NCBI GenBank assembly: GCA_007122455.1
Contig: SKTU01000005.1
Location: 24,182 to 88,181, forward strand
DNA length: 64,000 nucleotides
Direction of reading: 5' to 3'
From: Haloarculaceae archaeon
Lineage (GTDB): Archaea > Halobacteriota > Halobacteria > Halobacteriales > Haloarculaceae
Position numbers and translations under genes: made by a program. How positions within the stretch are numbered: the stretch's first letter is position 1; every line of letters begins with the position of its first letter. Below the pieces are notes generated by a model. The model searched no databases and had not been told where the DNA came from. It saw only the letters and a list, made by a program, of their open reading frames with translations. This document shows positions 1-64,000 of this stretch, piece by piece.

Positions 1-1
1 C

Positions 2-1606
2 GGAAACGGTACCGACGACGATACAGCGCCGACCGAGGACGAGCTGGGGGGCTCGATCGAGGCCGGTTGGCTCATGGACCAGATCCAGAACCTCGACCCA
101 CACTTCGTCAATCGCGGCGAGCAGATGGCCATTCACCACAACATCCACGCCGCGCTCGTACGGCTCGACGCCGAGGGCAACATCGTCGGTGAACTGGCCG
201 AGGACTGGGAACTTCTGGACGACACCACCTACCAGTTCGATCTCCACGAGGGTGTGACGTTCCACAACGGCGACCCACTCGACGCCGAGGCCGTTCAGTG
301 GTCGATGAACCGGCTCCGAGATACCGAGGAGTCGCCGCACTTCGGCAAGGTCGAATCGATAACGAACATCGACACACCGGACGAAACCACGGTCGTCATC
401 GAGCTCGAGGAGCCACTCTCGCCGTTCCTCGCGTTCATGACTAACGCACCCGGCCGCGCCGGGACGATCGTCAATCGGACGGCCCTCGAAGAGATGGGCG
501 ACGACGACTACAACTTCATGCCCGTCGGCGCAGGGCCGTTCGAACTCGTCGACCGGACGCCCGGCGAGTCGCTGACTCTCGAAGCCTACGACGACTACTT
601 CGAGACCGACGAAGAGGGCAATCAGCTTCCCTACCTCGACGAGATCGAGATCAATCTGATTCCCGAATCTTCGACCATCTGGTCGGCCTTCGAGACGCAG
701 GAGATCGAATTTGCCCAGGCACTGCCCGCCGAGCAGGCCAACCAGGCCGAGGGACGCCCCGACATCCAGGTCGAGGGGACCGACCAGGGCTACCGCGCGG
801 TGTCGTTCCTCGCCAAGGATCCCCAGGAAGAGCCCGAGTGGGCGGTCGTTGCCGGGAACCCAGACAGCGTCGACGAGGTAACCGACGCCTGGGAGGGCGA
901 AGAGATCCCGACCGCTGACCCCCGCGTCCGCCGTGCGCTCTCGAAGGCTATCGATCGCGAGGAACTCGTCGAGCGTGCCCTGATGGGTTGGGGTATTCCC
1001 GCCCACTCGCTGTGGCAACCCTCCGTCGCGATGGCCTACGAGGAGGAGCCGGATCCGGGCCAGTATTACGACCCCGAGGCTGCCCGAGAACTGCTCGACG
1101 AGGCGGGCTACACCGGCGATCCGCGCTTCGAAGTGGAGATGTTGACCCGCCCCGGAAACGACGAGCGAGTCTGTACGGTCATCCAGGACATGTGGGCCGA
1201 CGTCGGCGTCGAAATAACGCTCAACGTCCAGCAACCCGCGGGCTACTGGGACACCTTCTACAACTACGAGTCGATGGTCGCGCTCACGTCCTCGGCGACG
1301 ATGATCGATCCCTGGATGGCGTGGTTCCGCCAGCTTACGACCCCAACCGGCGAGGGGAACATGGGGGTCTGGCAGAAGGGTCTGTGGTCCAACGAGGAGT
1401 TCGACGAACTGCTCCTGGAGTCGCGGGCGACGCCCGACCCCGACGAGCGGATGGAGGTCGTCCGCGAGGCCGAGGAGATCTTCATGGAGGAAGCTCCCTA
1501 CGCGATGACGCACTTCCCCCTACGGCCGGTCGGATCCCACGAGGATCTCTCGGGCGTCCAACTGCCGGTCGGCCTCACGAACTTCCACTACGCACGTCTC
1601 GAGTAA
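2..1606 (+). CDS. ABC transporter substrate-binding protein, dipeptide/oligopeptide type (5' end outside window)
   Basis: Extracellular solute-binding protein of the SBP_bac_5 family, which captures peptides or similar solutes for the permease encoded next. The reading frame is open to the left edge (from base 2), so signal peptide, lipobox and true start are not visible; 534 residues remain, close to the mature size for this family. Family hallmarks are present: an N-terminal lobe with repeated 'TFHNGDPLDAEAVQWSMNR'-like sequence and a C-terminal lobe with 'RRALSKAIDREELV'. It is the first visible gene of a five-gene cluster with 22 bases before the permease gene. The substrate cannot be told from sequence; peptide, nickel and some sugar transporters share this architecture. 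Confidence 0.93.
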   Translation, partial: GNGTDDDTAPTEDELGGSIEAGWLMDQIQNLDPHFVNRGEQMAIHHNIHAALVRLDAEGNIVGELAEDWELLDDTTYQFDLHEGVTFHNGDPLDAEAVQWSMNRLRDTEESPHFGKVESITNIDTPDETTVVIELEEPLSPFLAFMTNAPGRAGTIVNRTALEEMGDDDYNFMPVGAGPFELVDRTPGESLTLEAYDDYFETDEEGNQLPYLDEIEINLIPESSTIWSAFETQEIEFAQALPAEQANQAEGRPDIQVEGTDQGYRAVSFLAKDPQEEPEWAVVAGNPDSVDEVTDAWEGEEIPTADPRVRRALSKAIDREELVERALMGWGIPAHSLWQPSVAMAYEEEPDPGQYYDPEAARELLDEAGYTGDPRFEVEMLTRPGNDERVCTVIQDMWADVGVEITLNVQQPAGYWDTFYNYESMVALTSSATMIDPWMAWFRQLTTPTGEGNMGVWQKGLWSNEEFDELLLESRATPDPDERMEVVREAEEIFMEEAPYAMTHFPLRPVGSHEDLSGVQLPVGLTNFHYARLE

Positions 1607-1628
1607 CACGATCATCTAGAGATTTCGA

Positions 1629-2588
1629 ATGAGACGGTATATTGCGAAACGGCTGCTACATTCACTCGTCGTCGTCTGGATCGTCGCCACCGTCGTCTTC
1701 GCCGTCGTTCGGGCTATCCCAGGCGACCCCGTCCAGCTCATGCTCGGCGGGGACGCCACCCAGGAGGCCCGTGAACAGCTTCGAACTCAGCTTGGCCTCG
1801 ACGAACCGATCTACGTCCAGTACGCCCGCTGGATGGGCCGACTCGCCCAGGGCGATCTCGGTGAATCCCTCTCTACCGGCGTACCGGTACTCGAACTGCT
1901 GATCCAGGTCGGCCAACCGACCGTCAGCATTGGGCTGCTCGGTATGCTCATCGCACTGTCGATCGCCATTCCGGCCGGCCTGATCAGCGCACTCCATCAG
2001 TACGAGTGGGACGATTACGTCGCGACGTTCATCGCCTTCCTCGGGATCAGTATGCCCGGCTTCTGGGTCGGCATCCTGCTGATCGTCTTCATCTCACAGC
2101 GCTTCGAATTCCTCCCGGCCTTCGGCTACGTCGGTCCGGGAGAAGGAATCCGAGCCTGGTTCAGCCACATCATCCTCCCAGCGATCGCCGTCGGCGTCCC
2201 CTACGGCGGCATTATCATGCGGATGATGCGCTCGTCGATGCTAGAGGTGATGAACGAGGACTACATGCGAACCGCCCGCGCGAAGGGTCTCTCACCGCAA
2301 CTTATCGTGATGAAACACGCCTTCCAGAACGCCCTGATTCCGGTCGTAACGATCGCTGGTATCCTGCTCGGAACGCTTCTGGGCGGGGTCGTCGCCGTCG
2401 AGATCGTCTTCGGTATCCAGGGCCTCGGACGGCTACTCATTAACTCGGTCCACCAGCGGGATTTCCCGGTCGTCCAGGGAAGCATCGTCATCATCGCGGT
2501 GATCTTCGTATTGACGAACCTGCTCGTGGACCTGCTGTATACGGTCCTCAATCCCAAGATCAAGTACGGCGACGGGGGTGAATCCTGA
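1629..2588 (+). CDS. ABC transporter permease, DppB-type
   Basis: Inner-membrane permease subunit 1 of the peptide-type importer, 319 aa. The N-terminal helix is followed by the family motif 'RAIPGDPVQ'. About six membrane segments are evident, and the cytoplasmic EAA loop that contacts the ATPases is readable at about residues 216-238 ('RTARAKGLSPQLIVMKHAF'). The stop codon overlaps the start of the next permease by one base, indicating translational coupling within the operon. Length and motif order match DppB/OppB/NikB; the substrate is not determined. Confidence 0.94.
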   Translation: MRRYIAKRLLHSLVVVWIVATVVFAVVRAIPGDPVQLMLGGDATQEAREQLRTQLGLDEPIYVQYARWMGRLAQGDLGESLSTGVPVLELLIQVGQPTVSIGLLGMLIALSIAIPAGLISALHQYEWDDYVATFIAFLGISMPGFWVGILLIVFISQRFEFLPAFGYVGPGEGIRAWFSHIILPAIAVGVPYGGIIMRMMRSSMLEVMNEDYMRTARAKGLSPQLIVMKHAFQNALIPVVTIAGILLGTLLGGVVAVEIVFGIQGLGRLLINSVHQRDFPVVQGSIVIIAVIFVLTNLLVDLLYTVLNPKIKYGDGGES

Positions 2589-3501
2589 TGGGAATCCTCG
2601 CGAACGTCTTCGCGCGGTTCGTCGACACCGACAAGGCACGGGTGTTCGGCATTCGGACGGACATGCTCGAGCGCCTGGGACTCGTCTTGGGCCGGGACCG
2701 CAAGGCCCAACTCGGAGTCGCTATCGTCGGCATCGTCGGCTTCATGGCCGCCTTTGCCCCGATCCTCGCGCCGCACGATCCGATGGGCCAGGATTTCCCC
2801 GTCCTGCTCGAACCGCAGTTCGTCGGAGCGGGCGCCCTCGGGACCGACTCCTACGGTCGGGACATGCTCTCGCGGCTCATCTACGGCGCTCGAATCAGCC
2901 TGCTCGTCGGGATCGGCGCGGTCGCCGTCGGTGCCATCATCGGGATGGTCATCGGACTGGTCGCCGGCTTCTTCGGTGGGCTCGTCGACGATGTCCTCAT
3001 GCGTATGATCGACATTTTCTGGGCGTTTCCCTACTTGCTCGTGGCGATCATGCTCGTGGCCATCTTCGGTCAGGGGCTCTGGAACGTCATCATCGCGCTC
3101 GGATTCGCCTACATCGACGACTTCGCCAGGATCATCCGCGGCGAGGTACTCGCGTTGCGCGAAGAAGAGTTCACCCTCGCCGCACGGAGCATCGGCCTCA
3201 CGAGCCGCGAGATCATGGTCGGGGAGATCTTCCCGAACACGATCGCCCCGCTGCTCGTGATGTACACTGTCTTGGTCGCCCGCGCGATGATCGCCGAGGC
3301 GACGTTGTCGTTCCTCGGGCTCGGCGTCAGACCGTCGACACCGACCTGGGGTTCGCTGCTCGGCCAGGGCCGCGGCTTCGTGACCGAGGCGTGGTGGATC
3401 GGAATCCTTCCGGGCTTGATGATCGTAATCACCGTGTTCGGAATCAACCTCTTTGGAGATGCACTACGAGACGCGTTCGACGTACGGAGGAGTGAAGGCG
3501 G

Positions 3502-3505
<4 letters not shown>
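2588..3505 (+). CDS. ABC transporter permease, DppC-type
   Basis: Second permease subunit, 305 aa, pairing with the DppB-type subunit to form the membrane channel. The typical features are a soluble N-terminal extension, a first membrane helix near residue 45, the 'GTDSYGRDMLSRLIYGAR' segment at about 92-110 that is diagnostic of DppC/OppC, and an EAA loop 'EFTLAARSIGLTSREIM' near residues 193-209. The 3' end overlaps the first ATPase gene by four bases (ATGA). Confidence 0.94.
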
Positions 3506-4589
<1,084 letters not shown>

Positions 4590-4593
<4 letters not shown>

Positions 4594-5747
4594 ATTCGCT
4601 CGAAAGCGAAATCGAGCCGGAAACGGGAACGGAAACAGAAACGGCTGCAGAACCGCTGTTGAAGGCCACGGATCTCCAGAAATATTTCGAGACCGAAACC
4701 GGCCTGACCGAGCGTATACTCGGCAACCAGCAGTACGTCAAGGCCGTCGATGGAGTCGATCTCAGCATCGACCGTCAGGAAACCGTCGGCGTCGTCGGCG
4801 AGAGTGGCTGTGGCAAAACCACTCTCGGTCGAACGCTATCGAAGCTCTACGAACCGACCGGTGGGACGATCGAGTTCGACGGCGAGGACATCACCGACCT
4901 CTCCTCGAAGGAACTCCGGGAACTCCGAAGTCGCATCCAGGTGATCTTTCAGGATCCGCTTTCCTCGCTCAATCCGCGGAAGACCGTCGGCGAAATCCTC
5001 GGGAAACCCCTGGAGATTCACGACATCGCGACGGGCGAGGCGAAACGGGAACGGGTCGCGGAGCTCCTCGAGGAGGTTGGTCTCCAGCCGAGCCACGCTA
5101 GCCGCTATCCACACGAGTTCAGCGGCGGGCAACGTCAACGGATCGGCATCGCGCGAGCAATCAGCATTGAACCCGATCTGATCATCGCGGATGAGCCGGT
5201 GAGCGCACTGGACGTCTCCGTGCAGGCTCAGATCATCAACATGATGAAGCGCCTCCAGCGGAAGTACGACCTCTCGTACGTTTTTATCGCCCACGACCTC
5301 AGCGTCGTCAAACACATCAGCGACCGGGTGATGGTGATGTATCTCGGCAACATCGTCGAGCAGGGTCCGAAGGACGCGATCTTCAACAACCCACAGCATC
5401 CGTACACCAGGGCGTTGCTCTCGTCGATTCCGACAATCGACGAGACGCCCGAGAAGCGCCGGACTGCGCTCCAGGGGACGCCACCCAGTCCTATCGATCC
5501 GCCGTCGGGCTGTCCATTCAGCACGCGATGCCCCGAGTACATCGGCCCGGAGTGTAGCGACGAGCATCCGGAGCTGGAAACCGTCGCGGACAAGCCCGGT
5601 TCCATCGACGCGCCCGAAGACGTTCCGACGATCCTCGAAGAGTACGAGAGTCCCGAATCACACCACGCAGCGTGTCACTGGCTCGAACGGTCGGGCGACG
5701 AACGGTGGAGCCACGAGGCGCCGGCCATCGGCGAACGCGGCGAGTAG
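4590..5747 (+). CDS. ABC transporter ATP-binding protein, DppF/OppF-type
   Basis: Second ATPase subunit, 385 aa, last gene of the transporter operon. The N-terminus has an acidic Thr/Glu-rich stretch, then Walker A 'GESGCGKTT', signature 'FSGGQRQRI' and Walker B 'LIIADEPVSALD'. The C-terminal oligo_HPY extension carries 'PPSGCPFSTRC' and more cysteines. The start overlaps the preceding gene by four bases. A long insert between the first beta-strands ('TERILGNQQYVKAVDG') is typical of OppF. The operon ends here; a weak dyad follows at 5761-5775. Confidence 0.94.
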
Positions 5748-5760
5748 TCGGCTGATTCCT

Positions 5761-5775
5761 TCGATTCGGAATCGA
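5761..5775. repeat. Inverted repeat downstream of the peptide transporter operon
   Basis: TCGATTC and GAATCGA flank a single G, giving a 7-bp dyad 14 bases after the last stop codon. No T-tract follows directly, so a role as terminator is only a guess. Confidence 0.3.
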
Positions 5776-5982
5776 TCGGCGGCGACTGGATTCCGTCCTT
5801 CGAAAGTGTGACGTGCTGAATACGCACTCTCTACTCGGTAAAACCGCATAACCGATCACGCTCTGTGGATTTCAACAGGACCCCTGCAGAAGTTCTCGGT
5901 AGATATCGCCAAAGATTGGCTCACGGAATAGTCGTGTGCTTCGGGCTCCGTGGGAGCGGTCTCGAGAAGCTACGTCGCGAAA

Positions 5983-5992
5983 AAGATTTATC
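5983..5992 (+). promoter_or_regulatory. TATA-like box for the lipoprotein gene at 6015
   Basis: 'GATTTATC' is centred about 27 bases before the GTG at 6015, the spacing expected when a haloarchaeal transcript starts at its start codon. This supports 6015 as start in preference to an in-frame ATG at 5865. Confidence 0.5.
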
Positions 5993-6014
5993 GGACTCCA
6001 CGCTACTCACTACC

Positions 6015-6638
6015 GTGCCAGCCCTCCACGCCACCCGTCGGCACCTACTCAGTGGCATCGCCGCGGGAATGGTAGCCCCCCTCGCAGGTTGTGCCGCGGG
6101 GGAGGCCGACGACGTCGACGTCCGAGACGAGATCCGGGACCCCGGCTCCGAACTCCCTGACGGAGCGACGACAGATATCGAGATCCGGTCGCTCCGCGCC
6201 CCGGATGAAGAGCCGTTCGTCCGCGTGGCAGACGAGGACGAACCAGAGGAGGAAGGGCCATCCCGACACCGGGCACAGGCGTTCGTCCTCGACGACGGCG
6301 ACGCCGCAGCCCTCCGGATCGACGGCGACCACGACGCCGCCGAGGAAATCCTGAGATTCGTCGAGGCGACCGACTTCGAGAGCGCCTCCGTCGTCGTCCA
6401 CCAGCGCGGCATCGAGGCGTGTTACGAGCGCCGCGTCGAGTACGTCGAACTCGAACCGGATCGGTACCGCGTCCAGTTCTGCCGGCAGTTGAAGGATGCG
6501 ACGGAACACTGCGAGGCCGACGCGACCGAGATCGAGGCGGTCTTTCTCAGAGTCCCCCAGCCCTACGACGAGGAACCGTCTCGACGCGGGAGCGGCGAGC
6601 GCTCCGCGTGTCGCCACTACGGCGAGGAGAGCGCATGA
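6015..6638 (+). CDS. Tat-type lipoprotein of unknown function
   Basis: 207 aa from a GTG start chosen because a TATA-like box lies 27 bases upstream and the next residues form a twin-arginine lipoprotein signal: 'TRRHLLSG', a hydrophobic stretch, and the lipobox 'LAGC'. The mature part is very acidic (haloadapted) and contains a segment around residues 60-130 that resembles no family I can name, followed by four to five cysteines and histidines near the C-terminus ('CYERR', 'FCRQLKDATEHCEA', 'SACRHYGEE'). The stop overlaps the start of the next lipoprotein gene (ATGA), so the two are probably co-translated and may act together on the outer membrane face. Confidence 0.75.
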   Translation: MPALHATRRHLLSGIAAGMVAPLAGCAAGEADDVDVRDEIRDPGSELPDGATTDIEIRSLRAPDEEPFVRVADEDEPEEEGPSRHRAQAFVLDDGDAAALRIDGDHDAAEEILRFVEATDFESASVVVHQRGIEACYERRVEYVELEPDRYRVQFCRQLKDATEHCEADATEIEAVFLRVPQPYDEEPSRRGSGERSACRHYGEESA

Positions 6639-7939
6639 GGGGGGAGAGTCGCAGGAACGTCCTGGCCGGACTGGGCGCCGCGACGATCGCAGTCACCGCC
6701 GGCTGTAGCGTTTTCGATCGGAGCGGCGAGGCGGAGCCGCCGCGGCTCGATACCGACGAAATCGAACGGATCGTTCGCGATCCGGTACCCGAGACGGAGC
6801 GTCCGGCGCCGCTCCAGCCCGACGAGGCGTCGATCGAGGCCGGCCTCGAGAGGTGTGCGGAGCTGATCGACGCCGTTCCGGCCACGATCACGACCGAGGA
6901 GATCCCGAACGGCGTCGTTCGCGAGGAGGTCGGATCCGCGAGAGAGAGCGCACTCGACGGCCGAGAGGCGGTCGAGGACGCACCGGATCGGTTTCGTTCC
7001 CTCGTGGCGCTCCGGAACGCGAGAGCGGACGCCCGCGAGGCGTCAGTCGCCTACCGGGCCGTCGGGACGGATCTCCACACGGAGATAGAGGCCGAGCGGC
7101 TCGCGGCCCGGGGCGACGTCGGTGCCCGCCTGGCGCGGACGAGCTACGCGGGCGACGAGCGCGACCGAACGCTGCTCGTCGCCTACCGGATCGAGGAGCT
7201 CCTCGTCGACGCCCGACGACGGATGAACTGGGGATCCCGACCGCCAGATCCGGGAGCGCTGGACGTCGGCGAACTCGCCGGCGACGTCGAGTACGCGGCG
7301 GCGACGCTGGACGCGGTCGACGCGCTCGCGGATCGCCACGCGTCCGTCGCCGAGGAGGCGGTCGACTTCACCGCTACGCTCGAGAGCGCGCTCGAATCGT
7401 CGCTCCGGGCGGTGAGCCGCGCCGATCCGCCCTCACGGGAGAGCACCGTCGAGGACGTACTCGGCCGGGAACCGGACCGACGTGACGTCCGAGAGCTGGC
7501 TCACGAGGCGATCGCGCCGGTCCGTCGGTGGCAGCAGACGCTCTCGACGGAGCTGTCGGAGGGGCGACTCGCCACCGGGATCAGCCGGGCGATCGAAGTT
7601 GAACGGGACGTCAGGGCGCTCGAAGCGGTCGTCGATCGGATCGACGGCAGTCTCCCGGAACCGGACGGTTCCGAGCCGATAAGATCCGAACGAACGGCGA
7701 TCGTCGACGCCGCCGAGGCGGCTCCGATATCCCCCGACGACCGGTCGCTCGCCGGCGACCTGACCGCCCGAGCGCTCGAACGGCTGGCGTGGATCGACCG
7801 GTCGCTCGCCGGCTACGTCGAGCGCGGCAACGACGCCCGACTCGCGCGGGAGTACGCCCAGTACGTCCACCTTCGGGCACAGCTGGAGGCGCTTCCGCAG
7901 GCAGTCGAAGCCGTCCTCGCTCGACTCGACACTCGATAG
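6635..7939 (+). CDS. Predicted lipoprotein, mostly alpha-helical, unknown function
   Basis: 434 aa starting at an ATG that overlaps the previous stop. Residues 1-25 form a lipoprotein signal with 'SRRNVLAGLGAATIAVTAGC' (twin Arg, lipobox TAGC). The rest is Glu/Asp/Arg/Ala-rich and predicted to be helical with heptad-like spacing; I recognise no catalytic motif. The frame also stays open upstream of 6635, but the signal peptide and the overlap favour this start. Pairing with the preceding lipoprotein is the only functional hint. Confidence 0.75.
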   Translation: MRGESRRNVLAGLGAATIAVTAGCSVFDRSGEAEPPRLDTDEIERIVRDPVPETERPAPLQPDEASIEAGLERCAELIDAVPATITTEEIPNGVVREEVGSARESALDGREAVEDAPDRFRSLVALRNARADAREASVAYRAVGTDLHTEIEAERLAARGDVGARLARTSYAGDERDRTLLVAYRIEELLVDARRRMNWGSRPPDPGALDVGELAGDVEYAAATLDAVDALADRHASVAEEAVDFTATLESALESSLRAVSRADPPSRESTVEDVLGREPDRRDVRELAHEAIAPVRRWQQTLSTELSEGRLATGISRAIEVERDVRALEAVVDRIDGSLPEPDGSEPIRSERTAIVDAAEAAPISPDDRSLAGDLTARALERLAWIDRSLAGYVERGNDARLAREYAQYVHLRAQLEALPQAVEAVLARLDTR

Positions 7940-8038
7940 CCGGGCGGGGCCGCCGACATCGACACGGCGTCGGTCGACGGCTCACAGTCCCGACGGCTCG
8001 GGAACAGCGATATCGGGCTCCGGTCCGTATCCGAGGGC

Positions 8039-8656
8039 ATGGGACGACCTGCCGACGCCTACAACGCGTTTCGGAGACGGATCTTTCCGGCGTTTCACGG
8101 GATACTGGACGTGCTGATCGGTGGATACGCGCTGAGCGACACGCCTCCCGAGGAGTACGTCGGAACGCTCCGCTGTTCCGAGCCCGAGGTCGAAGCGATG
8201 CTCTCCTCGGTCGGCTTCACTCGGAACGTCGTGGCCTCGCTGAAGGTTCGCGTCGACGGGAACGTCTCCGACGGATCGTGGGTCTACCGCGAGTCGCTCC
8301 TCGCCGACCACCAGCTGCACGCCATCCTCCACCGGACGGAGGACGGGGTCGAGACGTACGCTCACTGGGAGTATTCGTCGATCCGGCACCCGTACCGTCA
8401 CTATCTCGCACGGGAGTACGACGCCGAGAAAGGCGTCCGGCTCATGCGATCGGTGTTAGAAGGGGCCACGGAGAGTCACGGGATCGCCTGGACGACCGTT
8501 CCCCGACACCAGCGACACACCTGGTACATCGATCTCCTGCGGACGGTATCGGACGGGGTCGCCCTCAGAGTCGTCGGCGTGCGCGACCGGTTTACGGGGG
8601 GACTGACCGAGGAGAGTCCGGGGATCGTCCAGCGGGCGAAGTCGGCGCTGCGCTGA
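8039..8656 (+). CDS. Conserved-looking haloarchaeal protein of unknown function
   Basis: 205 aa, no signal peptide, no clear membrane segment. It contains many aromatic and histidine residues (for example 'ADHQLHAILHRTEDG', 'YAHWEYSSIRHPYRHYLA'), unusual compared with its acidic neighbours, and ends in a basic segment. A weak TATA-like 'GATATCGG' lies about 27 bases before the ATG. I cannot name a family. It stands alone between the lipoprotein pair and the DUF373 gene. Confidence 0.65.
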   Translation: MGRPADAYNAFRRRIFPAFHGILDVLIGGYALSDTPPEEYVGTLRCSEPEVEAMLSSVGFTRNVVASLKVRVDGNVSDGSWVYRESLLADHQLHAILHRTEDGVETYAHWEYSSIRHPYRHYLAREYDAEKGVRLMRSVLEGATESHGIAWTTVPRHQRHTWYIDLLRTVSDGVALRVVGVRDRFTGGLTEESPGIVQRAKSALR

Positions 8657-8747
8657 GTCGACGCGTTGGACTGGGTCGGTCCTCGCTCGAACCGAAAACG
8701 GGGAGAAGGGACTTAACGTCCGACGGCAAACCCCATCCTGTCAAGCG

Positions 8748-9827
8748 ATGCTCCTGATACTCTGTGTCGACCTCGACGACGACCTCGGCCGCAAAACCGG
8801 CTTCGAGACGCCGGTTATCGGCCGCGAGAGCGTCGAGGCCGCCGCGGTCGCGCTCGCGACCGCGGATCCGGAGGATTCGGACGTCAACGTCTGCTTTCAG
8901 GGGATCCACCTCTACGACACGATCGACGACGAATCTGTCGAGGTCGCCGTCGTCACCGGCACCGCAGCCGCCGACGTCTCCGCGAACCGAAAGGTCGGCG
9001 AGGAGGTCGACACCGTCCTCGCGTCGCTGTCGACCGGCGAGGACGTCCGTGCCCTGGTCGTCACTGACGGGGCACAGGACGAATCCGTGCTTCCGGTCAT
9101 CCGCTCACGCGTCCCGATCGACGGCGTTCGCAGGGTCGTCGTCAGGCAGGCACAGGACCTCGAGTCGATGTACTACACGTTCAAGCAGGTGCTCGCCGAC
9201 CCGGAAACCCGCGGAACGATCCTCGTCCCGCTCGGGATTCTCCTCCTCATCTATCCGGTGGCGATCCTCGCCGAGCGGATCGGACTCCCGGGATCGGCGC
9301 TCGGATTCCTCTCGGGACTGCTCGGACTGTACGTGCTCTTTCGGGGACTCGGGTTGGAACGGGCGGTCGACGACGTGGCCGAGCGGCTCCGCGTCGGGCT
9401 CTTCGGTGGCCGGGTCCAGATCATCACCACGGTCGTCGCCGCGGCGCTCGTCGTCGTCGGCGGGGCGAGCGGGATCGAGACCGTCGGCGAACTGCTCGAT
9501 CCGTCGCCTGTAGAGAGCGCCGCGGCGTTCACCTACGGCGCGGTCCAGTGGGCGGCCGCCGCGGGCACTGTCGCCGCACTGGGTCGAATCACCGACGCCT
9601 ACCTCGAGGGGAGCTTCAGGTGGCGGTATCTCAACGCGCCCTTTTACGTGCTCGCGATCGCCGTCGTCCTCCACGGCGTGAGCGCCTTCTTCCTCTCGCT
9701 GCCGTTCGCGACGCTGTCGTATCTCGCCGCGACGCTCACGGCCGGGACGCTGCTCGGGCTCGCGAGTACGCTCGCGTTTGCGGTTGCGGAACAGCGAAGC
9801 GCGGAGCAGTCGGGAACGGCGGCCTAA
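8748..9827 (+). CDS. DUF373 family integral membrane protein
   Basis: 359 aa. The N-terminal soluble domain (1-145) opens with the family's typical 'LCVDLDDDLGRKTG' and contains 'ESVEAAAVALATADPEDSD', as in archaeal DUF373 proteins. Residues of about 150-355 contain several hydrophobic membrane segments. The function of the family is unknown. A TATA-like box 'GACTTAACG' lies 35 bases before the ATG. Its stop codon overlaps the stop of the convergent beta-propeller gene by three bases. Confidence 0.85.
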   Translation: MLLILCVDLDDDLGRKTGFETPVIGRESVEAAAVALATADPEDSDVNVCFQGIHLYDTIDDESVEVAVVTGTAAADVSANRKVGEEVDTVLASLSTGEDVRALVVTDGAQDESVLPVIRSRVPIDGVRRVVVRQAQDLESMYYTFKQVLADPETRGTILVPLGILLLIYPVAILAERIGLPGSALGFLSGLLGLYVLFRGLGLERAVDDVAERLRVGLFGGRVQIITTVVAAALVVVGGASGIETVGELLDPSPVESAAAFTYGAVQWAAAAGTVAALGRITDAYLEGSFRWRYLNAPFYVLAIAVVLHGVSAFFLSLPFATLSYLAATLTAGTLLGLASTLAFAVAEQRSAEQSGTAA

Positions 9828-10570
9828 CCGACGACGAGCGCCCGGGCGCCGGAGACGCCGAGGGACCGACTCCGCCACCCGTCGCCGGCGTCGACGAGAA
9901 CGGTTCCCGTCGCGGTGATCGCGTACGTCGCCGGCCCGTGAGCGACGTCGACGATCGGCTCCTCGATCGGACGCTCCAGTTCCGTCCACGAACCGTCGCG
10001 GTGTTCGTAGAGCGATCCGTCGACGACGGCGTGTTCGCGCGTTCCGTCGCTCGCGACCGCCGTGGCCCGTCCCTCCAGTTCGATCATCCATCCATTGCCG
10101 AGTCGGTATACTCCGGAGCCGGTCGCGGCGAGCGGACCCGCGGCGGCGACGTCGTACGCGTCCTCGAGGCCGGCGTGACGTCCGTCGAACCGGTAGACGC
10201 CACCGGACGCAGCGACGAGTCCCCCGTCGATCGCCCGGACGTCGTCTATTTCGGCGAGCGACGTCCACGTATCCACGTACTCGGCGAGCCGTCCGTCCCC
10301 GGCCGCGAGGAGATTGCCGTCGAAAGCGACCGCGTCGGCGGCGCCGAATCCGGTCGGACCGTCGTTCACCAGAACGTCCTCGTCGGTGGCGACGGCGAGC
10401 CGGGCGGTATCGACAGCGACGTCGCGTATCGGGCCACGCCGCAGCAGCGAGAACTCCCCGACGATGTCGTCGGAGACCTCGACGTGGACGAGTCCGGTGT
10501 CGGAGGCGACGAGGAGTGTCGTCGCTCCGGACCGGGCGTCGAAGACGCGCTTCTCGTCGATATCGGTCAT
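9824..10570 (-). CDS. Haloarchaeal beta-propeller-like protein (HVO_0234 type)
   Basis: 248 aa starting at 'MTDIDEKRVFDARSG'. The protein is built of repeated short strands of the form 'TLLVASDTGLVHVEVSDD', 'RLAVATDEDVLVNDG', 'LVAASGGVYRFDG', 'PLAATGSGVYRLGNG', 'TYAITATGTVLVDAGDGW', i.e. about six blade-like repeats, suggesting a small beta-propeller with no membrane anchor. It lies 25 bases downstream of the HTH regulator on the same strand, so the two may be co-transcribed. The biochemical role is unknown. A longer frame extends upstream, but only into the regulator in another frame. Confidence 0.75.
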   Translation of the reverse strand: MTDIDEKRVFDARSGATTLLVASDTGLVHVEVSDDIVGEFSLLRRGPIRDVAVDTARLAVATDEDVLVNDGPTGFGAADAVAFDGNLLAAGDGRLAEYVDTWTSLAEIDDVRAIDGGLVAASGGVYRFDGRHAGLEDAYDVAAAGPLAATGSGVYRLGNGWMIELEGRATAVASDGTREHAVVDGSLYEHRDGSWTELERPIEEPIVDVAHGPATYAITATGTVLVDAGDGWRSRSLGVSGARALVVG

Positions 10571-10595
10571 GTGTGAGCGTGGGATCTCCGCAGCG

Positions 10596-11366
10596 TTAGG
10601 CGTTCCCATCGCCGATCGGCTTCGCGGCTGCCCGATAGGTGGCGTAGACGCGTTCGGCCCACACGACCGCCTCCGGGGCGCTGGAAACCGCCATACCGCG
10701 CACGACGCCGCCGTTGTATCCGAAAAGTGCCGCGAGCTCGTCCTCGAAGAGGAGCAACCCGAACGAGAGCGCTTCCGAGAGACTGTACAGGGTACAGCGA
10801 TCGTCCCCGCGCGTCTCGCTGAACCCCTCGGCCGTCGCAGCGAGGTGATCGAGCGCGTCATCGACGAGTACCAACTCGACGCGATCGTACGTACCGTCCC
10901 GAAGATCCGCACGCAGCTGCGGGAGATACCGCGGAACCGCAACCGGCGAGACGCAGCGAAGGACGTCCGACTCGGGGTCGATCGCCTCCATCCGGCGAAG
11001 CGGCTCTTCGGGAGCGTGAGGTTTCGAAAGCGCGACGGCACCCCGTTCGAAGAGTGCGAGCGGGAACGCCTCCTCTTCCGGTAGCGACTCGAGGAGCGGA
11101 CGGGCGTCGTCGAGTCGCCGAAGCCGGGCCCGGTAGTCGTCGTGTCGACGCCACAGCAGTCGGCCGCTCGTCGTCAGCGCGTAGTTACCCCGTCCTTCGA
11201 CGACCAGTCCCTCGTCCGTCAGTTCCCGCAACGCTTTGTAAACTGTCGACCTCGAAACCCCGAGCTCGTCGCGGAGGTCCCGCTGGCCGAGTGGACCGTC
11301 CGCCAGCGTGCGGAGGAGATCAGCTCGCTTGGCGATCAGCGCCGCCACGTGATCGACCGATGACAT
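10596..11366 (-). CDS. Winged-helix transcriptional regulator with FilR1-like C-terminal domain
   Basis: 256 aa. Residues 1-70 form a winged HTH ('GQRDLRDELGVSRSTVYKALRELTDEG'-type, here split as 'LRDELGVSRSTVYKALREL' and 'VVEGRGNYALT'). The C-terminal half matches the methanogen/haloarchaeal FilR1 output-domain pattern, ending 'AVSSAPEAVVWAERVYATYR'. The start at ATG 11366 rather than upstream in-frame codons is supported by a TATA box 26 bases before it. The small dyad TTGT-TCG-ACAA directly abutting the start codon suggests autoregulation. The target is unknown; the beta-propeller gene downstream is the nearest candidate. Confidence 0.83.
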   Translation of the reverse strand: MSSVDHVAALIAKRADLLRTLADGPLGQRDLRDELGVSRSTVYKALRELTDEGLVVEGRGNYALTTSGRLLWRRHDDYRARLRRLDDARPLLESLPEEEAFPLALFERGAVALSKPHAPEEPLRRMEAIDPESDVLRCVSPVAVPRYLPQLRADLRDGTYDRVELVLVDDALDHLAATAEGFSETRGDDRCTLYSLSEALSFGLLLFEDELAALFGYNGGVVRGMAVSSAPEAVVWAERVYATYRAAAKPIGDGNA

Positions 11367-11395
11367 TGTTCGACAATCCACGTGACGGATTAAAA
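11364..11395 (-). promoter_or_regulatory. Promoter with candidate operator for the HTH regulator
   Basis: On the minus strand a TATA-like TTTTAAT occupies 11389-11395, 26 bases before the ATG at 11366. Between them, next to the start, TTGT and ACAA flank TCG (11368-11378 on the plus strand), a small perfect dyad placed where a repressor would block a leaderless transcript. Confidence 0.45.
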
Positions 11396-11551
11396 CCGTA
11401 CCCATCCGACCAACCGTTCGAGAGTCGAGACGAGTCCGAGCTGTCGAAACAACCGTCGGGCCATAACGTGAAACACTGTGGGAACGCAGAGAGTACTGTC
11501 CCCGGTGACGCACTCATCGGCTCCGAGGGAACGCCCTCCGTTGTCAGACCG

Positions 11552-11557
11552 TTTTAT
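11552..11557 (+). promoter_or_regulatory. TATA-like box for the GIDE-like gene
   Basis: TTTTAT lies 27 bases before the GTG at 11582, supporting that GTG as the start of a leaderless message. Confidence 0.45.
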
Positions 11558-11581
11558 CCGTGTAGGGACCGACATCGTCGT

Positions 11582-12367
11582 GTGGTAGCCCCACCCACGG
11601 AAACCGTCGTGGTCGTCGTGCTCCTCTTGATCGGTGCTGCTGCGTTCGGGGTCGCACCGATCGCACTGAGCGTTGGCACCGCCCACCGGGCGTGTCGGGA
11701 TCTCTACCGCGGACTGTGGCTGTTACGCGTCGAGACGACATCCACGACGACAGCGTCGACAGGAAAGGGGTGGATCGAACTCGTCGGTCGGATCGTCGCC
11801 GAGGAACCGCTTCGGTCGCCGTTCGAGCGAGTCGACTGCGTCGCCTACGAGTACGAGGTGACGAAACGGCCATCCGAATCGGATCCCACGTCGTCCGACG
11901 TGACAGTGCGCGGACGACGGTGGACGTCGTTTCACCTCGAGGACGACGCCGGGCGCGCACTCGTCGATCCGACCGAACCCGAACTAACGCTACGACCGGG
12001 ATACGACGCTACGTTCGAATGGGGAGCCGAACCGGACCACGTCAAGGCGTTCGTCGACGACGTCGTCTTCGATCTCGGCGCTTTCGAAGGGGTAATTCGG
12101 GAGCTCTCCCCCGGCGACGAGTTCCGATACGTCGAGCGCCGGCTGGATGTCGGGGAGACGGTCCACGTGTACGGCCCTCGACGACCGATCGCGGACGACG
12201 GGACGACACTGGCCGATCCCGTAATCGTCTCGCCGACGGCGCTGTCGGCGAGACCGCAGTTCGTTCGCGCGATCGGCGGCTTGGCGGTTTCGCTTCCGTT
12301 CCTGGCACTCGGGATTACGGTCTGTTTCGCTGCGACGTACTGGCTCCTCGGACTCGTACTCGTTTGA
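11582..12367 (+). CDS. Membrane protein with GIDE-like domain
   Basis: 261 aa from a GTG start. A first membrane helix (residues about 8-30, 'VVVVVLLLIGAAAFGVAPIA') is followed by a soluble middle domain containing 'WIELVGRIVAEEPLRSPFE' and 'DCVAYEYEV', the pattern of the GIDE domain found in MUL1-type proteins and in many bacterial and archaeal membrane proteins. A C-terminal hairpin of hydrophobic segments ('FLALGITVCFAATYWLLG') completes an N-TM / domain / TM layout like that of MUL1, but there is no RING finger. The function in archaea is not known. The frame is open further upstream, but a TATA box 27 bases before 11582 supports this start. Confidence 0.65.
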   Translation: MVAPPTETVVVVVLLLIGAAAFGVAPIALSVGTAHRACRDLYRGLWLLRVETTSTTTASTGKGWIELVGRIVAEEPLRSPFERVDCVAYEYEVTKRPSESDPTSSDVTVRGRRWTSFHLEDDAGRALVDPTEPELTLRPGYDATFEWGAEPDHVKAFVDDVVFDLGAFEGVIRELSPGDEFRYVERRLDVGETVHVYGPRRPIADDGTTLADPVIVSPTALSARPQFVRAIGGLAVSLPFLALGITVCFAATYWLLGLVLV

Positions 12368-12413
12368 CTCGCACGGTCGGAACCCCTTTCCCCTCCGCCG
12401 CTGATGGACTAGT

Positions 12414-13784
12414 ATGCAGGTCTTCGGCTCGAGCGGGGTTCGCGGCGTCGCCGGCGTGGAACTGACGCCGGCGTTCGTCGGGCGGATCGCCGCAGCGGCC
12501 GGCGTCGTTTTCGACACCGACGCAGTCGCAGTCGCCCGTGACACGCGTACGACCGGCGAACTGTTCGCGGATGCGGCCGCGAGCGCGCTCGCCTCGGTCG
12601 GATGTAACGTCCACCGACTGGGACCGATCCCGACGCCGGCTGCCCAGTTCTACGCCGACTCCACCGGCGTGCCGGCGGTCGTCATCACGGCGAGCCACAA
12701 TCCGCCGGAGTACAACGGCGTCAAACTCGTCGGCTCCGACGGGGTGGAGCTCTCGCGGAACCGCCTCGAACAGGTCGAAGCGCGGCTACTCGCCGAAGAC
12801 GTCGAGCGCGTCCGCTACGGGGAGGTCGGACGGAGTCGCCGCGTAGAGGGGGTAGCAGACGACTACGTCGACTCGGTGCTCGCCGCCGCCGATGCGGACC
12901 GCGAGCGGATCGCCGATGCCGGACTGACCGTCGCCCTCGACCCCGGCCACGGTGCCGGTTCGCTGACTAGTCCCCGATTCTTCCGCGAACTTGGTTGCTC
13001 GGTCGTCACCGTCAACGCCCAGCCGGACGGCCACTTCCCCGGCCGCCATCCCGAACCGACGGGCGCGAACCTCGCCGATCTCCGACGGCTCGTCCGGACG
13101 ACCGACGCCGACGTCGGGATCGCCCACGACGGCGACGCCGACCGAGCGGTCTTCGTCGACGAGAACGGTGAGCAGATCTCCGGCGACGCGTCGTTCGCGG
13201 CGCTTACGGAGGCGACACTCGGTCCGGGTGACACCGCGGTGTCGGCGATCAACGTCTCCCAGCGTGTCGTCGACGTCGTCAAGGGGACAGAGGCCGACCT
13301 CGACCTCACGCCGATCGGTAGCACCTACATCATCTCGCGGATCCGGGAGCTCCGAGCCCGCGGGGAGACGATCCCCATCGCCGGCGAGGGGAACGGCGGG
13401 GTCCTCTTTCCGACGTACCGAATCGCCCGCGATGGAGCCTACACCGCGACGAAGTTCCTCGCACTCGTCGCCGAGCGTCCGGCCAGCGAGGTCGTCGCAC
13501 CGCACGGCGGCTACGCGAAACGGCAGCTCAATCTCGGCTACAGTACCGACAACGAGCGAGAGGCGATGCTCGCCGCCGCCGAGGAGCACGCGAGAACGGC
13601 CGACGCGGAGCCGACGACCACCGACGGCTTCCGACTCGACTACGGCGACGCGTGGACGCTCGTCCGCGCGAGCGGTACCGAACCACTGGTCCGGGTCTAC
13701 GCTGAAGCTCGAACGGAGTCCCGAGCCGAGGCGCTCCTCGAGGAGCTCCGGACCGCCGTACTGCCCGCCAAGGCGTCGAGCTAG
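12414..13784 (+). CDS. glmM: Phosphohexomutase (phosphoglucosamine mutase / phosphomannomutase family)
   Basis: 456 aa cytosolic alpha-D-phosphohexomutase, interconverting hexose-6-phosphate and hexose-1-phosphate for nucleotide-sugar synthesis. The active-site phosphoserine loop is 'ITASHNPPEYNG' (residue about 88-99), the metal-binding loop is 'HDGDADRAVF', the sugar-binding loop is 'GEGNGG', and the phosphate-binding loop near the C-terminus is 'RASGTEPLVRVY'. All four domains are present at normal length. GlmM and ManB-type activities cannot be separated by eye; the archaeal GlmM assignment is the more common one for this short form. The stop overlaps the convergent coiled-coil gene. Confidence 0.88.
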   Translation: MQVFGSSGVRGVAGVELTPAFVGRIAAAAGVVFDTDAVAVARDTRTTGELFADAAASALASVGCNVHRLGPIPTPAAQFYADSTGVPAVVITASHNPPEYNGVKLVGSDGVELSRNRLEQVEARLLAEDVERVRYGEVGRSRRVEGVADDYVDSVLAAADADRERIADAGLTVALDPGHGAGSLTSPRFFRELGCSVVTVNAQPDGHFPGRHPEPTGANLADLRRLVRTTDADVGIAHDGDADRAVFVDENGEQISGDASFAALTEATLGPGDTAVSAINVSQRVVDVVKGTEADLDLTPIGSTYIISRIRELRARGETIPIAGEGNGGVLFPTYRIARDGAYTATKFLALVAERPASEVVAPHGGYAKRQLNLGYSTDNEREAMLAAAEEHARTADAEPTTTDGFRLDYGDAWTLVRASGTEPLVRVYAEARTESRAEALLEELRTAVLPAKASS

Positions 13785-14920
13785 CCGTCGTTCGACTGTT
13801 CCTCGAGCGCCGCGGCGAGACGTTCCCGCTCGGCGTTGGCGGCCGCGAGTTCGTCGGCGATCGCCCCGCTTTCGATTCGCTTCCGCTCCGCATCTGAGAG
13901 TTCTTCCCGGACGACGGCCGACGAACGGAGCCGTTCGTACTCCTCGAGCCGGCTGAGTGCCCGCACCGACCGAAGCGCAGCGACGCCCTCATCGTCGATT
14001 CGGCCGACGACGGAGACGAGCTCCTCGGTCCGAAACCGCAGCTCCGCGGCCGGCGGCGGCGGCCAGTTGACTCGGAGCGGTTCGGCGGAGAGCCGCTCGA
14101 GATACGTCCGATTCGTCGCCACGCGTCGCTTCAGCAGACCCGAATCGTCGACGTAGTGATCGAGCTTCGATCGGGAGTAGTCGGCGTACTCGAGCAGCGT
14201 CGCGAGCGATTGCTCGCCGACCGGATCCGAGCGAACGAACTCGAGCAGTTCGGCCGGCGGCGGTTCGTAGTCGACGAGCGGGTAGCCGGCGGCCGTTTCG
14301 ACGAACTCGAGCAGTTCTCGAACGGAGGCGTCCCGTCGAAAGGCGGTGAACGCCTCCTCGATCCACTCGTTGTACGTCGCTATCGGCTCCCGGAGCGTCT
14401 CAATCGGTGCGTCGAGATCCGCCTCACTCAGACGATCGAGACGCTCGAGATCGTCGATCCGTTCGTCGATTTCCTTCAGACGGCGCTCCGCCGTCCGACG
14501 AGCCTCCCGGTGTGACTCGCGGGCGGCCGCCAGCTCCGAGCGCGCGTCCGCGTAAGCGCGTGCCGGTGCGAGTGCCTCCCGGGCGCGTTCGAAGTCGCGG
14601 GTCGAGAGGGATTTCGAGACGCCGCCGGTTTTGACGTGCTCGTCAGCCGCCCGGAACGCGTCGCTTTCGGGGAGATCCGACGGTAGCTCCTCGAACGTCT
14701 CGGCCAGGTCGTTCCGGAACTCGATGTACCCCTTGAAATCGTCCCAGTCGGTCGCGCGCTCCTCCCAGCTGTCGAGCACTGCGGCGACCCGCTCGTAGGC
14801 GTCGGCGACGACGTCGACGGTGTCAGGGTCGTCCGGCATCGCCTCCTCGGCGTGCTCCAGACGGTCGCGCGCAGCGTCGAGTGCCGCGACCGGGTCGTCC
14901 TCACTCGTCGTAGACGTCAT
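13781..14920 (-). CDS. Coiled-coil protein of unknown function
   Basis: 379 aa starting at '[15 protein letters not shown]'. It is almost wholly alpha-helical, with long Glu/Arg/Ala/Leu heptads at about residues 20-60, 130-185 ('[20 protein letters not shown]') and near the C-terminus. A central region contains the Pro-rich '[12 protein letters not shown]'. No enzymatic motif is seen. It overlaps the end of hisI by 20 bases on the same strand, so it is probably translated from the same message. A frame extension upstream only runs through hisI out of phase. It resembles haloarchaea-specific coiled-coil proteins, but I cannot give a role. Confidence 0.78.
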
Positions 14921-15266
14921 CTGGATCGAAGACGCGTTCGCCGACCGTCTCACCGTCGATCGTCCGGTAAAAGCAACTCTCGTATCCGGTGTGGCAGGCG
15001 CCGCCGGTCTGCTCGACGACGTACAGGAGGGCGTCGCCGTCACAGTCGACGCGGATCTCCTCGATCCGCTGGGTGTGGCCGCTGGAGCCACCCTTTCGCC
15101 ACAGTTCCTCGCGGCTCCGGGAGTAGTAGTGTGCGAACCCCGTCTCCCGAGTCCGCTCGAGAGCTTCGCGGGAAGCGTACGCCAACATCAGTACGTCGCC
15201 CGTTTCTGCGTCCTGGGCGACGGCGGGAAGCAGCTCCGCCTCGTCGAAAGCGAGGTCGACACTCAT
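14901..15266 (-). CDS. hisI: Phosphoribosyl-AMP cyclohydrolase
   Basis: 121 aa. Catalyses the third step of histidine synthesis, opening the adenine ring of phosphoribosyl-AMP. Diagnostic motifs: '[19 protein letters not shown]', '[18 protein letters not shown]', and the zinc/magnesium site '[22 protein letters not shown]' (the cysteines before DGD and in GGACHTG). The start '[14 protein letters not shown]' at 15266 matches the usual N-terminus; an in-frame ATG nine codons upstream is less likely. hisA is elsewhere in the window (28003). The fused phosphatase HisE is absent, as usual in archaea. Confidence 0.93.
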
Positions 15267-15304
15267 GGGAGAACGTGAGTCCCTGTCGCGCATAGGCCTG
15301 TTGA

Positions 15305-16285
15305 TCAGACCGCGCCGATCGCGAGGAGTAACCCGAAGAGGACGTCACCGTACGTCAACGCGACGACCAGTCCGACGAACATCGGAACGACGAACGGAAT
15401 ACCGGGGGTGATCCAGACCGAATCGGGCTCCGTCGCGAGCAGCTCCAACCCCTCGCGAAGCTGTGCCGGGGTCGTCCCGTAGGCGTCGTGTTCCGCGAGG
15501 AACCGCTCGGCCCCCCACGCGTCGATCGGCCGGATCGCGGCTCGCGATCCACCGTCAGTGACGGCACGTTCGCCGGCGATCGATCCGTCGCCGGGGTCGT
15601 TCCGGGCGACCGACAGCGGGTAGCGGTACCGCGCCGGCTCGGTCCGTAGCTCCGACAGCGAGATCCCTCGCCACCGGAGATACATCCGCAACGCGTCGAG
15701 ATCTAGCCCGTCGCGCGTGAACCCGTCGGTCGTCTCCAGCAGTCGACCGTACTCGTCGACGACCGATCCGACGGCGACCGGACGACCGACGAACATCGCG
15801 GGCGTGAACTCCCGGTCGATAGCGTTCCTCGCGGTTAAAACGAGCGGGTAGCAGAGCCCGGCGAGGACCGTATTCGAGAGGATCGTGAGCGAGAAGACGC
15901 CGATCGTCGCTTCGGTCGCCGGATACGCACCGCTGGTCAGATAGAAGGTCGGGTAGGTGGGAAACAGAAGGGCAAGCGTCATCAGCGCCTTCGCATCGGC
16001 GCCGCCGAACCCGCCGAGGAGCCAGAAGAGATAGCCCAGTGGTGCGATCAGTCCGAGCGACAGCACCACCCGAACAATGAAGAGTCGTCGCTGGAACGCC
16101 CCGGTGTCCGTTATCAACCACGCGTCCCACGCCAACGCGAGAACGCCGACGGCGACGAGCGGGAGCCACGTCCGGTTCGGAACTCGTCTCGTCTTCACGT
16201 CCCGGTACGCTGCCCACGCGAAGACGGGAACCGCAATCAGCCGGAGTGCATCGGGACCGGAAACGAAGCCGAGGGACAACGACAC
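15305..16285 (-). CDS. pibD: Prepilin/preflagellin peptidase (A24 family)
   Basis: 326 aa polytopic membrane aspartic protease that removes class III signal peptides from archaellins and pilins. The two catalytic aspartates are visible: one in '[13 protein letters not shown]' near residue 28 and one in '[11 protein letters not shown]' near residue 95. The C-terminal part adds a long loop before the last membrane segments ('[18 protein letters not shown]'), a haloarchaeal variation. The start is GTG at 16285, with an ATTTATAAC box 27 bases upstream. A probable substrate, a pilin-like protein, is encoded at 52679. Confidence 0.88.
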
Positions 16286-16307
16286 AGCTACCCCTGCGTC
16301 GACCTCC

Positions 16308-16316
16308 GTTATAAAT
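16308..16316 (-). promoter_or_regulatory. TATA box of the prepilin peptidase gene
   Basis: ATTTATAAC on the minus strand is centred 27 bases before the GTG start at 16285, a textbook distance for a leaderless haloarchaeal mRNA. Confidence 0.55.
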
Positions 16317-16348
16317 GACCGGTCAGTTCGGGCGACCGATCGGCACGG

Positions 16349-16909
16349 TCAGGCCCACTCGATACCGTCGAACGTCGCCCGGAGTTCGAAGGACGGATCG
16401 ACGAGTTCCGCCGGCGGCTCCGGCGCCGACGCTCCAGAGACAACCGCTCGAAGCCGGCGTCTCACCCGTTCGTCGACGCGAGACCACGGGAGTCGGTCGT
16501 CGCGAGCGCCACCGAGAAACATCGTGACGTGGGGGGCCGGCGGCGCTCGTCGAAGCCGACCGCCGACCGTCGCAACGGCGTCGGCGATCGGCGACGCGAG
16601 CCGGTCGATCGGAAACGGGGCGTCGAGCGCGACCACCATCGGGTTCCTCGAGGAGGGCCAGAGTCGGTGTCCGTCGATCTCGATCGTCCACGGGGCAAGC
16701 CCCTCGAGGAGCGCTCGAACGGACCGATCGAGTCGGTCGACCGAGGTAGCTGGAACTGCGACCGACACCACGCTGAGATGCGGGTCCGTCTCGGGTCGGT
16801 AGACGTCGGGTGCCCCCAACCACTCGTAGAGCCGCACCCGGTGCTCGTCGATCGGTGAGGGATCCTCGAACCGAAGCGGCAACCAGCCGTGGACGAACGA
16901 ATCCGGCAT
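16349..16909 (-). CDS. 2H phosphoesterase family protein (2'-5' RNA ligase-like)
   Basis: 186 aa. Two His-x-Ser/Thr motifs in symmetric positions, 'PHLSVVSVAV' (about residue 43) and 'APHVTMFLGG' (about residue 126), define the 2H phosphoesterase fold that includes ThpR-type 2'-5' RNA ligases and cyclic phosphodiesterases. Both motif cores are intact, so activity is plausible. The substrate is unknown; the RNA ligase name is by family only. It lies 63 bases upstream of the prepilin peptidase gene on the same strand, a functional link being unlikely. Confidence 0.72.
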   Translation of the reverse strand: MPDSFVHGWLPLRFEDPSPIDEHRVRLYEWLGAPDVYRPETDPHLSVVSVAVPATSVDRLDRSVRALLEGLAPWTIEIDGHRLWPSSRNPMVVALDAPFPIDRLASPIADAVATVGGRLRRAPPAPHVTMFLGGARDDRLPWSRVDERVRRRLRAVVSGASAPEPPAELVDPSFELRATFDGIEWA

Positions 16910-16946
16910 CAGTTATGGGTCGAAAGAAACGATCGTGGAGTCGGCG

Positions 16947-17855
16947 TTACTCCTCGACGACCTCGACGACGCCGATCATGCCCACGGTGACGTGTGGCTC
17001 GCAGACGTACTTCGTGGCGCCGACGTGGTCGTCGGTGAACTCGAACTCGTACTGGTGGCCCGCATCCTCAACGAGTTCGCTCTCGAGGTCGGCGGGGCCC
17101 TCTTCGGTGACGACGTTGTGAGCGCCGCCCTCGCCCGTCCACTCGAAGACGACGGTCGTCCCTGGCGAGATCCGAACCGCGATCGGGTCGAACGCGAGTC
17201 CGTCGTCGCCGGCACCGACGTCGACCGTCACGGAGTCCTCGCCGGTCGCGTCGACCGGCCCCTCGTATCCCTCGACGTCGTCGAGCCAGCCGTCGTACGT
17301 TTCGACGTCTTCCTCGTCGTCTTCGTCCTCGCCGGCGACGAACTCGCCGAGATCCTCGTCCGGATCGGCCACGACGACGGCGCCCTTCATTCCCTGCGCC
17401 TCGTGGGGTGTACAGAAGTACCGCGTGATCCCGCGGTCGTCCTCGTCGACGGTGGCGGTGTGGGTGAAGCCGGCTTCGTCTTCGAGATCCTCGTAGCCGA
17501 TGTCGGCGGGGCCGTCGTACACCTCGACGTTGTGGGCACCACCCTCACCAGTCCACTCGAAGGTGATCTCGGTGCCGGGACTGACGGCGACGGCGGCTGG
17601 ATCGTAGGCGAAACCGTCGTCGCCGGCGCCGACGAGAATCGTCACGGCGTCGTCCTCCCGGCTATCGATGGTCGCCTCGTAGCCGCGAGCGTCCTCGAAC
17701 CACTCTCCGTACTCCGGCTCCGCGTCGGCTGGATCGCGGTCTTCCCGAGCACCGGCACCGTAATCGCTATCGAAGCAACCGGCGAGCGCCGTGGCTGCGG
17801 CGACTCCGGCAACCTGAAGCGCTCGACGGCGCGGAATCGAGTTCTGATTCGGCAT
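16947..17855 (-). CDS. Double-domain halocyanin (blue copper lipoprotein)
   Basis: 302 aa membrane-anchored electron carrier. The signal region 'SIPRRRALQVAGVAAATALAGC' in two parts shows twin arginines and lipobox LAGC. Two plastocyanin-like domains follow, each with a full type-1 copper ligand set: His in 'GEGGAHNVEVYDG' plus Cys-His-Met in 'FCTPHEAQGMKG', and His in 'GEGGAHNVVTEEG' plus Cys-His-Met in 'VCEPHVTVGMIG'. An acidic linker with an EDEDDEED run joins them. The start at 17855 is set by the signal peptide. It is divergent from the multicopper oxidase gene, its likely redox partner. Confidence 0.92.
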   Translation of the reverse strand: MPNQNSIPRRRALQVAGVAAATALAGCFDSDYGAGAREDRDPADAEPEYGEWFEDARGYEATIDSREDDAVTILVGAGDDGFAYDPAAVAVSPGTEITFEWTGEGGAHNVEVYDGPADIGYEDLEDEAGFTHTATVDEDDRGITRYFCTPHEAQGMKGAVVVADPDEDLGEFVAGEDEDDEEDVETYDGWLDDVEGYEGPVDATGEDSVTVDVGAGDDGLAFDPIAVRISPGTTVVFEWTGEGGAHNVVTEEGPADLESELVEDAGHQYEFEFTDDHVGATKYVCEPHVTVGMIGVVEVVEE

Positions 17856-17983
17856 CGTCGTCACGTAGGTACTCGACCCGTATAGGTGAATCACTTCGTC
17901 CCGGAGTCGGGGAGCGACCCGCAAACATATATATCTCGACAGATGATCGTCAGGATTCTGACTCCGGCGCGTTGCGTCCGTCA

Positions 17984-18004
17984 GTTTCCCACCGGGTGGG
18001 ACAC
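17984..18004. promoter_or_regulatory. Dyad between the halocyanin and multicopper oxidase genes
   Basis: A perfect 13-bp core (17988-18000), CCCACC-G-GGTGGG, lies within a 21-base near-palindrome (9 of 10 arm positions pair). It sits just upstream of the TATA-like TCTTTTG (18013-18019) of the oxidase gene, a position suited to an activator or repressor, possibly metal- or redox-responsive. Confidence 0.45.
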
Positions 18005-18048
18005 CACTACCCGTCTTTTGCGCACAACGTTCCAACCGTCAACGGTCA

Positions 18049-19203
18049 ATGAACCCCAATCGACGCACGTTCGTCGGGACGGCAATGGCGACCGGGATCG
18101 TCGCGATCTCCGGCTGTGTCGGCGGCTACGTCGGCAGTAGTGAGCTTCCAGCGGAAGACGGTCGGAACGACCCTACCACGGACGAGAGTGACGAGCGGAT
18201 TCCGGGACACGAACTGACTGACCATCCCTGGACCGGAGCACCGACCGTTATCGAACTGGCCGACGGTGGTTCGAGTACGCTTCGGACGGTGCCATCGCGG
18301 CACGCGATCCTCAGCGAGGCCGCCCAGGGCGGCCCGGTCACGCTTCCGGAGGTGTGGGCGTGGCAGGCCGACAACCACGAACCGAGCGTCCCGGGACCGA
18401 TGTACCGCGTCGAAGAGGGTTCGACGTTCGACATCACCCTCGAGAACAGCGAGGACGTCCGCCCCCACACGCTCCACGTTCACGCGATCGAGAAGTCGTG
18501 GATGGACGACGGTGCGCCGGCGAGTACCGGACAGCGAGTCGACCCGGGCGAGGAACAGACGTACCGGTTTCTCGCCGATACTCCCGGTACCCACCTCTAT
18601 CACTGTCACTATCAGACCCAGAACCACCTCGATCTGGGGATGTACGGGATCGTCCGCGTCGACCCGACCGACTACGAGCCGCCGGACCGGGAGTTCTTCC
18701 TCACGATTCGGGACTGGGACACCAGACTCTCTAGACAAGTTGCCGGCGCCGGAACCGACTACAGCCACCGGGATCGGAATCCCGACGTGTTCACGATCAA
18801 CGGTCGGTCGGGACCGTACTCCTTTCACCCCGAGGAGGGATCGCCGCTGATCGTAGAGGAGGGCGACACCGTCCGCGTCCACCTCACGAACAACGGCTAC
18901 GAATCCCACCCGATTCACCTCCACAACCACCGCTTCGAGGTCGTCGAGAAGGACGGAGGAGACGTTCCCGAGGCAGCGAGGGTCGAACAGGACGTCACGA
19001 ACATAGCGCCGGCCGAACGGAAGACGATCGAGTTCACCGCCGACGCCGACCCCGGCATCTACCTGCTACACTGCCACAAGGTCCACCACGTGATGAACGG
19101 CGACACGTATCCCGGCGGAATGGTCGTCCCTCTCGTGTACGAATCGGCGATGGACAGCCCTCAGTTCGAGGCGGCGATGGAGAAGGCCGGCTTCGACGGG
19201 TAG
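18049..19203 (+). CDS. Two-domain multicopper oxidase
   Basis: 384 aa exported copper oxidase. The N-terminus is a Tat-like lipoprotein signal ('NRRTFVGTAMATG', then 'ISGC'). Two cupredoxin domains carry the copper ligands: domain 1 'HVH' at 143-145 and 'HCH' at 185-187 followed by His and Met; domain 2 'HPIHLHNH' at 287-294 and 'HCH' at 341-343 followed by His and a late Met. Cys-containing HCH motifs in both domains suggest a type-1 site in each, as in NirK-like or type-A two-domain oxidases. The substrate (nitrite, phenolics, metal ions) is not decidable. Divergent from halocyanin, with a dyad between them. Confidence 0.86.
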   Translation: MNPNRRTFVGTAMATGIVAISGCVGGYVGSSELPAEDGRNDPTTDESDERIPGHELTDHPWTGAPTVIELADGGSSTLRTVPSRHAILSEAAQGGPVTLPEVWAWQADNHEPSVPGPMYRVEEGSTFDITLENSEDVRPHTLHVHAIEKSWMDDGAPASTGQRVDPGEEQTYRFLADTPGTHLYHCHYQTQNHLDLGMYGIVRVDPTDYEPPDREFFLTIRDWDTRLSRQVAGAGTDYSHRDRNPDVFTINGRSGPYSFHPEEGSPLIVEEGDTVRVHLTNNGYESHPIHLHNHRFEVVEKDGGDVPEAARVEQDVTNIAPAERKTIEFTADADPGIYLLHCHKVHHVMNGDTYPGGMVVPLVYESAMDSPQFEAAMEKAGFDG

Positions 19204-19205
19204 CG

Positions 19206-19502
19206 CTACTTGACTCGGAGCGAGTACGCGATGATAGAGAGCCCCGAGAGGACGAAGAGGCTCTCTATCAGCACGCCGAGACCGAGGTCGACGCCGAGCA
19301 ACTCGAAGGTGAACCCCGCCAGGAGCACGCCGACGACGATCAGCCCGAACCCGACGGAGAGCAACTGGAGGGACCGATCCCCCGTCCGTCGGTACGCCTT
19401 GTAGGCGAGATACGTCACGATTCCGCCCACGACGAGGATGAGCGTCTTAACCATGGCGAGCAGCAGCTGTACTTCCGAACCGATCGTTGAGTGTGGGCTC
19501 AT
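19206..19502 (-). CDS. Small membrane protein (DUF7521-like)
   Basis: 98 aa. After a short N-terminus there are three hydrophobic segments ('LLLAMVKTLILVVGGIVTYL', 'SVGFGLIVVGVLLAGFTF', 'VLIESLFVLSGLSIIAYSL') and a Lys/Arg loop in between, a layout shared with small haloarchaeal membrane proteins that are regularly encoded after a winged-helix regulator. The ATG overlaps the stop of that regulator (ATGA), so the pair is translationally coupled. It may be a membrane sensor or partner of the regulator; this is inference from gene order. Confidence 0.75.
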   Translation of the reverse strand: MSPHSTIGSEVQLLLAMVKTLILVVGGIVTYLAYKAYRRTGDRSLQLLSVGFGLIVVGVLLAGFTFELLGVDLGLGVLIESLFVLSGLSIIAYSLRVK

Positions 19503-19876
19503 ATCTCCTTTTTCACCTCGGACCACAGGTCGGCGAGCCGTTCGTCGGCGTGCCGAGCCGGTCGCTCGATTTCGACGTCGAGTTCGCTGGCCCCGTCACG
19601 AGTGATGACGACCTCGTCGAAGTCGACCTCGTAGCGGCTGGCGTGGCTCCCGTCGGATCGGATCTCCGTCCCCTCGTAGAGGAGCGTCGCGTCGGTCAAC
19701 TGCTCGAGCTTCCGGTAGAGCGTCGATCGCGGGATGTCGCACCGTTCGACGAGTTCGCGAGCCGTTCTGGGCTCCTCGAGGTGTTCGATGATCGTGCGGC
19801 AGTCGTCGTCGTACAACGCACCGAGTACCGCGTCGAGGTCGGGGTCGTCGGCATCGGCCAGCGGATCCCGGACCAT
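19499..19876 (-). CDS. Winged-helix transcriptional regulator
   Basis: 125 aa. Typical ArsR/TrmB-like HTH: 'DAVLGALYDDDCRTIIEHLE' followed by 'TARELVERCDIPRSTLYRKL' (recognition helix) and a wing with 'LLYEGTEIRSDGSHASRYEV'. The start 'MVRDPLADADD' at 19876 is the best-conserved form; an alternative in-frame ATG lies 11 codons upstream. It is coupled to a small membrane protein gene. No effector-binding cysteines are seen. Confidence 0.82.
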   Translation of the reverse strand: MVRDPLADADDPDLDAVLGALYDDDCRTIIEHLEEPRTARELVERCDIPRSTLYRKLEQLTDATLLYEGTEIRSDGSHASRYEVDFDEVVITRDGASELDVEIERPARHADERLADLWSEVKKEI

Positions 19877-19964
19877 ACTGACCCTGAAACCACTGGATAC
19901 AAAAACCATCCGGGAACGAAAAGCCGGCGTCGCCAGAAAGGTTAATCGCGGCGTAATCAGGCGT

Positions 19965-21260
19965 TCAGGGCCAGAGTCCGCGGTTCTCGTGGGCCTCGGC
20001 CAGCCGCGACAGCGCTACGATGTAAGCGCCGTCGCGCCACGTCACGCCGCGTTCGTCGACCTCCCGTCTGACGTTCTCCCAGGCGGAGAGCATCTCCGCT
20101 TCGAGTTCCTCCTGAACCCGTTCGAGGGACCACGACCGGCGATTGATGTGCTGAAGCCACTCGAAGTAGCTCACCGTGACACCACCCGCGTTGGCGAGGA
20201 TGTCCGGGATAACGGCGACGTCGCGCTCGGAGAGGATCGCGTCCGCCGGCGTCGTCGTCGGCCCGTTAGCCCCTTCGACGACGATGTCGGCGCGCACGTC
20301 GGCGGCGTTGTCGGCCGTGATGACGTTTCCGATCGCCGCCGGGATCAACACGTCGACGTCGAGCGCCAGCAGTTCCTCGTTCGATATCGTCGTCTCGCCG
20401 GCCTCGGTGACCGCTTCGGGTTCCTCGGCGTGGGAGGGAATCGACGACGGATCGATCCCCGCCGAGTCGTAGGCCGCCCCACCAACGTCGCTGACGGCGA
20501 CGACGGTTGCCCCCCACTCGTCGAGGAGGCGGGCGGCGTTGGCGCCGACGCTCCCGAACCCCTGGACGGCGACGGTCACGTCGGAGATCGATCGATCGTA
20601 GTAGTCGCACGCTTCGCGCGTGATGATCGCGACGCTCCGACCGGGCGCCTCTTCGCGGCCGTAGCTGCCGCCGTTGACGGGCGGTTTACCGGTGACGACG
20701 CCGGGAACGGTTTCGCCCTCGACCATGCTGTAGGCGTCCATGATCCACGACATCGTCTGGGCGTCGGTCCCCATATCGGGGGCGGGAATGTCGGTTTTCG
20801 GGCCGATCACGTCGCGTATCTCGTGGGTGAACCGGCGCGTGAGCCGCTCCTTTTCGCCCTCCGAGAGGCTCTTCGGATCGACGACGACGCCGCCCTTGGC
20901 GCCGCCGAACGGGAGATCCATCACCGCACACTTCCAGGTCATCCAGATCGCGAGTCCGATCGACTCCTCACGGGAGACGTCGGGGTGGTACCGAAGCCCT
21001 CCCTTTCCCGGGCCGCGGACGTTGTCGTGGTGGACGCGGTAGCCGGTGAACACCTCGACAGTACCGTCGTCGCGCTCGACCGGTATCGTCACCTCGTGAA
21101 CGGAGTCGGGATGTCTGAGCCGCTCGACGATCGCGGGGTTGATGTCGATGTGGGCCGCGGCGCGTTCGAGCTGCTGTCGCGCCGTCGCCAGCGCGGAGTT
21201 CGGCGTGTCGTCCGGGAGGTCTGTACGGTCGGCCGTCGGGGGAGAGCTGTTCGAGGACAC
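19965..21260 (-). CDS. gdhB: Glutamate dehydrogenase (Glu/Leu/Phe/Val family)
   Basis: 431 aa from a GTG start. Catalyses reversible oxidative deamination of glutamate to 2-oxoglutarate. Substrate and catalytic lysines lie in '[11 protein letters not shown]' and '[16 protein letters not shown]', and the catalytic Asp in 'IPAPDMGTD'. The nucleotide-binding Rossmann loop is '[15 protein letters not shown]'. The C-terminal helix '[12 protein letters not shown]' is typical of hexameric GDH. Cofactor preference cannot be read with confidence. The start is placed just after the stop of the zinc-ribbon gene, with which it is probably co-transcribed. Confidence 0.93.
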
Positions 21261-21267
21261 GAGTGAA

Positions 21268-21414
21268 TTATTCGATGGAGAACGTTCGGTTCTGATACGA
21301 ATCGGTATCGCCGCAATTCGAACATCTACCGGGACGTTTTTCGGCGGTTCGCAGCTCGCCACACCGGAGGCACTCGTACGTTGCAGGTCCGGTTGCAGTG
21401 TCGGGAACGTGCAT
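21268..21414 (-). CDS. Small rubrerythrin-like zinc-ribbon protein
   Basis: 48 aa, with two CxxC knuckles ('YECLRCGE' and 'GRCSNCGD') spaced 14 residues apart, forming a rubredoxin/zinc-ribbon-like fold common among very short haloarchaeal proteins. The ATG at 21414 lies 27 bases downstream of an AT-rich TATA-like sequence. It is seven bases upstream of glutamate dehydrogenase on the same strand, which is a plausible two-gene transcript. The role is unknown; it could be a metal or redox carrier, or regulatory. Confidence 0.72.
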
Positions 21415-21435
21415 ACGTTCGGTATGGGTGATGGA

Positions 21436-21480
21436 GTTATATAATATTAATGATAATATGTTGTATAAACACATTATATG
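21436..21480. promoter_or_regulatory. AT-rich divergent promoter region
   Basis: A 45-base run nearly free of G and C stands out in this GC-rich genome. On the minus strand it holds AATATTATATAAC (21436-21448), 27 bases before the zinc-ribbon ATG. On the plus side ATTATATG (21473-21480) faces the small-peptide/YeiH genes. Between them ATGT and ACAT, and TGTT and AACA, form overlapping imperfect dyads (21458-21474). Confidence 0.45.
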
Positions 21481-21584
21481 TTAATTAACGTTCGTGAGGG
21501 TTGGATCGACAGCGACGGGAGCCAACGGTCGATCGCACGCGGAAGTCACAAAGGTCATTTACCGACACCTGCATGCTGGGACCG

Positions 21585-21755
21585 ATGCGTAGCGAAGAGA
21601 TACCCCGGAAGGGAAGCGGTAAATCCCGGACCCGTGAATCAGTATCGGCGCGTCTCTATCGGTTCTGGAGTTCACTGGAGCGCGGGTGGAAAGCCATCTG
21701 TCTCGCCGCACTCGTCGTTCTCGCGGTCCGTCTCGGCGTTCCCGTTCCATGGTAG
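21585..21755 (+). CDS. Small single-span membrane protein upstream of YeiH-type transporter
   Basis: 56 aa: a basic N-terminal half ('RSEEIPRKGSGKSRTRE') and one hydrophobic segment ('WKAICLAALVVLAVRLGVPV'). Its last seven bases overlap the ATG of the transporter gene, so the two are translationally coupled. In-frame alternatives for the start are ATG 21573 and TTG 21501. It could be an accessory subunit of the transporter. I know of no named family. That the overlap is exact and the hydrophobic segment intact argues for a real gene. Confidence 0.5.
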   Translation: MRSEEIPRKGSGKSRTRESVSARLYRFWSSLERGWKAICLAALVVLAVRLGVPVPW

Positions 21756-22756
21756 CGGTCGACTCGTTTCGATGTCTCCTTCCGGGGATCGCCCTCCTCG
21801 TCGGACTCGGTCTCCTGGCGCGCGGCCTGACGGCGGTCCTGCCGGTAGGGAGCCACCTCGTCGTCGTGATCGCGCTCGGAGCACTCCTCGCGAATACCGT
21901 CGGCATCCCCGAAACCACGAGACCGGGCGTGAGCACGCACGGGCTCTGGCTGGAGATCGGGATCATCCTGATGGGTGCGAGCATCGCGCTCGATCAGGTC
22001 GCCGCCGAGGGAAGCCGCGTGCTCGTCGTCGTCGGCTTCACCGTCAGTTTGACCATCGTGACGGTCGAGGCGCTTTCGAGGGGCGTCTTCGACGTTCCGG
22101 AGAAGGTCGGCTCGCTTCTGGCGTCCGGTTCGAGCATCTGCGGCGTCTCGGCGGTCGTCGCGGTCGCTGGAAGCATCAGACCAACCCAGAAGCAGATCGT
22201 CTACGCGGTCGGCACCGTCCTCCTGTTCGACGCGATGACGCTCGTCGTCTACCCGGTCGTGGGACGGCTACTCGGCCTCCCGGACGTCGTTTTCGGGATC
22301 TGGGCCGGCGCGACGATGTTCAGCACCGGCCCCGTCGCCGCCGCCGGCTTCGCCTACTCCCCCGAGGCCGGCGAGTGGGCCGTCCTCGTCAAACTCACTC
22401 GGAACGCGCTCATCGGCGTCGTCGCCATCGGCTACGCGCTGTACTACGTGCGCCGCGGCGCCACCGAGACGACTGTCGACAGTAACGTCGGCTACCTCTG
22501 GGAGAGCTTCCCGAAGTTCATCCTCGGCTTCGTCGCGCTCATGTTGCTCGGAAGCGCCGGCCTCATCAGCGAGGCGGAGACGGCCGCACTCGGGAACGCC
22601 TCGAACTGGCTGTTCCTCGTTGCGTTCGCCGGACTGGGACTCAGTATCGACATTCAGGAGGCCCGCAGTACCGGCGTTCAACCCGTACTCGTCGTGCTGA
22701 CATCGCTACTACTCGTCAGCACGGTGACGCTGCTCGTCCTCCTCGCGATCTTTTGA
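21749..22756 (+). CDS. YeiH-family putative sulfate exporter
   Basis: 335 aa polytopic membrane protein with about ten hydrophobic segments. Matches the UPF0324/YeiH family ('LLANTVGIP', 'GIILMGASIAL', 'SGSSICGVSAVVAVAG', 'GATMFSTGPVAAAGFAYS'), in which the SGSSICG motif is highly conserved. The family is annotated as putative sulfate exporters on limited evidence. The start at 21749 overlaps the preceding mini-gene; further upstream in-frame codons lie inside it and would add a very basic extension. Confidence 0.85.
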   Translation: MVAVDSFRCLLPGIALLVGLGLLARGLTAVLPVGSHLVVVIALGALLANTVGIPETTRPGVSTHGLWLEIGIILMGASIALDQVAAEGSRVLVVVGFTVSLTIVTVEALSRGVFDVPEKVGSLLASGSSICGVSAVVAVAGSIRPTQKQIVYAVGTVLLFDAMTLVVYPVVGRLLGLPDVVFGIWAGATMFSTGPVAAAGFAYSPEAGEWAVLVKLTRNALIGVVAIGYALYYVRRGATETTVDSNVGYLWESFPKFILGFVALMLLGSAGLISEAETAALGNASNWLFLVAFAGLGLSIDIQEARSTGVQPVLVVLTSLLLVSTVTLLVLLAIF

Positions 22757-22785
22757 AAACGTGATCGAACTCCGACGCGTTCGAT

Positions 22786-23886
22786 TCAGCTGTCGATACC
22801 GAACACCGCTCGCGCGTTTTCGTTCAGCACCGTTTCGAACGCCTCGTCGTCGAGGTTCTTCCGGATCGTCTGGACGATCGTCGACGGGTTGTCGAAGTCC
22901 CAGTGCGGGAAGTCCGACGCGAAGAGGATCGATTCGGGGCCGAGCAGCTCGAAGACGAGTTTCATCTGGCTCGCGTCGAGGGGCTCCTCGAGCGGCTGCG
23001 TGCCGAAGTAGAACTGGTCACGAACGTACTCCTCCGGGGACTTCTCCAGCAGCGGCGACGCGTTCGGCTGCATGCTGTGCTCCTTGTTCAGCCGGTAGGT
23101 CATGTACGGCGCCCACAGCAGACCCGCCTCGAGGAAGACGAAGTCGAGGTCCGAGAACTTCTCGGGCGTCCCCTGTTCGATGAGGCTCGTCATCGTGAGC
23201 ATCTGCGACCACGGGTGACCGAGCGCGTTGACCGACACGTACTCCTCGAGCGCCTGGTTCTGCCGCGGGAAGTCCGTGAGGAACGCGTCGACGTGACCGT
23301 GGTAGACGACCGCCAAGTCGTTGTCCTGCGCCGCCTGATACATCACGTCGTACTTCGGATCCCCGAGCGGCTTGTCCGGTCCGCCGGTGGCGATGTAGAT
23401 GCCGACGATCTGGTCTTCGTCACCGAGGCGATCGATCTCCTCGGCCGCCCACTCCGGATCCTGCGTCGGGATCGTAACCGTTCCGTAGAAGTGGTCGTAC
23501 TCGTCGAGAAAATCGTTCAACAGGACCTGATTGTAGCCGTGGGCCAGCTCGATGGCGAATTTGGTCTCCGGGAGACGCGGGATCCACGACATCGGGTTCA
23601 ACACCGGATAGTCGACGCCGAACTCCCTGCAGAGCCGCTCGTCGAGCTCGTGAGCGTCGGCGATCGTGTGCGGCTCGCTATCGATCTTGCCGCCGGAGTT
23701 TCGGTCCCAGCCGCTCCACGGGAGCGGGGACGGACCGGAGTGATTTAACAGTCGACGCCGGTGAGGCTCTCCGAGATACTGCGCGACGTCCTCATAGTCG
23801 ATCGCGCCACCGAGGTGAACGTCGACGTCGATGACCGTCGATTTCGCGATCGGTCCGGACGGCGACGTCGTCTGTTGGGATGCCAT
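22786..23886 (-). CDS. Amidohydrolase family protein (amidohydrolase_2 type)
   Basis: 366 aa metal-dependent TIM-barrel hydrolase or decarboxylase of the PF04909 type. The 'DVDVHLGG' near the N-terminus replaces the usual D-x-H metal motif (DVH). Later signatures are 'VVYHGHVDAF', 'ALGHPWSQML' and the C-terminal 'ILFASDFPHWDFDNP', whose Asp is a conserved metal ligand. The start 'MASQQTTSP' is preferred over an extended frame. It lies 74 bases after the Rieske gene on the same strand; such pairs occur in aromatic or hydroxy-acid catabolism, but the substrate is unknown. Confidence 0.83.
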   Translation of the reverse strand: MASQQTTSPSGPIAKSTVIDVDVHLGGAIDYEDVAQYLGEPHRRRLLNHSGPSPLPWSGWDRNSGGKIDSEPHTIADAHELDERLCREFGVDYPVLNPMSWIPRLPETKFAIELAHGYNQVLLNDFLDEYDHFYGTVTIPTQDPEWAAEEIDRLGDEDQIVGIYIATGGPDKPLGDPKYDVMYQAAQDNDLAVVYHGHVDAFLTDFPRQNQALEEYVSVNALGHPWSQMLTMTSLIEQGTPEKFSDLDFVFLEAGLLWAPYMTYRLNKEHSMQPNASPLLEKSPEEYVRDQFYFGTQPLEEPLDASQMKLVFELLGPESILFASDFPHWDFDNPSTIVQTIRKNLDDEAFETVLNENARAVFGIDS

Positions 23887-23960
23887 ACCGTAGCGTAACC
23901 CACCGAAGCTCTTTGCCTTTTCGCATTTTCCAGTCGGAATGGGAGAAACGTACTGCAGTA

Positions 23961-24329
23961 CTACGGAATCGAGACGACGACGTTGCCGTTCTCCTCGCGT
24001 GCGGAGAACGACGGCAGCGAGTAGGCGTCGTTCGTCGTACAGTCGCCGGTTTTGAGATCGAACTCCCAGGCGTGCCACGGACAGTAGAGGAACTCCCCCT
24101 CCCTGATCCAGTCGTGAGTCGTTTCCAGGGTTTCCGGGTCGAAGTCGGCGGTGTACTTGCCGGTTATCGTCCCCTCACAGCAGGGCGCGCCCTGGTGGGG
24201 GCACCAGTTGAGGTACGCGCAGTAGTCGCCGTCGAGATTGAAGACGCCGATCTCGAACCCCTCCAGTTCGACCACGAGCCGGCCGCCCTCGGGGAGCGCG
24301 TCGGCATCGGCGACGACGTGTTCAGCCAC
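23961..24329 (-). CDS. Rieske [2Fe-2S] ferredoxin-like protein
   Basis: 122 aa from GTG. Both cluster-binding loops are present: 'NWCPHQGAPCCEG' (Cys-x-His) and 'YCPWHAWEFD' (Cys-x-x-His). The loop between them is longer than in ordinary Rieske ferredoxins. No membrane anchor or oxygenase domain is attached, so it is a soluble electron carrier, probably for an oxygenase or for the amidohydrolase-linked pathway encoded directly downstream. A possible 21-codon leader ORF (24387 down to 24322) overlaps its GTG. Confidence 0.87.
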   Translation of the reverse strand: MAEHVVADADALPEGGRLVVELEGFEIGVFNLDGDYCAYLNWCPHQGAPCCEGTITGKYTADFDPETLETTHDWIREGEFLYCPWHAWEFDLKTGDCTTNDAYSLPSFSAREENGNVVVSIP

Positions 24330-24530
24330 GGTGCGTCACCTGTTCGGGATCCGGTTGCTTGCGTGTGGTTTTGACAGACACAGCCATCAGTTCGGACCGG
24401 GCGGTCTGGAAGGCCATAAAGCTTCTGACGAACGGCTCGGCGCTCCCCCGCGGAACCGCCGTTTGCCCCGAAGACATCGCTAACCGAGAGTGAAAAACGT
24501 GGATGTTCGAGGCATAACCCCTGCGTGGGT

Positions 24531-24546
24531 TAGATGACGCGGTTCT
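24531..24546 (+). repeat. Direct repeat, left copy (possible attachment site)
   Basis: TAGATGACGCGGTTCT, identical to 26280-26295. The right copy covers the stop codon and last codons of the ferredoxin gene; the left copy lies in noncoding DNA. Together they bracket the AAA ATPase gene. Confidence 0.5.
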
Positions 24547-24588
24547 CTTTCCCGCCGTGCTCGCATCCACCGAAGAATCGTCGTCTCA

Positions 24589-24614
24589 ACTATCGTAGCT
24601 TGAACTACGATAGT
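24589..24614. promoter_or_regulatory. Perfect inverted repeat upstream of the ATPase gene (candidate operator)
   Basis: ACTATCGTAG (24589-24598) and CTACGATAGT (24605-24614) are exact reverse complements across CTTGAA. A third, partial copy GACTACGCTATA follows at 24618-24629 and runs into a TATA-like CTATATAC, and a further small dyad CACAT-TTT-ATGTG occupies 24632-24644. A regulator bound here would control the ATPase gene. Confidence 0.55.
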
Positions 24615-24666
24615 CTAGACTACGCTATATACACATTTTATGTGCTGATGAACCGAAGGGAAGAGC

Positions 24667-26073
24667 ATGGCTGCGTTCGTCAACCGAGAACAGGAACTCG
24701 ACAGACTCCATGAGTTATACGAGAGTGACTCTGCGGAGCTAAGTGTCGTCTACGGACGTCGGCGGATGGGGAAGACAGCGCTCGTCGTCAAATCCATCGA
24801 AAACCGTGACGACGCGGTGTACCATCAGGCTGCACACGGAACAACGGAGCAGCAACTCGACTCCTTCATCGCTGATGCTGCAACGGTGTTCTCGGGAATC
24901 AACCGGATTCGAAAGGACTGGGAGAACGTTCTCACGTATCTCGCTGAACAGGACGCAATCGTGATCCTCGACGAATTCCCGTACCTCGTAGACGAAAACG
25001 AAGCGCTCCCCTCTCTCATTCAGCGGCTCTGGGACCACAACGTCGAAGATACGGCTGCGACCTTCGTGCTGACTGGCTCGGCCATCGGGATGATACACAA
25101 GATAGCGCTCGACGGGAGTTCACCGCTGTACGGCCGTATCTCCAAACGGCCGAACGGAAAACTCGAAATCGGGCCGCTTCCGTTCGCCGCCGCGATGGAG
25201 TTCTTCCCGAACTACGCGCCAACCGAACAGGTAATCGCGTACGGCGTGTTCGGGGGAACACCGGAGTACCTCAGGGCTGTGGACGACACGCAGTCACTAC
25301 AGGGGAACATTACAGAAACCTTGCTACTCCGTGATGGCGGCCTCCACGAGGAACCCGAAGACGTTCTGTACCGGGAACTGGATGAGGTGGATCGGTATTT
25401 CGCCGTTCTGAAAGCGATGGCCGAGGGGAACCACAAGCGAAACGAGATCATCCAGGCTGCCGGGATCAACGCCAACAGCGCGAGTTACTACCTCTCGCGC
25501 CTGCGGGAACTCCAGATAATCGAACAGGAGTATCCGGTTACCGTTGACCCGTCCCGGAGTCGGAACAGCCGGTATCGAATCCGAGACCAACTGTTCGCGT
25601 TCTGGTTCCGGTTCGTACACGGCCGTTCGTCCCGGTACGAAGTGTTCGGGGCGGATGCGTACGACGAACTCGTCGAACCACATCTCCCGGACTTCGTCAG
25701 CACGACCTTCGAACGACTCTGTCAACGAGCAGTTCTCTACGAGTACGGGGACGTGTACACGTTCACGGAAGTCCCGGATCGGTGGTGGGACACCGATGGA
25801 CGCGAGATCGATATCGTGGCCCCGACGAACGGTGACACGTTACTGGTCGGGGAGACGAAATTCCAGCAACAACCGATGGGATACGACGTCCTGGCCCAAC
25901 TCGAACAGGAGGCACCCGAAGTCAAGTGGTCGCCGACCGACGGCGACGTGAACTACGAGTACGCACTGTTCAGCCGAAGTGGGTTCGCGTCGTCACTGGA
26001 GGAAGCGGCTGGGGAGCGGGACGACCTCGGTCTCTTCACGGTTGACGATGTCGTTGAGACACTGTCCGACTGA
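24667..26073 (+). CDS. AAA ATPase with C-terminal DUF234 (PD-(D/E)xK-like) domain
   Basis: 468 aa archaeal ATPase of the STAND-related type. Opening 'FVNREQELDRLHELY', Walker A 'GRRRMGKTAL' (about residue 38), Walker B 'AIVILDEFPYL', and sensor 'FVLTGSAIGM'. A winged-helix segment ('RNEIIQAAGINANSASYYLSRL') sits in the middle. The C-terminal DUF234 region shows 'GREIDIVAP' followed by 'LLVGETKFQQQ', the D...ExK spacing of a PD-(D/E)xK nuclease. Such proteins are common in archaea and poorly understood; some resemble defence or addiction genes. It looks isolated, reads less GC-rich than its neighbours (not computed), and is bracketed by a 16-bp repeat. Confidence 0.86.
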   Translation: MAAFVNREQELDRLHELYESDSAELSVVYGRRRMGKTALVVKSIENRDDAVYHQAAHGTTEQQLDSFIADAATVFSGINRIRKDWENVLTYLAEQDAIVILDEFPYLVDENEALPSLIQRLWDHNVEDTAATFVLTGSAIGMIHKIALDGSSPLYGRISKRPNGKLEIGPLPFAAAMEFFPNYAPTEQVIAYGVFGGTPEYLRAVDDTQSLQGNITETLLLRDGGLHEEPEDVLYRELDEVDRYFAVLKAMAEGNHKRNEIIQAAGINANSASYYLSRLRELQIIEQEYPVTVDPSRSRNSRYRIRDQLFAFWFRFVHGRSSRYEVFGADAYDELVEPHLPDFVSTTFERLCQRAVLYEYGDVYTFTEVPDRWWDTDGREIDIVAPTNGDTLLVGETKFQQQPMGYDVLAQLEQEAPEVKWSPTDGDVNYEYALFSRSGFASSLEEAAGERDDLGLFTVDDVVETLSD

Positions 26074-26182
26074 CTATGTGGGGAGCAGTCCGTTCTACAC
26101 GCGGTTACTCAGATGACACGCAGCTCGCGGCTGAAAGGGACACATAGTTTTGTTTGCAGTCCAAGTCTCAGCGTAGAATTGT

Positions 26183-26199
26183 CATTAGATGGCCTAATG
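26183..26199. repeat. Hairpin downstream of the AAA ATPase gene
   Basis: CATTAG and CTAATG are perfect 6-base arms around ATGGC, in the gap between the convergent ATPase and ferredoxin genes. A wider 8-base pair ACTATGTG (26073-26080) and CACATAGT (26141-26148) also exists. Either may mark transcript ends; no other feature was seen in 26074-26278. Confidence 0.3.
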
Positions 26200-26278
26200 G
26201 TGGATAGTTCCCGAGAATCGGTGGCCGCGCGATCCCGGGATACGGTTCATTTGTTTAACGCGCGTTGTACGCTGGTTT

Positions 26279-26668
26279 CTAGATGACGCGGTTCTGCAGG
26301 TAATCGAGGTGTTTGGCGTTGTAGACGATCTGGACCGTGTCAGCCGCCGGCGAGCCGATGCAGGTCAGCCGGACCTTCTTCTCCTCGACTTCCTCGTCCG
26401 AGAGGATCTGCTGCATGTCCATGTCGATCTCGCCCTCTGTGACGATGGCTGCGCAGTTTGCGCACGCGCCCGCTCGGCACGAGAACGGCCAGTCGTACCC
26501 CTGTGCCTCCGCGGCTTCGAGGATGTATTCGCCTTCTGCGACCTCGAGGTTACCGTAATCCTCGTCGCTGAGGTCGGCGTCGGCGGCCGCCTCGAAGAGG
26601 TCGTCGTCGTCCATCTCCCAGCCGTGGTCGTCCAGCACTTCGTAGTTGAGGTATTCTACCGTGGGCAT
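26279..26668 (-). CDS. fdx: [2Fe-2S] ferredoxin, haloarchaeal plant-type
   Basis: 129 aa. Electron acceptor of the 2-oxoacid:ferredoxin oxidoreductases in haloarchaea. The acidic extension near the N-terminus (residues 8-45) is the salt-adaptation insert known for this protein, followed by the cluster loop '[13 protein letters not shown]' (three Cys) and the distal Cys in 'RLTCIGSP'. The C-terminus '[13 protein letters not shown]' is nearly invariant in haloarchaea. The start is the ATG at 26668 ('[11 protein letters not shown]'); the TTG before it is unlikely. The last codons and stop lie inside a 16-bp repeat copied at 24531. Confidence 0.96.
26280..26295 (+). repeat. Direct repeat, right copy, within the 3' end of the ferredoxin gene
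   Basis: Same 16 bases as 24531-24546. Here they cover two bases of the stop codon and the last codons of fdx, the kind of place where integrated elements restore a gene end. Confidence 0.5.
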
Positions 26669-26735
26669 CAACGGGAAAGTTCACTCCCCTCTGTGTTGAA
26701 GGTTGCTGTTGTCCGTCACATCCCGACAGAGAATC

Positions 26736-27926
26736 TCACACCGGGAGAAATCGAAAGACGACGAACGCACCAACGGTCGCGATCGCCGGAACAATGTTCT
26801 GCATAACGATCACCCGTCCCGTCGTCGCCGGGTCGAAGAGGTCGGCAGCGGACGGAATCTCGTCGGGCGACTCCTCGCCAATCGGTTGGGCGGCGTCTGT
26901 CGGCGACTGCTCGACGTCGCCGACGGTCGCCCCCGAGTCGGCTGCGAGCCCCCCGACGGTGACGCTCGCCTCCTCACCGTGAACACCGCCCCGAATCGTC
27001 GTGGTCCGGGTGGCTCGCCCCCAGCCGAGTCCGACGATGCTCATCGTCGCGATGATGACGAAACTCGCCGGAATCCCGATCGCCGACAGGAGCGCCACCA
27101 GCGTCGAGGAGATGACGGCGACGACGATCGCCGCGGTCAGCGGAAGCTCGGTCAGATCGTTCCCCATCGTGTCCAGCGTTCGTCGGGCGATCGTGAGTGC
27201 ACCGATCCCGACGGCGGCCGAGGCGATCAGGATTCCGGCGTTCATGCTCAGAACGCCGCTGCCGACGAGCGGAGCGACGGCGTTGGCGACGTTCGAAGCG
27301 CCGCTGGAAAATGCCATGAAACAGCCGATGGCGATCAACACGAGCGTTCCCACGAACTCCCTCCGGGTGGTTCCCTCCGCGAGCCCAACTCGAGGCACCG
27401 TCCCCGAGCGATCGAGCCGGAACGGTCCCGTTTCGCTCCCCGCGATCGCCACCCACTGATTGAGATACGGATAGAAATACCGCCCGACGACGCCGCTGAT
27501 CCAGAATGCCACGAGCGGGGCGACGATCCACCACGAGACGATCTGCCCCATCACGACCCAGTTGAGCTGACCGGTCGCCAGACCGAGTCCCGCGATCGCT
27601 CCGACGGCCGTCATCGACGTCGACGCCGGGACGCCGAACGAGTTCGAGAAGAACAGCGCGAAGCCGATAAAAAAGAGCACGACGATGCTCGCCTCGAGGG
27701 TGAAGAGCGACGACGGGACGATCCGTCCACCGAGCGTATCGACGACCTCCCGGCCGATCGTCCACCCGCCGAGAAGAAAAAAGAGCGTCATCAGGAGTCC
27801 GGCGACGACCTTCGGGATCACGTTCGCACCGACGGCCGGTCCGAAGGCCGGCGCCGTCGTCGCCCCGCCGATGTTGTATCCGACGAAAACGGCGACGGCG
27901 ATGCCGACGACTACCAGAACCTCCAT
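26736..27926 (-). CDS. Inorganic phosphate transporter, PiT family
   Basis: 396 aa membrane permease with about ten hydrophobic segments, driven by cation symport. The duplicated family signature is present: 'GYNIGGATTAPAFGPAVGAN' near the N-terminus and 'FSSGASNVANAVAPLVG' in the second half. A hydrophilic loop of about 60 residues precedes the final helix. The start 'MEVLVVVG' at 27926 is supported by a minus-strand CTTATTT 26 bases upstream. No PhoU-like gene is adjacent. Confidence 0.88.
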   Translation of the reverse strand: MEVLVVVGIAVAVFVGYNIGGATTAPAFGPAVGANVIPKVVAGLLMTLFFLLGGWTIGREVVDTLGGRIVPSSLFTLEASIVVLFFIGFALFFSNSFGVPASTSMTAVGAIAGLGLATGQLNWVVMGQIVSWWIVAPLVAFWISGVVGRYFYPYLNQWVAIAGSETGPFRLDRSGTVPRVGLAEGTTRREFVGTLVLIAIGCFMAFSSGASNVANAVAPLVGSGVLSMNAGILIASAAVGIGALTIARRTLDTMGNDLTELPLTAAIVVAVISSTLVALLSAIGIPASFVIIATMSIVGLGWGRATRTTTIRGGVHGEEASVTVGGLAADSGATVGDVEQSPTDAAQPIGEESPDEIPSAADLFDPATTGRVIVMQNIVPAIATVGAFVVFRFLPV

Positions 27927-27948
27927 ACCGGCACGTGGAGGCGATCTG

Positions 27949-27955
27949 AAATAAG
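27949..27955 (-). promoter_or_regulatory. TATA-like box of the phosphate permease gene
   Basis: CTTATTT centred 26 bases before the ATG at 27926; divergent from the hisA promoter, about 25 bases away. Confidence 0.45.
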
Positions 27956-27973
27956 CACCACGAACGAACACGC

Positions 27974-27980
27974 TTTTTAT
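27974..27980 (+). promoter_or_regulatory. TATA-like box of hisA
   Basis: TTTTTAT centred 26 bases before the ATG at 28003. Confidence 0.5.
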
Positions 27981-28002
27981 TCCCGACTCCGCCCGTTCCG
28001 GT

Positions 28003-28734
28003 ATGTTTCCCGAGTTCGAGATCGTCCCGGCCGTCGATATGCAGGACGGGCGCGTCGTCCAGCTCGTCGGCGGCGAGCGCGGGACCGGAACCGAGTACGG
28101 CGATCCGGTCGAGGCGGCCGAGCGGTGGGTCGACGCCGGCGCCGAAACGCTCCACCTCGTCGACCTCGACGGCGCATTCGAGGGAAAGCGGGCGAACGCC
28201 CCCGCGGTCGAAGCGATTCTCGACGCCGTCGACGTCGAAATCCAGCTCGGAGGCGGCATCCGAACTGCGGCGGACGCGGTGTCGCTCCTCGAACTCGGCG
28301 TCGACCGACTCATCCTCGGAACGGCCGCCGTCGAGAACCCAGAGATCGTCGGCGAGATCAGCGAAACCCACCCGGAAACGGTGATGGTGAGTCTCGACTC
28401 GAAGGACGGGGAGGTCGTCATCTCGGGGTGGACCGAGGGAACCGGGCTCGATCCCGCCGACGCCGCCGCGCGCTACGAGGACGAGGGCGCCGGTGGCATC
28501 CTCTTTACCGACGTCGACGTCGAGGGACAACTCGGAGGGGTCCGTCGAGCCCCCCTCGAACGCGTCGTCGACGCGGTCGAGATCCCGGTCGTCGCCAGCG
28601 GCGGCGTCGCGACGCTCGACGACGTCCGGGCGCTTCGGGACGCCGGCGCCGCAGCCGTCGTCGTCGGAACCGCCCTCTACGAGGGGCGGTTCACGCTCGC
28701 GGAGGCGGCCGCGGCGGTGGCGCGATCGGAGTAA
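28003..28734 (+). CDS. hisA: ProFAR isomerase (HisA)
   Basis: 243 aa TIM-barrel enzyme of histidine synthesis, isomerising ProFAR to PRFAR. Catalytic Asp in the first strand ('IVPAVDMQDGRVVQL') and the second in 'ILFTDVDVEGQL'. Phosphate-binding loops 'IQLGGGIRTAADA' and 'VVASGGVATLDDV' lie in the two half-barrels. Normal length. It is a single gene, with hisI at 14901 and no other his genes nearby, so the pathway is scattered. Confidence 0.95.
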   Translation: MFPEFEIVPAVDMQDGRVVQLVGGERGTGTEYGDPVEAAERWVDAGAETLHLVDLDGAFEGKRANAPAVEAILDAVDVEIQLGGGIRTAADAVSLLELGVDRLILGTAAVENPEIVGEISETHPETVMVSLDSKDGEVVISGWTEGTGLDPADAAARYEDEGAGGILFTDVDVEGQLGGVRRAPLERVVDAVEIPVVASGGVATLDDVRALRDAGAAAVVVGTALYEGRFTLAEAAAAVARSE

Positions 28735-28783
28735 CGAGGTGCGAAGGTTCTTATTCGGGTAGGCAATACCTTTTTCCTACTCA

Positions 28784-31700
28784 ATGGCACGCGCGGAGGA
28801 CACCGAAGTTATCGAGGCGTTCGAGCAGTTCTACCGCGACTACTACCGAAACGAGATCGGCGAACTCGCCCAACGGTATCCGAACGAGCAGCGATCGCTC
28901 TACGTCGACTGGGGAGATCTCTACCGGTACGATCCGGACCTCGCGGACGACTTCATCGCCCAACCCGAACAGATGCGCGACTACGCCGAGGAGGCGCTCC
29001 GGCTCTACGACCTCCCGGTCGACGTCAAACTCGGGCAAGCGCACGTCCGCATACAGAACCTGCAGGAATCGACGTCGATTCGGGAGATCCGCGCACGCCA
29101 TCGCGGCCAACTGATCGCCGTCAGCGGTATCGTCCGCAAAGCCACCGACGTCCGTCCGAAGATCACCGAGGCCGCCTTCGAATGCCAGCGCTGCGGCACC
29201 CTCTCTCGGATCCCACAGACCAGCGGCGAGTTCCACGAACCCCACGAGTGCCAGGGCTGTGAACGACAGGGACCGTTCAATATCAACTTCGACCAATCGG
29301 AGTTCGTCGACGCCCAGAAGCTCCGCATCCAGGAGTCTCCCGAAGGGCTCCGTGGCGGCGAAACGCCACAGAGCATCGACGTCCACATAGAGGACGACGT
29401 CACCGGCGAGGTGACTGCCGGCGATCACGTCCGCGTGACGGGGATCCTCCACCTCGACCAGCAGGGGAACAACCAGGAGAAATCTCCGATCTTCGACGTC
29501 TACATGGACGGCCTCTCGGTGGAGATCGAGGACGAACAGTTCGAGGACATGGACATCACCGACGAGGACAAAAAGAAGATCATCGAACTCTCCGGCCAAT
29601 CGGAGATCTACGAGAAGATGGTCGGCTCGATGGCGCCCTCGATCTACGGCTACGACCAGGAGAAACTCGCCATCATCATGCAGCTGTTCTCCGGGGTGAC
29701 CAAGGAGCTTCCGGACGGCTCCAGAATCCGTGGAGACCTCCACATGCTTCTGATAGGGGATCCCGGGACGGGGAAGTGCGTGGGCCCCGAAACCAGGGTC
29801 ACGCTGGCCGACGGATCCGAACGGGAGATCGGAGCGCTCGTCGAGGCGAAGCTCGATGATCCGAAGCCGGTCGACGACGGCGTCTACGACGAGGTATCGT
29901 TTCAGGTTCCGTCGCTTGCGTCCGACGGACGCGTCGTACTCCGACGCGCGACGCGAGTCTGGAAGCGTCAGGCACCCGAACGGATGTATCGAATCCGAAC
30001 CGAGAGCGGCCGCGAGCTCGAAGCGACGCCGAGCCATCCGCTGTTCAGCCCATCGGCCGCCGGCATCACGGCGACGAAGGCGGCCGAACTGTCGGCGGGG
30101 GAGTTCATCGCCGTGCCGCGACAGCTCCCAACCGTCGGTGACGACAGCCTCGACGTCTCGTTCCGGCGCTCCGAGGCGAGCGACGCGGATCGCGTCGAGC
30201 CGCCAGAGACGCTGACGCCGAAGCTTGCCCGTCTCCTCGGCTATCTCGTCGCCGACGGCCACGTCGAACAGGAAGGGGTCGTTCGGATCGCCAGCGACGA
30301 TCGAGCGGTTCTGGACGACGCGGCAGCCGCTCTCGACGATCTCGGCGTGAGTCACGACCGTGAACTCGTCTGCCGCTCGGGTGAGCTCGTCCGGTTCCTC
30401 CGGGAGATCGAACCGACGATCCCGAGTGGCTCCGCCGAACAGCGCGTCCCGGCTCCCGTGCTCCGCGCGACCCGCCCGGTAAAGCGCGGATTCCTCCGGG
30501 CGTTCGTCGACACCGGAGGAGTGGTTTCCCCGGAGCGGCGTTCGATCGTCGTCGAATCGTCGAGCAAGGAGCTCCTCGAAGGGATTCGGAGCCTCTTGCT
30601 ATCGTTCGGCATCGACGCACGGCGCCGCGAGCGCTCCGGCGGCCGCTACCGACTCCGAATCGACAGGGAAAATTTCACGCGATACGTCGAGGAGATCGGG
30701 TTCGTGACCGATCGAAAGGCGAGTCCGGCGGCCGAACGCCCGAACACCGCCGAAGACGCGAACCGGGACGTCGTTCCGAACGTCGGGAACGCACTCTGCA
30801 CGCTCAGAGAATCGTTCGGGCTGACGCAGGGCGACTGCGGACTGCCGACGACGACCTACCGTCAGTACGAGTGCGGCGACCGGAACCCGAGCCGCGAATC
30901 GCTCCGTACGATACTCGACGCGTTCACGGCCGCATCCGACGACGGAGTCGCAGCCGACGGAGGGACGGCCGTCGAAGGTAGCCTGGCGTCGCTCCGGTCG
31001 CTGACCCGAGAGGGCGTCGGGTGGGACCGGATCGTCTCGATCGAATCCGTCGAACCGGCGTACGACTGGGTGTACGACCTCGAGGTAGAGGGAACACACA
31101 GCTACGTCTCCAACAACGTTCTCTCGCACAACTCACAGCTTCTCCAGTACGTCCGCAACCTGGCGCCGCGATCGGTGTACACGTCCGGAAAGGGATCCTC
31201 CAGCGCGGGTCTCACTGCGGCTGCCGTCCGCGACGACTTCGGCGACGGCCAACAGTGGACCCTCGAAGCCGGCGCCCTGGTGCTGGCCGACCAGGGGATC
31301 GCCGCCGTCGACGAGCTGGATAAGATGCGGTGCGTCACCGGGGATACGCTGGTACACCTGGCTGACGGGCGCGTATCCAGGATTCGCGACCTCGCGCTGG
31401 AGGCCGCAGAGAGCGGAGAGATCGAGCCACTGGAGAACGGTCGAACGATCCGCGACGTCGATCTTACCGCGTGGACGATGACGGACGACGGCCGTCTGGT
31501 CGAACGGTCAGTGACCGCAGTTCACGAGTACGACGCTCCGGAACGGCTCACCGAGGTTACGCTCGAGTCGGGCGAATCCGTCGTGACGACGCCGGATCAC
31601 CCGTTCTTCGTGTTCGAGGACGGCGAACGGAGAGAGCGAGCCGCCGAGGAGCTGGACGCCGACGACTGGGTGTACGTTCCGCGCCGCCTTTCGCCGTCGG

Positions 31701-34700
31701 TAACCGACGGCGGCACGGTCACGGCGGCAACGGCCGTCGGTCGAGCCGAGGGCTCATCGTCGTCCGCGTTCGGGAGGGTCCTGGGATATCTCTCCGGGAG
31801 CGGTAACGTGTACTACAACGACCCGGATGGGCGCTACGGACTCGAATTCATCCATCAATCGGAAGCGTTGCTCGCAGATTTCGAGAACGCGTGCCGAAAG
31901 GCGTTCAGTGCCGAGCCGGTTCGGTACCCCAGCGAACAGCGCGAGGACGGCGTCGGGACCGTTCGGCTTCGCGGGCGTGAGTATGCCGACCAGGTGCTCG
32001 ACGCCGGAACGAACCTCGAAACGTGCGAGGAGGAGGCGTTTCCCGCGGCTGTTTCCGAAGCTGACCGGAATACCAAGGCAGCATTCATCAGAGCGATGGC
32101 CGACAGCGAAGGGGGCGTCGATACGGCGTCCGGAAACGTAACTATCTCCTCGACGAGCGAAGAGCTCCTCGTCGGGATCAAGAGCCTGTTGCTGGAGTTC
32201 GGAATCTCCTGTCAGATCCAGACGCGTGAACGGAGCGGGGATCTCGACCTGCACGAACTCGTCATTACAGCAGCGGACTCGATCCGGGCGTTCGAGCGCG
32301 AGATCGGATTCACGCTCGAACGAAAACAGAGCGCTCTCGAGACGGTTTGTGCCAGCGTCGATGGTGATCGAACCGGTTGCGACGTGTTACCGGAGTGTGG
32401 CGAACTGCTCGCACAGGTCCGGGAATCCCTGCGACTCTATCAATCCGAGTGCGGACTCGCCGGTTCGACGTACTGCAGTTTCGAGGACGGGGAGGCGAAC
32501 ATCTCGTTACAGCAGGGAGAAACAGTTCTCACAGCCTTCGAGGATCGCATCGATCAGGCTGAATCGGACACCGAGACGCTGTCCCAGAAGTGTGACTGGT
32601 CGACGCTGGAGCGACTGACGGATCGATACCACGTATCTCAGGCTGAACTCGCGGACGGACGTTCGTTCAGCCAGCAACGTGTTTCGGAGCATTGGGGGCG
32701 AAACACGTCGCTTCGAGAGGCGGTTCGACGTCGCCTTCGGGAGATCGTATCGGCCGTTGCCCGAACGGAGATCGACGTGTTCGCCGATCTGATAACCGGT
32801 GACGTGAAATGGCGCCGTGTCAGCGAACTCGAAACGGTGGAACCGAACTACCGGGACGACAGAATACCGATTTTCCGACGGGAGATCGCGAAGCGGCTCG
32901 CCTGTGGTCCCGACGAAGCCGAGAAACGTGCTGAGGACGTTCTCCAGCGAGCGCCGAAGATCGACTCGTGGGCAACGCTTCGGGGAGAGCTCGAACGGCA
33001 CGAAATCCATCTAGAGGCGCTCGTGGACGATCTCGGCGTCGCCTCGTCGACGATCCCCGGGTTGATCAGCGGCGTCGGAACCGACCGGTTCGACGATTTA
33101 AAAGCTGCAGCCGAGGACCGAATCTCCGAGAAGCGGGACCGGATTCGGACGCTTCTCGAGCGGATCGAGGATCGAAGCGGACCGAACGTGTACGACCTCA
33201 CGGTCGCGGGAACACACAACTTCGTGGCTAACGGCATGGTCGTCCACAACTCGGAAGACCGCTCCGCCATGCACGAAGCGCTCGAGCAGCAGTCCTACCA
33301 CCCCGACACCGAGATCCTCCTGGCCGACGGGCGCCGGGTCGAGATCGGCGAGTTCGTCGACGAGCGGATGGCGGCGGCCGGGACGGTCGTCGACGGCGTC
33401 GACTGCGAGATCCTGCCGGTCGACGACCTCACGGTCCACTCCGTCGACTTCGAGACGGACGAGACGACGAAGCTCCCGGTTGACCGCCTCAGTCGTCACG
33501 AGGCCCCCGACGAGTTCGTCCGGGTGAAGTTCTCGAACGGCCGAGAGGTGACGGTGACGCCCGAACACCCCATGTTCGTCGACGAGGATGGAAGGGTCGA
33601 AACCGTCGAGGCCCGCGACATCGAGACGGGGGCGTTCGTCCCGGCGCCGCGGAAGCTGCCGAACTCCACTGCCACAGTCGAGTTCGACGCTGAATCGCAC
33701 GTCAGTGAGGAGACGGGCGTGACGCTTCCAGGAGCGCTATCCGGCGATCTGGCGGAACTCCTCGGATTCCTCGCCACGGGGGGAAGCAGCTACGCCGAAC
33801 CGACCCACGAGATCAGCTTCTCGACCCGAGACGAGCGGACACTCGACCGGATTGACGAGTTGGTCAACTCGGTTTTCGGGGTGGAGAGCACCGACGCGGT
33901 CGACGAGAGCGGAACGGTGAGCAAGCGGTGGGTGTCGGCGGATCTGTACCGCTGGTTCGAATCGAACGTCCCCGAACTGATTTGCGGCGCGCACGAGAGG
34001 CGGATTCCCGCGCGGGTACTCGGTGCCTCCGAGGAGACGATCCGACGGTTCCTGGTCGGGGCCTTCGCGGCCGCCGGCAGTGTCGAGAGCGAAGCGACAC
34101 TCTCGGCGGGATCGAAGGGGTTGGCCGAGGACTACGCGGACGCGCTCTCGAAAGTTGGCATCGCCTCCCGCCTCCGCTACGACGACGCGGAGGGTGTCTG
34201 GAACGTGTACGCGACGGACGAATCGACGGAGCGGTTCGTCGACCGGATCGCCGAGCCGAGCGACGAGCCCCGGCGTGCGGACGTGTCCGAACGGCGGTGT
34301 GGCCTCCGACGATACCGCGTCTGTGAGGTCGAGGCCGTCCCGAACGAAGGCGAAAACGCCTGCGAGTGGGTCTACGACGTGACCGTCGAGCCGACGAACA
34401 CGTTCGTCAGCAAGGGTGTCGTCCTCCACAACTCGATCAGTATCTCCAAGGCGGGCATCAACGCGACCCTGAAGTCGCGGTGTTCGCTGTTGGGCGCGGC
34501 GAACCCCAAATACGGACGGTTCGACCAGTACGAACCGATCGGCGAACAGATCGACCTGGAGCCGGCGCTCGTCTCTCGATTCGATCTCATATTCACCGTC
34601 ACCGACCAGCCCGATCAGGAGGAGGACGCCGCACTGGCGGATCACATCATACAGACCAATTACGCGGGAGAGCTCAACACGCACCGCGAACAGACGGCGA

Positions 34701-35296
34701 CCTCGAACGTGACTCGGGAGGAAGTCGAGAACGTTACCGAATCGGTCGAACCGGAGATCGAAGCCGAGCTGCTGCGGAAGTATATCGCCTACGCCAAGCG
34801 GAACTGCTTCCCGACGATGACCGAGGAGGCGAAGGAGGCCATTCGGGATTTCTACGTCACCCTTCGTGCGAAAGGTCAAGACGAGGACGCGCCGGTCCCG
34901 GTCACTGCGCGGAAACTGGAGGCGCTGGTCCGGCTCTCGGAAGCCTCCGCCCGAATGCGACTCTCCGACACCGTCGAAGCGGAGGACGCCGAGCGCGTCA
35001 TCAACATCGTCCGATCGTGCCTCCAGGACATCGGCGTCGATCCGGAGACCGGCGAGTTCGACGCCGACGTCGTCGAAACGGGACGCTCGAAGACCCAGCG
35101 TGACCGAATCAAGGACATCAAATCGCTCATCAGCGAGATCGAATCGGAGTACGACGAGGGGGCCCCGGTCGACGAGGTGCTGGATCGCGCCGAGGAGATG
35201 GGCCTGGAGCGCTCGAAGGCCGAACACGAGATCGAGAAGCTCCGACAGAAGGGGGACGTCTACGAACCGAGGACGGACCACCTCCGGACGGTCTGA
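28784..35296 (+). CDS. mcm: MCM replicative DNA helicase precursor with three inteins
   Basis: 2170 codons, against about 700 for a normal haloarchaeal MCM. The host protein is 698 residues after removal of three inteins (332-783, 850-1489, 1504-1883). The N-terminal domain carries a zinc finger (Cys 134, 137, 156, 159). The AAA+ core is cut three times: Walker A 'GDPGTGK' (325-331) ends at the first intein, Walker B 'DELDKMR' ends at the second, and 'SEDRSAMHEALEQQ' is the only host sequence between the second and third. After the third come 'SISISKAGI', sensor 'AANPKYGRFD' and the arginine finger 'SRFDLIF', then a C-terminal winged helix. Active helicase requires all three splicing events. 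One base separates the stop from the ATG of the next gene. Confidence 0.95.
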   Translation: MARAEDTEVIEAFEQFYRDYYRNEIGELAQRYPNEQRSLYVDWGDLYRYDPDLADDFIAQPEQMRDYAEEALRLYDLPVDVKLGQAHVRIQNLQESTSIREIRARHRGQLIAVSGIVRKATDVRPKITEAAFECQRCGTLSRIPQTSGEFHEPHECQGCERQGPFNINFDQSEFVDAQKLRIQESPEGLRGGETPQSIDVHIEDDVTGEVTAGDHVRVTGILHLDQQGNNQEKSPIFDVYMDGLSVEIEDEQFEDMDITDEDKKKIIELSGQSEIYEKMVGSMAPSIYGYDQEKLAIIMQLFSGVTKELPDGSRIRGDLHMLLIGDPGTGKCVGPETRVTLADGSEREIGALVEAKLDDPKPVDDGVYDEVSFQVPSLASDGRVVLRRATRVWKRQAPERMYRIRTESGRELEATPSHPLFSPSAAGITATKAAELSAGEFIAVPRQLPTVGDDSLDVSFRRSEASDADRVEPPETLTPKLARLLGYLVADGHVEQEGVVRIASDDRAVLDDAAAALDDLGVSHDRELVCRSGELVRFLREIEPTIPSGSAEQRVPAPVLRATRPVKRGFLRAFVDTGGVVSPERRSIVVESSSKELLEGIRSLLLSFGIDARRRERSGGRYRLRIDRENFTRYVEEIGFVTDRKASPAAERPNTAEDANRDVVPNVGNALCTLRESFGLTQGDCGLPTTTYRQYECGDRNPSRESLRTILDAFTAASDDGVAADGGTAVEGSLASLRSLTREGVGWDRIVSIESVEPAYDWVYDLEVEGTHSYVSNNVLSHNSQLLQYVRNLAPRSVYTSGKGSSSAGLTAAAVRDDFGDGQQWTLEAGALVLADQGIAAVDELDKMRCVTGDTLVHLADGRVSRIRDLALEAAESGEIEPLENGRTIRDVDLTAWTMTDDGRLVERSVTAVHEYDAPERLTEVTLESGESVVTTPDHPFFVFEDGERRERAAEELDADDWVYVPRRLSPSVTDGGTVTAATAVGRAEGSSSSAFGRVLGYLSGSGNVYYNDPDGRYGLEFIHQSEALLADFENACRKAFSAEPVRYPSEQREDGVGTVRLRGREYADQVLDAGTNLETCEEEAFPAAVSEADRNTKAAFIRAMADSEGGVDTASGNVTISSTSEELLVGIKSLLLEFGISCQIQTRERSGDLDLHELVITAADSIRAFEREIGFTLERKQSALETVCASVDGDRTGCDVLPECGELLAQVRESLRLYQSECGLAGSTYCSFEDGEANISLQQGETVLTAFEDRIDQAESDTETLSQKCDWSTLERLTDRYHVSQAELADGRSFSQQRVSEHWGRNTSLREAVRRRLREIVSAVARTEIDVFADLITGDVKWRRVSELETVEPNYRDDRIPIFRREIAKRLACGPDEAEKRAEDVLQRAPKIDSWATLRGELERHEIHLEALVDDLGVASSTIPGLISGVGTDRFDDLKAAAEDRISEKRDRIRTLLERIEDRSGPNVYDLTVAGTHNFVANGMVVHNSEDRSAMHEALEQQSYHPDTEILLADGRRVEIGEFVDERMAAAGTVVDGVDCEILPVDDLTVHSVDFETDETTKLPVDRLSRHEAPDEFVRVKFSNGREVTVTPEHPMFVDEDGRVETVEARDIETGAFVPAPRKLPNSTATVEFDAESHVSEETGVTLPGALSGDLAELLGFLATGGSSYAEPTHEISFSTRDERTLDRIDELVNSVFGVESTDAVDESGTVSKRWVSADLYRWFESNVPELICGAHERRIPARVLGASEETIRRFLVGAFAAAGSVESEATLSAGSKGLAEDYADALSKVGIASRLRYDDAEGVWNVYATDESTERFVDRIAEPSDEPRRADVSERRCGLRRYRVCEVEAVPNEGENACEWVYDVTVEPTNTFVSKGVVLHNSISISKAGINATLKSRCSLLGAANPKYGRFDQYEPIGEQIDLEPALVSRFDLIFTVTDQPDQEEDAALADHIIQTNYAGELNTHREQTATSNVTREEVENVTESVEPEIEAELLRKYIAYAKRNCFPTMTEEAKEAIRDFYVTLRAKGQDEDAPVPVTARKLEALVRLSEASARMRLSDTVEAEDAERVINIVRSCLQDIGVDPETGEFDADVVETGRSKTQRDRIKDIKSLISEIESEYDEGAPVDEVLDRAEEMGLERSKAEHEIEKLRQKGDVYEPRTDHLRTV
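29777..31132 (+). other. Intein 1 of MCM, in the Walker A loop, with LAGLIDADG endonuclease
   Basis: 452 residues (332-783). Begins with Cys ('CVGPETRVTLADG'), block B 'ATPSHPLF', ends 'NNVLSHN' before Ser 784 of the host. It interrupts 'GDPGTGK' and the following Ser of the ATP-binding loop, a classic intein site. Both endonuclease motifs look intact with an acidic residue: 'LLGYLVADGH' (Asp 491) and 'FLRAFVDTGG' (Asp 576). A helix-turn-helix-like stretch follows ('FGLTQGDCGLPTTTYRQYE', about residue 680), probably DNA binding. Confidence 0.93.
31331..33250 (+). other. Intein 2 of MCM, after Walker B, oversized
   Basis: 640 residues (850-1489). Begins 'CVTGDTLVHLADG', block B 'TTPDHPFF', ends 'ANGMVVHN' before Ser 1490. 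The first endonuclease motif reads 'VLGYLSGSGN' with Ser 1006 in place of the catalytic Asp; the second 'FIRAMADSEGG' keeps Asp 1107. A region homologous to the HTH-like part of intein 1 ('LRLYQSECGLAGSTYCSFED') is followed by about 85 further residues and by a 111-residue helical insert (1357-1467) just before block F. Confidence 0.93.
33293..34432 (+). other. Intein 3 of MCM, Ser-initiated, endonuclease motifs degenerate
   Basis: 380 residues (1504-1883). Begins with Ser ('SYHPDTEILLADG') instead of Cys, block B 'VTPEHPMF', ends 'SKGVVLHN' before Ser 1884. The LAGLIDADG-like segments are still recognisable, but the catalytic positions are lost: 'LLGFLATGGS' (Gly 1666) and 'FLVGAFAAAG' (Ala 1763). 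It lies 14 host residues after intein 2. Splicing residues look intact, so it is probably splicing-competent but unable to home. Confidence 0.92.
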
Positions 35297-35297
35297 G

Positions 35298-35552
35298 ATG
35301 GACCGCATCGCCGCCATCCGGACGATCGAGGAAGCGCTGGCCGATTTCGAGGCCGGCGAGATCGAGCTAGCGCGCTGTGAAAAGCGGATCCGTGCGACGG
35401 TCCGTAGCTTCGCGACGGAGTTCGACGGCGAGTTAGCCGCATACCGATCGGAGTCGGGCACGATCGTCGTCGCCGACTCCGAGCGAGAGGCACGTGACCG
35501 GGTTCAGGAGCTGACCGGCGAGCGAGCACCGGTCGTCGAGCGGCTCGACTGA
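35298..35552 (+). CDS. Small conserved haloarchaeal protein downstream of mcm
   Basis: 84 aa starting one base after the mcm stop codon region, so probably co-transcribed. Mostly helical in the first half ('RTIEEALADFEAGEIELARC'), then strands ('SGTIVVADSEREARDRVQEL'). A single Cys in 'ARCEKR'. No family name recalled with certainty and no catalytic motif. The context, replication helicase, hints at a housekeeping role only. Confidence 0.68.
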   Translation: MDRIAAIRTIEEALADFEAGEIELARCEKRIRATVRSFATEFDGELAAYRSESGTIVVADSEREARDRVQELTGERAPVVERLD

Positions 35553-35609
35553 CCGGAAACATCGTAGCGTTCCGAAAAGTTAAACAGAACAACAGATGTC
35601 GAACCGACT

Positions 35610-35948
35610 GTGCTGTTGGTGGTGACGTACTCCCAGTCGGCTCGGTCATCGCTTCGAAACGTCTGTCGAATCCACGAGGGAACCGTCGTTCGGCGGCTCG
35701 GTCGGGCGGCGCTGTTCGAGGAGACGGAACACGGCGCGTTCCTCGGCCTTCGCCTTCGGGAAAAACATCCCGATAGCGTACAGGTCGAGCGCACCGAACC
35801 GTTCAACGAGTTTCGGGACGTCGACGAATCGGTGCGCGCGGCGGCGATCGATTACGAGAACCGCGAACGCGAGAGCACGCCATACGCGAAATTCGCCGCC
35901 GGAACGTCACACCCCGAACCCGAGACGCTGAAGCAAACGGAGCTATGA
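35610..35948 (+). CDS. Conserved haloarchaeal protein of unknown function
   Basis: 112 aa from a GTG start. 'MLLVVTYSQSARSSLRNVCR' is followed by 'GRAALFEETEHGAFLGLRL' and ends with 'STPYAKFAAG'. A TATA-like AGTTAAAC lies about 28 bases before the GTG, so it may start its own transcript. The stop overlaps the next gene start (ATGA), indicating a coupled pair. Role unknown. Confidence 0.7.
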   Translation: MLLVVTYSQSARSSLRNVCRIHEGTVVRRLGRAALFEETEHGAFLGLRLREKHPDSVQVERTEPFNEFRDVDESVRAAAIDYENRERESTPYAKFAAGTSHPEPETLKQTEL

Positions 35949-36709
35949 GGGTCGATCTCTCTTCGTACGATCTCGATCCGGCAGCCGTTGCGACGACCGT
36001 GCGAGCTGCCGACGGACCGTTCGAGTTGGAGCCGACGGCGGCTCACGAACACGTCGGTTGCATCACTCCGGAGATGGAGTTCGACCGGCGAGCGGCGATG
36101 GCTGCAGCGGCACGTACGCGCGACGTGACCACGACCGTCGACGACGCGCTCGCATCGGCTCGAGAGGAGCGCCGGGAACTGGAGCCGATCGATCCGGAGA
36201 CCACCGACGCCCGCCGACGAGTCGCAGAAGCGGCGGCGGAGTTGGACGAACTCCGTGAGGAAGTCGCCGCAAAACGCGGTCGGCTGAACGCACACCGTGA
36301 ACACGGTGACGGAAACAAAGCAGAGGCCGAATATCTCGACGCCGTCCGATCGCTCTCGGAGGCCGAAACCGAGTACGCTGCTGCCGTCGAGCAGCTCGAG
36401 GAGGCGGAGGCTGCGGCCCGCAAAGCGAGGGACGAACGGGAGCGTCAGCTTCAGCTCGTCGACCGGATCGACAATCTCCAACGAACGGCCCGCGAGGAGC
36501 GAGTGGATGCGATTCGACCGGCAGTCGAGGACGCGGTACGTGCCGCCCCCGGCGACAGTACCGAACTGGCGACCGCCGACGGACCGACCGCGGCCATGGC
36601 GCTTGCCCGCGTCTCGGAGCTTCGGGCGCCGGTCGTCCTCTCCTGTCGTCGCTTTTCCGACGTCGAGACCGCCGGCAGGTGGCTGGACGCGTCGGTAATT
36701 CGGCTCTGA
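35945..36709 (+). CDS. Coiled-coil protein of unknown function, coupled to the previous gene
   Basis: 254 aa. N-terminal and C-terminal globular parts ('MRVDLSSYDLDPAAVATTVR'; 'APVVLSCRRFSDVETAGRWL') flank a long central coiled coil of about 140 residues rich in Glu, Ala and Arg ('RVAEAAAELDELREEVAAKR', 'LQLVDRIDNLQRTAREER'). The layout, two small ends around an antiparallel-like coil, could suggest a scaffold or an SMC-like fold, but no ATP-binding motif is present. Overlaps the upstream gene by four bases. Confidence 0.7.
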   Translation: MRVDLSSYDLDPAAVATTVRAADGPFELEPTAAHEHVGCITPEMEFDRRAAMAAAARTRDVTTTVDDALASAREERRELEPIDPETTDARRRVAEAAAELDELREEVAAKRGRLNAHREHGDGNKAEAEYLDAVRSLSEAETEYAAAVEQLEEAEAAARKARDERERQLQLVDRIDNLQRTAREERVDAIRPAVEDAVRAAPGDSTELATADGPTAAMALARVSELRAPVVLSCRRFSDVETAGRWLDASVIRL

Positions 36710-36739
36710 TTTATCCCGAAAGCCGAGAGCAGAGAGCGT

Positions 36740-37273
36740 ATGGTGAGGCGTTCGATCACGACCCGGAGATCGGATGGGGTTACGTTCGTCCAGGTGACGG
36801 TTTCAGTCGAAGAACGGTCCCGGCTTCGGATAGAGTACCACGGCGACGGAACGGTGCTTCCGCCGCGCCGTGGTGGCGAGCCGGAGTCCGGCTGGAACGA
36901 GGGGGGGACCGAACGAGTTGTCGACGTCGGTTCGTCGGGGATCGGATTCGCTGTCGTCGAGCCCGTCGAGCCCGAGGACGTCGAGTTAGCTGTCGATCCG
37001 ATTCCCGACGAGTCGGCGGGTGCCGTCGATGCCTGGTTCGATCGCGTCGACGAGCGGCTTCGATGCGCCGAAGAGATTGCAGCGGCTCGAACGCTGGAGG
37101 AAGCGACGGCGGCAGTCGCAGCAGCCGGCGGGCTCGGGGCGGTCGAGCGTCTCGCGGCGGCGGTCGTCCGTGATCGTCGATTGCTCGAGCGAATCGAAAC
37201 CGCACCGGACGCATTGCTCGAACGGGCCGAGCGAACGGAGCTCCCGACCGCGGAACTGCGACGGCTCGCCTGA
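36740..37273 (+). CDS. Conserved haloarchaeal protein of unknown function
   Basis: 177 aa. The N-terminal half is beta-rich ('DGVTFVQVTVSVEERSRLRI'), with a Gly/Pro loop, and the C-terminal half is helical ('LRCAEEIAAARTLEEATAAV'). TTTAT at 36710-36714 is 28 bases before the ATG, so a leaderless message is likely. Its stop abuts the stop of convergent tfb. The last of a run of four unknown genes after mcm. Confidence 0.7.
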   Translation: MVRRSITTRRSDGVTFVQVTVSVEERSRLRIEYHGDGTVLPPRRGGEPESGWNEGGTERVVDVGSSGIGFAVVEPVEPEDVELAVDPIPDESAGAVDAWFDRVDERLRCAEEIAAARTLEEATAAVAAAGGLGAVERLAAAVVRDRRLLERIETAPDALLERAERTELPTAELRRLA

Positions 37274-38137
37274 TCAGTTCCTGACGTCCCGGTAGGTGTT
37301 CCGAATTGTCACTGCGGAGACGCCGGCGACGTCAGCGGCGTCGGTCTGCGTGAGATCGTGACCGGCAGCCTGTGCAGCCGTGTAGAGACACGCGGCGGCG
37401 ACACCACTCGGATTCCGTCCCGCAGCCGTGCCGTCCTCGTGGGCAGTTGCCGCGATCTCGCGGGCGCGACACTCGACCTCCTGGGGGAGCTCCAGTTTCG
37501 AGGCGAACCGAGCGAGATACTCGCGGGGGTCGATCGGACCGGTCGAAAGACCCAACTCTCGGTTGAGAGCGTCGTAGGCGGCCTTCAGCTCGTCGGCGTC
37601 GGCAGCCGCGATCGAGACGACTTCCGCGAGCGTTCGCGACACCGAGTCGGTCCGACAGACGGCGTAGACCGCTGCCGCGGCGAAACCCTCGATAGAGCGT
37701 CCGCGGAGGAGGTCCGCTTCCTGTGCCGACTCGAAGAGAACGCAGGCCCGTTCCTGAAGCGTATCTGGAAGCTCCAGTTGGCTCGTCAACCGCCGAATCT
37801 CGGTGAAACCGTACACCTGGTTCCGCTCGCGTTTACTCGAGATTCGAGCACGGTTGTGCTGGCGGCGCATCCGCGCGACGCGGCGACGCTTCCGCCCTTT
37901 TAGCCGCGTCGAACGGCCAATCTCGGTGGAGAGCCCGCGATCGTGTCGCGACCGGGTCAACGGCGCACCGGTCCGTTCGGGGTTCGTCTCGTCGTCGTCG
38001 AACGAGCGCCACTCCGGGCCTCGATCGATCGCGTCTTCGGCGACGATCAGTCCACACTCGCTACAGACGGTTTCCGTGTCGGTACTCCGGAGCCGCCCCT
38101 CACACTCGGGACAGTTTCGTGCTGTCGTGCTGCTCAT
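37274..38137 (-). CDS. tfb: Transcription initiation factor B (TFB)
   Basis: 287 aa. TFIIB homologue that binds TBP-DNA and recruits RNA polymerase. Zinc ribbon with 'CPEC' and 'CSECG' at the N-terminus, B-finger/linker region with the basic 'LKGRKRRRVARMRRQHNRA', then two cyclin repeats ('RSIEGFAAAAVYAVCR' and 'RNPSGVAAACLYTAA') and the DNA-reading HTH 'AGVSAVTIRNTYRDV'. Haloarchaea have several TFBs, so this one may serve a subset of promoters. The ATG at 38137 is preceded by GTG in frame; a CTTTTAAAG box lies about 30 bases upstream. Confidence 0.94.
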   Translation of the reverse strand: MSSTTARNCPECEGRLRSTDTETVCSECGLIVAEDAIDRGPEWRSFDDDETNPERTGAPLTRSRHDRGLSTEIGRSTRLKGRKRRRVARMRRQHNRARISSKRERNQVYGFTEIRRLTSQLELPDTLQERACVLFESAQEADLLRGRSIEGFAAAAVYAVCRTDSVSRTLAEVVSIAAADADELKAAYDALNRELGLSTGPIDPREYLARFASKLELPQEVECRAREIAATAHEDGTAAGRNPSGVAAACLYTAAQAAGHDLTQTDAADVAGVSAVTIRNTYRDVRN

Positions 38138-38164
38138 CACATGCGAAACTGCGTCCGGATGACA

Positions 38165-38173
38165 CTTTAAAAG
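38165..38173 (-). promoter_or_regulatory. TATA box of tfb
   Basis: CTTTTAAAG on the minus strand, centred 32 bases before the ATG 38137 (29 before the alternative GTG 38140). Confidence 0.5.
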
Positions 38174-38214
38174 ACACCGAGGTCACCCGTTCGGAGGGCA
38201 CGTCTGCCGGCGAA

Positions 38215-38237
38215 AACGTACCGGTAACCGGTACGTT
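38215..38237. promoter_or_regulatory. Perfect 23-bp palindrome between tfb and its divergent neighbour
   Basis: Arms AACGTACCGGT and ACCGGTACGTT flank a single A. Its centre (38226) is 57 bases from the centres of both TATA boxes (38169 and 38283). Such symmetry suits one dimeric regulator controlling both promoters. Confidence 0.65.
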
Positions 38238-38279
38238 CCCGGTGGCGTCACAGTCGAACCGATCCAGTCACTGAAAAGA

Positions 38280-38285
38280 TTTAAT
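38280..38285 (+). promoter_or_regulatory. TATA box of the gene at 38311
   Basis: TTTAAT centred 28 bases before ATG 38311. It includes the alternative ATG 38284, which is why 38311 is preferred as start. Confidence 0.5.
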
Positions 38286-38310
38286 GGAGAGGACGAACCG
38301 ACGCCCGGAC

Positions 38311-38808
38311 ATGGGGCTGTCGGATATCGCGGCGGGGATCGAGGTGACGGCCGAACAGCGCAATCGAGGCGTTGCGACGACCGACGACACGGAGACGTCG
38401 CTCGACGAGCGCCTGGCACCGTTCGCCGACGAACTGCCGTGTCAGCCGACTGCGGCCGCTCGACTACTCGACGCGTACGCGGACGGAGCGAGCATCGGTC
38501 GAGCGGCCGCAGTCGCGGGAGTTCCGCCCACGGACGCCTCGAAAACTCTCTATCGACTCGGCGAACCGATCGATCCACTCTCGCCGACCGCCGAGCGAGT
38601 GATCGACGACTGGCTCGCCGGAGAGCTCTCCCGAACCGAAGCTCGAACGCTCGCGAACGTCGGCGACGCCGAGTTCGCCCTCGGCGTCTACGTCGCGACC
38701 CACGAGCCGATCGAGGGAGCGGAACACGCCGTCGCGGACGCGCTCGCGATCGATCGACGAACCGATCCGCTCGCCGACACGAGGGGTGACGTCGAAGAGT
38801 GGATGTAG
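38311..38808 (+). CDS. Haloarchaeal protein of unknown function divergent from tfb
   Basis: 165 aa beginning 'MGLSDIAAGIEVT'. Residues 55-95 look like a helical HTH-type unit ('DGASIGRAAAVAGVPPTDAS', then 'KTLYRLGE'), and the C-terminal half is helical and acidic. This could be a DNA-binding protein, but I recognise no named family. Shares a perfect palindrome with tfb in its upstream region. A start at ATG 38284 would place the start inside the TATA box. Confidence 0.68.
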   Translation: MGLSDIAAGIEVTAEQRNRGVATTDDTETSLDERLAPFADELPCQPTAAARLLDAYADGASIGRAAAVAGVPPTDASKTLYRLGEPIDPLSPTAERVIDDWLAGELSRTEARTLANVGDAEFALGVYVATHEPIEGAEHAVADALAIDRRTDPLADTRGDVEEWM

Positions 38809-38894
38809 CCAAAAATCCGTGCGCTTCCTTGCGAATCTGCCGGAGGGTATATAACGCCCGGTCGCTTGTGATCACGGTATACAACTGTAGTGCC

Positions 38895-38925
38895 CTCGCA
38901 CCCGCTTCGAGAGCGGCGTAGCGAG
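38895..38925 (+). promoter_or_regulatory. Two-part hairpin in the leader of the TctB/TctA genes
   Basis: Outer arms CTCGC/GCGAG and inner arms CCGCT/AGCGG around TCGAG. A TATA-like TATATAA at 38849-38855 would start transcription near 38880, placing this hairpin in an untranslated leader of about 90 bases. Closer to the gene is a perfect 10-bp palindrome AACTATAGTT (38949-38958). Leaders of this length are uncommon in haloarchaea. Confidence 0.35.
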
Positions 38926-38969
38926 TGACGGGGCGTGGCGCGCCGTGGAACTATAGTTTCCCGACAATC

Positions 38970-39635
38970 ATGAGAACAGGTGAACTCAAATCAGGAGTCG
39001 CAGGTACCGTCAGAGACCGGATCGGATCGGAGCATGTTCTTCAGCTGTTCTTCCTAGTCATAGCCGTATACGCCTACATCGAGGCGTTCGGGTTCACGTT
39101 CGGCGGTCGGGTCTTCCCGCAGATGTCGGCACTGATCGTGATCGTCGGCATCCTACTGCTGACGATTCGAGGCTACCTCCCGTCCGGGATCAGATCGTGG
39201 ATCGAGGGAGGAGTCGACCTCACCGAAACGGTCGACGCTGACATCGACGCGGACGTCGATCCGGAGACCGAACAGACACGAGTCGAGGCCGAACACGAGT
39301 TCCCGCGGTTTCAGAAGCCGCTCCATCCCGTCACCTTCACCGCCCTGATGGTCGTCCTCTACGTCGTCGCCGGATACGCTGTCGGCTTCCTGTGGGTGAC
39401 GCCGGTGTTCGTGGCCGGCTATCTCATCTGGTTCGATAAGCCGCTGCTCTACGTCGTCGCGCTCGCAGCCCTCGGATTACTCGTCGCCTACACGTTCATC
39501 ACAGTGTTCAACATTCGGCTACACCAGGGGCAGCTGATCTCCCTCACACTACTCGAAGCCACGTTCGCAGTCGAACTGCTCCAATCACAGTTCGACGTTA
39601 CGGCTGAAATCCCGTTGTCGGGAGGCCGTCGATGA
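38970..39635 (+). CDS. Tripartite tricarboxylate transporter small membrane subunit, TctB-like
   Basis: 221 aa with four hydrophobic segments in two pairs ('VLQLFFLVIAVYAYIEAFGF', 'MSALIVIVGILLLTIRGYL', 'LMVVLYVVAGYAVGFLWVTP', 'LLYVVALAALGLLVAYTFI') separated by an acidic loop of about 50 residues, the TctB layout. It is coupled by a four-base overlap to the large subunit. The start 'MRTGELK' is preferred over an extension lacking signals. The periplasmic binding protein TctC is not encoded in this window. Confidence 0.82.
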   Translation: MRTGELKSGVAGTVRDRIGSEHVLQLFFLVIAVYAYIEAFGFTFGGRVFPQMSALIVIVGILLLTIRGYLPSGIRSWIEGGVDLTETVDADIDADVDPETEQTRVEAEHEFPRFQKPLHPVTFTALMVVLYVVAGYAVGFLWVTPVFVAGYLIWFDKPLLYVVALAALGLLVAYTFITVFNIRLHQGQLISLTLLEATFAVELLQSQFDVTAEIPLSGGRR

Positions 39636-41158
39636 GCTTCGAGGCGCTCGGTGTCGCCGTCGATATCGTCTTCTCGTGGCCGACGTTCGGTTGGATGATC
39701 CTCGGCATTCTCATCGGGATCGTCCTCGGGGCGGTTCCGGGTATCGGCCCGGCGATCGGGATGGCGCTGTTGCTACCGCTCACCAGCGGGATGGCCGGCC
39801 CAGACGCGATCATTCTCTTCGTCTGTGTCTACCTCGGCGGAAAGTACGGCGGTAGCATCGCCGCGATCCTCATCAACACGCCGGGGACGGCGGGCGCCGC
39901 AGCGACGACGCTCGACGGCTATCCCATGTCCAGAGACGGGAAGGCGATCACCGCACTGTCGATCTCGGCGACGGCCTCGTTCGTCGGCGGGCTCATCGCG
40001 ATCCTGATCCTGTTCGCGATCTCGCCGTTCCTGGCACAGATCGTTCTCGCCTTCGGTTCGCCGGAGTACTTCCTCGTCGCACTCCTCGGCATCGCGATGA
40101 TCACCGTGGTCGCCAAAGGCGGGATGGTGAAGGGGCTCGTCGCCGGCGGGTTCGGCCTCCTGATCACCTCGATGGGGTTCGCCCCGGCTACCGGTGACCT
40201 CCGGTACGTCTCGCTACAACATCCGATGTTTCTGGACGGGATCGGCTTCGTCGCCGTGCTGATCGGCGTCTTCGCCGTCGGGGAGATGCTCAACCTCTCG
40301 AAGGAAACGGGAAGCATCGCACAGTCCGGCGACCAACTGGGTGGCGGCGGACTGTCCGGCAGCCGGATAGAGGGGATCCGCGAAGTCATGAACAATCCGG
40401 TGACGGTGGTCAAATCCTCACTGATCGGCATGGCTGTCGGGGCAGTTCCCGGCGCTGGCTCGTCGGTCTCGAACTTCGTCTCCTACGCTGAGGCGATGCG
40501 GAGTGACGTGGATCCGGATTCGTTCGGAAAGGGGAACCCGCGTGGCGTGATGGCGGCCGAGTGCGCCAACAGCGCGACCGTCGCCGGGACGCTCATCCCG
40601 ACGATCTCGTTCGGAATTCCCGGAAGCGGCGCCACTGCAGTGCTGCTCGGAGCGCTTCTGCTCCACGGGTTCAGACCCGGTCCCCGGCTGTTCACCACGA
40701 ACATCGAGCTGACGTACAGCTTCTTCGTCGCGCTGTTGATCGGGAACTTCGTAATCTTGACTGTGGGGCTCATCGCGATCACCTATCTCGGCTACATCAC
40801 GAAGGTCGACACGGACCTGATCATCCCGATCGTCATCGTGATGGCGATCTTCGGCTCCTTCGCCGTCCGAAACAACTTCCTCGACGTCATGACCGTCGCC
40901 GCGTTCGGCATCATCGGCTTCTACATGGTCAAACACCAGTACTCCATCATCGCGCTGGTGCTGGGCGTCGTTCTCGGGCCGATCGCCGAGCGGAACCTCT
41001 ACCGGTCGCTCCAGATCAACCCCCACGACGGGATCCGAAGCGCCGAGATCTTCTTCACTCGGCCCATCTCGCTCGTGCTGGTGATCGGCCTCGTGCTCAT
41101 CCTCTTCGGCCCGGCTCTCAAGGAAGCCATCAGCCGACGACGAGCGAGCAGCGAGTGA
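39632..41158 (+). CDS. Tripartite tricarboxylate transporter large membrane subunit, TctA
   Basis: 508 aa with about twelve hydrophobic segments. Family signatures: 'GAVPGIGPAIGMALLLPLT', 'YLGGKYGGSIAAILINTPG', and in the second half 'VGAVPGAGSSVSNFVSYAEA' and 'SFGIPGSGATAVLLGALLLHG'. It forms the carboxylate channel with TctB. The ligand (citrate or another organic acid) is normally set by TctC, which is missing here, so specificity is open. Confidence 0.9.
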   Translation: MSFEALGVAVDIVFSWPTFGWMILGILIGIVLGAVPGIGPAIGMALLLPLTSGMAGPDAIILFVCVYLGGKYGGSIAAILINTPGTAGAAATTLDGYPMSRDGKAITALSISATASFVGGLIAILILFAISPFLAQIVLAFGSPEYFLVALLGIAMITVVAKGGMVKGLVAGGFGLLITSMGFAPATGDLRYVSLQHPMFLDGIGFVAVLIGVFAVGEMLNLSKETGSIAQSGDQLGGGGLSGSRIEGIREVMNNPVTVVKSSLIGMAVGAVPGAGSSVSNFVSYAEAMRSDVDPDSFGKGNPRGVMAAECANSATVAGTLIPTISFGIPGSGATAVLLGALLLHGFRPGPRLFTTNIELTYSFFVALLIGNFVILTVGLIAITYLGYITKVDTDLIIPIVIVMAIFGSFAVRNNFLDVMTVAAFGIIGFYMVKHQYSIIALVLGVVLGPIAERNLYRSLQINPHDGIRSAEIFFTRPISLVLVIGLVLILFGPALKEAISRRRASSE

Positions 41159-41170
41159 GCCGATCGCGGC

Positions 41171-41869
41171 TCAGAGGTAATCGCCGAGGAGACCGCGCTG
41201 CTCTTCGGGATCGATCCGAACAGACAGCGTTTCGTCGAGCAGTTCGGCGACAGCCGCACGGGCCGGATCGTCATCGACTGCCGGGAACGACCCTTCGAAC
41301 TCGGGGATCGAGACGTCGGCATCGGGGTGGGCGTCGGTTCGAGTCACGACCGTTTCGGCCGGCTCGACGCCGACGTCCGCGAGCCGATCGCTCATCCGCG
41401 GGACGGCGTCGGCGGCGCGGGCGGCGTCACAGACGACCGCGACGCGGTCGGCGCCCGTGACTGCTGCGACGGCCTGATTGGCCGCCACCGGGGGCGTATC
41501 AACGAGTACGCGATCGAACGCCCGCTCGGCCTCGCCGATTCGCTCGGTGAATCGCCGCGCCGCGTCGGCCGACTTGCCGCGAGCGATCCGCTCGAACGGC
41601 GCACGGGCGGGCGCGACCGCGAGTCTTCCCGAGCCCGCGCGGCGATCGACGAGCCCCTCCTCGAGCGGCGTCTCGGATCGGCAGAGTTCGATCATGTCGG
41701 GGTCGATACGCCCGGTGAGACGGTCGGCGAGCCCCTGGGTCCCGTAGGCGGCGTCGAGCACACAGACGTCGCGACCGTCCCTCGAGAGCAGCGTCGCCGC
41801 TTCGAGCGTCACGCGCGTCGTCCCGACACCGCCGGCAGCCCCACAGAGGGCGAGCGAATCGCTGGTCAC
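41171..41869 (-). CDS. MinD/ParA-like protein with altered P-loop
   Basis: 232 aa with a MinD/ParA-type Rossmann organisation: N-terminal 'LCGAAGGVGTTRVTLEAATL', switch-like 'VCVLDAAYGTQGLADRL', 'DRVLVDTPPVAANQAVAAV' and 'ADRVAVVCDAARAADAV'. In MinD the deviant Walker A is KGGxGKT; here the sequence is 'GAAGGVGTTR', with both lysines replaced (Ala and Thr). ATP hydrolysis is therefore doubtful, though nucleotide or partner binding may remain. It lies 12 bases after the tctA stop on the opposite strand. Family role: positioning of cell-division or motility components. Confidence 0.82.
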   Translation of the reverse strand: MTSDSLALCGAAGGVGTTRVTLEAATLLSRDGRDVCVLDAAYGTQGLADRLTGRIDPDMIELCRSETPLEEGLVDRRAGSGRLAVAPARAPFERIARGKSADAARRFTERIGEAERAFDRVLVDTPPVAANQAVAAVTGADRVAVVCDAARAADAVPRMSDRLADVGVEPAETVVTRTDAHPDADVSIPEFEGSFPAVDDDPARAAVAELLDETLSVRIDPEEQRGLLGDYL

Positions 41870-41914
41870 GCCGGGTGTCGGCGGGGCCTCGAATAAAAAT
41901 CTGTGCTTCGAACG

Positions 41915-42337
41915 TCAGCCACCGCCGATCGCATCGGCGATCCGATCGAGTTCGTCGTCGTCGAGGTCGGGGGATTCGCCGGCGACGGCGTGGATCGGCC
42001 GACCGCCGTCGCCCTCGAATCGGGGGACGATGTGAACGTGCAGATGCGGGACCTCCTGTCCGGCCTCGGGACCGTCGTTGATACCCACGTTCACCGCGTC
42101 GGCCTCGACGGCGTCCTCGATTCGTGGCGTGAGCTCTCGGACGACGGCGAAGACGTCGGCTGCGACGTCCTCGGGCGCGTCTCGCAGTCTCTCGTACGGT
42201 TCCTTCGGAATGACGAGCGTGTGTCCCGGTGCGAGGGGGGACGCATCCAGAAACGCGAGCGTCGTCTCCGTTTCGTGGACGACCCGTGCCGGGATCTCGC
42301 CGTCGACGATCCGCTCGAAGATCGTTCGGTCGGACAT
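41915..42337 (-). CDS. HIT family protein
   Basis: 140 aa. Histidine-triad hydrolase of nucleotide conjugates. The HxHxH motif is 'VPHLHVHIVPR' near residue 100, and the N-terminal 'TIFERIVDGEIPARVVHE' is typical of HINT-like members. Start at the ATG 42337; an in-frame ATG 12 codons upstream is less typical. It lies 26 bases downstream of the glycosylase gene on the same strand. Substrate unknown. Confidence 0.9.
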   Translation of the reverse strand: MSDRTIFERIVDGEIPARVVHETETTLAFLDASPLAPGHTLVIPKEPYERLRDAPEDVAADVFAVVRELTPRIEDAVEADAVNVGINDGPEAGQEVPHLHVHIVPRFEGDGGRPIHAVAGESPDLDDDELDRIADAIGGG

Positions 42338-42363
42338 ATCGGACGTGTCGGTCGCCACTCCTA

Positions 42364-43008
42364 TCAACGTTCACCCGGTGCGGCACCGAGTTCGACGAGT
42401 GCGTCGCCGATCTCGCTCCGGTACGTTTCGGGATCGTAGCCGAGACGCCCGAGCCAGACATCCTGATACGACGGGTGCAACACCGGGAGGATCGGCGGAA
42501 GATCCTCCGGACGGATCGGATCGAGAACCGAGTCGAGAAAGCCGTCGAGCGTTCGGTCGACGGCCGACAGAAGCGTCTCGGTCGCGTGCTTGCCGGTCGG
42601 GACGACGCAGGCGGGATCGACCGCCTCGAGTTCGGAGAGAAGGTGCGACCGGCAGTTCTTCCGCTCGGTGGCGGTCGGTTCGCGGTTCGATCCCGATCCA
42701 TCTGCGGGGAAACATTTGACCGCGTTCGTGAAGTAGAGCTCCCCGGTGGCGTACCCGATCGTCTCGAAGAGGTTCCGGATCCGGCGTCCCGAATGCCGCG
42801 ACGTGTACGCCATCCCAGTGTGATTTCCGCCCGCCCACGGATCGGCGTTCGGATCGCCGGCGCCTGGGGCCTCCCCGACGACGACGATCGTCGCGTCCGT
42901 CGAGCCGACGCCCCACGAGATCCGGTTTCTGTCGTCGACGAGCGCCGGACAGCGCCGACAGTCCGCCGCCAGCACGTTCCTGTCGTCGCGATCGGGAAAC
43001 GTCGCCAT
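42364..43008 (-). CDS. Uracil-DNA glycosylase family protein, Fe-S type
   Basis: 214 aa. UDG superfamily member (archaeal families 4/5-like), removing uracil from DNA in base excision repair. N-terminal cysteines 17 and 20 ('CRRC') and later cysteines in 'VKCFPADG' and 'KNCRSH' could ligate a [4Fe-4S] cluster. The catalytic loop is 'VVGEAPGAGDPNADPWAG', and the C-terminal loop is 'LPVLHPSYQDVWLG' (His-Pro-Ser). A long Asn-His insertion follows the first motif. Divergent from a small membrane protein gene. Confidence 0.85.
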   Translation of the reverse strand: MATFPDRDDRNVLAADCRRCPALVDDRNRISWGVGSTDATIVVVGEAPGAGDPNADPWAGGNHTGMAYTSRHSGRRIRNLFETIGYATGELYFTNAVKCFPADGSGSNREPTATERKNCRSHLLSELEAVDPACVVPTGKHATETLLSAVDRTLDGFLDSVLDPIRPEDLPPILPVLHPSYQDVWLGRLGYDPETYRSEIGDALVELGAAPGER

Positions 43009-43084
43009 GAGCGTCGGTTCGACGTCGGGGAGTGTGGGCGTTTCGGACGAAAGGCCTATGACCACCGTTGGCCGACTGGATCGT

Positions 43085-43318
43085 ATGCGGGAAACAACCG
43101 TTTTGCTCGCGGAGCTTTTCGCCTACGCCCTCGCGTCGGCGCTGCTCACGGTCGCGGGTGCGTTCGCGGAGCTGACCAGCCTCTCGTATCTCGCGGCGGG
43201 AAACGTGACGTTCGCCGTCTGGCTCGTCGCGATCGGTGCCGTCGCGCTGTACGGCGGCGTCGTACTGCTGGGATGGCGTGAAGTTCGACCGCGACTCCTC
43301 GCGCTGCGGGGTGGCTAA
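43085..43318 (+). CDS. Small membrane protein of unknown function
   Basis: 77 aa with two hydrophobic segments ('LLAELFAYALASALLTVAGA' and 'FAVWLVAIGAVALYGGVVLL'), ending in a basic tail. Alternative in-frame starts lie upstream (43058), within the overlap with the glycosylase 5' end. It precedes ileS by 51 bases, but ileS has its own promoter. Role unknown. Confidence 0.6.
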   Translation: MRETTVLLAELFAYALASALLTVAGAFAELTSLSYLAAGNVTFAVWLVAIGAVALYGGVVLLGWREVRPRLLALRGG

Positions 43319-43340
43319 GCGTCCCCCGCGGACCGATTGT

Positions 43341-43349
43341 CATTTAATG
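43341..43349 (+). promoter_or_regulatory. TATA-like box of ileS
   Basis: CATTTAATG centred 25 bases before ATG 43370; supports 43370 as start of a leaderless ileS message. Confidence 0.45.
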
Positions 43350-43369
43350 CCGCGGCCGGATGTACGCCT

Positions 43370-46300
43370 ATGAGCAGGTTCGCGGCGCCCGACGACCAGT
43401 ACGATCCCGAGTCGGTCGAGGAGCGGATCTTCGATCGCTGGGACGAGGTCGACGCCTACGAGCAGACGAAGGAACGGTTCGCCGACGAGGAGCCGCTGTT
43501 TTTCGTCGACGGCCCGCCGTACACCTCCGGTGCGGCGCACATGGGGACGACGTGGAACAAGACCCTGAAGGACGCGTACATCCGCCACCTCCGGATGCGG
43601 GGGCACCACGTCACGGATCGGCCGGGATACGACATGCACGGCCTCCCGATCGAGACGAAGGTCGAGGAGAAGCTCGGCTTCGACAACAAGAAGGACATCG
43701 AGGAGTTCGGCATGGAGAACTTCATCGAGGAGTGCAAGACGTTCGCCGACTCCCAGCTCGAGGGGCTACAGGACGACTTCAAATCCTTCGGCGTCTGGAT
43801 GGACTGGGAGAACCCTTACAAAACCGTAACGCCGGAGTACATGGAAGCCGCCTGGTGGGGATTCGAGCGGGCCCACGAACGCGGTCTCGTCACGCAGGGG
43901 AAGCGGTCGATCACCCAGTGTCCCCGGTGTGAAACCGCCATCGCGAAAAACGAGGTTGAGTATCACACCGCCGAAGCGCCGTCGATCTACGTGACGTTCC
44001 CGCTGACCGATCGGGAGGGGAGCCTCGTCATCTGGACGACGACCCCGTGGACGATCCCGGCGAACACGTTCGTCGCCGTCGACGAGGAAGTCACCTACGC
44101 GAAGGTGGCCTACGACGGCGACATCCTCTATCTCGCCGTGGGGGTCGTCGAGGACGTGATGAATCGACTCGGCGTTGAGGAGAGTGACTACGAGATCCTC
44201 GAAGAGTTCGCCGGCGAGGAACTGATCGGCGCGGAGTACGAGTTCCCGCTCGCCGAACAGGTTCCGGACGGCGCGAGCGGCGAGGGGGCCAGGCGAGTCT
44301 ACCACGCCGACTACGTCGAAGTCGACCGGACCGGGATGGTCCACTCCGCGCCGGGACACGGGGAGGAGGACTTCGCACGCGGCCAGGAACTCGGCGTCGA
44401 GATCTTCTGTCCGGTCGGCTCCGACGGCGTCTACACCGACGCGGCCGGCAAGTACGCCGGAACGTTCGTCCGGGACGCCAACGAGGAGGTCATCGCCGAT
44501 CTCCGGGCGAACGGTCACCTGCTACTGTCGGAGCCCGGCCACAGCATCGACGAGGGGCAGTGCTGGCGCTGCGATACCGACATCGTCCGGATCGTCACCG
44601 ACCAGTGGTTCATCACGGTCACCGACATCAAGGAGGAACTGCTCGACAACATCGAGGACAGCGAGTGGTACCCGAGCGAAGCACGCGACGGTCGGTTCCG
44701 GAAGTTCGTCGAGAACTCACCGGACTGGAACGTCTCGCGACAGCGCTACTGGGGGATCCCGATCCCGATCTGGACGCCCGAGAACTGGTCGGGTGAGATG
44801 GACGACGCCATCGTCGTCGGTACGCGCAAGGCACTCGCCGAGCGCGTCGAGCAGGAGATCGATCCAGCCGAGATCGACCTCCATCGCCCGACCGTCGACG
44901 ACCTCACGATCACCGAGAACGGGACGACGTACACGCGAGTTCCGGACGTCTTCGACGTCTGGCTCGACTCCTCGGTCGCGTCGTGGGGGACGCTGAACTA
45001 TCCCGAGAGGACCGAGGAGTTCGAGGAGCTGTGGCCCGCCGATCTGATCATGGAGGCCCACGACCAGACCCGGGGCTGGTTCTGGTCCCAGCTCGGGATG
45101 GGCTCGGCAGCGCTCGGCGAGATCCCCTACAAGGACGTGCTGATGCACGGCTGGGCGCTCGCCGAGGACGGCCGGAAGATGTCGAAATCCCTCGGCAACA
45201 TCGTCGCCCCGAGCGAGGCGATCGAGCGACACGGCGCCGACCCGATGCGGCTGTTCCTGCTGGGGCAGAACCCCCAGGGCGACGACATGCGCTTCTCGTG
45301 GGACGAGATGGAGAACCGCCAGCGGGATCTCAACATCCTCTGGAACGTCTTCCGGTTCCCGCTTCCGTACATGCGACTCGACGGCTTCGATCCCGCATCG
45401 ATCGCGATCGACGACGCGGCACTGGAAACCGTCGACGAGTGGGTGCTCTCGCGACTCCAGAGCGTCATTGGCGAGATGACCGGCCACTGGGAGGAGTATC
45501 GTCAGGATAGAGCTCTCGACGCCCTGCTCGAGTTCGTCGTCGAGGACGTCTCCCGCTTCTACATTCAGGTCGTCCGCGAGCGGATGTGGGAGGAGGCCGA
45601 CTCCGAGAGCAAGCGGGCCGCGTACGCGACGCTGTACCGCGTGCTCGTCGAAACAACGAAGCTGCTCGCGCCGTATGCGCCGTTCGTCGCCGACGACATC
45701 TACGGGACGCTCACCGGAGACGACGGCTTCGAGACGGTTCACATGTGTGAATGGCCCGAACTCGACGAGACGCTCCACGATCCTCAGCTCGAGAGCGACA
45801 TCGAGGTGGTCGAGGCCGTAGAGGAGGCCGGCTCCAACGCCCGTCAACAGGCCGAGCGGAAGCTCCGGTGGCCGGTTCCGCGAGTCGTCGTCGCCGCCGA
45901 CGACGACGCGGCCGCCGCTGCCGTCGACCGCCACCGGGGGCTCCTCCGCGACCGGCTCAACGCTCGCGAGATCGAACTGGTCGAACCGGGCGCCGACTGG
46001 GAGGAACTCGCCTACAGCGCTCGCGCGGACATGTCGATCCTCGGACCGGAGTTCGGTAACGAGGCCGGCGACGTGATGAACGCGATCAACGCCGTGTCGG
46101 TTACCGAACAGAGCGTCGAGGCGCTCCGGGAAGCCGTCGCCGCCGAACTCGGCCGCGACGTCGAGTTGACCGAGGAGATGGTCTCGTTCAACACCGAGAC
46201 GCCGGCCGGAATCGAGGGAACGGCGTTCACAGTCGACGGGGACGACCGCGGCGTCGTCTACGTAGACACCTCGCTCACCGAGGAGATCGAGTCGGAGGGG

Positions 46301-46561
46301 TACGCCCGCGAGATCATCCGACGGATCCAGGAGATGCGAAAGGAGTTAGATCTCGACATCGAAGCCGAGATCCGCGTCGAACTGACCGTCGCGGACGACC
46401 GGGTCGCCGAACTGATCGACGAACGCCGCGACCTCGTCGCCGAGGAGGTCCGTGCCGGCTCGTTCGAGGAGATCGACGACGGTGGCCACCGTCGAACGTG
46501 GGAGATCGAGGGGATCGACGTCGAGATCGCGATCGAGCCGCTATCGACGACGGCGGCCTGA
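43370..46561 (+). CDS. ileS: Isoleucyl-tRNA synthetase
   Basis: 1063 aa class I synthetase charging tRNA-Ile. HIGH motif in the form 'GAAHMGT' (about residue 57), editing (CP1) domain with 'WTTTPWTIPAN' and the discriminating 'HSAPGHGEEDF', and KMSKS in full ('GRKMSKSLGN'). 'LDSSVASWGTLNYP' and the anticodon-binding region follow. The start 'MSRFAAPDDQYDPESVEERI' at 43370 is preferred over an ATG 11 codons upstream because of the promoter distance. Length and motif order are normal for archaeal IleS. Confidence 0.96.
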   Translation: MSRFAAPDDQYDPESVEERIFDRWDEVDAYEQTKERFADEEPLFFVDGPPYTSGAAHMGTTWNKTLKDAYIRHLRMRGHHVTDRPGYDMHGLPIETKVEEKLGFDNKKDIEEFGMENFIEECKTFADSQLEGLQDDFKSFGVWMDWENPYKTVTPEYMEAAWWGFERAHERGLVTQGKRSITQCPRCETAIAKNEVEYHTAEAPSIYVTFPLTDREGSLVIWTTTPWTIPANTFVAVDEEVTYAKVAYDGDILYLAVGVVEDVMNRLGVEESDYEILEEFAGEELIGAEYEFPLAEQVPDGASGEGARRVYHADYVEVDRTGMVHSAPGHGEEDFARGQELGVEIFCPVGSDGVYTDAAGKYAGTFVRDANEEVIADLRANGHLLLSEPGHSIDEGQCWRCDTDIVRIVTDQWFITVTDIKEELLDNIEDSEWYPSEARDGRFRKFVENSPDWNVSRQRYWGIPIPIWTPENWSGEMDDAIVVGTRKALAERVEQEIDPAEIDLHRPTVDDLTITENGTTYTRVPDVFDVWLDSSVASWGTLNYPERTEEFEELWPADLIMEAHDQTRGWFWSQLGMGSAALGEIPYKDVLMHGWALAEDGRKMSKSLGNIVAPSEAIERHGADPMRLFLLGQNPQGDDMRFSWDEMENRQRDLNILWNVFRFPLPYMRLDGFDPASIAIDDAALETVDEWVLSRLQSVIGEMTGHWEEYRQDRALDALLEFVVEDVSRFYIQVVRERMWEEADSESKRAAYATLYRVLVETTKLLAPYAPFVADDIYGTLTGDDGFETVHMCEWPELDETLHDPQLESDIEVVEAVEEAGSNARQQAERKLRWPVPRVVVAADDDAAAAAVDRHRGLLRDRLNAREIELVEPGADWEELAYSARADMSILGPEFGNEAGDVMNAINAVSVTEQSVEALREAVAAELGRDVELTEEMVSFNTETPAGIEGTAFTVDGDDRGVVYVDTSLTEEIESEGYAREIIRRIQEMRKELDLDIEAEIRVELTVADDRVAELIDERRDLVAEEVRAGSFEEIDDGGHRRTWEIEGIDVEIAIEPLSTTAA

Positions 46562-46566
46562 TCGGA

Positions 46567-47400
46567 TCACAGGTGTTCGGCGACCGTCGGGGCGACGGTG
46601 ACGCTCGAGACCGGTCGCTCGATCGTGTCCGTCCCGAAGATCGCGTCGACGCCGGCGTTCGCGAGCTGCGTTCTCGCGTTTGCAGCTAAGAGCGGGTGAA
46701 CGCACGCGACGAACACACGGGCGGGGGCCTCGAGCTGGGAGGTCGCGGTGCTCATCGTCGAGCCCGTCGCGACGATGTCGTCGATCAGGACGACGTCGCG
46801 ATCGTGCGTTTCGGCGTCGCTCGGCGTGATCTCGACGTCCGTGTCGGTGACGCGCGTCTTCTCGAAGTAGTCGGTCTCGCCGCTTCCGTAGCCGTCCCTG
46901 AGTGACGTCGCGAGCTCGATCGCGCCAGCGTCGGGGGCCAAAAAGAGCGGATCGTCCATCGTCGGGAGCGGTTTGGCGAGTCGCCGGGCCGCGTCGACGG
47001 GTGTACAGGAGACATCGAAGAACTCACAGATCGCCGTTTCGTGCGGGTTGACCGTGAGTACGCGGTCAGTTCCGGTCGTGATCGCCTTCGCGACCGCCCG
47101 CGCCGAGATCGGCTGCCCCGTCTCGAACGCCTCGTCCTGTCGACCGTACCCCATGTACGGAAGCACCGTGATCACTTCGTCGGCCATTTCAGCGGCGGCG
47201 TCCTGTAGCTGCAGCAACTCCACGTGGGCGCGATCGGAGAGCGTCGAGGCGACGACGATCGCCCGCTCGTCGGTGTCGGGGATTCGAACGAGCTGCTCAC
47301 CGTCGGCGAACCGATCGTACTCGACAGCCGCGAGCGGCTCCCCGAGGAGCTCAGCCAGGGCCGCAGCGAGCGACTGGGAGGCCGAACCTGGAACTATCAT
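46567..47400 (-). CDS. prs: Ribose-phosphate pyrophosphokinase
   Basis: 277 aa, makes PRPP from ribose 5-phosphate and ATP for nucleotide, histidine and (in archaea) other pathways. Short archaeal form. Key motifs: 'ADGEQLVRIPD', 'VLPYMGYGRQDEAFETGQP' (flexible catalytic loop, Arg kept), 'VNPHETAICEFFDV', and the PRPP loop 'VVLIDDIVATGST'. Convergent with ileS, five bases apart. Confidence 0.94.
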   Translation of the reverse strand: MIVPGSASQSLAAALAELLGEPLAAVEYDRFADGEQLVRIPDTDERAIVVASTLSDRAHVELLQLQDAAAEMADEVITVLPYMGYGRQDEAFETGQPISARAVAKAITTGTDRVLTVNPHETAICEFFDVSCTPVDAARRLAKPLPTMDDPLFLAPDAGAIELATSLRDGYGSGETDYFEKTRVTDTDVEITPSDAETHDRDVVLIDDIVATGSTMSTATSQLEAPARVFVACVHPLLAANARTQLANAGVDAIFGTDTIERPVSSVTVAPTVAEHL

Positions 47401-47457
47401 GAGCGTCGGTGCGCGTTCCGGGTGTAAACCCGTTTTGCTCGGCAGCGAGAGGAGGTG

Positions 47458-48333
47458 TTACCGTTCGCGGACGACGACGAACTCCGCGAGGTCCTCGAGA
47501 TAGCCGACCGCCTCGGAGTCGACGGCGTCGGCGGCGTCGAGGGCCGCCAGCGCCGCGTTCGACTCCTCTCGCGCGCGGACGTTCGCCTCCGAGGCCGAGA
47601 TGTTCGTCACCTGCACGAGCGACGGACGCTCCATCTCGGCGTCCTGTCCGGTCGGTTTTCCCAGTTCGTCCGGATCGGCGGTCGCGTCGAGAACGTCGTC
47701 CCGGATCTGAAAGGCGACGCCGACCCGCTCGGCGTACTGGCCGAACGCCTCGACCGTGTAGCCGTCGGCGCCGGCGGCGATGGCGCCAAGCTCCGCCGCC
47801 GCGCGGAAGAGTGCCCCCGTCTTCCGGCGAGCGAGCTGCATGTACTCGGACTCGGTTGTCGGCTGGGCGACCAGCTCGGTCGCCTCCCCCTCACCGAGCT
47901 CGACCATCGACTCAGAAACGACCCGCATCGCCCGCTCGTTGGCCGAGAAAAGCGAGAACGCCTCTCCGAGCAACCCGTCGCTCGTCACGATCGCCGAACC
48001 GTGACCGAACGCCGCCCACGCACTGTCGACGCCGCGGCGCATTCCCGACTCGTCGATGATGTCGTCGACGACGAGGGACGCGGCGTGAACGAGTTCGATT
48101 CCGACCGCAAAATCGACGGCGTTCGTCGACGCCGCCGTCCCGAGACCACCCTCTCCGACGAGTTCACCGCCGGCCGCCTCGAACACCAGGAGCGTCACCG
48201 TCGGCCGCACGCGCTTGCCGCCGGATAACGATACGTGCTCGAGACGATCGGTCATCGCCTCGGGTGAGGTCCCGGCAACGACCGACCGCAGACGGGAGCC
48301 GATCATCGCCCGTCGTCGCTCGAGATACTCCAT
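47458..48333 (-). CDS. idsA: Polyprenyl diphosphate synthase
   Basis: 291 aa short-chain isoprenyl diphosphate synthase, adding isopentenyl units to build the lipid or quinone side chain. First aspartate-rich motif 'LVVDDIIDESG' (about residue 88), second 'QIRDDVLDATADP' (about residue 210), substrate loop 'GGKRVRPTVTLLV' and 'RRKTGALFRAAAELG'. Family conservation supports GGPP or longer; chain length is not readable by eye. Lies 57 bases downstream of prs on the same strand. Confidence 0.88.
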   Translation of the reverse strand: MEYLERRRAMIGSRLRSVVAGTSPEAMTDRLEHVSLSGGKRVRPTVTLLVFEAAGGELVGEGGLGTAASTNAVDFAVGIELVHAASLVVDDIIDESGMRRGVDSAWAAFGHGSAIVTSDGLLGEAFSLFSANERAMRVVSESMVELGEGEATELVAQPTTESEYMQLARRKTGALFRAAAELGAIAAGADGYTVEAFGQYAERVGVAFQIRDDVLDATADPDELGKPTGQDAEMERPSLVQVTNISASEANVRAREESNAALAALDAADAVDSEAVGYLEDLAEFVVVRER

Positions 48334-48405
48334 ACGGCGAATACGATCGGTGGGCGCAAGTACGTGACGAATACCGATGCGGAAATCGGGACGAAGACCG
48401 AACGC

Positions 48406-49374
48406 TCAGACGTCCGGCACGTCGCCGCCGAACGCCTCGATGAGTTCGGGAACGACGTCGAAGAGGTCGTCGACGATACCGTAGTCGGCGATGTCGTAGA
48501 TCGGCGCGTTCGGGTCAGTGTTGATCGCGACGATCGTGTCGGCGCCCTTCATGCCGGCGACGTGCTGGACGGCGCCGGAGATCCCGATCGCGATGTAGAC
48601 GTCGGGCGTGACGACCTTCCCGGACTGGCCGACCTGGCGGTTCTTCGGGAGCCAGCCGTTGTCGACGATCGGGCGTGACGAGGACAGCGTCGCGCCGAGG
48701 GCGTCCGCGAGCGCTTCGACGAGCGGGATGTTCTCCTCCTCCTCGATCCCGCGACCGATCGAGACGAGCACGTCGGCTTCGCTGATGTCGACGTCGCCGC
48801 CGCTGACTTCCTGGAAGCCGGTGACGGTCGCGCCGATCGCATCCTCGTCGATGTCGGCCTCGAACGCCTCGATCGCGGCCTCGCCGGCGCCTTCGGCCGC
48901 GGGCCACTCGGCGGGGCGAATCGTGATCGCGTACGAATCGGCGTCGATGTCGTAGGTCGTCTCGACCTTCCCACCGTACTGCTCGCGCGTGACCTCGAGC
49001 GGATCCTCGCCCTCGACGCCGATGACGTCAGTGACGAGCGGTAGATCGAGGCGGCCGGCGACGGCCGGCGCGTAATCGAGTCCGTTGACCGTGTTCGGGA
49101 GGAGCAGTGCGGTCGGCTCGGTTTCGGCGTAGAGCTGCTCGATCGCCTGCGTGTAGACGCCGTGGTTGAACTCCTCGCCCTCCTCGACCGTGTAGATCGT
49201 GCCGACGCCGTCGAGGTTGAGCCGATCGGCGAAATCGTCGACGTCACCGCCGATGACGGCGAGTTCGAGCTCGGTTCCGAGCTCGGACGCGAGCTCGCGC
49301 CCGGCCGTGACGATCTCGAAGGAGACGTCCCGAAGTTCGCCGCGACGGTGTTCGGTAACTGCGAGGACCGTCAT
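48406..49374 (-). CDS. etfA: Electron transfer flavoprotein, alpha subunit
   Basis: 322 aa. FAD-binding subunit of ETF, taking electrons from acyl-CoA dehydrogenases. The C-terminal FAD domain is clear: '[20 protein letters not shown]', '[19 protein letters not shown]', '[16 protein letters not shown]', '[20 protein letters not shown]'. Overlaps etfB by four bases, both on the minus strand. Confidence 0.94.
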
Positions 49375-50159
49375 CCCTCGACCACCCCCTTGTCGCGGAG
49401 GAACTGTGCGAGCTCGGACGCGGTCTCCTCGGCGTCACCCTCCCAGATGACGGCGTCGCTCTCGGATTCGGGTTCGTACATGTCGGTGCGTTCGACCGGC
49501 GTCTCGACGACGCTCTCGTCGAGTCCGATCTCCTCGAGGCTGCTCGTCTCGAGGGGTTTGCGCTGCGCCTGTCGGATGCCGCGGAGACTGGCGTAGCGCG
49601 GCTCGTTGATCCCGGTCTGGATCGTCAGCACGGCCGGCAGTTCGACGTCGGTGAGCTCCTCGATCCCGCCCTCCAGCTCCCGGTGGACGGAGGCGACGTC
49701 GTCGGAGAGATCGAGGGCGTTGACGACGGCGGCCCACTCGTAGTCGAGTCGTTCGGCGACGGCGACGCCCGTTGCGCCGTTGGAGTCGTCGCCCGCCTGG
49801 ACGCCCGTGAGCACGAGATCCGGCTCTTCGGCTTCCGCGACGGTCGTGATGATGTCGGCTTTCGTCGAGACGTCGAGGTACTGGGCGTCTTCGAGCGTGT
49901 CGTCCCACACGCGGAGGGCGCGGTCGGCGCCCTTCGCCAGCGCCATTCGGATCGTCTCCTCGGAGCGCTCGGGGCCGATAGTGACGGTAACGACTTCGAC
50001 ACCGTCGCGTTCCTCGGAGAGCTGTACGGCCTCCTCAACGGCGTAGTCGTCCCACTCGTTGAGGTTGTACTCGAGGTCACTGGCATCGATGTCGAGTCCG
50101 GAGATACCGAATTCGTCGTCGACTTCGGCGACCTCCTTCACTGTGACGAGTATTTTCAT
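49371..50159 (-). CDS. etfB: Electron transfer flavoprotein, beta subunit
   Basis: 262 aa, first gene of the etfBA pair. N-terminal 'MKILVTVKEVAEVDDEF', AMP-binding region 'GVQAGDDSNGATGVAVAERL', and 'ELPAVLTIQTGINEPRYASL', all in the expected order. A minus-strand CGTTTAACC near 50193-50201 could be the promoter, with a leader of about 10 bases. Works with ETF-QO or quinone acceptors in fatty-acid oxidation; the antisense enoyl-CoA hydratase at 62005 is in the same metabolic area. Confidence 0.94.
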   Translation of the reverse strand: MKILVTVKEVAEVDDEFGISGLDIDASDLEYNLNEWDDYAVEEAVQLSEERDGVEVVTVTIGPERSEETIRMALAKGADRALRVWDDTLEDAQYLDVSTKADIITTVAEAEEPDLVLTGVQAGDDSNGATGVAVAERLDYEWAAVVNALDLSDDVASVHRELEGGIEELTDVELPAVLTIQTGINEPRYASLRGIRQAQRKPLETSSLEEIGLDESVVETPVERTDMYEPESESDAVIWEGDAEETASELAQFLRDKGVVEG

Positions 50160-50232
50160 AACGGCTAGTCGGGTAAATCTGACGTCTGTCCGGGGTTAAA
50201 CGTTTCCGAATTGCACGAGCACGTGGCTCACG

Positions 50233-51327
50233 CTACGGTTCGTTTTCGATGTCGTCCATCCCTTCTCCGGGGAGGCTGATGAGGTTCTCCCGACCGATCC
50301 GGAGCTTCTCGACCCGGTCCGTCTCGGCCATCGAGGACAGCAGTTGGGAGACCTTCGCGTTCGACCAGTCGGTCTCCTCGACGATCTTCGCCTGTTTCAT
50401 CCGACCGCCGTTCCGCTCGAGGAGCCGTTCGACCCGCTCCTCGTCGGAGAGGAGTTCGAGATCCGTCTCGTCGGGGAGGCCGGCTTCAGCTCCGGCCGCA
50501 CCGTTCGTGGTGGCCGATTCGGAGTCGGAATCAGAATCGGAATCGGAATCGGACTCCCAACCACCGAGCAACGGCATCGACAGCTCCGCCTCGCTGCGGC
50601 GACGCCACAGGAGGTATAACCCGAGCGCGAGCGCTGCACCGCTCAACACCAGCGCTCCGACGAGCAGCAGGTTCGACAGGTCGACGAGCGAGTTCGACGG
50701 TTCGACTCCGGGCTGGTAGACGATCTCGAAGTAGCCGGGCTGGAACAAGACCGGCCCGTCCCACTGCAGTGTCCTATCCCGAGGCGCAACGGGAGCAGTC
50801 GTTACACCGTACCCCTCCGGCGGTTGGAGCACGAGCGTCTGGCCCTCGGCGAGTCCAGGGAGCCACGTTCCGTCCGTCGTCTCGAACGCGTCGTCGACTA
50901 TCAGTCGTTCACCGTCGACCCTCGCGAAGTTCGTCCACGTGAACGACAGTCGGATCTCACCGACGCCGGCCAGCGTTCCGTTGTCGGACTCGATCACGTC
51001 CCAGTCCCGTGACGTATCGACGATCACCATATCGCGCTCCGTCGTCTCGGACGCTTCGACCGCGGCGGCTTCGAACGCGGTGAGAGTGACGTCGAAGTCG
51101 CCGGTACCCGTCCCCTGGGCGAACGCCTCGAACGTCTCGACGTCGGACTCCGTCTCCAGCGGGACGCGCACGACGACGTGCCACTTGGCGTCGCCGTCGG
51201 CCTGAATGTCCGCCTCAAGGCGAACTTCCTCGCTGGGCGATAGCTCGGCGGCGGCGACGGCGGGAACACCGGTCGCCAGCGCAAGCAGGAGGAGGGCACA
51301 CAGCAGAGTTCTGCGCAGGGACCGCAT
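50233..51327 (-). CDS. Membrane-anchored HTH protein with extracellular domain
   Basis: 364 aa. Signal peptide (residues 1-27), an extracellular beta-rich domain of about 190 residues, one membrane helix ('LLLVGALVLSGAALALGLYL', about 224-243), a Ser-Asp repeat linker coded by a GGAATC-type hexamer repeat (near 50516-50556), and a cytoplasmic winged HTH at the C-terminus ('MKQAKIVEETDWSNAKVSQL'). This is a one-component membrane sensor layout: signal outside, DNA binding inside. Similar proteins are frequent in haloarchaea, with targets mostly unknown. The divergent secreted-protein gene at 51422 is a candidate. Confidence 0.85.
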   Translation of the reverse strand: MRSLRRTLLCALLLLALATGVPAVAAAELSPSEEVRLEADIQADGDAKWHVVVRVPLETESDVETFEAFAQGTGTGDFDVTLTAFEAAAVEASETTERDMVIVDTSRDWDVIESDNGTLAGVGEIRLSFTWTNFARVDGERLIVDDAFETTDGTWLPGLAEGQTLVLQPPEGYGVTTAPVAPRDRTLQWDGPVLFQPGYFEIVYQPGVEPSNSLVDLSNLLLVGALVLSGAALALGLYLLWRRRSEAELSMPLLGGWESDSDSDSDSDSESATTNGAAGAEAGLPDETDLELLSDEERVERLLERNGGRMKQAKIVEETDWSNAKVSQLLSSMAETDRVEKLRIGRENLISLPGEGMDDIENEP

Positions 51328-51421
51328 TGCCGGATTTGCTCACTGATGCGGCAAAACGCTTTCCATGATTCTCGTTCGAGAGTGGCGGGGTTTTTACGTC
51401 ATCGGCTCGTGCCGGACGCGT

Positions 51422-52642
51422 ATGAATCGATCCCGCGTGCTGGTGGTCGCCCTCCTCTTCTGTCTCGCCCCGATCGCGGGCGTCAGCGCGGTCGTGGGAA
51501 CCGCCGACGAGCCGGCGTCGACACCGGTCGTCGAAGGCGACGGCACGGCGGAGTATCTCGCGATACCGCCCGACGAGCTCGACAGCGACGGGTTCGAGCA
51601 CGGAGAGCTCGACGTCGCGACTGCGATCGCCTCCGACGGCGCGGAGCTCCGTTCGGAGTTCACCGCCACGGCGCTTCGGACCGAGCTCCGGACCGCCGAA
51701 ACCGACGAAGAGCGTCGTGATATCCTCCAACGGGCCGCCGAACGGACGGACGATCGAATAGAGACGCTCGAGACGCGCGAGCGGGCGGCGGTAACGGGGT
51801 ACAGCGACGGTGAGACGGACGGCACCGAACTGCTCAGAACCCTTTCGGCGGTCGACGCCGAATCCGAGGCGCTGCTCTCCATCGTCCGGGAGATGCACTC
51901 CGCACACGCTCAACTCGCGGACTCACCGCTTTCGGAGCGCGAGATGGCCGCCCAGCGGGCACGGCTCGATCCGCTATCCGGTCCGGTTCGCGGGGAGATC
52001 CGGACCGCAGCCAGCGGCGAGCAGCCGATCCGCATCTACGTCGAAACCCGCGACGACGAGATCGTGTTAGCGACGGTCGACCGACAGGATCGGTTCGTCC
52101 GAGAGGCACACCTCCGCGGGAGCAGCGATCTCGACGGCGAGGATCAGCTCGGCTTCGGCGGCGCCGAGGAGCGCTTCGAGGAGCTGTATCCGTGGATCGC
52201 CGAGGAGAACACCGGGCTCAACACGTGGGTCGTCGGTGGGCAGCCGTACCTCCACCACACCGGCGTCTACGCCGTCAGCGCGGCACACCACCACGGGTTC
52301 GGCTCGCCGGACGACCTGACGACGTACATCAGCGGCGCAACGACCGACGTGTTCTACGAAACCCAGCAACTACATCCGGAGGCGCTACCCGATAGATCGC
52401 TCGTCTCCGAGGACGACGGCCTCGAACTCCGGCTGAACTGGACGCGCGGCGGCGGTCCGATGGGTGCCGAGGTCGTCGACGCCGAAACCGAAGAGCCGCT
52501 CGACGCGACGATCGAGATCAACGACGAGCGGATCGGGACGACCTCGGGCGATCGGCTCTGGTTCGTCGCGCCGCGCGGAACCGTACACGTCACCGTCACG
52601 CACGAGGACCGGACTCTCGAAACACAGATCACCACCCGGTAG
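51422..52642 (+). CDS. Predicted secreted protein of unknown function
   Basis: 406 aa. N-terminal signal peptide ('RSRVLVVALLFCLAPIAGVS'), then a helical region (about 80-190) with coiled-coil features, a middle region with 'ELYPWIAEENTGLNTWVVGG' and 'AAHHHGFGSPDDL', and a C-terminal beta-rich domain ('EEPLDATIEINDERIGTTSG') resembling carboxypeptidase-regulatory-like folds. Start 'MNRSRVLVV' at 51422; an in-frame ATG 19 codons upstream would put extra residues before the signal. Divergent from the membrane HTH gene. Confidence 0.75.
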   Translation: MNRSRVLVVALLFCLAPIAGVSAVVGTADEPASTPVVEGDGTAEYLAIPPDELDSDGFEHGELDVATAIASDGAELRSEFTATALRTELRTAETDEERRDILQRAAERTDDRIETLETRERAAVTGYSDGETDGTELLRTLSAVDAESEALLSIVREMHSAHAQLADSPLSEREMAAQRARLDPLSGPVRGEIRTAASGEQPIRIYVETRDDEIVLATVDRQDRFVREAHLRGSSDLDGEDQLGFGGAEERFEELYPWIAEENTGLNTWVVGGQPYLHHTGVYAVSAAHHHGFGSPDDLTTYISGATTDVFYETQQLHPEALPDRSLVSEDDGLELRLNWTRGGGPMGAEVVDAETEEPLDATIEINDERIGTTSGDRLWFVAPRGTVHVTVTHEDRTLETQITTR

Positions 52643-52647
52643 CGTCG

Positions 52648-52656
52648 GTTTATATA
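52648..52656 (+). promoter_or_regulatory. TATA box of the pilin-like gene
   Basis: GTTTATATA centred 27 bases before the GTG at 52679, overlapping the end of the preceding secreted-protein gene. Confidence 0.5.
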
Positions 52657-52678
52657 CGAAGACGGGGGGAGCAACCCC

Positions 52679-53134
52679 GTGATCGACGATCGCGCGGGCG
52701 TTTCGATCGTCGCCGTCGTGCTCGTCGTCGCCGTCACCGTCGCAGCAGCGTCGACCGTCGCGGCGGTGGCCGTCGATCCCGGCGATCCGGCCCCGGTCGC
52801 AGTCGTCGGCGCAACCGCGTCGCAATCCGGCGAGATCACCCTCACACACCGGGCAGGCGAGCCGCTGGATCCGGAGGAGCTGGAACTGAAACTCTCGATC
52901 GACGGCGAACCGCTCGCCCACCAGCCGCCAGTCCCGTTCTTCGCAGCGAGGGGGTTTGCCCCCGGACCGACGGGAGCGTTCAACAGTGCGGCGTCCGACC
53001 CGCTCCGTCCGGGTGGTTCGACGACGTTCCGGATCGCGCCGACGAACGAACCGACACCGTCGGCAGGATCGACGGTTCGCATCCGACTGTGGGTCGACGG
53101 ACAGCCGGTCACCGACGTGACCGCGACCGCGTGA
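52679..53134 (+). CDS. Type IV pilin-like protein
   Basis: 151 aa from GTG. The N-terminus 'MIDDRAGVSIVAVVLVVAVT' has the haloarchaeal class III signal shape: short charged leader, Arg-Ala/Gly junction, then a hydrophobic stretch for fibre assembly, a substrate for the prepilin peptidase encoded at 15305. The rest is a beta-rich domain. It lies 36 bases after the secreted-protein gene. Not a standard PilA, so a minor pilin or surface protein is likely. Confidence 0.75.
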   Translation: MIDDRAGVSIVAVVLVVAVTVAAASTVAAVAVDPGDPAPVAVVGATASQSGEITLTHRAGEPLDPEELELKLSIDGEPLAHQPPVPFFAARGFAPGPTGAFNSAASDPLRPGGSTTFRIAPTNEPTPSAGSTVRIRLWVDGQPVTDVTATA

Positions 53135-53139
53135 GGCGG

Positions 53140-53760
53140 TTACTCGGGGACGGACGCGAGCGTCGTGATCGCCCGCGGCGTTCCGGGGCGACGCTGCTGG
53201 ATCCGGTGCTCGAACGTCTCGAATCCTGCTTGTTCGAACATTCGGTCGGCTTCCTCCTCGTCGTAAAAGAGCATGATCGTGTCCGCGAGGCGGGCGAACA
53301 CCGTCGACTTCGGGTAGTCCGGACCGACGACCAGCACCGGTCCGCCGGGTTTGGTGACGCGACGGGCTTCCCGGAGCGCGTCGACGGGATTCGGCCAGTA
53401 TTCGATCGATCCCGACGACCAGTAGGCGTCGAAGCTGTCGTCACGGAACGGAAGCCGTTCGGCGTCGCCGCGGTGGAACCGGACGCGACCGCGCTTGCCG
53501 AACTTCGCGTACGCCTGCTCGAGCTGGTGAGCGGACTGATCGAGAGCGTACACCTCACCGGTGCGTTCGAGTAACCCCTCCGTGGCGAACCCCGTTCCGC
53601 ATCCGACGTCGAGAACGCGGTCGTCGGCGCCGATACCGAACCACTCCAGCGCCTCGTCGCGCATCTCTTCGTTCCAGATGAACGGGTTGATAGTGTCGTA
53701 CACTCGCGAGAGATACTTGTAGAAGAGCCGTGCACGCGCCTTGTCTTCGAGCACTCCCAT
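53140..53760 (-). CDS. Class I SAM-dependent methyltransferase
   Basis: 206 aa with the usual motif I 'VLDVGCGTGFATEGLL' (residue about 47), motif II 'VRFHRGDAERLPF', and a post-motif 'FDAYWSSGSIEYWPNPVDAL'. It resembles quinone-ring methyltransferases (UbiE/MPBQ type), which would fit menaquinone synthesis. Divergent from atpH, the first gene of the ATP synthase operon; the same neighbourhood occurs in other haloarchaea. The exact substrate is not decided. Start 'MGVLEDKARARLFYKYL'. Confidence 0.82.
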   Translation of the reverse strand: MGVLEDKARARLFYKYLSRVYDTINPFIWNEEMRDEALEWFGIGADDRVLDVGCGTGFATEGLLERTGEVYALDQSAHQLEQAYAKFGKRGRVRFHRGDAERLPFRDDSFDAYWSSGSIEYWPNPVDALREARRVTKPGGPVLVVGPDYPKSTVFARLADTIMLFYDEEEADRMFEQAGFETFEHRIQQRRPGTPRAITTLASVPE

Positions 53761-53862
53761 TCCGAGGCGGTACGAACCAGCGTAGCATAACTCCCCGGAT
53801 TCGTGCTGTGCGGTTTCGCAACTACCAAATAGGCGCTTTCCGAATCTTCGCTTGACATAACT

Positions 53863-54195
53863 ATGGCCAGGCCAGAGGTTCTCGACCGAGTAAAGGAGGC
53901 CGAGCGCGAGGCCGACGAGATCGTCGCCGAGGCCGAAGCGGAGCGCGAACAGCGCATCGCCGAGGCGCGCAAAGAGGCCGAGCGTATCCTCGAGGAGGCT
54001 CGAGACGCGGCCGAGAGCTACAAGCAGGAGCGGCTTTCGGAGGCCCGCGAGGAAATCGAGGCCGAGCGTGAGGAGATCCTCGCCGAGGGCGAGGCGACGC
54101 GTGAGGCACTCGAGTCGCAGGCCGAAGCGAAACGCGAGGAGGCGGTCGAACACGTCGTAGATCTGTTCACGGAGGCGGTGAATGCTCAGACCTAA
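53863..54195 (+). CDS. atpH: A-type ATP synthase subunit H (peripheral stalk)
   Basis: 110 aa, almost entirely charged coiled coil ('EAEREADEIVAEAEAEREQR'), the stalk partner of subunit E. First gene of the ATP synthase operon; the next gene overlaps it by 14 bases. TATA-like AAATAGG about 33 bases upstream. Short and typical for AhaH/AtpH in haloarchaea. Confidence 0.88.
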   Translation: MARPEVLDRVKEAEREADEIVAEAEAEREQRIAEARKEAERILEEARDAAESYKQERLSEAREEIEAEREEILAEGEATREALESQAEAKREEAVEHVVDLFTEAVNAQT

Positions 54196-56365
54196 GCGGA
54201 TGAGCCGGATCTCGGTGACGGGATCCAAACAGGTAATGGACGACGTCATCGAGGCCGTCCACGAGCTGCACCTGCTGCACATCACGGACTACGACGGTGC
54301 GTGGGAGGGGTTCGACCCCGGCGATCCCGTCGAAGGCGCCGAGGAGGCCGCCGAGAAGCTCGTGACGGTTCGAGCGCTCGAAAGCACGCTCGGGATCGAC
54401 CGCGACGACGCCGGTCCGACCCGGACGATCGACGACGAGAAGCTCGAGGAGGAGCTCTCGGAGATCCGAAACGCGGTCAACGAGCTCGACGATCGTCGCT
54501 CGGAGCTCCGCACCGAACTTCGGCGGGTCGACGAGCGGATCGACGCCGCGACCCCGTTCGCGGAGCTCGGGATCGATCTCGATCTGCTTTCGGGATACGA
54601 CTCCCTGTCGGTCGCCGTCGGTGAGGGCGACGAGAGCGCGATCCGCGACGCACTGGAGAACGCCGACGGCGTCGACGCCTACGAGACGTTCTCCGAGGGG
54701 GGATACGTTGCCGCCTTCGTCGCACCCGTCGTCGACATCGAGGAGGCACTCGTCGGCGCGGCGTTCACCCGCTACGAGGTCCCCGACCTCGAAGAGAGCG
54801 AGGCGACGAGCCCGCAAGGGTACATCGAGCAACTCCGTCACGAACGCCAGCGCCTCGAGATGAAACTCGAGGACGTCGAGGGAGACATTCAGCGGCGTCG
54901 ACACGACGACGCCGGCTTCCTGCTCGCAGCCGAGGAGAAACTCTCCATCGAGGTTCAGAAGCTGGAGGCGCCACTGACGTTCGCGACGACGAAGAACGCC
55001 TTCATCGCCGAGGGGTGGGTACCCACCGATCGGTTCGACGACCTCGAAGCGGCGCTTCGGGACGCGGCCGGCGAAAGCATCGAGGTCGAGGAGCTCGAGC
55101 GCGCCGCCTACGACGACGGTCACGCTCACGAACCGGAGGCCGTCGACGAGGAAGACGGCCAGCCGGTCGCCGCCGACGGCGGTCACGCCATGAGCGGCGG
55201 TGCCCCGCCGGTGATTCAGGACAACAACAAGGCGTCGAAGCCGTTCGAGATGCTGGTCGGCGTCATCAACCGACCGAGATACAACGAGCTCGATCCGACG
55301 CTCGTGCTGTTCCTCACGTTCCCGGCGTTCTTCGGGTTCATGATCGGCGACGTCGGTTACGGGATCCTCTACTGTGCGATCGGCTACGTCCTGCTCACGA
55401 AATTCGACAGTCCGGGCTTCCGTAGTCTCGGCGGCGTCGCGCTGTGGTCCGGGGTATTCACGATCTTCTTCGGCGTGCTGTACGGCGAGTTCTTCGGGCT
55501 TCACGAGCTCGGTTACATGATCTTCGGTGAGGGCGGTTCGCCGATGGAGAAGGGACTCTCGCCAGCCAATATCGCCTTCGCACAGCTGTGGCTCGTCGTG
55601 AGCCTCCTGCTCGGCATCGTCCACCTCACGATCGGACACGTCTTCGGCTTCTTCGACGACCTCTCCCACGGCATCGTCGACGCCGTCACCGAGAACCTCT
55701 CGTGGGTCTTCCTGATGGTCGGCGTTTGGACGTGGGTGTTCAGCACCCACACCGCGAGCGCCAAACCGGAGTTCCTCATCGGCGAGGAGAACATCTTCCG
55801 GGAGACCTACGGGCTCGCGTTCACCGGACTTCCGGAGGTCGTCGGGCTCGCCGCACTCGGGCTCGCCGCACTCGGTTTCGTGCTCCTGTTGGTCGGTGAG
55901 GGGGGAATCGGGCTCCTGGAGAGCCTCAACGTGCTCGTCAACGTACTCTCCTACACCCGTATCGCCGCAGTGTTGCTCGCGAAGGCCGGGATGGCGTTCG
56001 TGGTCAACCTGCTGGTGTTCGGCGCCTACGAGACGCCGGACGGTGGGGTGTATTTCCTCTACAACAACGATTACACCGTCTCGAACGGCGAGGTGCTCGA
56101 CTCGGCAGGTGAGCCGCTTGCCGGCGAGCTGATGTTCGCCGGGCTCCTGACCGGCGCCGAGGGCGCGGCGTTCATCGTCGCGTTGCTCGCGGGCGCAGTG
56201 ATATTCGTGATCGGGCACATCCTCGTGCTCATCCTCGGGATCACGAGCGCCGGATTGCAGGGAATCCGTCTCGAGTACGTCGAGTTCTTCAACAAGTTCT
56301 ACCAGGGCGGCGGAAAGCCCTACCAGCCGTTCGGCTACGACCGACAGTTCACGGCCGAAGAGTAG
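54182..56365 (+). CDS. atpI: A-type ATP synthase subunit I (a-like membrane stator)
   Basis: 727 aa. N-terminal cytoplasmic half with coiled coils (about 85-130 and 220-260), and a C-terminal half with about eight membrane segments containing the stator motif ('LNVLSYTRIAAVLLAKAGM', with the essential Arg). Carries protons or sodium to the c ring. It overlaps atpH. The His-rich linker ('YDDGHAHEPEAVDEEDGQ') is a haloarchaeal feature. Confidence 0.93.
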   Translation: MLRPKRMSRISVTGSKQVMDDVIEAVHELHLLHITDYDGAWEGFDPGDPVEGAEEAAEKLVTVRALESTLGIDRDDAGPTRTIDDEKLEEELSEIRNAVNELDDRRSELRTELRRVDERIDAATPFAELGIDLDLLSGYDSLSVAVGEGDESAIRDALENADGVDAYETFSEGGYVAAFVAPVVDIEEALVGAAFTRYEVPDLEESEATSPQGYIEQLRHERQRLEMKLEDVEGDIQRRRHDDAGFLLAAEEKLSIEVQKLEAPLTFATTKNAFIAEGWVPTDRFDDLEAALRDAAGESIEVEELERAAYDDGHAHEPEAVDEEDGQPVAADGGHAMSGGAPPVIQDNNKASKPFEMLVGVINRPRYNELDPTLVLFLTFPAFFGFMIGDVGYGILYCAIGYVLLTKFDSPGFRSLGGVALWSGVFTIFFGVLYGEFFGLHELGYMIFGEGGSPMEKGLSPANIAFAQLWLVVSLLLGIVHLTIGHVFGFFDDLSHGIVDAVTENLSWVFLMVGVWTWVFSTHTASAKPEFLIGEENIFRETYGLAFTGLPEVVGLAALGLAALGFVLLLVGEGGIGLLESLNVLVNVLSYTRIAAVLLAKAGMAFVVNLLVFGAYETPDGGVYFLYNNDYTVSNGEVLDSAGEPLAGELMFAGLLTGAEGAAFIVALLAGAVIFVIGHILVLILGITSAGLQGIRLEYVEFFNKFYQGGGKPYQPFGYDRQFTAEE

Positions 56366-56481
56366 CGCGGCACCGCCGGCGCCTCGTTTTATCAGCTCCC
56401 GTATACGTTCTCGGCCACACGAATATCCTGAGAGGGGTTGTCACGCGCAGCGGTGCGGCCGCTTCGACGGCGTTTGGGAAG

Positions 56482-56487
56482 TTTTAT
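56482..56487 (+). promoter_or_regulatory. Possible internal promoter before atpK
   Basis: TTTTAT in a 183-base gap between atpI and atpK, about 62 bases before the atpK start. The GAGG at 56533-56536 could act as ribosome binding site. Confidence 0.35.
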
Positions 56488-56548
56488 GAACTCTCTGCGA
56501 ACATATCCGTCTGTTCGGAACCAGTCGATTCCATGAGGAAACCAAACC

Positions 56549-56812
56549 ATGTTTGAACTCGCTATGACCCTCGAAAGTGTTGCAACGGTACTTCAGCAGG
56601 ACGCGGGCGGCCCGGCAATCAGCGCGGAGGCTGCCGCCGCACTCGCAGTCGGACTCGCCGCCTTCGGTGCGGGCTACGCCGAGCGCGGTATCGGTGCGGC
56701 TGCGATGGGCGCGATCGCCGAAAACGAGGACCTGTTCGGTCGCGGACTCATCCTTACGGTGCTGCCGGAGACGCTCGTGATCCTGGCGCTGGTCGTCGTC
56801 TTCGTCGTCTAA
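56549..56812 (+). CDS. atpK: A-type ATP synthase subunit K (c ring)
   Basis: 87 aa proteolipid with one helical hairpin: helix 1 'AAAALAVGLAAFGAGYAERG', a short loop, and helix 2 'LILTVLPETLVILALVVVFV', whose Glu in LPETL is the ion-carrying residue. Single-hairpin form of the haloarchaeal c subunit. An alternative ATG lies five codons downstream (56564). It has a large leader gap before it and is close to atpE after it. Confidence 0.93.
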   Translation: MFELAMTLESVATVLQQDAGGPAISAEAAAALAVGLAAFGAGYAERGIGAAAMGAIAENEDLFGRGLILTVLPETLVILALVVVFVV

Positions 56813-56833
56813 ACGCACCCCACTTCTCCAACA

Positions 56834-57415
56834 ATGAGCCTTGATACGGTCGTAGAGGACATCCGAGACGAAGCCCGCGCGCGTGCGGAGGAGATCCGCG
56901 CAGAGGGAGACGAGCGCGCCGAGGAGATCGTCGCCGAAGCCGAGCGCGAGGCCGAATCGATCCACGAGGACGCCGAGCGGGAGGTCGAACGGCGGATCGA
57001 CCAGGAGCGCGAGCAGAAGCTCTCCAGCGCGAAGCTCGAGGCGAAGCAGAAGCGCCTCGAGGCGCGACGGGAGACGCTCGAAGAGGTCCGAAGCGACGTC
57101 GAAGACGAGATCGTCGCCATCGACGGCGACGATCGAATGGAGCTGACCCGGGCGGTACTCGACTCGGCAGCCGCCGAGTTCGAGGAAACCGACGGGATCG
57201 TCGTCCACGGCCGCGACGACGACGAGGAGCTGCTCGAATCGATCACCGACGAGTACGACGGCTTCGAGGTCGGCGAACCGGTCGACTGCCTCGGTGGCGT
57301 CGTCGTCGAGAGCGAGACGTCTCGAGTTCGGGTGAACAACACGTTCGACTCCGTCCTCGAGGACGTCTGGGAGGACAACCTGCGCGAGATCAGCGCACGG
57401 CTCTTCGAAGAATGA
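56834..57415 (+). CDS. atpE: A-type ATP synthase subunit E
   Basis: 193 aa. N-terminal half a long coiled coil ('EEIRAEGDERAEEIVAEAER'), C-terminal half a small globular domain ending 'NLREISARLFEE'. Peripheral stalk with AtpH. Overlaps the next gene by four bases. Confidence 0.92.
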   Translation: MSLDTVVEDIRDEARARAEEIRAEGDERAEEIVAEAEREAESIHEDAEREVERRIDQEREQKLSSAKLEAKQKRLEARRETLEEVRSDVEDEIVAIDGDDRMELTRAVLDSAAAEFEETDGIVVHGRDDDEELLESITDEYDGFEVGEPVDCLGGVVVESETSRVRVNNTFDSVLEDVWEDNLREISARLFEE

Positions 57416-58473
57416 GCATCAAAACGGAAGAGAGTTCGAACTACGAATACGTCGTCGCGAGAGTTCGTTCCCGCCGTGCGAAGCTGTTCGACGCCGACGA
57501 CTACCGGAAACTGGTTCGGATGGGGCCGAGCGAGATCGCCCGATTCATGGAGGAGACCGAGTACGAGGCCGAAATGAACGCACTCGGGACTCGCCACGCA
57601 GGTGTCGACCTCGTCGAGTACGCGCTCAACCGGAACCTCGCGAAGCATTTCGACGATCTGCTCCGGTTCGCCGACGGCGACCTCTACGATTACATCGCCC
57701 GATATCTCCGGAAGTTCGACGCGTGGAACGTCAAGACGGTGATCCGCGGCGTCTACACGGAATCCGACCGTGAGGACATCGAGGACGACCTCATCAGAAC
57801 CGGCGAGTTCTCCGAGCGACTCCTCGACCGGCTCGTCGAAGCCGGCAGCATCGACGACATCGTCGAGCTGCTCGACGGGACCTTCTTCGCCGATCCGCTC
57901 GCCGACGCGTACGACGAGTACGAGTCGACGGAGACGCTCGTGCCGCTGGAGAACGCCGTCGATCGCGCGTTTTACGCGCACCTGCTCGACGACCTCCCGA
58001 GGACCGAGCCGGACACGCCGACGGCGCTCTATCGGGAGTTCCTCGAGGCCGAGATCGACTTCCGGAACCTCCGGAACGCGCTGCGGATCGCCCGCAGCGG
58101 TGCGGAGATCGATCCCTCGGAGTATTACATCGAGGGGGGACGACTGTTCGGCCCGGAAGAGCTCCGACAGCTGGCGCGCAACGTCGACGAACTCGTCGCG
58201 AGGATCCGCGAAAGCAGCTACGGGAGCGATCTCGACGCCGCGTTGGATCACCTCGAAGAGGCCCAGAGCCTCATCGGATTCGAGCACGCCATCGAGGCAG
58301 CGCTGTTGGAGTACTCCGAGAAGCTGTCGAACCGATATCCGCTGTCGGTCTGTCCGGTGCTCTCCTACATTCTCGCGAAGGAGCGGGAAGTCGAGAACAT
58401 CCGAGCGATCGCCCGTGGACGGGAAGCCGGGCTTTCCGTCGAGGAGATCGAAGAGGAACTGGTGGTACAATGA
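57412..58473 (+). CDS. atpC: A-type ATP synthase subunit C
   Basis: 353 aa, helical, connecting the c ring to the central stalk (V-type subunit d homologue). Typical stretches 'YEYVVARVRSRRAKLFDADD', 'YLRKFDAWNVKTVIRGVYT' and 'SYILAKEREVENIRAIARGR'. Overlaps atpE and atpF by four bases each. Confidence 0.93.
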   Translation: MSIKTEESSNYEYVVARVRSRRAKLFDADDYRKLVRMGPSEIARFMEETEYEAEMNALGTRHAGVDLVEYALNRNLAKHFDDLLRFADGDLYDYIARYLRKFDAWNVKTVIRGVYTESDREDIEDDLIRTGEFSERLLDRLVEAGSIDDIVELLDGTFFADPLADAYDEYESTETLVPLENAVDRAFYAHLLDDLPRTEPDTPTALYREFLEAEIDFRNLRNALRIARSGAEIDPSEYYIEGGRLFGPEELRQLARNVDELVARIRESSYGSDLDAALDHLEEAQSLIGFEHAIEAALLEYSEKLSNRYPLSVCPVLSYILAKEREVENIRAIARGREAGLSVEEIEEELVVQ

Positions 58474-58790
58474 GTCAGGAGATCGCAGTCGTCGGCAGTC
58501 CGGATTTTACGACCGGCTTCCGACTGGCCGGCGTCAGGAAGTTCGCGAACGTCCACGATACCGAAAAGGACGACGAACTCGACGACGCCGTCGAGTCGGT
58601 TCTCGACGACGAAGAGGTCGGGATCGTCGTCATGCACGACGACGACCTCGAGTATCTCTCGCGTACAGTCCGACAGCGAGTCGAAACGAGCGTAGAGCCC
58701 GTCTGTGTCACCCTCGGCGGTGGCACGGGGTCGGGGAACCTGCGCCAGCAGATCAAACGCGCCATCGGCATCGACCTGATGGATGAGTAA
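58470..58790 (+). CDS. atpF: A-type ATP synthase subunit F
   Basis: 106 aa regulatory/central stalk subunit. '[20 protein letters not shown]' and '[20 protein letters not shown]' match the family. It ends two bases before the chosen start of atpA; another in-frame atpA ATG (58783) lies inside it. Confidence 0.93.
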
Positions 58791-58791
58791 T

Positions 58792-60549
58792 ATGAGCCAA
58801 GCTACCGCAACCGAAACCACGAGTGAGGGCGTCATCGAGAGCGTCAGCGGTCCTGTCGTGACCGCGATCGACCTCGACGCCCGCATGAACGACGTCGTAT
58901 ACGTCGGCGAGGAAGGGCTGATGGGCGAAGTCATCGAAATCGAGAGGAACCTCGTCACCATCCAGGTGTACGAGGAGACCTCCGACGTCGCACCCGGTGA
59001 ACCCGTAGAAAACACGGGCGAGCCGCTGACCGTCGACCTCGGCCCCGGAATGTTGGACAGTATCTACGACGGCGTCCAGCGTCCGCTCGACGTCCTCGAA
59101 GAGCAGATGGGAGCGTTCCTCGACCGCGGCGTCGACGCACCGGGTATCGACCTGGAGAAGACGTGGGAGTTCGACCCCGACGTCGAGGAGGGCGACGAGG
59201 TCGAATCCGGCGACGTCGTCGGAATCGTCCCCGAAACCGAGAGCATCGATCACAAGGTACTGGTTCCGCCGGGATACGAGGGCGGCGAGGTCGTCGACGT
59301 CAACTCGGGAGCGTTAACCGTCACCGACACGGTCGTCGAACTCGACAACGGCGAAGAGATCCAGATGCGACAGGAGTGGCCGGTTCGGGAACCCCGGCCG
59401 ACCGTCGAAAAGGAGACGCCGACGACGCCGCTGGTCTCCGGTCAGCGAATTCTCGACGGGCTGTTCCCGATCGCGAAGGGCGGGACAGCCGCCATCCCGG
59501 GGCCGTTCGGCTCCGGAAAGACGGTCACGCAACACCAGCTCGCCAAGTGGGCCGACGCGGACATCGTCGTCTACGTCGGCTGCGGCGAGCGCGGCAACGA
59601 GATGACCGAAGTGATCGAGGACTTCCCCGAGCTGGAGGACCCCAAGACCGGCAAGCCGCTGATGAGTCGGACGTCGCTGATCGCGAACACGTCGAACATG
59701 CCGGTCGCGGCGCGAGAATCCTGCGTCTACACCGGAATCACGATCGCCGAGTACTACCGCGACATGGGGTACGACGTCGCACTGATGGCGGACTCCACCT
59801 CCCGGTGGGCAGAGGCCATGCGGGAGATCTCCTCGCGCCTCGAGGAGATGCCCGGCGAGGAGGGTTACCCGGCCTACCTCGCAGCCCGACTCAGCGAGTT
59901 CTACGAGCGGGCTGGCAAGTTCAAGAACATCAACGGGACGGAGGGTTCCATCTCCGTCATCGGCGCCGTCTCGCCGCCGGGCGGGGACTTCTCCGAGCCG
60001 GTCACCCAGAACACGCTCCGCATCGTGAAGTGTTTCTGGGCGCTGGACGCCGACCTCGCGGAGCGGCGACACTTCCCGTCGATCAACTGGACCGAGTCCT
60101 ACTCGCTGTACAAGGACCAGCTCGATCCGTGGTGGCGGGAGAACGTCGACGAGGAGTACCCCGAATATCGCCAGTGGGCGGTCGACGTCCTCGACGAGGA
60201 GGGTGAGCTTCAGGAGATCGTCCAGCTCGTCGGAAAGGACGCGCTGCCGGAGGACCAGCAGCTGACGCTGGAAGTCGCCCGTTACATCAGGGAAGGGTGG
60301 CTCCAGCAGAACGCGTTCCACGACGTCGACACGTACTGTGAACCCGAGAAGACGTATCTGATGCTGACGGCGATCCGGACGTTCAGCGACGAGGCGTTCG
60401 CCGCCCTCGAGGCGGGGGTCCCGGTCGAGGAGGCCATCGACATCGAGGCCGCGCCGCGGCTCAACCGGATCAACACCCAGGAGGATTACGAGGCGTACAT
60501 CCAGGAGCTGAAGGACGACATGACCGAGCAGTTCCGGGAGCTCTACTAA
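58792..60549 (+). CDS. atpA: A-type ATP synthase subunit A (catalytic)
   Basis: 585 aa catalytic nucleotide-binding subunit. P-loop '[13 protein letters not shown]', then the A-type motifs '[14 protein letters not shown]', '[20 protein letters not shown]'-like sequence in two parts and the C-terminal helical domain. No intein is seen, although some archaeal atpA genes carry one. The start '[11 protein letters not shown]' follows the usual haloarchaeal N-terminus; an ATG three codons earlier exists. Confidence 0.95.
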
Positions 60550-60551
60550 CC

Positions 60552-61964
60552 ATGCAAAAAGAATACAAAACGATCACGGAGATCAGCGGTCCGCTGGTGT
60601 TCGCCGAGGTCGACGAGCCCGTCGGCTACAACGAGATCGTCGAGATCGAGACGCCGAACGGCGAAGTCCGCCGTGGACAGGTGCTCGAATCGACCTCCGA
60701 ATACGTCGCGATTCAGGTCTTCGAGGGAACGTCCGGTATCGACCGGAACTCGTCGGTTCGTTTCCTCGGCGAGACGCTGCAGATGCCGCTCACCGAGGAC
60801 CTGCTCGGACGCGTGATGTCCGGTGCCGGCGATCCGATCGACGGCGGACCCGACATCGAACCCGAGGAGGAGCGGGAGATCGTCGGCGCGGCGATCAACC
60901 CGACCGCGCGGGAGTACCCACAGGAGTTCATCCAGACCGGCGTCTCCGCCATCGACGGGATGAACACGCTCATCCGCGGACAGAAGCTGCCGATCTTCTC
61001 CGGCTCCGGGCTGCCGCACAACGATCTGGCGCTACAGATCGCGCGGCAGGCGACGGTACCCGAGGAGGACGGCGCCGACGGGGGCGAAACGGAGTTCGCA
61101 GTGATCTTCGGCGCGATGGGGATCACCGCCGAGGAGGCCAACGAGTTCATGGACGACTTCGAGCGCACCGGCGCACTGGAGCGATCGGTCGTCTTCATGA
61201 ACCTCGCGGACGACCCGGCCGTCGAGCGGACGGTGACGCCGCGACTGGTACTGACCACCGCGGAGTATCTCGCTTTCGACAAGGGTTACCACGTACTGGT
61301 GATCCTGACGGACATGACCAACTACTGTGAGGCGCTTCGGGAGATCGGTGCCGCCCGCGAAGAAGTCCCCGGTCGCCGTGGCTACCCCGGTTACATGTAC
61401 ACCGACCTCGCAACGCTGTACGAGCGTGCCGGGCGGATCGAAGGGCGCGAGGGATCGGTGACGCAGTTGCCGATCCTCACGATGCCCGGCGACGACGACA
61501 CCCATCCGATCCCGGACCTCACCGGCTACATCACCGAGGGTCAGATCTACATCGACCGGGACCTCAACAGCCAGGGTATCGAGCCGCCGGTGAACGTCCT
61601 TCCGAGCCTCTCGAGGCTGATGGACGACGGTATCGGTGAGGGGTTCACCCGGGAAGATCACGCCGATCTCTCCGATCAGCTCTACGCGGCGTACGCGGAA
61701 GGTGAGGACCTCCGCGACCTCGTGAACATCGTCGGTCGGGAAGCGCTGTCGGAGCGGGACAACAAGTATCTCGACTTCGCCGACGACTTCGAATCCGAAT
61801 TCGTCCAGCAGGGGCACGACACCAACCGAGGAATCGAGGAGACGCTGGACATCGGCTGGGAACTCGTCAGCCAGCTCCCGAAGGAGGAGCTCAACCGGAT
61901 CGACGAGGAACTCATCGAGAAGTACTACGTCGAAGGCCAGGCCGAACAGGTTACTGCGGACTGA
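60552..61964 (+). CDS. atpB: A-type ATP synthase subunit B (regulatory)
   Basis: 470 aa non-catalytic nucleotide-binding subunit. '[20 protein letters not shown]' replaces the normal P-loop, as expected for B subunits. Typical '[20 protein letters not shown]' and '[19 protein letters not shown]'. Two bases after atpA. The last gene of the contiguous block; atpD is about 950 bases away. Confidence 0.95.
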
Positions 61965-62004
61965 ACGTTCCTCTCGCTGCTTTTCGGCGGTCGTCGCGCG
62001 CCGG

Positions 62005-62796
62005 CTACCGTCCCGTGAACTCCGGCTCGTAGTCGTCCTCGGCGAACGCGCGAGCGCCCTCCTTGTGATCCTCCGTCGCCAGCAGCGGCTCGAACACCTT
62101 CCGATCGTACTCCCGCCCCTCTCGGAGTCCCGTTTGCGTGGCCATATTGGCCGACTGTTTGATCGTCTGGAGCGCGAGCGGTGGCTTGCTCGCCAGCGTC
62201 TCGGCGAACTCGTCGACGGCGTCGTCGAGTTCGTCCTCGTCGTAGGCCGCGTTGACGATCCCCTCCTCGTCGGCGCGAGACGCGGGAATGTGCTCGCCGG
62301 TCATGGCGATCTCCTTCGCGACCGACGGGTTCGCGAGCCGGCTGATGAACTGGACGCCGCCGGCGCCGGGGATGATCCCGAGGTCGACCTCGGGGAGGCC
62401 GAGTCGGGCGTCCTCGCCGGCGAACCGGAAGTCACACGACATCGCGGTTTCGAGGCCGCCGCCGAGACAGTAGCCGCGGATCTTCGCGATCACGGGCAGC
62501 GGATAGTCGATGATGAACTGGTAGTGCGATCTGTCGACCTCCGTCGTCGGCGGACCCTCCTCGAACTCAGTGATGTCCGCGCCGGCACAGAAGTTCCCGC
62601 CCTCACCCTCGATGACGACGGTCCGCATGACGATGCCGTCGTCGTTGAGGTCGTTCAGCGTCCGCAGCCCGGCGACGATGTCGCCGCGAAGCTGTGCACT
62701 GAGCGCGTTCAGCGCGTCCGGTCGGTTCAGGGTCAGGTAGCCAACCCCGGTCTCCTCGTCGAACTCGACGGTCGTCGTCTCGAATTCTTCGTGCAT
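62005..62796 (-). CDS. Enoyl-CoA hydratase/isomerase family protein
   Basis: 263 aa crotonase-fold enzyme. Oxyanion-hole segments 'GGNFCAGADITEF' and 'KIRGYCLGGGLETAMSC', then 'LGLPEVDLGIIPGAGGVQ' with the Glu typical of hydratases. The C-terminal helices are in place. Transcribed against the ATP synthase genes, between atpB and atpD. Probably acts in fatty-acid or amino-acid breakdown together with ETF. Confidence 0.88.
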   Translation of the reverse strand: MHEEFETTTVEFDEETGVGYLTLNRPDALNALSAQLRGDIVAGLRTLNDLNDDGIVMRTVVIEGEGGNFCAGADITEFEEGPPTTEVDRSHYQFIIDYPLPVIAKIRGYCLGGGLETAMSCDFRFAGEDARLGLPEVDLGIIPGAGGVQFISRLANPSVAKEIAMTGEHIPASRADEEGIVNAAYDEDELDDAVDEFAETLASKPPLALQTIKQSANMATQTGLREGREYDRKVFEPLLATEDHKEGARAFAEDDYEPEFTGR

Positions 62797-62911
62797 GTAG
62801 CCGCCCGTTCTCGACACATCTACTTGAATACTCGTGAGGAGCGAACCCGCGAGCGCGCGTCGAGACGACTGAAAAGGATTAACCCCATGGGGAAAGAACC
62901 GCTCGATAAGA

Positions 62912-63598
62912 ATGTCCAAGGACGTCAAACCGACGCGGAAGAACCTCATGGCGATCGAGGACCGCATCGAACTCTCGGAGCGGGGCCACGACACCTTGGA
63001 GAAGAAGCGTGACGGCCTCATCATGGAGTTCATGGACATCCTCGATCAGGCACAGGACGTCCGCTCGGAGCTGGAGTCGAACTACGAGCGGGCCCAGCGA
63101 AATATCAACATGGCGCGGGCGATGGAGGGCGACGTCGCCGTCCGCGGCGCCGCGGCCGCCTTAAAAGAGCACCCGGAGATCACGACCCAGTCGAAGAACA
63201 TCATGGGCGTCGTCGTCCCGCAGATCGAATCCTCCAGAGTCCGGAAATCGCTCGATCAGCGTGGTTACGGACTGGTCGGCACCTCCGCGCGGATCGACGA
63301 GGCCGCCGACGCCTACGAGGAACTGCTCGAGAGCGTCATCCTCGCCGCCGAAGTCGAAACGGCGATGAAGAAGATGCTCGGCGAGATCGAGAAGACCAAG
63401 CGGCGGGTCAACGCCCTCGAATTCAAGCTTCTGCCCGAACTCCGCGGGGCCCAGGAGTACATCGAGCAGAAACTCGAGGAGCAAGAGCGCGAGGAAATCT
63501 TCCGACTCAAGAAGATCAAGGCGAAGAAGGAGGCCGAAGAGGCCGAAGAGGAGGCGGAACTCGAACGCGAACGCGAGGCAGTTCCGGCCGACGACTGA
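62912..63598 (+). CDS. atpD: A-type ATP synthase subunit D (central stalk)
   Basis: 228 aa. '[20 protein letters not shown]' and long coiled coils at both ends typical of subunit D ('[20 protein letters not shown]'). An acidic/Lys tail follows ('[18 protein letters not shown]'). A GGATTAAC box about 34 bases before the ATG suggests its own promoter, and a CCCCATGGGG palindrome (62883-62892) lies between. Confidence 0.93.
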
Positions 63599-63601
63599 CG
63601 G

Positions 63602-63991
63602 ATGGAGTGTCCGGAGTGCGGCGTCGAGTTGGTGACGTTCGCTGTCCCGATCGAGTACAGGCGACACGTACCCGAAACCGCCGACGTCGCAGCGATCTGT
63701 CCGACGTGCCTCCGCCTCCTAGCGGCGGCCGGGGAGAATCCGAACGCAGCCTTCGACCGGATCGGGGGGTCGTTCCCGGCGACGGATGCGGCGGGCGTTC
63801 CGATGGCGATCGCCGTCGGACTGCTCGACTCGCTGGCGCTGCACCGCGATGCGGTCGAGGAACTGCTCGAGGCCGTCGAGGCCGCGGGCGTCGATCCGCT
63901 CTTGGTGCTCGATCGGCTCGACGCACAGGGGACCGTCCAGCCGACGTTCGACATCTCGCGACGGCGCCACCAGATCGAACAGCTTCGCTGA
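63602..63991 (+). CDS. Small zinc-binding protein of unknown function (DUF6276-like)
   Basis: 129 aa. 'MECPECGVELVTFAVPIEYR' and 'AICPTCLRLL' give two CxxC pairs for one zinc. The rest is helical ('DAVEELLEAVEAAGVDPLLV'). It starts three bases after atpD and is probably co-transcribed with it. Close relatives follow atpD in other haloarchaea as far as I recall. The function is unknown. Confidence 0.78.
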   Translation: MECPECGVELVTFAVPIEYRRHVPETADVAAICPTCLRLLAAAGENPNAAFDRIGGSFPATDAAGVPMAIAVGLLDSLALHRDAVEELLEAVEAAGVDPLLVLDRLDAQGTVQPTFDISRRRHQIEQLR

Positions 63992-64000
63992 ACACAGCTT

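Follow-up and report, generated by a model that had tools for sequence, protein, structure and literature searches.

A conserved 23-bp palindromic candidate operator between the divergent promoters of a haloarchaeal TFB paralogue gene and a DUF7858 gene

Haloarchaea carry many TFB paralogues, whose supposed role resembles that of alternative sigma factors, and to our knowledge little is known about how these paralogues are themselves controlled. One such gene, here called tfb, stands divergently to a gene of the DUF7858 family in the window (i.e., the whole 64,000-nucleotide stretch of Haloarculaceae DNA that was analyzed), and a perfect palindrome lies between their promoters. Is this palindrome a functional site and, if so, which protein would bind it and in which direction would it act?

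The palindrome and its setting in the window

The features of the locus are as follows.

37274..38140, minus strand: TFB paralogue gene tfb (ATG at 38137, GTG at 38140), encoding TFIIB repeats and a Zn ribbon
38166..38171, minus strand: tfb TATA box, TTTAAA, placed by sequence and conserved spacing
38172..38190, minus strand: C/G-rich element upstream of the tfb TATA box, replacing an A-rich BRE, from TATA-aligned loci
38215..38237, no strand: 23-bp palindromic candidate operator, half-site ACCGGTASGTT outward from the central base, conserved in more than 110 loci
38219..38233, no strand: invariant core of the palindrome, TACCGGTnACCGGTA
38280..38285, plus strand: DUF7858 TATA box, TTTAAT, after an A-rich canonical BRE, TGAAAAGA
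38311..38808, plus strand: DUF7858 gene, candidate operator-binding regulator (PF25257, 6.3e-61)

The tfb product matched Pfam PF00382 (6.6e-43) in two stretches, the cyclin-like repeats, and PF08271 (4.8e-11) at 10-47. Against PRK00423 it scored 271 bits, below the cut-off of 384 for a canonical archaeal TFB, and by sequence it is a divergent TFB paralogue. In relatives, the gene order (mcm, small genes, DUF7857, tfb, DUF7858) is retained in part. The DUF7857 gene (36740-37273) is convergent with tfb and adjoins it in several relatives, while mcm (28784-35296) is a 2170-aa open reading frame that looks split by several intein-like insertions. On the other side, the DUF7858 ATG at 38311 lies about 28 bp past its TATA box; the start of a longer reading frame, at 38284, falls inside that box.

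The initial annotation had described exact 11-base arms around one A at 38215-38237, and the sequence bears this out: the segment reads AACGTACCGGT A ACCGGTACGTT, an exact inverted repeat. No second palindrome with arms of at least 11 and a loop of 0 or 1 was found within the 64-kb window, and 4 of 20,000 Markov simulations of a 170-bp intergenic region gave one such palindrome. By formula, chance would yield about 1e-4 per 170 bp and about 1.8 per whole genome. Since one or two chance copies are thus expected genome-wide, palindromy alone is no proof of function, and the meaning of the palindrome rests on its conservation and position. The perfect core is present as a single copy in the window's own genome assembly (2.93 Mb, 87% complete); copies with 2-3 mismatches elsewhere in that genome are most likely background.

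Conservation, symmetry, and spacing of the site

We compared 53 tfb relatives and 121 DUF7858-positive genomes among 195 of the class, adding 60 further DUF7858 regions to those retrieved directly, and called a site at tfb loci when it had no more than 5 mismatches of 20. The initial annotation had held that absence of the palindrome from relatives with the same gene pair would speak against it; at this threshold, the site was retained upstream of the orthologous tfb at 118 of 122 haloarchaeal loci from DUF7858-positive genomes, compared with 1 of 25 DUF7858-negative tfb loci. Nearly all divergent tfb/DUF7858 intergenic regions contain it. Of the four loci without a site at this threshold, two (L090 and L147) retain a palindrome with changed letters (TGTCGGTnACCGACA) and another (L148) a weaker palindrome, leaving L141 as the sole one with the site essentially lost.

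Across 111 distinct sites, arm positions 1, 3, and 4 carry close to 2 bits of information each, positions 6 and 9 are also high, and the content drops to background past position 11, so that the eleventh base is the last conserved one in either arm, exactly where the palindrome had been taken to end. At position 8, C and G are equally frequent, and the two arms agree there in 88% of sites vs. 45% expected; transversion mismatches are tolerated at position 7, and the central base has no strong orientation. Because the arms covary at position 8 while most identities are fixed, we read the site as a dyad recognized by a protein. As judged from these alignments, the pattern is that expected of a protein site with two-fold symmetry; in a structure kept for pairing, the identities would be free to drift. 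We are highly confident that the palindrome is a real, highly conserved, and probably protein-bound operator.

The spacing to the two TATA boxes was then considered. In the window, the palindrome center (38226) lies 57.5 bp from the center of the tfb TATA box and 56.5 bp from that of DUF7858. On the tfb side, 97 of 117 loci have a distance of 56.5 bp, and all of them lie within 53.5-58.5 bp. On the DUF7858 side, it falls into classes of about 46, 56.5, 67, and 77.5 bp, with 31.5 bp in one genus, i.e., in increments of roughly a helical turn (genus-level Rayleigh p ~6e-7). A phase test in which each genus contributed a single value for each spacing class gave R ~0.6 at 10.5-11 bp, with genera that are not fully independent, and a phase simulation leaving out the dominant DUF7858-side class gave p = 0.006; descent could be why that main class has been retained. 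As a rule, then, the tfb TATA box keeps a fixed distance from the site, and the DUF7858 TATA box keeps to one face of the helix. The earlier figure of 57 bases from each TATA box is therefore nearly true of the window, but equality is a property of the commonest class and not a conserved rule. Likewise, the proposal of one symmetric site common to both promoters stands, with spacing constrained on both sides, but the idea that one dimer acts on both promoters alike does not fit a tfb distance that is fixed and a DUF7858 distance that varies in helical-turn steps.

The two promoters also differ in their elements. TATA-aligned tfb promoters (L002-L159 and the window) have a strong TATA box (TTTAAATA) followed by TA, and their family consensus, conserved throughout the set, places CCCG at -6..-3 and a second C/G block at -18..-13; the window copy diverges from it. 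DUF7858 promoters, aligned in the same way, have an A/purine-rich BRE, unlike the C-rich, non-canonical BRE of tfb. The inner edge of the palindrome is about 45 bp from either TATA center. The palindrome lies upstream of both predicted start points and, as predicted, outside the transcripts of both promoters.

The candidate binder and the direction of control

DUF7858 is the natural candidate for the binder because of its adjacency to the site, its co-occurrence with it, and a predicted fold with HTH-like units. The product matched PF25257 over residues 1-162 with 205.7 bits (cut-off 27). In the AlphaFold model, two tandem tri-helical HTH-like units (46-82 and 92-130) were predicted, with pLDDT above 90 for most of the helical core; matches to HTH_28 were weak, occurring in 15 of 34 DUF7858 members (best 0.0052). 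The N-terminal tail, LSDIAAGIEVT-EQRDRGVA, is conserved and predicted to be disordered, and it could serve as a contact to the basal machinery. Foldseek and sequence searches of the PDB with DUF7858 gave no significant match (best E 0.68): the HTH domains of TrpR and KorB/ParB weakly resemble the helical core in Foldseek, but at E 0.68 or worse and with no sequence similarity. Covariation of DUF7858 residues with the variable bases of the operator did not single out the HTH. As a pointer to DNA-contacting residues, we set it aside, with signals spread across the whole protein and explained by descent. The initial annotation had noted an HTH-like segment in the 38311 gene and suggested that it encodes the regulator; the fold prediction agrees, and DUF7858 is the best candidate regulator.

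When the core with its flanking letters was searched at no more than 1 mismatch, 37 of 80 DUF7858-positive genomes matched, 34 of them exactly once, and the single matches mapped to the tfb/DUF7858 locus wherever coordinates were given. More than one match was found in G169 (2), G033 (4), and G142 (6). Among DUF7858-less genomes, 4 of 74 had a site at no more than 2 mismatches. In DUF7858-negative genomes outside Natrialbaceae, the whole interval is missing and a HIT gene lies directly upstream of tfb, so the shared absence of site and DUF7858 is to some extent a trivial result, reflecting in part a single physical event. The Natrialbaceae-like genomes searched whole (family f3) were all without DUF7858; in one member of Natrialbaceae, Natribaculum (L045), a decayed site copy was seen at -86 with no DUF7858 in the flank examined, the negative status of named loci being judged from about 4 kb of flank. 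In an independent-pairs test on the tfb tree, every pair ran in the expected direction, with only 2, too few, on supported branches. No DUF7858 was found in 148 genomes of the phylum outside the class.

Rearranged loci indicate which gene the site belongs to. Where tfb and DUF7858 have separated, the site is intact at tfb in G037 and G143, present as a diverged palindrome in G130, and degraded in G049; in Halosimplex and Halosegnis it is at tfb, 1.8-2.8 kb from DUF7858. The own promoter of the relocated DUF7858 gene carried no such site in G037, G049, and G130. Since the site is retained at tfb after separation, tfb is its primary target, and the binder must act in trans.

Several further observations were made at altered loci. 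At L102 and L103, where DUF7858 has moved away from tfb, a small palindrome of another sequence (ACATACT-AAC-AGTATGT in L103) spans the predicted start of transcription, which suggests new local control. Truncated or frameshifted DUF7858 genes occur in G101, G056, and G143 (L149, L150, and L146), and in G101 and G056 the tfb beside mcm is gone. Genus g28 (G033 and G142; L205-L218) has extra perfect or near-perfect operator copies, several of them intergenic, adjoining aroC/UDG, thiL/rps19e, a radical SAM gene, hmgA, and a RecJ-like gene alongside a UPF0173-like hydrolase gene (all named from sequence by eye). Some of these sites are common to both species, others fall within coding regions, and a phased TATA box was not recognized at any of them. 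They may possibly represent an expanded regulon.

Could the repeat act without a protein, or through another one? A hairpin or cruciform, serving as a terminator or attenuator, would make use of the perfect inverted repeat and of the covariation between arms at position 8. However, its loop would be a single base, most positions are fixed in identity and not just in pairing, position 7 tolerates transversions, and the site lies upstream of both predicted starts and so outside both transcripts; we regard this explanation as very improbable. Alternatively, a different conserved haloarchaeal transcription factor, encoded elsewhere, might bind the site, with DUF7858 merely a second target. The persistence of the site at tfb, not at DUF7858, after rearrangement would fit such a factor, as would the several more sites upstream of housekeeping genes in g28. 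Yet an unlinked regulator would not usually have just one site in almost every genome, sites are missing genome-wide where DUF7858 is absent (apart from the 4 of 74 noted above), and DUF7858 is itself predicted to be HTH-like, all of which makes an unlinked factor unlikely. We thus consider the DUF7858 protein, whether as activator or as repressor, to be the probable binder of the site.

As to direction, DUF7858 might bind the site and repress both tfb and itself, with negative feedback keeping the TFB level constant. As a matter of general knowledge, divergent autoregulated pairs are commonly under negative control. Steady expression is also suggested by the use of HVO_0226, a TFB variant of Haloferax volcanii and putative counterpart of tfb, as a qPCR reference (PMC7714728). 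But the site edge, at about 45 bp from the TATA centers, is too distant to cover the TATA box, BRE, or start in most loci, and helical phasing together with the non-canonical tfb BRE fits activation better; repression therefore seems to us a rather doubtful reading, if less so than an unlinked factor. Activation is more likely than repression, mainly because the poor tfb BRE fits activator-dependent recruitment and because activators bind upstream. With some confidence, we favor DUF7858 as a local, autoregulated regulator that activates this TFB paralogue, with the palindrome as its operator.

Proposed mechanism and comparison with known systems

In the mechanism that we propose, the palindrome would serve as operator for a divergon, two genes that form a self-contained regulatory unit. 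A symmetric DUF7858 dimer would occupy the 23-bp site with one subunit per 11-bp arm, a binder and dimer state suggested by the predicted fold and the dyad, and the two HTH-like units of each subunit would probably touch the conserved blocks ACCGGT and SGTT, a fit that is suggestive only. Positioned about 57 bp upstream of the tfb TATA box and on a fixed helix face, the dimer would help to bring the basal machinery to that promoter, and it would also control its own promoter from the other side of the site. An inducing signal may take part, although this is conjecture. Whether DUF7858 is more generally a new haloarchaeal family of DNA-binding regulators, mainly setting the level of one TFB paralogue and acting as a wider regulator in one genus, appears to us about evenly balanced. 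If it is, one local switch would feed a genome-wide promoter program, as with dedicated regulators of alternative sigma factors.

The analysis provides one TFB paralogue with a specific, testable 23-bp control element with known edges and spacing rules, and with a named candidate regulator from a family without assigned function that is conserved across most of the class. DUF7858 itself is present in Haloferax volcanii, which makes direct genetic tests feasible in a laboratory model. In the open-access literature, which was the part covered, no description of the palindromic site or of DUF7858 was found. Haloarchaeal TFB paralogues stem from an ancient expansion (PMC4230888), and several of those in Halobacterium, tfbC and tfbG included, are dispensable (PMC2121645).

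Archaeal activators are reported to have their binding sites upstream of the initiation complex, and repressors downstream of it (PMC4287449). EarA, GvpE, and, at some targets, RosR likewise have their site upstream of the initiation complex, as here. In the EarA case, the target promoter has a poor BRE, like tfb, and BRE mutations bypass the activator (PMC13286277). A further likeness is that RosR activity peaked at 65-75 bp from TFB sites (PMC4287449). As differences, the present site is centered about 57 bp from the TATA box instead of beside the BRE, it is a 23-bp dyad of ACCGGTASGTT, and no common sequence family was found. In Halobacterium salinarum, RosR recognizes a 20-bp palindromic site and regulates tfbB among other transcription factor genes (PMC4287449), but it has 252 bound loci, whereas the present site occurs about once per genome and at one tfb only. 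The closest general likeness is to divergent autoregulated regulator-target pairs, which likewise have one symmetric site between their promoters, an HTH gene on one side, and constrained spacing; here, by contrast, it is a general transcription factor that is targeted, and the candidate regulator comes from an uncharacterized haloarchaeal family.
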